Positions 1 through 29,440 of a stretch of DNA of 29,440 nucleotides are shown here, piece by piece. Each line of letters opens with the position of its first letter. The stretch's first letter is position 1. The stretch is taken from contig JWZX01003079.1 in assembly GCA_001275005.1 (NCBI GenBank), forward strand, positions 1-29,440, read 5' to 3'. The DNA is from Chrysochromulina tobinii (Eukaryota; Haptophyta; Prymnesiales; Chrysochromulinaceae). The translations under genes and the position numbers were made by a program. The notes beneath the pieces are model-generated. The model was not told the origin of the DNA. It did not search any database and saw only the letters and a list, made by a program, of their open reading frames with translations.

Positions 1-771
1 GGCGGCGGCGGCGGCGAGCCGATCGAGGCGGAGGCGGATGGAGACGCTGTTCCCACTCACAGCGACGAGGATGAGCACCAAAGGAAGCGCAAGCACCGTG
101 AGCACCGCGACGAGCGAGATCGCGACAAGAAGCACAAGTCGCATCGAGATCGAGATCGAGATCGTGACCGCGACCGCGATCGAGGGCGAGGGCCGGCAGA
201 GGAGCGGCCGGCCCTAATTAGGGAGGAGCGGCCGGCCCTTATTCGGGAGGAGCGGCCGGCCGCGCCGTCGGCTGTGCTGTCGCGCGGTGGAGCCAATGGG
301 GAAGGTAGTCGGCTCGGCGATGGAGGCAGCGCCGGCGGTGGCGGCAGCGCCGGCGGAGGCGGAGGCAGTGGAGGCGGTGCAGTTGCGGGCAGCTTCTGGG
401 TGCGGGAGAGCATCAGAGTGCGTGTCATCGACAAGCGGTACGCGGGCGGGATGCTGTACAACAAGAAAGGCGTCGTGGTGGACGTGAGCAGCGTGGACGC
501 GTTCACAGTGCGTATGGACGATACTCAGAAGCTACATGAAGGACTTTCGCATGCAGCGGTTGAGACGGCGCTACCGAAGCGCGGCGGCACCGTGCTCATC
601 CTACGCGGCGCGCATCGGCTGCGGCGGGGCATGCTACTCGAGCGCCGCTCGGAGGACGCGCGCGCCGTCGTGCAGCTCGCCGGCGACCTACGCGTGGTCG
701 AGGTGTCCTTTGATGACGTGGCGGAGTGGGTAGGCGGTCTGGGCGAGCAGTTAGACATTGCCGACCTGTGA
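1..771 (+). CDS. GPKOW: GPKOW/Spp2-like spliceosomal KOW protein (C-terminal part, 5' end outside window)
   Basis: The frame is open from base 1 to the TGA at 769-771, giving about 256 residues with no start inside the window. The first part is low complexity: an acidic stretch, then an Arg/Asp/Lys-rich run with RD dipeptides (about residues 25-65), a triplicated EERPALIR unit, and a Gly/Ser linker. The final 120 residues are globular and resemble the C-terminal KOW region of human GPKOW and plant MOS2: WVRESIRVRVIDKRYAGG followed by YNKKGVVVDV, an LPKRGG-like turn, and a terminal RAVVQLAGDLRVVEVSFDDV. Members of this family bind the DEAH helicase DHX16/Prp2 during spliceosome activation in the nucleus. 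The G-patch, which would lie upstream, is not in view. The family match comes from recognising these motifs; there could be more exons to the left. Confidence 0.75.
   Translation, partial: GGGGGEPIEAEADGDAVPTHSDEDEHQRKRKHREHRDERDRDKKHKSHRDRDRDRDRDRDRGRGPAEERPALIREERPALIREERPAAPSAVLSRGGANGEGSRLGDGGSAGGGGSAGGGGGSGGGAVAGSFWVRESIRVRVIDKRYAGGMLYNKKGVVVDVSSVDAFTVRMDDTQKLHEGLSHAAVETALPKRGGTVLILRGAHRLRRGMLLERRSEDARAVVQLAGDLRVVEVSFDDVAEWVGGLGEQLDIADL
199..262 (+). repeat. in-frame 24-bp tandem repeat in the GPKOW-like gene
   Basis: Two full units and one partial unit of 24 bp start at 199, 223 and 247. Each encodes EERPALIR, and the last unit is cut to EERPAA. The period is a multiple of three, so the frame is kept. 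It lies in the disordered linker before the KOW region. Confidence 0.8.
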
Positions 772-957
772 TCGTCTATGAGCCGTTCTTATCGCATTAA
801 CGAGGTTTCGTCCACACCTAGAAGCAACTGACCAGAAGAAAACTTCCACCGCTCAAGTGGTGGGCGACCGATTATTTCACACACGGCTGCGTGTTAACGT
901 TCACACGGTTGTCGCGAGTCGTTCACAAAACGAACAAAACCTCCGCCGTGGGCATGC

Positions 958-2652
958 ATGGAGGGCACGGAGGCACACGCGATTCTTCTCTATTACGCTT
1001 ACATCGAGCTGGACGCAGCCACTGAGCACGCGTGGCACGATGCTCTTGCACGGTCGCTCGGCCTTGGAGGGCGCCTACGTATTTCGTCGCAAGGACTGAA
1101 CGGCACGCTGAGTGGCAGGGAGGCGTTACTGAAAGAATACAGCAGGGCGGTCACCGCCAGGCACGGTGAGCATGGCGCAAGGATTGACTGGAAGTTTGGT
1201 GTTGCCGAGCTGCATCAGCTCTTTCCAGAGCTGTCTTGTCGTATCGTCTCCGAGGTGGTGTCTCTTGGCGTCGATCCTTTGCAAGCGCCATTGCAGCTCG
1301 CCGGACGCCATCTGAACCCGGCCGAGTTTCATGAGGAGCTTCAGCGCGCGGCGGCGTCCGACGTGCGCAACGTCGTGCTTCTGGACGCACGGAACGTGTA
1401 CGAAACGCGCATCGGCAGGTTTGCCGCTGCGAATGTGCCGACGTTACTGCCCCAGATCCGGCAGTTTTCCGACCTACCGGCATGGATCGATGCACACGTG
1501 GACGAGCTTCGGGGGCGACGCGTGCTCATGTACTGCACGGGCGGCGTGCGGTGCGAGACGGCCTCCGCCTACCTGCGCCACAAGCTGGGGCTCGCCGAGG
1601 TCGAGGGCGATGCCGACGCTTCCACAGATCAGGCTCGTACCAACGTACTCCAGCTGGGCGGAGGCATCGAGCGCTACATCGAAGCCTTTCCGGCCGGCGG
1701 CTTCTGGCGCGGCAGCAACCTGGTCTTCGACCCACGGCTGCGCACCGCGCCGGCGGCACGGGCAACCAACGATGTGATCGGCACCTGCCAGCAGTGCGCG
1801 GCGCCCACCGACGATTATGCACCGCAGAGGCGATGCACGCACTGCCGGCTGCTGCTGCTGCTCTGCCCAACATGCTGTGCCTGCGACTCGGCCACGCTCT
1901 GCTGCGAGCCATGTGCCCGTGCGCGCGAGGAGACAGGCAGGCCTACGGGGCCGATGGGGGCGGTGCTGGAAAAGACCACGACTGGCGCCCTACCCCAGCG
2001 CGCCAATCGTCGCCAGCGGTCAGTGGGAAGTGCTCCACAGAACCTGAGCGCACGCAACGCCAGCGCTGGTGGCACTGACGACCGTCACGGCGGCGATGGC
2101 GACGAAGAGCACAAGAATGGTGCGGAGTGTGCAGTAGACGCGATCGATGAGCCCGCCTTGCTGACTGGGCTTGAGGCGTGGGCTTGTTCGGATGCGCCCT
2201 GTCAGTACGAACACCTGGAGCATACGGCCGACGTGCAGATACACTCGTGGGGCGTGTGCCTCGAGGAGGCCTTCGCGCAGCAGGTGCTCGGTATCATGAG
2301 CCTGATCACGGAGCTTCCTACTGTGCGCGTCTCCGAGGAGCGCGCGCCGGGCGCTCGATGGCCATCGTGCGCGCGCCAAGTGAGTTCTGAGGGGCATGAT
2401 CTTCCATCGCTGCTCTTCAACTTCCTGGACGAATGGCTTTGCCAATTTAACGTGGAGCTGTTCGTGTGCCGTCGGCTCAAAGTTCTCTCCTTGGACCGTG
2501 AGAACTGGGCCATCGAATCAGTGGGGGTCGGCGAGACATTTGAGCTGGGGCGCCACCCTCAAGGCCTCGAGGTAAAAGCCATCACGTACTCGGCCATGCG
2601 CATCACCGAGGTGGACCGTCGAGCGGATGTACTTGTGATCGTCGACGTGTAA
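958..2652 (+). CDS. TrhO/TSTD2-type rhodanese fused to archease
   Basis: Single open frame of 564 residues from the ATG at 958 to the TAA at 2650. Residues about 8-110 match the N-terminal domain of TrhO (YceA)/TSTD2 proteins (RISSQGLNGTLSG). Residues about 120-240 are the rhodanese domain with LDARNVYETRIGRF and the active loop CTGGVRCE, whose catalytic Cys is residue 193. Residues about 280-325 are a Cys-rich segment with several CxxC pairs, probably metal-binding. After a polar linker, residues 416-564 are a full archease domain: YEHLEHTADVQIHSWG, SLLFNFLDEWL, HPQGLEVKAITYSAM and a terminal IVDV, with the metal-binding Asp residues (D425, D563) present. TrhO hydroxylates U34 of some bacterial tRNAs. 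Archease activates the RNA ligase RtcB in tRNA splicing. Both families therefore act on the tRNA anticodon region, and a joint role in tRNA maturation is inference. It lies 186 bp downstream of the GPKOW-like gene on the same strand. Confidence 0.88.
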   Translation: MEGTEAHAILLYYAYIELDAATEHAWHDALARSLGLGGRLRISSQGLNGTLSGREALLKEYSRAVTARHGEHGARIDWKFGVAELHQLFPELSCRIVSEVVSLGVDPLQAPLQLAGRHLNPAEFHEELQRAAASDVRNVVLLDARNVYETRIGRFAAANVPTLLPQIRQFSDLPAWIDAHVDELRGRRVLMYCTGGVRCETASAYLRHKLGLAEVEGDADASTDQARTNVLQLGGGIERYIEAFPAGGFWRGSNLVFDPRLRTAPAARATNDVIGTCQQCAAPTDDYAPQRRCTHCRLLLLLCPTCCACDSATLCCEPCARAREETGRPTGPMGAVLEKTTTGALPQRANRRQRSVGSAPQNLSARNASAGGTDDRHGGDGDEEHKNGAECAVDAIDEPALLTGLEAWACSDAPCQYEHLEHTADVQIHSWGVCLEEAFAQQVLGIMSLITELPTVRVSEERAPGARWPSCARQVSSEGHDLPSLLFNFLDEWLCQFNVELFVCRRLKVLSLDRENWAIESVGVGETFELGRHPQGLEVKAITYSAMRITEVDRRADVLVIVDV

Positions 2653-3786
2653 AGCTGCGAGGTGACGTCCGACGTGTACTACGTACTAGCTACTACATCG
2701 ACGTGTACTAGCTACTACGTAGAGCTCTGAGCCTTTGCCGGAGTTCTACACCGCACCGTCGATGACGCTGTATGGTGATGCATGGCTGTTGGCTCCGATT
2801 CCCCCCCGCTCGTGCGGTCGTGGGACCGGTGGCGCTGGCGGCCGATGCATCCCGATGGGCCGAATCCGATCCGCGCGTATGCCGTAACCAGTATCGGCTA
2901 TCGCCGGTTCGCGCGGCCCCGCCATCCGCCCCGGACCGGCGGACCGACCGGGGTTGGAGCTTGGACCGACCGAATAAGACCGTGTCAGTTCCGTGTCCTT
3001 ACTCCTCGCCTATCTGTCCTCGTTGTCCCGTCGTGGCCGCGGCTGTTCTGCTGTACTGGAGAGTAGAGTTTTCTAACGTAATGTTGACTCCTACCGTTGA
3101 CGCGTTGACTTAGTGTTTATCTGTTTTTTTCATGTCCTATAACGTCAATAATGTTGTCGTCGAATTCCAATTCGCGGTTCCGGCACTGCCACTATGCGAG
3201 AAACACCATAGGGTAATTACCTGAGTGTTGAAACCCTCCCCCAAGGTCAAAATCTCGCGCCCCACTATGTAGAAACACCATAGGGTAATTACCTGAGTGT
3301 TGAAACCCTCCCCCAAGGTCAAAATCTCGCGCCGAGCACAATAGCCGCGTGTGGTTCACGTCCGCGCCACAGTTCGCGTAACGATATCATTCGCGATATA
3401 AACATTCGGGAGATTGCCGGGATCGGTTACCGCCGCGTCCGCCAACCCGCAAAAATCGCTAGTTCGCTAGCAAGAGCGCACATTAGAGATCGAGAGTGAC
3501 TTGTCGGAAACTACGCGCGCCTGGGTTTATGCTTTTACCTATTTTTATGTAGTTCGCGCGACTAAAGAAGGGTTCGTATCGACGTTCGTAGGCCTCAATA
3601 CACAATAGAGAAAAGAAAGAAGACAGGCCACACGAAACAACTACCACGGTAGTATGCAAAACGACTACGACCTACGCAAAACTTATCGTCAAGTTTTCAT
3701 CACAGTTCATCGAACTCGGAGACCAGTCAACTCTGATAGCAATCAAGTTGAGGGCTGAAAAGTATGATATCATCGCACGACAGCCC
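2653..3786. other. intergenic region between convergent genes
   Basis: No supported gene. It holds short imperfect repeats of GTACTA/GCTACTAC near 2670-2722, a GC-rich CCGG-rich stretch at about 2800-2960, a 72-bp tandem duplication at 3190-3333, and a hairpin-forming inverted repeat at 3742-3796. Short ORFs here have no recognisable domain. The flanking genes converge, so this should be mostly 3' untranslated or spacer DNA. Confidence 0.6.
3190..3333. repeat. 72-bp direct tandem duplication, nearly identical
   Basis: Unit 1 is about 3190-3262 and unit 2 about 3263-3333. They differ by a small change after CACTATG (one base shorter in unit 2) and are otherwise identical over about 65 bp. Each contains GGGTAATTACC, a short palindrome, and AAACCCTCCCCCAAGG. 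No coding content is recognised. Confidence 0.9.
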
Positions 3787-3796
3787 TCAACTTGAT
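3742..3796. repeat. 16-bp perfect inverted repeat covering the channel gene stop codon
   Basis: The arms ATCAAGTTGAGGGCTG (3742-3757) and CAGCCCTCAACTTGAT (3781-3796) are exact reverse complements separated by 23 nt. The loop itself contains the palindrome ATGATATCAT. In the minus-strand channel mRNA the hairpin covers the last sense codons and the TGA at 3787-3789, so it sits at the start of the 3' UTR. Confidence 0.9.
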
Positions 3797-6732
3797 GTGC
3801 CTTGATCTGTGGCTGAAATGGTACTTCCGGACAGTCGGCTATGCACCCCATCTGTTGTTGACAATGACGATGCGAAGGCAACCTGGACTTCCTTCTTGAG
3901 CTGATTCACCGTATCTGCGAGCATCATCTCCTTGATCTGCTTGACCTCCTTCACCGTATCTGCGATCCTTTCATGCAAGCCCCGAATCTCTTGCCGCAAG
4001 GCGGCGGAAACAACGGCGGCAATTTCCACCGTGCTAGCACTAGCACCAGCAACGGCACCAGCAACGGCACAAGCACCAGCACCATCTGCGGCACCTACTT
4101 CCGTTGCACTTCCTGGCATCATGGGCACGTACTCACTCGAGAGATCTCTAGAGCGAAGGCGGCTTCGTGAATTCTGCATCGCCAACTTTTGTGCGGCAAT
4201 GAGTGACCTTACGGGGTGGTTCTCTGCACAGCGGATAGTGTGCAAAATACTTCTGGCTGTGGCGACTTTGTCGAGAGCGGCGATAGATTTTTCTCGCGAC
4301 AGAACGGATCGTCTCGAAGGCGCTGCTTGCTTGGCGGGAGACTCTGTGGGAGACACCGAGGAGGCTGTCTTCCTTTGCCAGAAGCGCCTACGAAGCGATG
4401 GCTTCGGGGGCGCGGACAAGACGGAGGGTGACTCACCCCCATTCGCCTCGTCTTTGGAGTTGATGCTGCTCCGAGCCTGCGACAGCCACTTGAGACTGCG
4501 AGAGCTCTTTCCCGACTTGAGTAGAACATCAACATCATCGAGCTCCTTCAAGCCTGCGCGCAAGCACAAAAATCGTGGGCCGATTGTGATCCAAGGTTAC
4601 GATACGCGGGCGCCAAGCTGTGGTTCGTGCACACAACATGGCTCGTACGTGACTTGGCAAGCTGGACAACGTGAATCTTGAACGGCTCGAAGTTAGACAA
4701 GATGGCCAGAAAAGCATGCGCCTCCACCACGAAGACCTCACAGAAATCCAAAGCCGAGACCGTTGCCGTCCGCAGGCGGGGACCCTCGCGTTTCAGCATC
4801 GGGTCGTTCGTCATCGACCGAACGCCGAGGTCCGAGGGCTTTAGCAGCGCAATCTCGCCCAGGAGTGCCCCTGGGCCAAGGGTAGCGACGAGCCGCGCCG
4901 TCGATCCCGTAGCGAGGTGGGCAACATCGCCCAAGCTTAGACTTGTGCTGGAATCAGAGCGTCCCCTAGAGTTCGGCCGGTAAAAGACTCCAGCCTGTCC
5001 CTTGGACATCAAGAAGAACTCGGTGGCCCTCGTCCCTTCTTGGATGATGTCGTCATTAGGACAGCAGACAATCGGACGCATGCTTTGCAGGAGCTCACCC
5101 TGAAAGGACTCATCAGGAACGATCTGAAAGACGGGCATCTGCGCGATGGTAGACGATTGCAGGAAGCGTAGCGTGTCTCGGCGGAGACCGTCCGAGAGCG
5201 TTTGCATGATCTCATCGTCCGCATCGGTGTTCACCACGCAGTGCTTCCAGTAAAAGCGAAAGTAACGGCGGATTCGAGTTTGTAGCTCCTGCGGCAGTTT
5301 CTGTCTCGTCATGAACCACTGCAGGCTCTGCAGCCTCTTATGATAGAAGGCGTTCCTTGATGTGCCGGAACTGGCGTTGATCAGCGCTGTTGCGGAGCCC
5401 ATGACGTAGCCAAAGAGAACCGTGCCAAAGATCAAGCAGAACTGCGGGCGAGCAGAGCGCGAAGGTGACAGGAAGAGCGACCGGAGTAGGCAAGAGTCGC
5501 ATATGCAACTTGACAAGACAGGGGAGAAAACGGCCAATACTCACGATGGCATAAATGCGCTCGTTCGTCGTCACCGCGGCGATATCGCCATAACCGACGG
5601 TGGTGACAGTTGTGCAGGTCCAGTATAGGGAGGCGACGTATGGCGGGGAAAGTTCATGCCACTCGAGCACAGAGACCTCGCGAACAAGCTGCAGCTCGCC
5701 CCTTGCCACAGCTCTGGCAATCCAGGAATCCTCGGCCTCGTCCCTGCCGAAGTACTCGCGCGCGCCCACGTAATAAAAGCCGCACGCCATGATGTGAGTG
5801 AGATACAGCATCGTCAGAAGAATTTGGAACGCTTTCAAAATAAGGGGAAGCTGCAACTTGAGCTGGTCACTGCGCAAGAGAGCGGACAAAGCGAGTGGTT
5901 CATGAGCGTCAGCAATCCCACAAGCTGCTTCTGCGAAACATGGCAGCAGCGTGCAGGGCTGCACAAAGGTCGATAGTGCGGGGCACCTCATGTCTATGGA
6001 GACCGCCAACGAATCGGTCATATCGTCCAAGAGCTGTCCGAGCTTCAGGATCCGAACGAGCTTGAGCAGCTTGACTACGCGCAGAATACGCACGAGCTTG
6101 ACAAGAGATGGCGCTCCCGTGCCTTCCACCAAATTGGCGTCACAGCCGAAGTAAGCGAGCGTGAGGGCTGTGTGGATGGGCAGCGAAGACGCTAGGTCGA
6201 TTATAAACCAGCCACGCAGATATTTGCGCGCTATGAGCCGCGGATTCCGAGTCAAAACCTCTTCGCTGGTTTTCGGGTTGGTGATGTACGTCGCAGTCAC
6301 AAAGGTAAGGAGCAGGTCGACCATAAAGAAAATGTCGACGACAGCATCCATGATCCACATGGGCGAGGCACACCTATCAGCGACGTCGAAGCCAAACTTG
6401 ATGGGACTGACGATTACCGTCCACACCAGGAGCACGATGCTCAAGATGTCCCACTTGAGCTTGTTCGAGCTCTCTGGCAGCAGGAACCATTTGGGCCCGT
6501 CCTCCAACTTTTGGACGGGGCCTCGCGGGGCCCTTACTCCGAAGGTAGTGGGGTCTCGCGTGGCAGCGTCCTGTTTACTCGACGATGTACCTAACCACAT
6601 CGGTATTACCATCGTTTCGTCGGTGCGGCCTCGCTCCCGCAATGCCAGACGCTCAAAGCAGTCCTGCTGCGCTCCGATCAGGAGTGGCGTCTGTTTCGGC
6701 TTGCCGTCCCCCGCCGCTCGCTGGGCGACCAT
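3787..6732 (-). CDS. voltage-gated K+ channel with cyclic-nucleotide-binding domain (four exons)
   Basis: Exons in sense order are 6732-5987, 5869-5545, 5441-4649 and 4553-3787, joined by GT-AG introns of 117, 103 and 95 nt. The joined frame is 876 residues. Membrane segments: S1 about 94-115, S2 126-148, S3 171-190, S4 about 209-235 with repeated basic residues (LVKLVRILRVVKLLKLVRI), S5 about 255-280, and S6 at about 356-378 directly after the intron 2 junction. The pore has TTVTTVGYGD with the K+ filter GYG at 341-343. A C-linker follows (about 390-460), then a cNMP-binding domain at about 465-615 with GALLGEIALL and RTATVSA. The last 250 residues are Ser-rich with a probable coiled coil. 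This is the KCNH/HCN/plant-Shaker type plan. The first ATG (6732) follows an in-frame stop at 6747-6745. Intron 1 has no stop and keeps frame if retained. Ligand binding and gating direction cannot be read from sequence. Confidence 0.9.
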
Positions 6733-6920
6733 ATGAATCAAAATTCACGCGCGCTCGCGCGTCGCCTTACAGTAATGGCGTACCGTGACGTACCACTTCA
6801 CATCAACACAATTTGTCGCACAAAATCTCTCCATTTGCAGATCCTCAGTTTCGTCGCATGTAAAACTGTGAGCGAGAGGACCTACCTCCCAGATTACCCT
6901 GCGCGACGACTGCCGGTGAC
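6733..6920. promoter_or_regulatory. probable bidirectional promoter between channel and lumen-protein genes
   Basis: These 188 bp separate the start codons of two divergent genes, so both promoters and 5' UTRs must lie here or overlap. No TATA box or other specific motif can be assigned with confidence. Confidence 0.45.
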
Positions 6921-7490
6921 ATGTCGCTCATGCAGCTTCTCATGATTTCGTCCTTCATCTGCGGCACGTCGATACGACCGCCACCGCCTCTCCCGTCTCG
7001 ACGCGCATTTGTCATTGGTGGGCTGGCGGGCTTCGCTGGTTGCTCAGCTGCGCCGAGGCCGGCGTTTGCCACTCTATCTTTAGAGCTGCGCGATGCAGAG
7101 GCCGCGCTTGACGCCGCCCGGGACACCGACAGCATCACGGCGTCTCTTGAGAAGCTGCGTGACATCGTGGACGAGTACGACGGCCTTCAAGGACCGGCTC
7201 TCACTGAGGAGCTTGTGAACGTCATGCGTACGAAGCGCTTGAGTCTGCAGGGCACTACGGTGTGGAACGGCATTCCCGAGGAGGCGTACAACAGCCTGAT
7301 GCGCAAGGTCGATCCATGGCGTGTCACGGAGCTTGCGCCAAAGTTTCAGTATTCCATCTACGCGTCGGCTCCCGCATACCTCGCTCTAATTGCTGTGCAA
7401 CAGCTCGCCCCTAAGATCTTCCCCGTGGCGTATGCTGGCGCCGCAGCACTCGTTTTGGGGCCACTTGTCGCGCAGATCATCATCGGTTGA
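6921..7490 (+). CDS. putative thylakoid-lumen or membrane protein with Tat-like leader
   Basis: 189 residues. The N-terminus has a short hydrophobic stretch (MQLLMISSFICG) that could be the ER signal part of a bipartite plastid leader. A proline-rich piece follows, and then a second leader with twin arginine, SRRAFVIGGLAGFAG (RR at 27-28), ending in an AxA-type site (AFA, 48-50). This order is typical of proteins sent to the thylakoid lumen of complex plastids. The mature part (51 on) is helical, with charged residues and a conserved-looking segment around WNGIPEEAYNSLMRKVDPWRVTELAPKFQYSIYASAP. Two hydrophobic segments (about 150-166 and 168-188) close the protein, so it may be membrane-anchored. 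I do not recognise the mature family. The leader is the main sign that the organism is photosynthetic. Confidence 0.7.
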   Translation: MSLMQLLMISSFICGTSIRPPPPLPSRRAFVIGGLAGFAGCSAAPRPAFATLSLELRDAEAALDAARDTDSITASLEKLRDIVDEYDGLQGPALTEELVNVMRTKRLSLQGTTVWNGIPEEAYNSLMRKVDPWRVTELAPKFQYSIYASAPAYLALIAVQQLAPKIFPVAYAGAAALVLGPLVAQIIIG

Positions 7491-7937
7491 GAGGGGCATC
7501 GGCGCGCCGCGATGGATCGTTTTGCTTCACCGCCGACTCTCTGTACACTCGGCTACTAGTCGGCTACACTGTGCTACTTATGTGCCTCCAATCTGCTCAC
7601 TAAAGCCCGCGTCGGGCGAGCGTATTATGAAAGCACTGAGTTCAAAATCAGGTGGTGGGGATAGTGTGTGAATCCAGAAAGAATACCCTCCCCTACCCCT
7701 TTGGGTCAACCACAGAACCACTGAGTTCCCAGAAAGAATACCCTCCCCTACCCTTGCTAAACGCTAAAGTAAAACTACAATAGTAAACACTTAAACCGCC
7801 CAGCCGAGACAGGCTAGGGTAGCATGAAAAATCATCGCGCACTGCGACAAGAGGCGTGGCTCCCAAGCTGGAGTCGCCAGGCAGTCAGTCAACTGTTTCC
7901 TGACTTGAGGACATTGGACCACCACGACGCTCGTGCG
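7491..7937. other. intergenic region with a direct repeat
   Basis: No gene is seen. A 25-bp direct repeat beginning CCAGAAAGAATACCC and ending in CCCTACCC occurs at 7674-7698 and again at 7729-7753. CACTGAGTTC also occurs twice nearby (7634 and 7719). An ATG at 7824 is in frame with the downstream gene but is unlikely to be its start. Confidence 0.6.
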
Positions 7938-8618
7938 ATGGCGTGCCTCGTGTGGATCACGGCCTTTTTCCTGGCGCGCGGCCTCGCGGCCACGAGCGAG
8001 TGCTCGGTTCCTTTGAACAGCTTCTGCTCAGGCACGACATACCCAGCCGTACTCCCTTTGCCGGCCTCCGAGCTCGACGCAGCGGCGCGTTCCGATTATG
8101 AACTCGCGCTCGGAAAGCTGCAGAAGGTCGGTGGTTCAGCAACGCAGCCAATGTGCCTCGAAGCGTGGAAAGCGCTGCAATGCGCGAGCAAATTCCAGCG
8201 ATGCTTTAGTACACCCTCCGCGCCGTACAAGGTGTGTCGCTCTCTCTGCGTCCAGTTTGCCCTCGCGTGCAACGGCTCCGAAGCGGTGCTGACACGCTGT
8301 AATGACGACCTTCTGTACGACGAGCCGCCTTGCACCGACTACGTCGAATTGGTGCCTTCTCCGTGGCTGCTCCCCAGCAAGGAGCTCACCTCCTCGCCCG
8401 TCGAGCTCTTCCACACGGCCGCGGGCCTGCCACTGCTCGTGACGCTGCTCGTGCTGGCGTTGCACACGCTGTGCTGCGGGCTGCAGCACGTCTTCGGCAG
8501 CCGCTTCGACGACGAGTCCGCCGCGCTCGAAATGGAGACGCCACGCGAGGCTGTGCGACTAGCGCTGGCAAAAGCGCCAGAAGTGACCAGCGACCAGCGA
8601 CTGGCTCATTCATCATGA
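7938..8618 (+). CDS. Frizzled-type cysteine-rich domain, type I membrane protein
   Basis: 226 residues when started at the ATG at 7938, which places a clear signal peptide at the N-terminus (MACLVWITAFFLARGLAAT). An in-frame ATG at 7824 would bury that signal behind 38 polar residues, so I prefer 7938. The ectodomain has exactly ten cysteines (22, 30, 73, 82, 89, 100, 104, 111, 121, 132). The central pattern CASKFQRCF...VCRSLCVQFALAC matches the Frizzled CRD signature, in which a CxxxC pair follows the basic segment. A single membrane segment lies at about 160-182, followed by a 44-residue acidic and basic tail. In animals and amoebae such domains bind lipid-modified or sterol ligands. There is no seven-helix receptor part here, so a receptor, co-receptor or lipid-binding surface role is only inference. 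Confidence 0.7.
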   Translation: MACLVWITAFFLARGLAATSECSVPLNSFCSGTTYPAVLPLPASELDAAARSDYELALGKLQKVGGSATQPMCLEAWKALQCASKFQRCFSTPSAPYKVCRSLCVQFALACNGSEAVLTRCNDDLLYDEPPCTDYVELVPSPWLLPSKELTSSPVELFHTAAGLPLLVTLLVLALHTLCCGLQHVFGSRFDDESAALEMETPREAVRLALAKAPEVTSDQRLAHSS

Positions 8619-8935
8619 CCTTAACGCTGTGTTGTGTGTGACCCACCTCTTAGCTCGTAAGGGAGAAAGGGCCCCGCTATCCCCCGTATACGATAATGAC
8701 CGCGTAGAACGTACCAAAAGGTACGGTGGGCTCAGACACGTTAGCGGGTCAGAAGCACGTAGGAACTGGAGGAGGGAACAAACAACAAACGAAGGGAACA
8801 AGGGTAATACGTAATTAGTGTTTCATGCCGATTGAATTCACCCCGACAGGGCACACGCGACACAGAACCGCTCGCGGCACGCGTGTCTCACGCCAGCATG
8901 CGCAAAGAAAAAAGGCTGCGCGCCATTTGTCCCGA
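8619..8935. other. intergenic region between convergent genes
   Basis: This is 317 bp between the stop of the Frizzled-type gene and the stop of the LC8 gene. It is presumed 3' UTR DNA. No repeat, RNA gene or ORF with recognisable content is seen. Confidence 0.5.
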
Positions 8936-9485
8936 TCATCCTGACTTGTACACTAGGAAGTTGATCGCCCCGATGTTGAAGTACACAAAGTTTTTCGTCT
9001 GGTGCACGACATGTGAACCAAAGTTGGTGCCGACCACGACGTGCCATGTAGGGCTGCAGTTAAGGGTGCGGGAGGGCACACGATATGACTTAGCCGGAGC
9101 AAGAGGGAAGCCAGAAGGGCGCGACAGCGCGTCATTCGGGAACCGTAAGTCACGGTGAAGCACCCAGTGCCACCCAACGACAACGTGGGGGTGCCATCGA
9201 CGGCGCGCTGATGCGCACACAACGAAGCATGCAATAGCGGCACCCGCGGGCTGAGACCGTTAGACCGCACCTGTACATTTTGTCGAACTCCTTCTTTATG
9301 TGCGCCGCCATTTCCACCTCCTTTGTGAACTCATTCATCGCAAAGGAGGCAAGCTCGATTGCGACCTTCTCCATATCCTCGGTCATATCGACCGTCTTGA
9401 CATTCGCCTGCGAGGCACACGCCGGCCGCGCAAGTCAGCTCCCACCCATGCGCGTGGCAAAAGGGAGGCACGGCACCTTCGCCAT
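8936..9485 (-). CDS. DYNLL: dynein light chain LC8 (DYNLL) type, three exons
   Basis: Exons in sense order are 9485-9477 (9 nt, ATG GCG AAG), 9407-9271 and 9053-8936, with GT-AG introns of 69 and 217 nt. Joined, they give 87 residues, against 89 in animal LC8. Motifs match the family throughout: MAKANVKTVDMTEDM at the start, AAHIKKEFDKMY (38-48), SPTWHVVVGTNFGSHVVHQ (49-67), FVYFNIGAINFLVYKSG at the end. LC8 is a homodimeric hub protein of cytoplasmic and axonemal dynein that binds short linear motifs in many partners. The first exon is only three codons long, but the joined N-terminus aligns so well with LC8 that I consider it right. It shares the minus strand with the upstream cis-prenyltransferase gene. 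Confidence 0.92.
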
Positions 9486-10040
9486 GAGCAAAGACGCTGC
9501 ACAACGTCAACTGATCAACACAACGCTCTCGCGACGGCGCGCGTTTGCGCGTGTTCACGGAAGGTGCGGCATCATTAATCGGAAAGAAAGAGCACAGTTG
9601 CGAGTGATAACAATTGAAATGATAAATCATGGACGCATGCGGCACGTGCGGTGGTGTGGGGTCCTTGCAACATCGACCGCAATAGGCGCCCGCGCGAGCG
9701 CGGCAACGCCAAAAGGAGCAAGGTGTAAGGACTGTAGGATGCGAAGTGTCACAACGTTTCATCCGTTTCTGCGTGACTGAGGACTTTCACACGTTCGCTT
9801 TCCCCGTCCACTTACCCATCAAGTCTAGTCGACACATCTCTCCAGGGAAGCGATTCCACGCTGGTCAAGCCTGTTTCCGATCGAGGCTGGCGTTACCGTT
9901 AGGCTGGCCCAGCTTTTGGGCTGGGGGAGGGATATCGGCCCAGGGTGGTCGTGGGCGCTGGCGCGGTCGTGGGCGCTGGCGCGGTCGTGGGCGCTGGCGC
10001 GGTCGTGGGCGCTGGCGCGGTCGTGGGCGCCGCGCTCGCC
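9486..10040. other. intergenic region upstream of the LC8 gene
   Basis: It contains the 5' flank of the LC8 gene and, towards 10040, the 3' flank of the cis-prenyltransferase gene, which includes an 18-bp GC-rich tandem repeat (9947-10030). Short ORFs across the stretch lack recognisable content. Confidence 0.5.
9947..10030. repeat. 18-bp tandem repeat, about 4.7 copies
   Basis: The unit GGTCGTGGGCGCTGGCGC starts at 9947, 9965, 9983 and 10001, with a partial fifth copy at 10019. It ends 10 bp from the stop codon of the cis-prenyltransferase gene, so it lies in that gene's 3' UTR. Its 18-bp period equals that of the unrelated repeat inside the same gene. Confidence 0.95.
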
Positions 10041-11693
10041 TCAGCTCCAACGATCCACATTAAGGTCGGCGAGAAAGTCGCGCACCCGGGCCGAATGGTG
10101 GGGCGGCGTACGGCGCGCCAGAGACTCGCCCGAGCTGACAGCTAGGCTCGTCCCCACCGTGGCCAACTTGCCCTCGCACACTGCCAACGGTTTCGAGAGC
10201 GCTGTGGTGGCGCGGCTGCCGCCCGCGTCGCCGCCCTGGGCCGTGCGAGCGAAGGGGCAAGTAAGCGCAAGGAGTACCCACATGAGCACCCACATGAGCG
10301 CGCTGCATGTCGCGCTGGCCACCAGTGCGAACACGCCGTCGTGGGCGCCACGCAGCCGGAGCAGCACGACGAGGCCGCCGAGCATCGCGGCGAGCAGCGC
10401 AAGGCAGCAGAAGGCGCTGATGAACCTCTGATCCGCGTGGGAGAAGAGCCCCTGGTTGCATGCTAGCCCCTGGTTGCATGCTAGCCCCTGGTTGCATGCT
10501 AGCCCCTGGTTGCATGCTAGCCCTTGGTTGCATGCTAGCCCTTGGTTGCATGCTAGCCCCTGTGACTCAAGCCACGGGCGAGTCGCGCTGCAGAGGGCGG
10601 GGGCGCACGAATGGATGCAATGCGGCATCGCCTCATTCGAATGGACGCCCAAAGGCAGCGGCACCGCCTCGGGCGCCACGGCGGTTGTCACGCTGCGCTC
10701 GCCGTTCGGAGCCCGCGCCGACGGCGGCGCGAGCGCGGGTGTTGCCGCCAGCTGCGGAGTACTCGCCAGCAGCAGAGTTTCGTCGGAAGCGGCACACCAT
10801 GCACGCACTTGATTGAAATACGGGGCAGAGCGCTGATAGCGGAGGAGAAGGCCGAGGAAGCGCACGAGTGAGAGCTCGGGCCACGTGACTGCCGTGAACA
10901 TCACCGGGCACGTCGCTGCCTGCCATAAAAGGAAATCGGAGAGCCGTTTCTCGCCTGAGGTACGCACGATCAGATCGACGGGCGGAAGCCCTGGCGCCGT
11001 GGTGAGCAGGCAGCGCTCGAGCAGCGCGGCATTAATGTCCGAGGGCAGCAGCCGGCCGTCGGCGCACGCCTTGCCCAGCCGGCGAATCGACGCCGCGATC
11101 TCGTTGCGCGACGTGTATGAGAAGCACACAGTGAGCGTGTGCCGCGTATTGCCCTGCGTCATGCGCATCACGCGCTGCATCTCGCCGTACAGCGAGGCGC
11201 TGACGCGCGACAGGTCGCCCACCACGCGCACGCGCACGCCCCGCCGCTGCACCAGGTGCGTCTCGTCGCTCATCTCGCGCAGCCCCTCCTCGGCGAGCGC
11301 CATCAGCGCATCGACCTCCGACTGGGAGCGCTTGAAGTTCTCAATCGAGAAGGCGTACACGGTGACGCCATGCACGCCAAGCTCGCAGCACCAGCGCAGC
11401 ACCTGCTCGAGCTTGTCATATCCCATCTTGTGACCTCGCGCGACCTCCATCCCGTGCGATCGAGCAAACCGCCTGTTGCCGTCCATAATGAAGGCGACAT
11501 GCTGCGGCACCGGACCCGCCATCACGATGCTGCACCCCAAGCGCTCAAGCCAGTTCAGGCCGCTCGGTCCACCATTGTGCCCGCGGTCTGTGCGCTGCTG
11601 CGCGACCTGCTCCGCTGACTGCTTCTTAGTCGGCGACGCCACATTCGGCGTCGCGTTCTCCGTCGCGTGCATGCGGGAATCCAGGATCCGCAT
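10041..11693 (-). CDS. cis-prenyltransferase (UPPS/DHDDS family) with repeat and membrane C-terminal extension
   Basis: 550 residues in one exon from the ATG at 11693. Residues about 60-300 are a complete cis-prenyltransferase domain: HVAFIMDGNRRFA (catalytic D71), GHKMGYDKLEQVLRWC, VTVYAFSIENFKRS, VRTSGEKRLSDFLLWQ (about 243-258) and WPEL. Such enzymes condense isopentenyl diphosphate onto an allylic diphosphate to make dolichol-type or other cis-polyprenols for glycosylation or plastid lipids. The usual enzyme is about 250-330 residues; this one carries a further 240. That extension has a Pro/Ala-rich linker, six repeats of GLACNQ (about 379-416), and two hydrophobic segments (about 424-447 and 454-479). 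It ends in a basic tail, RVRDFLADLNVDRWS. The C-terminal membrane anchor is unusual, because DHDDS-type enzymes usually associate with membranes by other means or through NgBR. Confidence 0.9.
   Translation of the reverse strand: MRILDSRMHATENATPNVASPTKKQSAEQVAQQRTDRGHNGGPSGLNWLERLGCSIVMAGPVPQHVAFIMDGNRRFARSHGMEVARGHKMGYDKLEQVLRWCCELGVHGVTVYAFSIENFKRSQSEVDALMALAEEGLREMSDETHLVQRRGVRVRVVGDLSRVSASLYGEMQRVMRMTQGNTRHTLTVCFSYTSRNEIAASIRRLGKACADGRLLPSDINAALLERCLLTTAPGLPPVDLIVRTSGEKRLSDFLLWQAATCPVMFTAVTWPELSLVRFLGLLLRYQRSAPYFNQVRAWCAASDETLLLASTPQLAATPALAPPSARAPNGERSVTTAVAPEAVPLPLGVHSNEAMPHCIHSCAPALCSATRPWLESQGLACNQGLACNQGLACNQGLACNQGLACNQGLACNQGLFSHADQRFISAFCCLALLAAMLGGLVVLLRLRGAHDGVFALVASATCSALMWVLMWVLLALTCPFARTAQGGDAGGSRATTALSKPLAVCEGKLATVGTSLAVSSGESLARRTPPHHSARVRDFLADLNVDRWS
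10447..10562 (-). repeat. in-frame 18-bp tandem repeat coding GLACNQ
   Basis: On the plus strand six units of AGCCCCTGGTTGCATGCT (two carry one C to T change) run from 10447 to 10554, with a partial seventh. The period is six codons and the frame is kept. It encodes a Cys-containing repeat just before the first membrane segment of the cis-prenyltransferase. Confidence 0.95.
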
Positions 11694-12456
11694 GACGTGG
11701 CGAAATGCGAATGAAACAACAGATCGTCATGGATCGTGATTCTGCCGATCTGCCCCAACCCCCAGCCCCCACTTGTGCGGGACTGTGCCTCAGCTCGGTA
11801 AGTTACAAAGTTCTCTCTAGTAGACTACATGTATCCGGCGCGGCGGCAACGGGTGCACGGGTCCACCAAACTCCCAATCCGCAATCCGCCCGCGACGGCC
11901 GGCGGTACATATTGAACATTGTCCAGTCGTCTGGGATCGGCAGGTCGTGCCTTAAGCCCGGAGGGGGTGATCTAAGCCTGCCGCCGAGGCGCCGTGGCCC
12001 GGCGGCCCCGGCCGGACGCGTCGGCCGTCGCCCGGGTCCCGCGGTGACTTTTAAAGAGTTAAACGGGGGGTAAACGGGGGTCGTCAGGCGTCGTTTCGCG
12101 CTTAAGTACCTGCGCGGCTTTAAGTCGCCCCCTGCCCCTGGCATCCCGGTCACCCGGTCTAAGGCACGACCTACCGATCTCACGGACGATAATCGCGAAG
12201 ATTTTATCGTCCCGATCGTCGTTTCACGACCATGCGTTTCGATGATGCATGATCGGCGTCCTCTAGCACCTAGCGGAATTAAAGGCAGCATCGGGATCGC
12301 GTACCCTCATTCCCGCACTCTGTGCTCGGGGAGCGCTCCGTCTATAGAACATTTCGGTGCTCGGAGCGCTCCCCTCCGTCTCTCCGAGAAGTAGCAACTC
12401 ACGTCTTAACAGCATGCTCTTGTGTCTTGAACGCCAAGCCAACTTCGTCTTTAGCG
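11694..12456. other. intergenic region with a foldback element
   Basis: No coding gene is supported. It includes the 5' flank of the cis-prenyltransferase gene, an inverted-repeat element at 11935-12179, a near-duplicate of GTGCTCGG with AGCGCTCC around 12321-12383, and a copied piece of the RING gene's 3' end at 12426-12449. Confidence 0.55.
11935..12179. repeat. foldback element with about 20-bp inverted arms
   Basis: The left arm GATCGGCAGGTCGTGCCTTA (11935-11954) pairs with the right arm at 12160-12179, with one mismatch in 20. Weaker complementarity continues inward around AAGCCCGG and CCGGTCT. The GC-rich interior is about 205 bp with no ORF of note. This could be a MITE-like element or an inverted duplication; I saw no clear target-site duplication. 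Confidence 0.65.
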
Positions 12457-12483
12457 TTACTTAAACGCCAAGCCAACCTCGTC
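12426..12483. repeat. 24-bp tandem duplication at the 3' end of the RING gene
   Basis: 12426-12449 and 12460-12483 are near-identical 24-bp copies (two differences) separated by 10 bp. The inner copy encodes the last residues DEVGLAFK. The outer copy lies beyond the stop codon. Confidence 0.85.
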
Positions 12484-13845
12484 GACGAAGCTGGCGCCCG
12501 GTACTGGGATGAAGCACTCGTCTGGCAGCATCACGGGCAGCTTGCCCTTCGCGTCGGTCGCCTGGCTATTGATGACGAACATCATGCCCTCGCCCGGCAC
12601 GTTGGTGCACATGATCGGCTTATCGACTTGGAGCACAAACGTCTCCCACTTCTCGAGCATCAATCGCTGGCAGTCAGCGAAGGTCATGCCGTGCTCCGTC
12701 GAGACCTCAACGTGGACCATGGCCGGTGCGAGGGCAAGCCCCGCGGGCTTGTCGCTCGGGTGTACGTCCGCGATGACCCCAGCCGCCGCCATCATGTGCC
12801 GCAGAAACTCCATCACGCCGTCGCACTCCATGCGTGACGGGCATCCATAGAACTGCAGCGGCAAGTCCGCGAGTGCGTCACGCAGGATGCTCGCTCGCTC
12901 AGCCTCGGTGTCGCGGCTCGGCGGCAGCCTCACGTGGGTGCGCCCGATGGGCCCCTCAAGCGGTCCCTCCTTTTTATTGAAGAGCTCCCGAACCCCTGAC
13001 TCGCCGTCCTCGTACGCTTGCACCGCCTGCAGCAGCTGCACGTGCTGCGCGCGCCGTGCCTCCCAAGCGTCATCATCCGTGTACTCGCCCTCGAACGGGT
13101 CGTCGTACTCGTCGTGTGCGAGCAGCGCCTCGAGTTCGAGCACGCGCCGCTTGCGGCTCCATCGGCACTCACCATTTTGGTGCGCCGCTATCGACGTCTC
13201 CAGCCAGTTGTCGGTGCGCATGTAGTACGGGTCCACGCCGCGCGGTGAGGCCCAGCGGGGCTTCAGGGGTTGCTTGAGCAGCAGCCGAGCGTACGCAAAG
13301 GCGTCGGATGGGATGGCATTTGGGTGCCGGGCAGAGGCCGTCCGAACCTCGAGCAGCGGCGAGCCGTCGGCGTCTTTGAGCACCTCGTCCACAAATGTAT
13401 GTCTGCCATACCATGCCATGCCAGACAGACATGGCAACTCGGCGAAAGAGCACGCCGGGAGGAATGGGAAGCGGAAGACGAAGTGCGGGTGCTGCGTCTT
13501 AAACGTCTCCATCGCCTCGAGGATGGCCTGAGCGCAGGTGAGGTGGCGCTTGCGCCACGGCACCTCGATGACCAGGCCGCGAATCGTGACCTTCACGGCG
13601 GGCCGAATATTGTAGCGGCACACTGGACAGGAGACGTTGCGATTCAGCCACTTCTCGACGCAAGACTGATGGAAACGGTGGCCGCATGCCAGCCGACTCA
13701 CGGGCTTAGCACTGCACTCTCCACGACCACCAGGCATGCAGCCCTGCAGCGAGCTGATACATATCGCGCACGTATCTTCTTCGTCATCAGTACGCGCGCG
13801 CTTCCGAGCTGGCGAGCCTCCGGCATCGAAATCGGCGTCGTTCAT
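12457..13845 (-). CDS. RING-H2 zinc-finger protein, probable E3 ubiquitin ligase
   Basis: 462 residues in one exon from the ATG at 13845. After a short basic N-terminus (KRAR, a possible nuclear signal) comes a RING finger with C26, C29, C54, H56, H59, C62, C73 and C76, i.e. the C3H2C3 (RING-H2) order, within CAICISS...CGHRFHQSCVEKWL...CPVCR. The spacing between the second and third zinc ligands (24 residues) is long because of a Gly-rich insert. The remaining 380 residues are not a family I recognise. They include an acidic segment (about 225-265) and a C-terminal region with SFVDEVGLAF at the end. RING-H2 domains normally recruit E2 enzymes to ubiquitylate substrates; the substrate is unknown. 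The stop lies within a short tandem duplication that may have shortened the protein. Confidence 0.8.
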   Translation of the reverse strand: MNDADFDAGGSPARKRARTDDEEDTCAICISSLQGCMPGGRGECSAKPVSRLACGHRFHQSCVEKWLNRNVSCPVCRYNIRPAVKVTIRGLVIEVPWRKRHLTCAQAILEAMETFKTQHPHFVFRFPFLPACSFAELPCLSGMAWYGRHTFVDEVLKDADGSPLLEVRTASARHPNAIPSDAFAYARLLLKQPLKPRWASPRGVDPYYMRTDNWLETSIAAHQNGECRWSRKRRVLELEALLAHDEYDDPFEGEYTDDDAWEARRAQHVQLLQAVQAYEDGESGVRELFNKKEGPLEGPIGRTHVRLPPSRDTEAERASILRDALADLPLQFYGCPSRMECDGVMEFLRHMMAAAGVIADVHPSDKPAGLALAPAMVHVEVSTEHGMTFADCQRLMLEKWETFVLQVDKPIMCTNVPGEGMMFVINSQATDAKGKLPVMLPDECFIPVPGASFVDEVGLAFK

Positions 13846-14196
13846 GAGGGTTCCTCGCAGGCGGCAACAAGATTTAATGAATCAATCCTGCGTAACTGTC
13901 CAGATCACACTCTGTCATCAGGTTTCGTCCGCGGATGGTCCACCGGTAAGCCGGTAAAAAAGACACCGGGGGGAGCCGGGACACACACAGGCACACGGAC
14001 ACACAGACGAACCTCACTACCGGTACCCCCTCCGCTCCGGCTCACCTCCCCACCGTCTCTCAAAGCCGACACGGCGGCGGTGGTACCGACTACCGTGGAT
14101 GAAGCGCCGCGTTCCGGCCGTACTAGTTGTTCCCCCCGACGCCGTTAATGCAACTGTGATCACGGTGCGGTGAGAACTACCGTCTAACGGTTACAC
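13846..14196. other. intergenic region, 5' flank of the RING gene
   Basis: This is 351 bp between the RING gene start and the glycosidase stop, both on the minus strand, so the RING promoter should be here. It contains a CA-rich stretch at about 13980-14010. No gene is seen. Confidence 0.5.
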
Positions 14197-16975
14197 TCAC
14201 GTTGAGAAGACTGACAGCGTCACCGTGCAGGCCGCCTTGCCGGATGCACCGATGATGCACACTTTTTGTACAAGCTCTGCAGAGCTCTGTCTATTCATGG
14301 TGCTCATGGGAGGCGTCATCCATGCGACAGTGACCTCTTCGCCGGGCGAGCCAGCCACCCATGCCGTCGCGCTCGAGCCGCTGCTCACCACGGCAAGGAA
14401 GCGCTGTGACGAAACAGAGACCCACTTTGAAGGCTCGCCTAGCAGGTGCCATCCACCTTCCAAACGGGGCGCGAGGAGGACGGCCTCGAAATGGTCGAGG
14501 GTGCACGCTCGCAACTCGAGTGGAGACTCGGCGCTGACCAGTACTGTGGGTGGGTCGGCGACCCAGCTGCCGCTCGCGTTGGTAGGCGTATCGGCAGGCC
14601 GGACGGCGATCAGCACGGCGGATTCGTCAAAACCGAGCGCGGCGGGCTTTAGGGCGAAGCTGGATGCGAGCTCGGGCGCAAGCACGTAGCCATAGCGGGA
14701 GCCGTTCACCACCGAGTGCGTGAGCCACAGCTGGCCGTCGGCCCCGGCCGGGTGGTTCGGAAAGGCTCTGCCAATGAAGCTCGCGTCGGAGAGAGTGGCC
14801 GGTCGCTCCGGAGAGAGTAGTGTGCCGTCGGTGGTGCAGGCTTTCATGATGAGAGCGACGTCAGAGGTTCCAATCTTATCGGACGGAGCGACTGGCCCAG
14901 CGGAGAAGGCAAGGACCGCCGATTGCAGGCGGCTGTGCGGCTCATAGCCCCACTGACCATATGGATTGCCGGGCTGCTGCTCGGTCGACCAGAAGGTGTC
15001 TTTGGAGGGGGCGAGCCCGAGAGCGTGGGTGAAGATGGATTGCATGCCAATATCCCACTGGTGCCCACCTCCGGGCCCTGGGTGGATGTAGTCGCCGGAG
15101 GCTCGAGCATTGGTCGCCGCGGCCATCTCGACGGACTGCAGGATGTGCCGAGGGTACGACATGCACAGCTGGATCGTTACGTTTGAGAGCTCACAGCCGT
15201 GGCTCATTTGGAGCATCCATTGGCGCCCCAGGCTCGCAGACTCGCCAAGCGCGCGCGAAAGGTCGACTTCGGCACTCAACCAGTCCTGCTCGTATGAGAA
15301 GAGGCCCGCTCTCGTCTTATTCGCAGTCTTGTTCACAGTCTTGTTCGCGATCAAGGCCGCCCAGAACAACGCGTCGTCAGGCACCACCACGTCCGAGCCG
15401 TCATGGATGAACTTGTACGCGCCGCCGTTGCGCGTCGAGTAGGGTGTGTCCGGGTCCCAGTAGCGGTTGTGCAGCATCAGCGGCCAGCTCGTCGCCTCGC
15501 TCAGAGCCGTCAGCCCCAGAGGGAACACGTCGGGCCGCGCGTCCCAAGTCGTCACCCCTCCGGCCGCCCCCTTGAAATACCACCAGGAGTCGAGCAAGGG
15601 GAAAGTACCATTAGGGCTCATCAGGGCTCATCAGGGCTCATCAGGGCTCATCAGGGCGGCTCACCTTGAAATACCACCAGGAGTCGAGCAGAATGTACTT
15701 GTACGGGATGCGCCCCGCATCGGCGTACTTTTTGACATTGAGCAATGTGGTCTCGTAACTCTGGCCGAGCTCGGTGTTGTAGTAATAGTACGCCCCGTTG
15801 TCCGTCGAGTAGCCCAGCTTCTGCATGGCGAGGTCGCGGCGGTACGCATAGCGTTCCTTGCCGTACTTGCGCAGCAGCACATCACCCCAACTCTCCATCG
15901 CGTGGTTCACGCCGCCGTCGGCGCTGACAGCGAGGATCACCTCGACAGTGTAGTTTTCGGGGATCGACGTCACGGCCCCCATCACGCCGTAGGACAGCGT
16001 GCCCTCGGCCCACACCTGGCTGGCAGCCATGAAGTTGCTCGCCACCGACAGCACCATCGATGGAGGCGGCTGCTTAGCTAGCTTCTCCTCCGCTGGTGGC
16101 GCCCCGAATAAGACGACTGGCCCAGAGCCTTGGATTCCACTTCCGATCAGGTCGCCGCTCACCCCCGCACGGAAGTCGAAGCAGCTGCAGTTGAGCCTTT
16201 CGCAGTGCGCCTGGCAGTCGCTCCGCTTGCTCCACGGGTCCGTGAACGCCCACTCGGCGCACGTGCCGTTTACATCGAAGGTGCAGTCACAGTACGCTCC
16301 CGTATGCTCCTCGAAGCTCCGCGATGAGGAGCGGCGCTGGCTCGTGGGCGTGTACGCAGCGTAGCCGGCGGTGTACGGGGCCGGATTATCTGCGTGCACT
16401 CCCTTGGTGCACTCGCTGCTGCGCACCCGACACGTGCCCACCGGATCGCGTGAAGGCCTGATGATCGCCGTCCCGGAGGCTTCCCACACTCCAACTGTCG
16501 TTGCGTAGCCGGACATGAGGCCTTGGTAGCTGACGACACCACGAGTCGCCGCGCCCGCCGCCCGTCGGAACAACGGGAAGCCCGACACCAGCCCATCCCG
16601 GCGGCACCAGCCGAGAAAGCCGTCTCGGCAAACTGCTTGCACATCACCCTGGCCCGGTGAGGACTGTCGCACGCCAACGGGAAAGCGCTGGGCAAAGATC
16701 ACATGAGACGCGTAGTTCTTCACAGATGTCTCGAATGGTGTGCCATCGGCAGCAATCCACTTTGAAAGCTGGCCGCTCCAATTACCTGTAGTGTCAGCTC
16801 CAGAAATTGGGCTAACAGATCGCAATTTCAAAGAGCCATCTGCCGAGGAGTATATATGCCCCCCCGAAGAGAGCCAGCCGCCTGCAGACGTGAACTGCTC
16901 GACGCCACCGACGGATACTGTTAGGGCGCCATCCACTGGGCTCATGAGAGCCAGCACACCGGCCGCTTGCGACAT
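14197..16975 (-). CDS. clan GH-D-like glycosidase (alpha-galactosidase/raffinose-synthase related), two exons
   Basis: Exon 1 is 16975-15665 and exon 2 is 15570-14197, joined in phase 0 across a 94-nt GT-AG intron to give 894 residues. The N-terminal half has a beta-rich look plus a Cys-rich insert (CDCTFD...CSCFDF). The barrel begins around YKYILLDSWWYFK, continues GAAGGVTTWDARPDVFPLGL, and carries SYEQDW (D533, candidate nucleophile) and ARASGDY (D597, candidate acid), the arrangement of alpha-galactosidase-type TIM barrels (GH27/GH36/GH31 relatives). Many N-x-S/T sequons, including three in ANKTVNKTANKT, suggest passage through the secretory pathway. No signal peptide follows the chosen ATG, so an upstream exon may be missing. 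Substrate cannot be named. The two ORFs on either side of the intron overlap in meaning because a duplicated exon end lies inside the intron. Confidence 0.72.
15571..15664 (-). repeat. glycosidase intron: minisatellite flanked by a perfect 26-bp exon duplication
   Basis: In sense orientation the intron begins GTGAGCCGCC, runs through about four and a half copies of the 10-mer TGATGAGCCC, and ends with a perfect 26-bp copy of the upstream exon's last bases (exon copy 15665-15690, intron copy 15571-15596). The offset between the copies (94) equals the intron length. The acceptor AG lies inside the copied exon end. Confidence 0.88.
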
Positions 16976-17045
16976 GGCCCCCTCCGAGAGGCTCAGTGTG
17001 AACGTTCACGTACAGTATTTGATGTTGGGTTTACGTGTGTTGTGA
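16976..17045. promoter_or_regulatory. short gap 5' of the glycosidase gene
   Basis: About 70 bp separate the glycosidase ATG from the first codon of a possible plus-strand gene. It contains the palindrome GTGAACGTTCAC. Promoter function is presumed from position only; the true glycosidase 5' end may lie further right. Confidence 0.3.
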
Positions 17046-17813
17046 ATGAAAGGGGGCCTGCTCGCCAGGCTGACGCGGTATTGTCGGTGGTTTCGGTTTC
17101 TCTGCTTCACTGCCAACGTCTGCTGTGCGAATGACGGTTTCCGCTTGGACTCTCGTGTGCCGTGTTCCAAAAAGAGCTCGACACCCCCGGCGAGAGCTCT
17201 CTCGAGGCCGGGAAGTTCTCCGGGCCGCTTGCCTGTGCGAACGAAGCACCGGGCGCGTGGCATGTTTACACAGCCAGGCCAAGTGAGCGCCCGCATGCAA
17301 TGGCCGGAGGCCTCGATGACGCGTGAGGATTTCGGACTCTTCAACAAGGGCGAGCTTCTCCACCGGGACTTTTCTGTCCTTCCTGACGTTGGTCATCATA
17401 GACAATTATCTCGCCAGGATGCGCCTGCCGGACATGGGGCAGTTACCTTGCTTTCGCCGCAGGTGCTTGCGTCCCAATCATCTGTCCCACGACTCCCGCA
17501 GCTCGCCACCACTCAGCGCTGGCAACCTTTCCCAACTATGGAGCGGGAGCCCACACCCGTCCCCCTTGGCTCTAGCTGGAAGGGCTCGGGGGTGGCCTAC
17601 CCCCTCCTCCCACTTGGCGCAAGTGGGGGCCTTCCACCACCTCCCCCACAGAAATGGAATGAAGAGGTGCGCGAGCTCTTTCCGAGGACAACGATGACGG
17701 TCAAGCGCGACAAAGCGCAACTTGCTGCGCAGCGCAGCAATGAGCGATGGGAGAAACGCCTTGCTCAGCGCCAAGCTTCTCAGGCCTTGCTTAGCTCGCC
17801 AGAGCTTGCTTAG
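17046..17813 (+). CDS. hypothetical protein (uncertain ORF)
   Basis: Open frame of 255 residues; internal ATGs (for example 17262) are alternative starts. The last 55 residues, KWNEEVRELFPRTTMTVKRD and onward to the Gln/Arg-rich end, look like a real helical protein. The middle (Pro/Gly-rich) could instead be an intron ending at the CCTCCCCCACAG at about 17633-17644. The N-terminus has a basic, then hydrophobic and Cys-rich look. I recognise no domain. Confidence 0.35.
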   Translation: MKGGLLARLTRYCRWFRFLCFTANVCCANDGFRLDSRVPCSKKSSTPPARALSRPGSSPGRLPVRTKHRARGMFTQPGQVSARMQWPEASMTREDFGLFNKGELLHRDFSVLPDVGHHRQLSRQDAPAGHGAVTLLSPQVLASQSSVPRLPQLATTQRWQPFPTMEREPTPVPLGSSWKGSGVAYPLLPLGASGGLPPPPPQKWNEEVRELFPRTTMTVKRDKAQLAAQRSNERWEKRLAQRQASQALLSSPELA

Positions 17814-18172
17814 CTCGCTCCATGGTCCAAGCTGATGCAATGGGCTGGCTTTGACAGCAGCTTGAGCGCCGCTTCTTTCGCACCAAAAGAGATACGAGCA
17901 CCTAACTCTAGTTGCATTTGACGGAAATGGGCGGGTGAGATACCGGCGTCGTGGAGTCGTCGTGGTTTCAACCCCTTACGTATGGTTCTTGGGTTCAAGA
18001 TGCTTGAGCCTCTGAGCGTGCGCGAACCTCCCTGTGATTTGAGACGAGATTTGTGTACGACTGTGCGTGCTGAATTCACGACTTCATTTTGCTCATGCGG
18101 ATACGATCTAGCATCTACTGAGCTCTGAGTCGAGTACACACTTCTTCTACAACGGCTTGAGCTGATGTGCAA
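17810..18172 (-). CDS. hypothetical protein (weak ORF)
   Basis: 120-residue ORF on the minus strand, tail to tail with the preceding hypothetical. Its second half (GISPAHFRQMQLELGARISF and onward) has a plausible amphipathic composition, but no family is recognised. It may be a chance ORF. The remaining stretch to 18446 holds AT-richer DNA around 18180-18245 and nothing I can name. Confidence 0.22.
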   Translation of the reverse strand: MHISSSRCRRSVYSTQSSVDARSYPHEQNEVVNSARTVVHKSRLKSQGGSRTLRGSSILNPRTIRKGLKPRRLHDAGISPAHFRQMQLELGARISFGAKEAALKLLSKPAHCISLDHGAS

Positions 18173-18446
18173 AACCTTCGTTATGATTATCGTTTGGTTT
18201 CAGACTGTGTTGACGTCTGTTTTTTTCTGTTTTACTTTATTCGGAGAACCGAACGGAGGTAATGTAGTTCACACAACCCAACCGTCCTTCGACGCCTCCC
18301 CGATTTGCGATATACTACGGCGATGCATCACGCGTCGTTATCGTCGAGGGCGATGGAGCAATACGAATACCCCTCACGCCGTCACCGAGGAGTCCACGAA
18401 AACCATCTCTCTGATCCGCACACTGACACTCGACTCCGCTGCCATC

Positions 18447-19793
18447 TCACTCAATCAACCTTTTATTGTACTTAGTCGAGCTCGGCTCGAGGCTCGTGCT
18501 GGAGCGGAGCCCGGAGCCGCGGAGCGCGCGCACTGGACGCAGGTCCGGATGCAGCAACTGGACCACCAGCGTGACTCGAAGCTCTCGGCCTGCGTGGACG
18601 ACCTCGTGTTCGAAGCTATCGTCGAGCCCGAGGCACCGACCGGGAACGAGCTTTCGCCAACGCGTACCCACGCGAATGGCAGCCCCGCTTCCAGTCAGGC
18701 TGAAGTGGAGGAACAGCCTGCGGTTGGTGGACCCCACATGTGAGCGAATGTGCCCACCCCCAGTCAGTAGTGAGAATTGCGCCGAATGTATGAGCTGTCC
18801 TTGCTCAGCTTCCCAGCGTAGCAGCACTGAGCACGTAGAGTGCACGCGAGGGTCCGCCACTTCGCATCGTCTCATCACATCGCAGACGCGCCACGAGCTG
18901 TTTGCCGCATGCAAGCCCTCGTCCTGCGTCGCGCATCCGGCGTCTGCGGCTTGCAAGGTCGCGAGCTCGGCGCGGAGCGTTCCGGCGGCGGCTTGTAGCG
19001 CCTGGCACAGTTTAGGAGCCACGTCATCGGCCCTCCAAAAAGGTTTCGCGGTCAAGCCCGCAGTGAGCTTGGCTGGACGCTGCATCGCGAGCTCCCACAG
19101 ACCTTCTTGCACGGATCGGTGGGCCACCGACGTGGCGCGGCCGTGCTGCCCCGCCCACTGCAGCGCGGTGATCCAGTGCTGCGTGGCAGCACGGCTCGAC
19201 GCGTTGGTGGCCACGGCAACTGCAAAGAGGTTGGCCACCTCGAGCTCGGTCCGAGAGCGCGCACGCATAGCGACGGTGCCGGATTTCATGTGAAGCAATG
19301 TGCACTCCGGCGCCAGTTCCGCGGCACGCTGGAGGTGCATGAACGCGCGCTCGCACAAAGGCTTCAACCGCGGCTCGCTGAAATCGCCACGCCTAGGGAG
19401 CAACGCACTGCCAAGAGCGTGATGAATACGTGGGTCGCGTGGCGCGACAGCCAAAGCAGCACGCAAAGCTGGCAGTGCCGCAGGTGCAGTGGCATGCAGG
19501 CTCTCGATGTCAGTGATGTGCAGCTCATCTGTCTGCGCGAGTATCTGTGCTTGTGCATACATCGCTGCAAGCTTCTGGCTAGGCCGTGGCGGCCCTGGCG
19601 GAGCTGGTGCACCGGCAGAGTGTGGACGGCCGCGTGTAGAACCGTGGAATTCTAAGATACCAATGTCAATGAGAGCCTGTGCCACGAACCCGTCGCCAAG
19701 TTGTCGCAGGAGGCGGCGGCGCGCATGGTGATGTGGCAGGTCGTACAAGGAGGTGTCGCGCAGGCGCAAGGCGCATCGGTCGTCTGCCGACAT
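18447..19793 (-). CDS. aspartyl/asparaginyl beta-hydroxylase-domain protein
   Basis: 448 residues in one exon from the ATG at 19793. Residues 75-240 are Ala-rich helices that may form TPR-like repeats (ALRAALAVAPRDPRIHHALGSAL is one). Residues about 335-420 match the catalytic core of the ASPH family: AQFSLLTGGGHIRSHVGSTN, then LGLDDSFEHEVVHAG and RVTLVVQLLHPDL. The iron ligands are expected to be H352 (SHVG) and H396 (FEHEV), and R406 is the likely 2-oxoglutarate contact. The ASPH family uses two His and lacks the usual Asp ligand, as here. Animal ASPH hydroxylates EGF-like domains in the ER; no signal anchor is seen in this copy, so its compartment and substrate are open. The protein ends soon after the domain. 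Confidence 0.82.
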   Translation of the reverse strand: MSADDRCALRLRDTSLYDLPHHHARRRLLRQLGDGFVAQALIDIGILEFHGSTRGRPHSAGAPAPPGPPRPSQKLAAMYAQAQILAQTDELHITDIESLHATAPAALPALRAALAVAPRDPRIHHALGSALLPRRGDFSEPRLKPLCERAFMHLQRAAELAPECTLLHMKSGTVAMRARSRTELEVANLFAVAVATNASSRAATQHWITALQWAGQHGRATSVAHRSVQEGLWELAMQRPAKLTAGLTAKPFWRADDVAPKLCQALQAAAGTLRAELATLQAADAGCATQDEGLHAANSSWRVCDVMRRCEVADPRVHSTCSVLLRWEAEQGQLIHSAQFSLLTGGGHIRSHVGSTNRRLFLHFSLTGSGAAIRVGTRWRKLVPGRCLGLDDSFEHEVVHAGRELRVTLVVQLLHPDLRPVRALRGSGLRSSTSLEPSSTKYNKRLIE

Positions 19794-20235
19794 ACCAGAC
19801 CGGCGTCCATAGGGTTTGCGAGCGCCATGTTTTCACAGCCAATGTTTCTAAGTCGACACCCAAGACACCGGACCGGCGTACATACGGATGCGTTTTCACA
19901 CGACTTTCGGGCCCGACTCATACGGTCGACCGAGAGTCAAATCAAGTCAAGTCAAGTCAAGTCAAGTCATTGTGGATCCCCCTTCGCCATCTCCCTCCCG
20001 TCCTTACCAGCTCGCAGCTGGCTTCCGGAGGCCCATTCGATTGTGGCTTCCCCTCCTATGGAGTTTGTTACTCTGTTTATGTATAGACTTGACTTGACAC
20101 TCGATAGGGGGTAGGACAGACCTACCCGGCGGTAGGCGGTACCCGGGCTTACTCTCTCTCGTGGGTCTTAGGTATATAGATATTTTGGATTGTAATCACC
20201 GTGAAGACCTCGGGCAGACTGTGAACCGCTATGTC
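19794..20235. other. intergenic region with TCAAG repeats
   Basis: No gene is seen. It holds the 5' flank of the ASPH-domain gene, a (TCAAG)n run at about 19936-19968, and its inverse near 20086-20098. A TATATAGATAT-like AT stretch occurs near 20172. Confidence 0.5.
19936..20098. repeat. pentanucleotide repeat and matching inverted arm
   Basis: About five TCAAG units (19942-19968) are followed 118 bp later by GACTTGACTTGAC (20086-20098), the exact reverse complement of a 13-bp stretch of the array. A long hairpin could form. Confidence 0.75.
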
Positions 20236-21147
20236 CTATGACGATTCGTAGTTGTTGTTCTCATCATCCACGAGCCGCAGAGGCGGCCCGTCGTATTCCC
20301 CCTTGACGCACAGGCTGTCCGATAGGCGCTGCAGGTCGCTCCTCTGCCGCGGGAAAGCGACCGACGCAGCGCGTACAAAGTAGGGATGCATTGCGTCCGC
20401 GCATGCAAGCAGGCCGCGCTGCGGCACCGCCGACGCTTCCGAGTAGATCGGAGCGCCCGCTTCTGCGAGCACGTCAAACGACTTGCCGTACACGTCCGAG
20501 ACGTAACCACCTCCCTCGCCGAAGAGCAAAACAAAGGCACAGAGCGCGGCGGGCGGCAGCGTAGCCTCGGCGGCGAAGCGGACGGGCGGCGCGAGGAAGA
20601 CGTCCGTGCGGCCGAGCAGCACCTCGAGCAGCGCCTCGCAGCTCCCCTCGTCCTTGGAGCCGCGCGGGATGAGCCGCAACGGCATACCGAGGCCCGTCTG
20701 TTGCAAGTGCACGACGAGATCGTCCATCTCATGGCACCACTCGGCAGGTGTCGAGATGACGTTGGACACCGGGCTCGCGTTGCCAAGGACCGGCGTCTCA
20801 AACTGCTCGCCACCACGGTGGACGAAGGTGCCACCATCCAGCAACGCGATCGCCAGCTCCCGCATTTGCGGCCGGTATGCGACGCCCAGCAAGGCCTTAG
20901 TCGGGCCCAGCAGCGCGGCTATTAAGAGATCCTTGTCGGCATGCGTCACCCAGTGTTGGCCCTCCTGCTGCGCGACCAACCCAGATTTCAGAGCCGCCCT
21001 CGCGCACGCAACATCCCGAGGAAGCAGCTCGGTCGCAGCGCCGAGCGACTCCTGCAGCGCGCGCAGCTCGCCCTGAAGAGGGTGGGTGCCGAAGAGGCCC
21101 GGCAGCTGCAGCCCGGCGGACGAAACGAGCGAGTAGAGGGCGAACAT
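20236..21147 (-). CDS. inositol-monophosphatase/BPNT-like protein, probably degenerate
   Basis: The ATG at 21147 gives 303 residues and starts with a hydrophobic leader (MFALYSLVSSAGLQLPGLFG). The frame is open further upstream, but that part is low-quality and enters the divergent neighbour's promoter. Recognisable pieces in order are LLGVAYRPQMRELAIALLDGG (compare LGV-YxP...A--GGG of the family), SKDEGSCEALLEVLLGRTDVFLAP (compare the GSAxxxxxxVAxGxxDxY block), and EGGGYVSDVYGKSFDV (compare EAGGxVTDxxG). The metal-binding DPxDGT motif and the preceding EE that define active Li-sensitive phosphatases are absent. The enzyme is therefore either inactive, repurposed, or wrongly assigned. The family call rests on motif order only. 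The C-terminus is acidic and Asn-rich. Confidence 0.48.
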   Translation of the reverse strand: MFALYSLVSSAGLQLPGLFGTHPLQGELRALQESLGAATELLPRDVACARAALKSGLVAQQEGQHWVTHADKDLLIAALLGPTKALLGVAYRPQMRELAIALLDGGTFVHRGGEQFETPVLGNASPVSNVISTPAEWCHEMDDLVVHLQQTGLGMPLRLIPRGSKDEGSCEALLEVLLGRTDVFLAPPVRFAAEATLPPAALCAFVLLFGEGGGYVSDVYGKSFDVLAEAGAPIYSEASAVPQRGLLACADAMHPYFVRAASVAFPRQRSDLQRLSDSLCVKGEYDGPPLRLVDDENNNYESS

Positions 21148-21301
21148 CGTCCGCGAGAGGCGTGCGCGGGGAAGGGGGATCACACACAGAATGGGGTGGC
21201 GAAAGACTGTTGAAAGGGGTGTTATTTGGGGGGAACGGGGCATTTTTCTATATTTGGAACGGGGGGTGTTTGCCCCGGCGCGGCGCGGCCTCGTATCGGC
21301 G
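21148..21301. promoter_or_regulatory. probable bidirectional promoter
   Basis: These 154 bp lie between the divergent starts of the phosphatase-like and 2OG-oxygenase genes. It includes a G-rich stretch (GGGGGGAACGGGGC near 21229) and CATTTTTCTATATTTGG, an AT-rich patch. Promoter function is inferred from position. Confidence 0.4.
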
Positions 21302-23118
21302 ATGAGCGCTCGCTCACGCGGGTGCTCGATTGCCGAGCTAGGGTTGCGATGCGACCACGGCTCCTTTGAAGAGGGGCACTGCCTGCTACCCAGCCGTGGC
21401 CCGCCGCCGTCGTACCATTGCACCGGTTGCGATGCGCAGATCTCGCCGTCAGAGGCTGCCAGACATGTCAATGCCGTGCAGCAATTGTTTGTCGAGTTGC
21501 AAGTCCTCTTACAGGCTGGTCAACTGCACTCGGGGTGCCGCGCAGCGCTCGACGCCGAAGTACGAGCACGATCCATCTTGGCGCCACAGCACCATGCCTG
21601 GATGCCATGGGTGGCCTTGGTCGGCACTCTCGCTGCAAAGGTGGCGAGTACGTCGCTGCTGCTAGTCGTGTACGCCAAGCGTCAAGAGATGCTCGGTGGC
21701 GAGGTCGATGCGCTGCGCCCAGATGATGTGTACCTTGCCATCCAATATGCACTCGCCATTGGCTTTGGCTCGCCCGCGGCAACCGCCTCCCTCGTCTCCG
21801 CCTTTCACATCGACCAGTCGTTGTGTGGCACGGGCGACGAGCTGGGCGAGGTGGCGTTCATCGAGCGTTGGATGCCCGCTGGAGCCATGTGGAGCCCGCA
21901 CGTTCGCACCGCCGCGGGCGTCGCGCTGGGGCTGGTCGTGCCACCACCGGCCCTTTTGGTCCCTAGCGATCTGCAACCCAATCCACGCATGGCGGCTCTC
22001 CGCGAAGGTCAGCCATGCGACTTGAAACTTGCGACGCTCGCGCAGGCTGCATCGTGCATTGCCGATTGGGAGCAGCGGCGGGCGGCCACTGTGGGTGCAT
22101 GCGTTGGGGCTGCTGCGGCGACGGTTTCCAGCAATGCCTCCAGCGCCGCCGGGCCAACTGCCGGGCTCGCTCACACTGATGAGTCCACCATCATCACACA
22201 TGAGTACTCGTCGTCGCATCCCAAGTTGGCAAGCCCTTTGGAGTTGAATCGCGTGAGACTCATCGAGCAGGCTCTTGACGAGCCCACCTGCGAGAAGATC
22301 ATGGCGGCGATTGAGGCGGCTTCGCAAGCACGAGGGTGGGACAAGGATCGACATGGTAAGTGCCCTCCCTCTCCCTAATTAGGAAGGGACTGGGGTCGGC
22401 CCTCCCTCTCCCTAATTAGGAAGTGACTGGGGTCGGCCCTCCCTCTCCCTAATTAGGGTGGGACAAGGATCGTCATGGCAAGTGCCCTCCTTGCCACGAC
22501 GCACACGCCCCTCCGACGAACGATCTGATGGTCTCTGATGGCCTATCTGATTGCGACTGATGACCTCCTTTATCAGGCAAGTACCCCACGACGGACATGC
22601 CCATCCGGGCTATCGGGGAGCTAGAGGCTCTCATTCGTCAGTTGCTCTTCGAGCGTGTGCTCCGGCCCCTCGCGCCCCTGTACCTGCCAGACCCATACCT
22701 GCCTGAGCACTTGGAGTTCATCGACCTGTTCTTCGTGCGGTACAGCGCCGTCTTGGGCGAGCAGCGCGAGCTTGAGATTCATACGGACGACAGCACCTTT
22801 AGCTTTAACATCCTTCTCAACTCTGCAGAGGCCTTCGAAGGGGGCGGCACCTATTTTGAGGCGACCGGCCGCACCGTGCGCCCGGCTGCACGGGGCACGG
22901 CGGTCGTGCACAGCGGCCATGCCAGGCACGGCGGCGTGGCCATCACGTCTGGCGAACGCTATCTTTTGGTTGGTTTCGTCGGGTCGGCACGCTACCCATA
23001 CACAGTGTGCTGCAGGGGCTGGGCCGAGCACGCCGCTGCGAATGCGTTCGCAAAGTTCGGGGCCGGGGCGTGGGATCGCTCGCCGATAAAGACAACCGTC
23101 GCGGAGTCTGTCGCTTGA
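21302..23118 (+). CDS. 2OG-Fe(II) oxygenase (prolyl-4-hydroxylase-like) with Cys-containing helical N-terminal region
   Basis: Exon 1 is 21302-22355 and exon 2 is 22577-23118, joined in phase 1 to give 531 residues. Across the junction the protein reads DKDRHG|KYPTTDMP. The C-terminal 200 residues are a double-stranded beta-helix oxygenase: EIHTDDSTFSFNILLN with the HxD iron ligands, a Gly-rich FEGGGTYFE, HSGHARHGG with the second His, and GERYLLVGF with the Arg that binds 2-oxoglutarate. The first 310 residues contain a CDHGS...HCTGC cysteine cluster (about 18-43) and helices (LLLVVYAKRQ), faintly like the post-SET end of SMYD proteins, but no SET domain is visible. I would not assign a function to that half. 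Substrates of stand-alone P4H-like enzymes in algae are mostly unknown. Confidence 0.82.
22356..22576 (+). repeat. 2OG-oxygenase intron built of nested repeats and an exon-junction copy
   Basis: The 221-nt intron starts GTAAGTGCCC and ends TTTATCAG. It holds two and a half copies of a 37-bp unit containing CCTCTCCCTAATTAGG. Next comes a near-complete copy of the exon junction: 22456-22490 matches exon end plus donor 22334-22368 with two mismatches, then continues with a decayed copy of the exon 2 start. It closes with a TGATGG-rich tail. The inner copy reads GGCAAGT where the active donor is GGTAAGT. Confidence 0.88.
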
Positions 23119-23552
23119 CCGTGACTTGTGTCCCATCGAACTTGCGCGCATCATCCATCGAGGTTTTGGATTCCCGTATCGTCGGAGATCAACCATGAGA
23201 TCAACATGGAGAGGCGGCAGAGAGGCCAGAGGAGCGTCCTTGACCGGACGACGTGAGTGCATCGAAGACTCTTATTCCGGTGTGATGTGTGCCGTGTGCG
23301 GTCGCTCCCCTGCAGCCGTCCCGGGTGCAGGTCCGGCCAGGCGTCTCCAGCCCTTCCACACGTTGCGTGCTTGCGTTCCGGACTTTGCCGCAAGCGCAAC
23401 CATCGGCTTTCGCTCCCCATCTCGGCCGCGCGCCGCACGGCCGCGCCGGACCGGCCGCACCCGCGACGAACGGCGGGATCGGATATCGAAACAACTTACG
23501 ATGGAAATGGAGCTATTTAACAAAGACTTGCGCCGTGTGCTGTCGCCTTTTA
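23119..23552. other. intergenic region between convergent genes
   Basis: This is 434 bp between the oxygenase stop and the stop of the Lys-rich protein. Short overlapping ORFs here have no recognisable content. No repeat or RNA gene is seen. Confidence 0.5.
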
Positions 23553-24101
23553 TCAATCGTCGTCGCTGGAGGAGCCCTCTGCAAAAAACGCCTTGAGCGA
23601 CACCGGGCCGTCTGCTTTGCTGCCGTGCCCGTGGCCCTCCCTGCCCTCCCTGCTTTCCTTGTCCTTCTTCTCGGAGCGGTGCTTCTTCTTCTTCTTCTTC
23701 CGAGCCTCGCCCTCTGAGTCGGAGTCGGACACATCCGAGCGCTCTCGTTTACTGTGCTTCTTCTTGTCCTTATCCTTCTTGTGCTTGTGCTTGTGCTTCT
23801 TGTCGGAAGACTTCTCCGCGGCGCCCAGCCTCGCGTTCCTGGCCTCGTCCAGCTCGGCGCGGAAGCGGCGCTGCGCTTCCTCCTCCAACCGATCCTCTGC
23901 GCCCTCCAGTTCGCCTCGCTTGCGCTGCTGCTCCTTGAACTCCTCCCACGAGGGCCTTGAACTGCCAGCCAGCAGTGACTCGAGCTGCGCCTGCTCATAC
24001 TCTTTTGAATGAAATGGCTTCTGCTCCTCGTCTGCGTCAGCGCCGCCGCCACCTCGAGCTATTTGGCTCTTGTGCACGGGCTTGTTCGAGTTCTTTCCCA
24101 T
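23553..24101 (-). CDS. Lys/Glu-rich charged protein, probably nuclear
   Basis: 182 residues in one exon from the ATG at 24101. The first half reads MGKNSNKPVHKSQIARGGGG, then KPFHSKEYEQAQLESLLAG and SWEEFKEQQRKRGELEG, a helical, conserved-looking segment that continues as RLEEEAQRRFRAELDEARNARL. The second half is a run of basic low complexity (KKHKHKHKKDKDKKKHSKRER and more), with DSDSEGE and a terminal SSSDDD acidic tail that suggests casein kinase 2 sites. Such composition is common in splicing-associated or nucleolar proteins. I cannot assign a family by name. Confidence 0.68.
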   Translation of the reverse strand: MGKNSNKPVHKSQIARGGGGADADEEQKPFHSKEYEQAQLESLLAGSSRPSWEEFKEQQRKRGELEGAEDRLEEEAQRRFRAELDEARNARLGAAEKSSDKKHKHKHKKDKDKKKHSKRERSDVSDSDSEGEARKKKKKKHRSEKKDKESREGREGHGHGSKADGPVSLKAFFAEGSSSDDD

Positions 24102-24287
24102 TTGATCGAACGCACCACCAACAAGTCTTATGAATCAGCCCACGCGCAGCCATCCCTGTGTGGGCCGCGCCGCCCGCGAAAGCGCGCGAAAATTTGTGGC
24201 CATATTCGGAAGCGAGAGTGTTGATCATAAGCATAAACTGTCTTCTGTTCACAGGTGAAACGCTGTGTTAATCTCTGTAAAGAGCCC
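24102..24287. promoter_or_regulatory. divergent promoter and possible 5'-UTR intron end
   Basis: These 186 bp lie between two divergent start codons. TTCTGTTCACAG ending at 24254 looks like a splice acceptor 33 bp before the ATG, so the ADP-ribosyltransferase gene may have a 5' UTR intron or an upstream coding exon. Confidence 0.4.
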
Positions 24288-27200
24288 ATGCCAACGCCCG
24301 TCCGGCTGGCCTCCGACGTCTCCGCGGCGGAGATCGCCGCGGCGGCGGACTTGGCGCGCGCCAAGCACGAGGCCGACGTCGCGGCGCAGATCGCCAAGGA
24401 CGGTCAGCCGCCGGCCTCGGCTGGCGAGGGTTGGTCGGTCGCCAATTGGCTGAAAGACCAGCAGGTCACGCAGCTCATCGGCCAACTGCTCATGCGCCCG
24501 CTCGAGGACCTCGAGACGAGCGCCGCCTTTGCCGGCGCCTCCACCTACCCGGGCTCCGTTGAGCTCCACTTTTTCCGCGCGCTCGGCTCCAAGGGCAGCC
24601 GTGCGGCGCTCGTGCGGCTGCTGGAGACGGGCCATCTGCTTGACACGCTCGCAGACGCACTGTGGCCCAAGATCCAGCTCCTCGCCCAACGAGGCGCCGC
24701 GACCGCGACCGAGCTGCACAACAAGTTCATGGACGAAGGCGTGGGCTTCGACCTCGAGTACCTCGGCCTCAAGTCCTTCTTCGCCGGCCTCGAGGCGGTG
24801 GTGGGTGCGCCGAGCCCGCAGGTGCTCGAGGGTATGCGCCGAGATCACTGCGAGAACGACGACAGCACCATCCCGTTCGAAACGCCGAACTACAAGATGG
24901 TGACCACCTCCAAGATCGAGTGGTGGTTCGTCGTCGACCCGGAGCGCGGCCTGAAGGAGATGCGTCTCGAGAGCTGGCCTGCGGAGAGGCCCGACACTCT
25001 CCACGGGTCCGCCCAGGGACGCAGGGAGATCCCGACCTCGGAGTTTGAGGCGGAGCGTGCGAACCGCAACGCGCAGCTGCGCTCCCTCGACGCACAGCCT
25101 CTCGAATTTGAAGAGTTCCTTGGCGCACGCCTGTACACGGGCCCGTGCTTCGTCAAGTACAACACGACGCTCCGCGGGCTCCAGAGCTCGATTGCGTGGT
25201 TCAAGCAGACGTACGCGAAATTGTGCCGGGGGAACAAGTACACGACGACGCTGCACGTAATCAACTCGGCGGTCATTAAGCTCTCCAAGCTCACGATGGC
25301 GACGTATGTCTACCGTGGGGTGAGCGGCGGCCGACTGCCGAAGCGCTTGATGACGACTGATGGCGTGATTGCGTCTGATGATGAGCGTTGATTGCGCCCC
25401 TCATCAGGTGAGCGGCGGCCGACTGCCGAAGCACTTCCGCATCGCGAACGAGTACGGCGTGCGGGGAGGCATCGACCCCGCCTTCATGTCGACGACCTTA
25501 GATCGGGCCGTCGCGCTCACGTACGCCGCCTCATCCAACGGACCGGGCGTTGTCTTCTCAATGCGCCAGGGGATGGTCGACCGCGGCGCCGACATTGGAT
25601 GGCTCTCGCAATACCCTCACGAGATGGAGATCCTCTTCGCTCCGCTCACCGGCCTCGAGATCCACTCGATCTCGGTCGACGGCTCGGTGCTCGTGCCCGA
25701 GATACGACTTGATGATCACTTGTGACCTCTGATGATGACCTCTGATTGCATCCCTCATCAGGTGCTCGTGCCCGAGATACGACTCTCGGTGAATTTGAAC
25801 GCGTCCACGATCGAGCAGGTGCGGAGATGGCCCCAGATCGCCCCAGATCGCCCCAGATCGCCCCAGATCGCCCCAGATGGCGCCTATTGGCGCCCTGATG
25901 GGTCCTGATTGTCTCTGAGTGCTTCTGAGTGCCCCTGATGACCACTGGCCCATCTGAACGCGTCTACGAACGATCCTTGATTGCGACTCTCATCAGGTCA
26001 TCGGCCGGCGGCGCAAGCTACTCAAGGACATGGGTGACAACATGGCGATCGAGGTGTCCGCGGGTCTCTCGGGTAGCGGCTTTGAGGGCACCTCCGTGCG
26101 CATGCTCGCGTACCATCTGGCCAAGGACGCCCTGGCCCAGCCTGTGATGTGGTACGTCTGATGGCCTCTGATGGCCTCTGATGGCCTCTGATGGCCTCTG
26201 ATGGCCTCTGATGACCTCTGATGGCCTCTGATGGCCTCTGATGGCCTCTGATGACCTTCGATGGCCTCCGATGGCCTCCGATGGCCTCCCTCATCAAGGC
26301 ACCAAGGAGTGGCTGATGACCTCTGATGGCCTCTGATGGCCTCCATCTTCAGGTACAACGATGAGGAGAACTTCCAACTCGGTGTCGCGCGTGTCATCGA
26401 CGCGAAGCGCGCTGCGCTCGACCATCAGAAACGGTTGCGCTGGCTCGCACCGCAGCCGGTAGAGCTCGCAGATCACGCGGATGCGATCGTCAAGTTGCTC
26501 CGACACGACTTGTCCAACGTGCGGTGCGCGGCACTCGAGGCACTCGAAAAGTTGACGGAGGCTCAACTGTCGCCACACGGCGCGTCGGTCGTGCCGTTGC
26601 TGCGCGATGAGGAAGAGGCTGTACGCATGGCGGCGGTGCAGACGCTTCGAGCGATGGACTCAAGTATGCTCGCCTCTGATGGGCACTGATGAGCACTGAT
26701 GGGCACTGATGGGCACTGATGAGCACTGATGGGCACTGATGAGCACTGATGAGCACTGATGAGCACTGATGAGCACTGATGAGCACTGATTGACTCCTTC
26801 ATCACGCTCCGAGCGATGGACTCAAGTACGCTCGCGAGCCTCGCGCCGACGATGCTGATTGGCCTCTGATTGCCCCTGATGAGCACTGATGAGCACGGAT
26901 GGCCTCCTTCATCAGGTACGCTCGCGAGCCTCGCGCCCACGATGCAGCTCACTCTCGAGCAAGCGCCGCCGTGGAAGTCGGAGGTGCGCCGGGCGGCCGT
27001 CATGGCCTTAGGGCTGCTCGAGCAGGTGCGCTATGTTGGCCTCTGATGGCGTCTGATGGCCTATGATTGCGACCCTCATCGGAAGGCACTCGAGCAGGGT
27101 ACGCTGTCGCAGTACACCCTCGTGCACGTGCATGCATGCTGAAGGCTCCCTCTCCCCATTTTGCATGCATGCTTAAGGCTCCCTCTCCCCATTTTGCATG

Positions 27201-29440
27201 CATGCTGAAGGCTCCCTCTCCCCATTCGCATGCATGCTGAAGGCTCCCTCTCCCCATTTGCATGCATGCTGACTACCCTCCCCGCCCTTGGGCTTCTGGA
27301 GTGCATGCATGCTGACTACCCTCCCCGCCCTTGGGCTTCTGGAGTGCATGCATGCTGACTACCCTCCCCGCCCTTGGGCTTATGGAGTGCATGCATGCTG
27401 ACTACCCTCCCCGCCCTTGGGCTTCTGGAGCAGGGCAAGCTGTCGCAGTACACGCACGCCATCGTGCCGCGCCTCGACGACCCCAATGCGGCGGTACGCA
27501 CCGTGTGCCTCGAGGTCCTCGGCAAGCTGTCGCAGGGGGGGCTGCTGCCACATGTGAGCTCGATGATGACGAAGCTCGAGGACGACGATCTCTGAGCCCA
27601 TCTCTGAGTGCATGCTAATTACGCCCCTCATCAGGTGAGCTCAATGATGTTGAAGCTCGAGGATGAGGACGAAGCTGTGCGGCTCGCGGCCGTGGCGACC
27701 CTCGGCCAGGTGCATGCATGCATGCTCATGCCCCCCTCTCTCCATTCGCATGCATGCTGACTACCCTCTGGCGGCACGCGGGCCGTGGCGACCCTCGGTC
27801 AGGTCGCTGCCTCGTGGGCTCACCACGGCGCCCTTAATCGCGCTCGCGAGCCCGTGCATGCATGCGCTCACCACGGCGCCCCTCGGTCAGGTCGCCGCCT
27901 CGATCGGCAAGGGCCCGATCATCGCACGCGCGACGCACCCTCGGATGGGAGTGCGCGAGGCGGCGGTGCTCTTACTAGGCAAGCTAGAACCCAAGGACCT
28001 GGCCGATCGTATCGGGGTCGTGGTCGACCGGATTGCAGACGTCGAGGTTCGCGCTCACCACGGCGCCTCCTTCGCGCTCGCGAGCCCGTGCATGCATGCG
28101 CTCACCAAGGCGCCCCCCCCTCTCTCTCCCCCCAGGTGCGCGTGCGCGCCGCAGCCCTCCAAACGCTTCAATCCCTCGAGCCGCTCGAGCTTGTGAAGCA
28201 CGTGGAGACGGCCGTCCGTTGCCTCCAAGACCCAAGTGCGCGTGTGCGCATCGGCGCGGTCGACGTGATGGACAAGCTGCTCTCGTGGGGGAGGTCCTCA
28301 GTGGCCATCGGTGGCCATCCGCTCGAGACGACGCGCGAGGCGACGCTCGAGACGATGCGCGAGGCGACGCTCGAGACGACGCTCGAGGCGACGCTCGAGA
28401 CGACGCACATGCTCCCCTCGATCAAACGATACGTGCCGCAGCTGGTGCACTGCCTGCGTGATGAGGACGCCATCGTACGCCAGCGTGCCATCTCGGCGCT
28501 CCTAGTGAGTCTTGAGGTGCCCGAGCTCGTGCCCTACGTCGAGCAGGTGTGATCGCATCCGAGTGCATTCTATTGCATCCTATTGCATCCTATTGCATCC
28601 TATTGCATCTGAGTGCATCCTATTGCATATGAGTGCATCTGAGTGCTCGAAGCTCGTGCCCCCTCCGTTGAGCAGATTGTCGCGTGCATCGAGGACCGCG
28701 ACGACGGCGTACGGCGCGCGGCGTCGTTGTGGGCTACCGGTAAGCTGCTCGGCCCGGGGCTGCTCGGACTGCATGCATGTGCTCACCACGGCGCCCTGCT
28801 CTCCCCACAGGTAAGCTCGGCCCGGGGCTGCTCGGACTGCATGCCGCCGCGATCGCGACGCGACTGGACGATCCGATCCTGTCGGTACGCAAGGGGTCGC
28901 TAGAGGCACTTGGACGGGTGCATCCGACGCGGCTGCTCGCCTTCGCGCCCGCGATAGCGCTCCGGCTGCGCGACCCGATCCTCTCGGTGCGCCTCCCTAA
29001 TGGCCTCCCTAATGGCCTCCCTAATGGCCTCCCTAATTGCCTCCCGAATTGCCTCCCTAATGGCCTCCCTAATTGCCTTCCTAATTGCCTACCTAATTGC
29101 CTCCCTAATTGCCTCCCGAATTGCGCGACCCGATCCTCTCGGTGCGCCTCGGCGCGGTGGGCGCTCTAGCGCATACATGTGCTCACCACGGCGCCTGCCT
29201 CTCCCCACAGGTGCGCCTCTCGGCGGTGGGCGCTCTCGCGCACCTCGCCAAACCTCCCGACGGTGACTCGACGCTCCTCTGATTGCCTCTGATTGCCTCT
29301 GATTGCCTCCCTCATTGCCTCCCTAATTGCCTCCCTAATTGCCTCCCGACGGTGACTCGACGCTCCGCGAGCCCGTTGCGGGCGCATGCATGTGCTCACC
29401 ACGGCGCCCCCCTCTCCCCCCCTTCCCCCCCCCTTCCCCC
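24288..29440 (+). CDS. R-S-E mono-ADP-ribosyltransferase fused to HEAT repeats (3' end outside window)
   Basis: Exons: 24288-25319, 25408-25686, 25762-25818, 25997-26151, 26353-26663, 26916-27025, 27434-27553, 27635-27709, 27891-28046, 28136-28546, 28676-28739, 28811-28986, 29211-29262 and onward. All 12 internal joins use GT-AG and keep one frame of about 999 codons. Residues 1-280 are a helical N-terminal region with an N-terminal coiled-coil look. The ADP-ribosyltransferase fold spans about 280-440: FVKYNTTLRG, VYRG with R343, FMSTTLDRA with S372, and HEMEI with the ExE pair E416/E418. This is the R-S-E triad of arginine-type transferases, which move ADP-ribose from NAD to a protein. From about residue 525 on, at least ten HEAT repeats follow (for example NVRCAALEALEKL, AVRTVCLEVLGKL, SVRKGSLEALGRV), likely for target binding. 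The start follows the acceptor-like CACAG at 24250-24254. No signal peptide is visible, so the protein is probably cytosolic or nuclear. Confidence 0.85.
25320..25407 (+). repeat. ART-HEAT intron 1, 88 nt, with exon-start duplication
   Basis: The first 24 bases of the intron (25320-25343, beginning GTGAGCGGCGGCC) are an exact copy of the start of exon 2 (25408-25431). The rest is TGATG-rich filler ending CCCCTCATCAG. The offset of the copies equals the intron length. Confidence 0.92.
25687..25761 (+). repeat. ART-HEAT intron 2, 75 nt, with exon-start duplication
   Basis: Bases 25687-25709 (GTGCTCGTGCCCGAGATACG...) exactly repeat the start of exon 3 (25762-25784, 23 bp). The filler is TGATGACCTC-like and ends CCCTCATCAG. 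Confidence 0.92.
25819..25996 (+). repeat. ART-HEAT intron 3, 178 nt
   Basis: It starts GTGCGGAGATGG and has about five copies of the 10-mer CCCCAGATCG. It contains a decayed copy of the exon 3 end (25955-25973 against 25796-25814, 17 of 19 identical) and closes CTCTCATCAG. Confidence 0.85.
26152..26352 (+). repeat. ART-HEAT intron 4, 201 nt, long TGATGGCCTC array
   Basis: It starts GTACGTCTGATGG and consists mostly of the 10-mer TGATGGCCTC with variants, more than twelve copies. It ends CATCTTCAG. Only GGTAC is shared at the two junctions; no long exon duplication is visible. Confidence 0.88.
26664..26915 (+). repeat. ART-HEAT intron 5, 252 nt, with internal exon-junction copy
   Basis: The donor GTATGC is itself in a copied segment. 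An array of TGATGAGCAC/TGATGGGCAC (10-mers) is followed by an unbroken junction copy at 26806-26854. Its left part matches the end of exon 5 (26644 on) and its right part matches the start of exon 6 (26916-26944, one mismatch in 29). A second TGATGAGCAC array ends TTCATCAG. Before the internal copy stands TTCATCAC, an acceptor with its last base changed. Confidence 0.9.
27026..27433 (+). repeat. ART-HEAT intron 6, 408 nt, compound repeats
   Basis: In order: a TGATGGC filler ending CCCTCATCGG, a junction copy at 27089-27119 (CTCGAGCAG plus a copy of the exon 7 start), four units of about 33 bp with GCATGCATGC and CTCCCTCTCCCC, then four units of about 43 bp with GCATGCATGCTGACTACCC that each end in CTTGGGCTTCTGGAG, a copy of the exon 6 end. 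The last of these supplies the acceptor GAGCAG. Confidence 0.88.
27554..27634 (+). repeat. ART-HEAT intron 7, 81 nt, with exon-start duplication
   Basis: The first 29 bases from 27554 match the exon 8 start (27635 on) with three mismatches. It ends CCCCTCATCAG. The copy carries an in-frame TGA, so it cannot be retained as coding. Confidence 0.9.
27710..27890 (+). repeat. ART-HEAT intron 8, 181 nt, with internal exon-junction copy
   Basis: A GCATGCATGC-rich insert is followed by a junction copy at 27771-27814 (the exon 8 end, then the exon 9 start) and then a GCTCACCACGGCGCC-containing insert ending CCTCGGTCAG. An alternative acceptor at 27801-27802 inside the copy is possible but would put different sequence between the exons. 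Confidence 0.85.
28047..28135 (+). repeat. ART-HEAT intron 9, 89 nt, GCTCACCACGGCGCC family
   Basis: It shares about 55 bp with the second insert of intron 8 (CTCGCGAGCCCGTGCATGC between two GCTCACCAnGGCGCC blocks). It ends TCTCCCCCCAG. No clear long exon duplication is seen. Confidence 0.85.
28322..28406 (+). repeat. in-frame minisatellite in ART-HEAT exon 10
   Basis: Imperfect 12-bp units of the type ACGCTCGAGACG encode LETTREATLETMREATLETT. The insert interrupts a HEAT repeat between DKLLSWG and PSIKRYVPQL without breaking the frame. It is GC-rich and unlike the TGATGG intron repeats. Confidence 0.82.
28547..28675 (+). repeat. ART-HEAT intron 10, 129 nt, with exon-end duplication
   Basis: It starts GTGTGATCGC, has about nine units of the 10-mer CTATTGCATC/CTGAGTGCAT, and ends in a copy of the exon 10 end (28649-28675 against 28523-28546), so the acceptor GAGCAG lies in the duplicate. 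Confidence 0.88.
28740..28810 (+). repeat. ART-HEAT intron 11, 71 nt, with exon-start duplication
   Basis: The intron's first 37 bases copy the exon 12 start with a single 3-bp indel (34 bases shared). The rest is ATGTGCTCACCACGGCGCC and a CTCTCCCCACAG acceptor. Confidence 0.92.
28987..29210 (+). repeat. ART-HEAT intron 12, 224 nt, with internal exon-junction copy
   Basis: About eleven units of the 12-mer GCCTCCCTAATT are followed by a junction copy: 29125-29141 exactly repeats the exon 12 end (28970-28986, 17 bp), then 29142 on repeats the exon 13 start with few changes. A GCTCACCACGGCGCC insert with a CTCCCCACAG acceptor closes it. Confidence 0.9.
29263..29440 (+). repeat. ART-HEAT intron 13, runs off the window
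   Basis: The donor GTGACTCG lies in a 25-bp segment (29253-29277) that recurs exactly at 29342-29366. The filler is TGATTGCCTC/CCTAATTGCC units. After the copy come GCATGCATGTGCTCACCACG and a pyrimidine run at the window end, as in introns 11 and 12. The acceptor is not in view. Confidence 0.78.

Follow-up and report, generated by a model that had tools for sequence, protein, structure and literature searches.

Probable gain of spliceosomal introns in Chrysochromulina tobinii by insertion of short dispersed 3'-half cassettes with long exon duplications

A class of spliceosomal introns in Chrysochromulina tobinii appears, with good probability, to have been newly gained as short cassettes, dispersed in the genome and equipped with the 3' half of an intron only, inserted into genes and duplicated part of the adjoining exon. 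The anatomy of these introns, its recurrence in the genome, and the absence of introns 1-3 of an ADP-ribosyltransferase-HEAT gene and of one other intron from the protein records of relatives are shown. Where new spliceosomal introns come from has long been debated, and recent gains that still bear their scars are rarely available; this genome alone provides many, some of them with identical copies.

Gene model and intron anatomy

The window, meaning the whole 29,440-bp stretch analysed, is one entire contig of a 53.15-Mb genome assembly in 2,253 contigs. Exon-wise translation of the forward strand from position 24255 yields 13 exons that are free of stops in running phase, with 12 complete GT-AG introns between them. 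The earlier note's model of an ADP-ribosyltransferase-HEAT gene with 13 introns stands, the frame being unbroken through 13 exons and intron 13 (29263..29440) running incomplete off the contig end. Exon 1 (24255..25319), as translated here from a putative start, matched no Pfam family, and exon 2 (25408..25686) carries weak ADP-ribosyltransferase matches just below both Pfam cut-offs (22.5 and 20.1 bits versus 23.4 and 22.3). The HEAT repeats, located in exons 5 and 10, score over the cut-off. GT opens 10 of the 12 downstream exons of the gene. Two motifs were derived from 3' ends common to introns in the window: H, composed of GCATGCAAGTGCTCACCACGGCGCC, a variable tract and CCCCACAG, and D, composed of CTGATTGCNNCCCTCATCAG. 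All exons and introns of this gene lie on the + strand.

According to the earlier note, introns 1, 2, 7 and 11 open with the start of the following exon repeated exactly one intron length upstream, which is borne out for the first three. Intron 1 (25320..25407; 88 bp, offset 88) copies 29-30 bp of the exon 2 start with one mismatch and contains a D-type cassette ending in CCCTCATCAG. Intron 2 (25687..25761; 75 bp, offset 75) copies 23-24 bp of the exon 3 start with no mismatches and closes with the D cassette CTGATTGCATCCCTCATCAG at 25742-25761, and intron 7 (27554..27634; 81 bp, offset 81) copies 29 bp of the exon 8 start with three mismatches and bears a D-like cassette with CTAAT. Intron 11 (28740..28810; 71 bp) departs from this rule, with offset 71 held by the first 7 bases only and an identical 30-bp copy of exon 12 shifted by a 3-bp indel to offset 68; it carries an H cassette (28771-28795) and CCCCACAG.

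Introns 6 and 10 close with a copy of the previous exon, as first reported, spanning 15 bp with two mismatches in each. Intron 6 (27026..27433; 408 bp) copies the end of exon 6 at its 3' end and holds tandem units of 33 and 43 bp, and intron 10 (28547..28675; 129 bp) has the end of exon 10 copied approximately at its 3' end in a reciprocal arrangement. The internal copies claimed for introns 5, 8, 12 and 13 are present in all four, with the amendment that intron 8 also groups with introns 6 and 10. Intron 5 (26664..26915; 252 bp) has both exon flanks copied internally (26804-26855) at offsets of 162 and 90 and is probably the product of two events. Intron 8 (27710..27890; 181 bp) contains H cores, an internal copy of the junction at 27781-27814 and, at its 3' end, a copy of the end of exon 8 (16 bp, two mismatches). 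Intron 12 (28987..29210; 224 bp) combines an H cassette (29171-29195), a 32-bp duplication from 29142 (four mismatches, offset 69), a further copy at offset 155 and an array of 12-bp units, and intron 13 contains an H core and an identical 25-bp internal copy at offset 89. Introns 3, 4 and 9 have no clear anchored exon copy (anchored scores 2, 4 and 4). Of these, intron 3 (25819..25996; 178 bp) has a D-like 3' end and shows no legible exon copy, intron 4 (26152..26352; 201 bp) a decamer array TCTGATGGCC and an anchored match of just 4 bp, and intron 9 (28047..28135; 89 bp) two H cores, one at 28053-28067 and another, with one mismatch, near 28100.

Across the entire window, a scan for repeats at offsets of 50-420 with a score of at least 13 revealed five repeats with a left edge at AG|GT on the + strand, all in this gene region, and none on the - strand; other repeat pairs in the same scan numbered 144 and 145. 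Introns 1, 2, 7 and 11 look like single events, whereas in introns 5, 8 and 12 the same site seems to have been hit more than once. Later tandem growth would account for the minisatellites, several of which are composed of tandem branch-point-like decamers (CTGATGGCCT and similar). The unit GCATGCATGCTGACTACC looks like a local expansion, because all five of its exact genome matches fall inside the window. A 12/24-bp tandem repeat in exon 10 (28320-28406) codes in frame (LETTREATLET), so the minisatellites here are not all intronic. Elsewhere in the window, the tandem units CATCAGGGCT and AGCCCCTGGTTGCATGCT (15609-15657 and 10447-10562) lie in or adjoin minus-strand frames; they are similar to the D decamers and the TGCATGC motif, and the reverse complement of CATCAGGGCT contains CTGATG.

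Dispersed H and D cassettes

The H core GCTCACCACGGCGCC has 933 exact copies in the genome, and D with the following GT has 663, with no genome match for the reversed-pattern control of either. CACAG lies 1-30 bases downstream of the H core in 596 cases, and GT comes next in 498 of them (84%). Both cassettes have a branch-point-like motif, which is GCTCAC in H and CTGAT in D, followed by a pyrimidine tract and then by CAG at the end; we take GCTCAC and CTGAT to be branch-point motifs from their likeness to yUnAy-type branch points. The column profile fades ~10 bases upstream of the H core, and the first 13-49 intron bases are locus-specific. In copies of H and D, families that are otherwise unlike, GCATGC often stands directly before the branch-point motif. 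TGCATG is a splicing-factor site in animals.

Exon copies across the genome

A search at cassette loci across the genome, with controls, finds that exon-repeating introns recur, with the target-duplication anatomy present in dozens of other loci. At a threshold score of at least 12, an anchored copy of the downstream exon's start lies upstream of the H cassette at 38 of 90 loci, compared with 1 of 900 in the other-locus control and 0 of 90 with the exon reversed. The corresponding figures for D are 37 of 64, 12 of 640 and 0 of 64, and at a score of at least 18 they are 29 of 64 D loci versus 4 of 640 in the control. The H sample comprises 101 distinct loci minus 11 with no YAG within 70 bases or with short downstream sequence, and the D sample comprises 64; 6 H and 11 D places were passed over for their short flanks. 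Exons start with GT at 64 of the 90 H loci, where the search did not demand it; the D search demanded GT after CAG, and its GT rate is hence biased. No anchored copy reaches a score of 12 at 52 of 90 H and 27 of 64 D loci, a remainder in which decay and other origins are not separated. With the repeat boundary left free, a GT one intron length upstream is found at 35 of the 60 H loci and at 26 of the 45 D loci.

Among the anchored loci, 5 of the 38 for H and 11 of the 37 for D are preceded by a cassette end, as in a tandem array. Exclusion of these 16 leaves 59 loci, and dropping a further 13, with an upstream copy that opens with neither GT nor GC, yields a set of 46 (28 H, 18 D). Within this set, the upstream copy starts with GT in 44 and GC in 2, preceded by A at -2 in 21 and G at -1 in 36 and followed by R in 44 and G at +5 in 34, forming G|GTRNG-like sites. 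The match extends past the splice sites upstream by just 0-3 bases in all 46. Across the 41 loci with at most two mismatches, the duplication measures 26.6 ± 9.5 bp (range 13-49), the insert 54.5 ± 18 bp and the intron 81 ± 15 bp, and the duplicate pairs are identical in 16. In the 28 H introns, GT and the presumed branch A lie 38-81 bases apart, with a median of 52, and the first 13-46 of these bases are given by the duplication.

The spliced frame is open over 25 residues on the left and 15 on the right at 39 of the 46 loci, and intron retention would shift or stop the frame at 36. Among seven joined proteins, chosen for a recognisable domain, Pfam scores exceed the cut-off in six, with L151 falling below. 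Whole intron units, each composed of a duplication and a cassette, are amplified as tandem arrays at L029, L047, L085, L109, L110 and L111, with unit sizes from 54 bp in L111 to 82 bp in L029 and, in some arrays, a splice-like end in each unit.

A further search covered kinase and kinesin domains regardless of cassettes, yielding 7 kinase and 20 chosen kinesin regions with a split match. Junctions were set by hand in 20 cases and measured in 15, the other five being dropped with an unmatched flank string. An anchored 5' copy is present in 2 of 15 at a score of at least 7 (L097 and L116; control 1 of 210) and in 5 of 15 at a score of at least 6 (control 2 of 210), and an anchored 3' copy of score at least 7 is present in 1 of 15 (L121; control 0 of 210). 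Strong internal copies occur in L108, L110 and L112; by eye, L104 holds a decayed-looking copy, and L105, among the dropped five, shows a copy. The next exon starts with GT in 10 of the 15 introns, as placed by hand-set junctions. The exon-copy class is present in this cassette-blind sample, and many introns there have no copy. Four of the seven split kinase domains, considered as introns, were read as in-frame loops instead, and no settable junction was found in the kinesin regions L118, L119 and L122.

Relatives without the introns

Exons 1, 2 and 4 were compared separately with 34 related proteins, whose records do not state a DNA or RNA source. Exons 1 and 2 are both placed in 24 of the 34 matches, separated by a gap of 0 residues in 21 and of 39, -1 and 1 residues in the other three. 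The distance from exon 2 to exon 4 is exactly exon 3 (19 residues) in 3 of 3 matches with an exon 4 score above 50. Introns 1-3, present in this lineage, are absent in these relatives and, to judge from the protein alignments, are likely absent from their DNA as well. The recent gain suggested by the near-identity of the copies agrees with these counts (21 of 24 for intron 1; 3 of 3 for introns 2 and 3), and conservation in distant relatives, which would have made the gain old, is not seen at the positions of introns 1-3 in the testable relatives. P0241 (99%), the representative of a 90% cluster of 44, reads VYRG-VSGGRLPK and then continues through intron 1 until a stop.

An asparaginase intron (L066) is composed of a 22-bp duplication with one mismatch and a D cassette. 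The joined protein contains both asparaginase domains, with the junction within the second, and this junction is crossed gap-free by 90 of the 120 listed relatives, including the 11 best (P0121-P0131, 67-86% identity). In two near-identical records, representing clusters of 70 and 9, the translation continues into the intron. No near-identical spliced record was found among the 120 asparaginase and 34 ADP-ribosyltransferase-gene matches listed, and we therefore infer splicing, which probably occurs, from frame and homology.

In P0244, a relative with 54% identity, the positions of exons 1 and 2 are separated by 39 additional residues, after which comes VYRGVSGGRLP; the extra residues are possibly an independent intron read through, a few codons upstream. 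The named protein matches are distant (Prymnesium parvum, 52%; Rhizochromulina, 56%).

Proposed mechanism and alternatives

In the proposed mechanism, the cassette would bring the 3' half only, with the branch-point-like motif, the pyrimidine tract and the CAG at its end, and its insertion would duplicate 13-49 bp of exon. The left copy would begin at a pre-existing G|GTRNG and so give both the 5' splice site and its distance from the branch point, with the right copy left as the intact exon. Splicing from the left-copy GT to the cassette CAG would remove one copy and the cassette, restoring the frame exactly. Because the cassette has no 5' splice site and the duplication gives GT and spacing, the long duplication looks like what makes a 3'-only cassette workable, and with the missing start signal supplied by the duplicate, the insertion probably splices out without harm. 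Cassette and duplication probably arose in one insertion event, and the chemistry suggested for it below is tentative. The 5'-splice-site-like targets may reflect target choice or the survival of spliceable insertions, and the exact GT boundary could come from splicing selection instead of the insertion step. Duplication and insert length are correlated (rho -0.81, 23 H loci); this was rejected as evidence on mechanism, the narrow intron length (80 ± 7) alone producing the correlation.

Tandem duplication with filler had been named as the rival model, in which replication slippage duplicates an exon segment of 15-50 bp, filler is added and the spliceosome adopts the product. The direct repeats at intron-length offset that it calls for are real, whole-unit arrays exist (the 5 H and 11 D anchored loci above), and the junction-spanning blocks in introns 5 and 8 suggest that some events may differ. 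Alone, however, it is insufficient, since the filler consists of one or other of two cassettes that have 933 and 663 exact matches across the genome, and the AGGT that it expects inside the duplicated segment conflicts with an upstream match of just 0-3 bases in the 46 loci; we hold it highly improbable. Collapsed or duplicated reads that mimic repeats would make the pattern an assembly or annotation artefact, as a draft of 2,253 contigs might allow, but other public cluster representatives (44, 70 and 9 members) show the same exon copy and intron read-through, and reading frames are kept, which leaves this explanation scarcely credible.

Within the insertion reading, a staggered-nick or 3'-anchored copying reaction is weakly favoured over a transposase. 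A classical non-autonomous DNA transposon (a MITE-like introner) with a fixed target duplication and terminal inverted repeats would account for a dispersed family whose target is duplicated and whose duplication, as in Symbiodinium (PMC9860276), furnishes one splice site, and the inverted ends of D are slightly in excess (mean 3.24 versus 1.74 in shuffles). A fixed-stagger transposase is nevertheless disfavoured because the duplications vary in length (13-49 bp), H is without inverted ends and the 5' ends are ragged; terminal inverted matches of at least 6 bases occur in none of the 28 H inserts and in 3 of the 17 D inserts, which makes the case of D less clear than that of H. Such a transposon is, on the whole, very unlikely. 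Capture of cassette DNA or cDNA during the repair of staggered double-strand breaks, with long overhangs filled to yield the repeats and no dedicated mobile machinery, fits the variable repeat length and 5' ends and has been invoked for the 4-12 bp repeats at new Daphnia introns, according to the excerpted text of PMC4202315. This remains a tentative possibility, given that the repeats here are 13-49 bp (mean 26.6) and that the many loci with the same two CAG-ending cassettes would require a source of such fragments. Target-primed reverse transcription of excised intron or similar RNA, with its CAG 3' end joined at a nick before GT and its 5' end ragged, would explain the constant 3' end, the distance of 0-35 bases from the left copy to GCATGC in 25 of 28 H inserts (unplaced in 3) and the longer 5' module, for which 6 of 19 non-self matches start at query 43-45 and 13 later. 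The genome contains 26 RVT_1 matches, 22 of them over the cut-off, but just one match to the LINE-type endonuclease family PF14529; a 3' tail is absent, H loci were chosen for YAG and selection alone could fix the CAG end, and the tract before CAG and the 5' module are not co-inherited in the pairs seen, so that we regard this route as rather doubtful. The probabilities given to these last two routes overlap with that of insertion, as alternatives within it, and break repair with capture is about equally possible as 3'-anchored copying.

Comparison of H pairs weighs to some extent against insertion of dispersed cassettes, the preferred reading. H pairs sharing a score of at least 8 upstream of the core number 26 of 3,977, compared with 2 of 11,931 in a shifted control. 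The match right of the core spans 0-7 bases in the best 14 H pairs that share the 5' module, and two other listed pairs have 21-22 bases in common right of the core and no common 5' module. From a single copied master one would expect the 5' module and the right-of-core tract to be shared together, which is not the case in the pairs seen. Excised introns might themselves be mobile, with their RNA, ending in CAG, serving as template for target-primed reverse transcription at cryptic 5' splice sites in other genes, an idea we consider speculative and unlikely. Were it true, only the 3' part would need to travel, any spliced intron would be a possible parent, and the long exon duplication of each event would become the 5' part of the new intron.

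Relation to known systems of intron gain

These introns share with introners the presence of many similar introns across genes, a target duplication and a site that is empty in relatives, and with LINE- and SINE-type retroposition a target duplication of variable length. The introner definition demands similarity reaching near both intron ends (PMC9860276); the similarity tested here fades ~10 bases upstream of the H core. The process is best classed as introner-type intron gain, but not an introner by the strict pipeline definition, because similarity does not reach both intron ends.

Gozashti et al. 2022 (PMC9860276) describe introners for which a target duplication, given as 3-9 bp, furnishes one of the splice sites, and the difference from introners with short target duplications drawn in the earlier note is upheld by duplications of 13-49 bp. 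Introners of Symbiodinium microadriaticum have a 4-bp duplication and terminal inverted repeats (PMC9860276), whereas H has no inverted ends, the duplications here are 13-49 bp, and between-copy similarity ends well inside the intron. Aureococcus, Micromonas and Florenciella introners likewise give an aquatic protist genome many similar introns, with target duplications in some families, yet those duplications are 3-9 bp; Aureococcus elements bring the two splice sites with them and lengthen the transcript by 12 bp, and Florenciella elements bring neither site (excerpts of PMC9860276). Amoebophrya introners are likewise dispersed repeated introns with direct repeats at their borders, but the repeats are 3-5 nt and are accompanied by inverted repeats of 8-20 nt and non-canonical splice sites (PMC7789003, in part).

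Introns from tandem genomic duplication likewise involve a duplicated exon with one copy spliced away, but with AGGT inside the duplicated block and, in the excerpted account, a model without a dispersed cassette (PMC3443670). Daphnia neointrons likewise directly repeat the adjacent exon at the intron's far end, but over 4-12 bp, and a shared 3' cassette is not described in the excerpt of PMC4202315. Direct repeats of 4-30 bp at intron borders have also been read as insertion scars, but in a set of 213 introns of many kinds with a mean of 11.4 bp, and the excerpt of that work does not mention a cassette (PMC11782384). Duplications of 13-49 bp with 3'-only cassettes were not found in the titles or abstract openings listed by searches of open-licence PMC papers.

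The scars suggest that what travels extends from branch point to CAG and that the host site contributes the 5' splice site and spacing. Surveys demanding whole-intron similarity probably miss this class, and counts of transposon-made introns may therefore be too low. Presence or absence of single introns among strains would open the insertion chemistry, and the way newborn introns are spliced, to direct test.

It has been suggested that viruses serve as introner vectors (PMC12768974, in part). Among IMG/VR viral contigs, in a search that may omit records of this genome, D matched none and H matched one record. A 4,554-bp IMG/VR contig of 68% GC (L183) carries at 4494-4554 an H-type cassette with CCACAG|GTGAGT at the contig end, and may be either a misfiled eukaryotic contig or a cassette-carrying virus.
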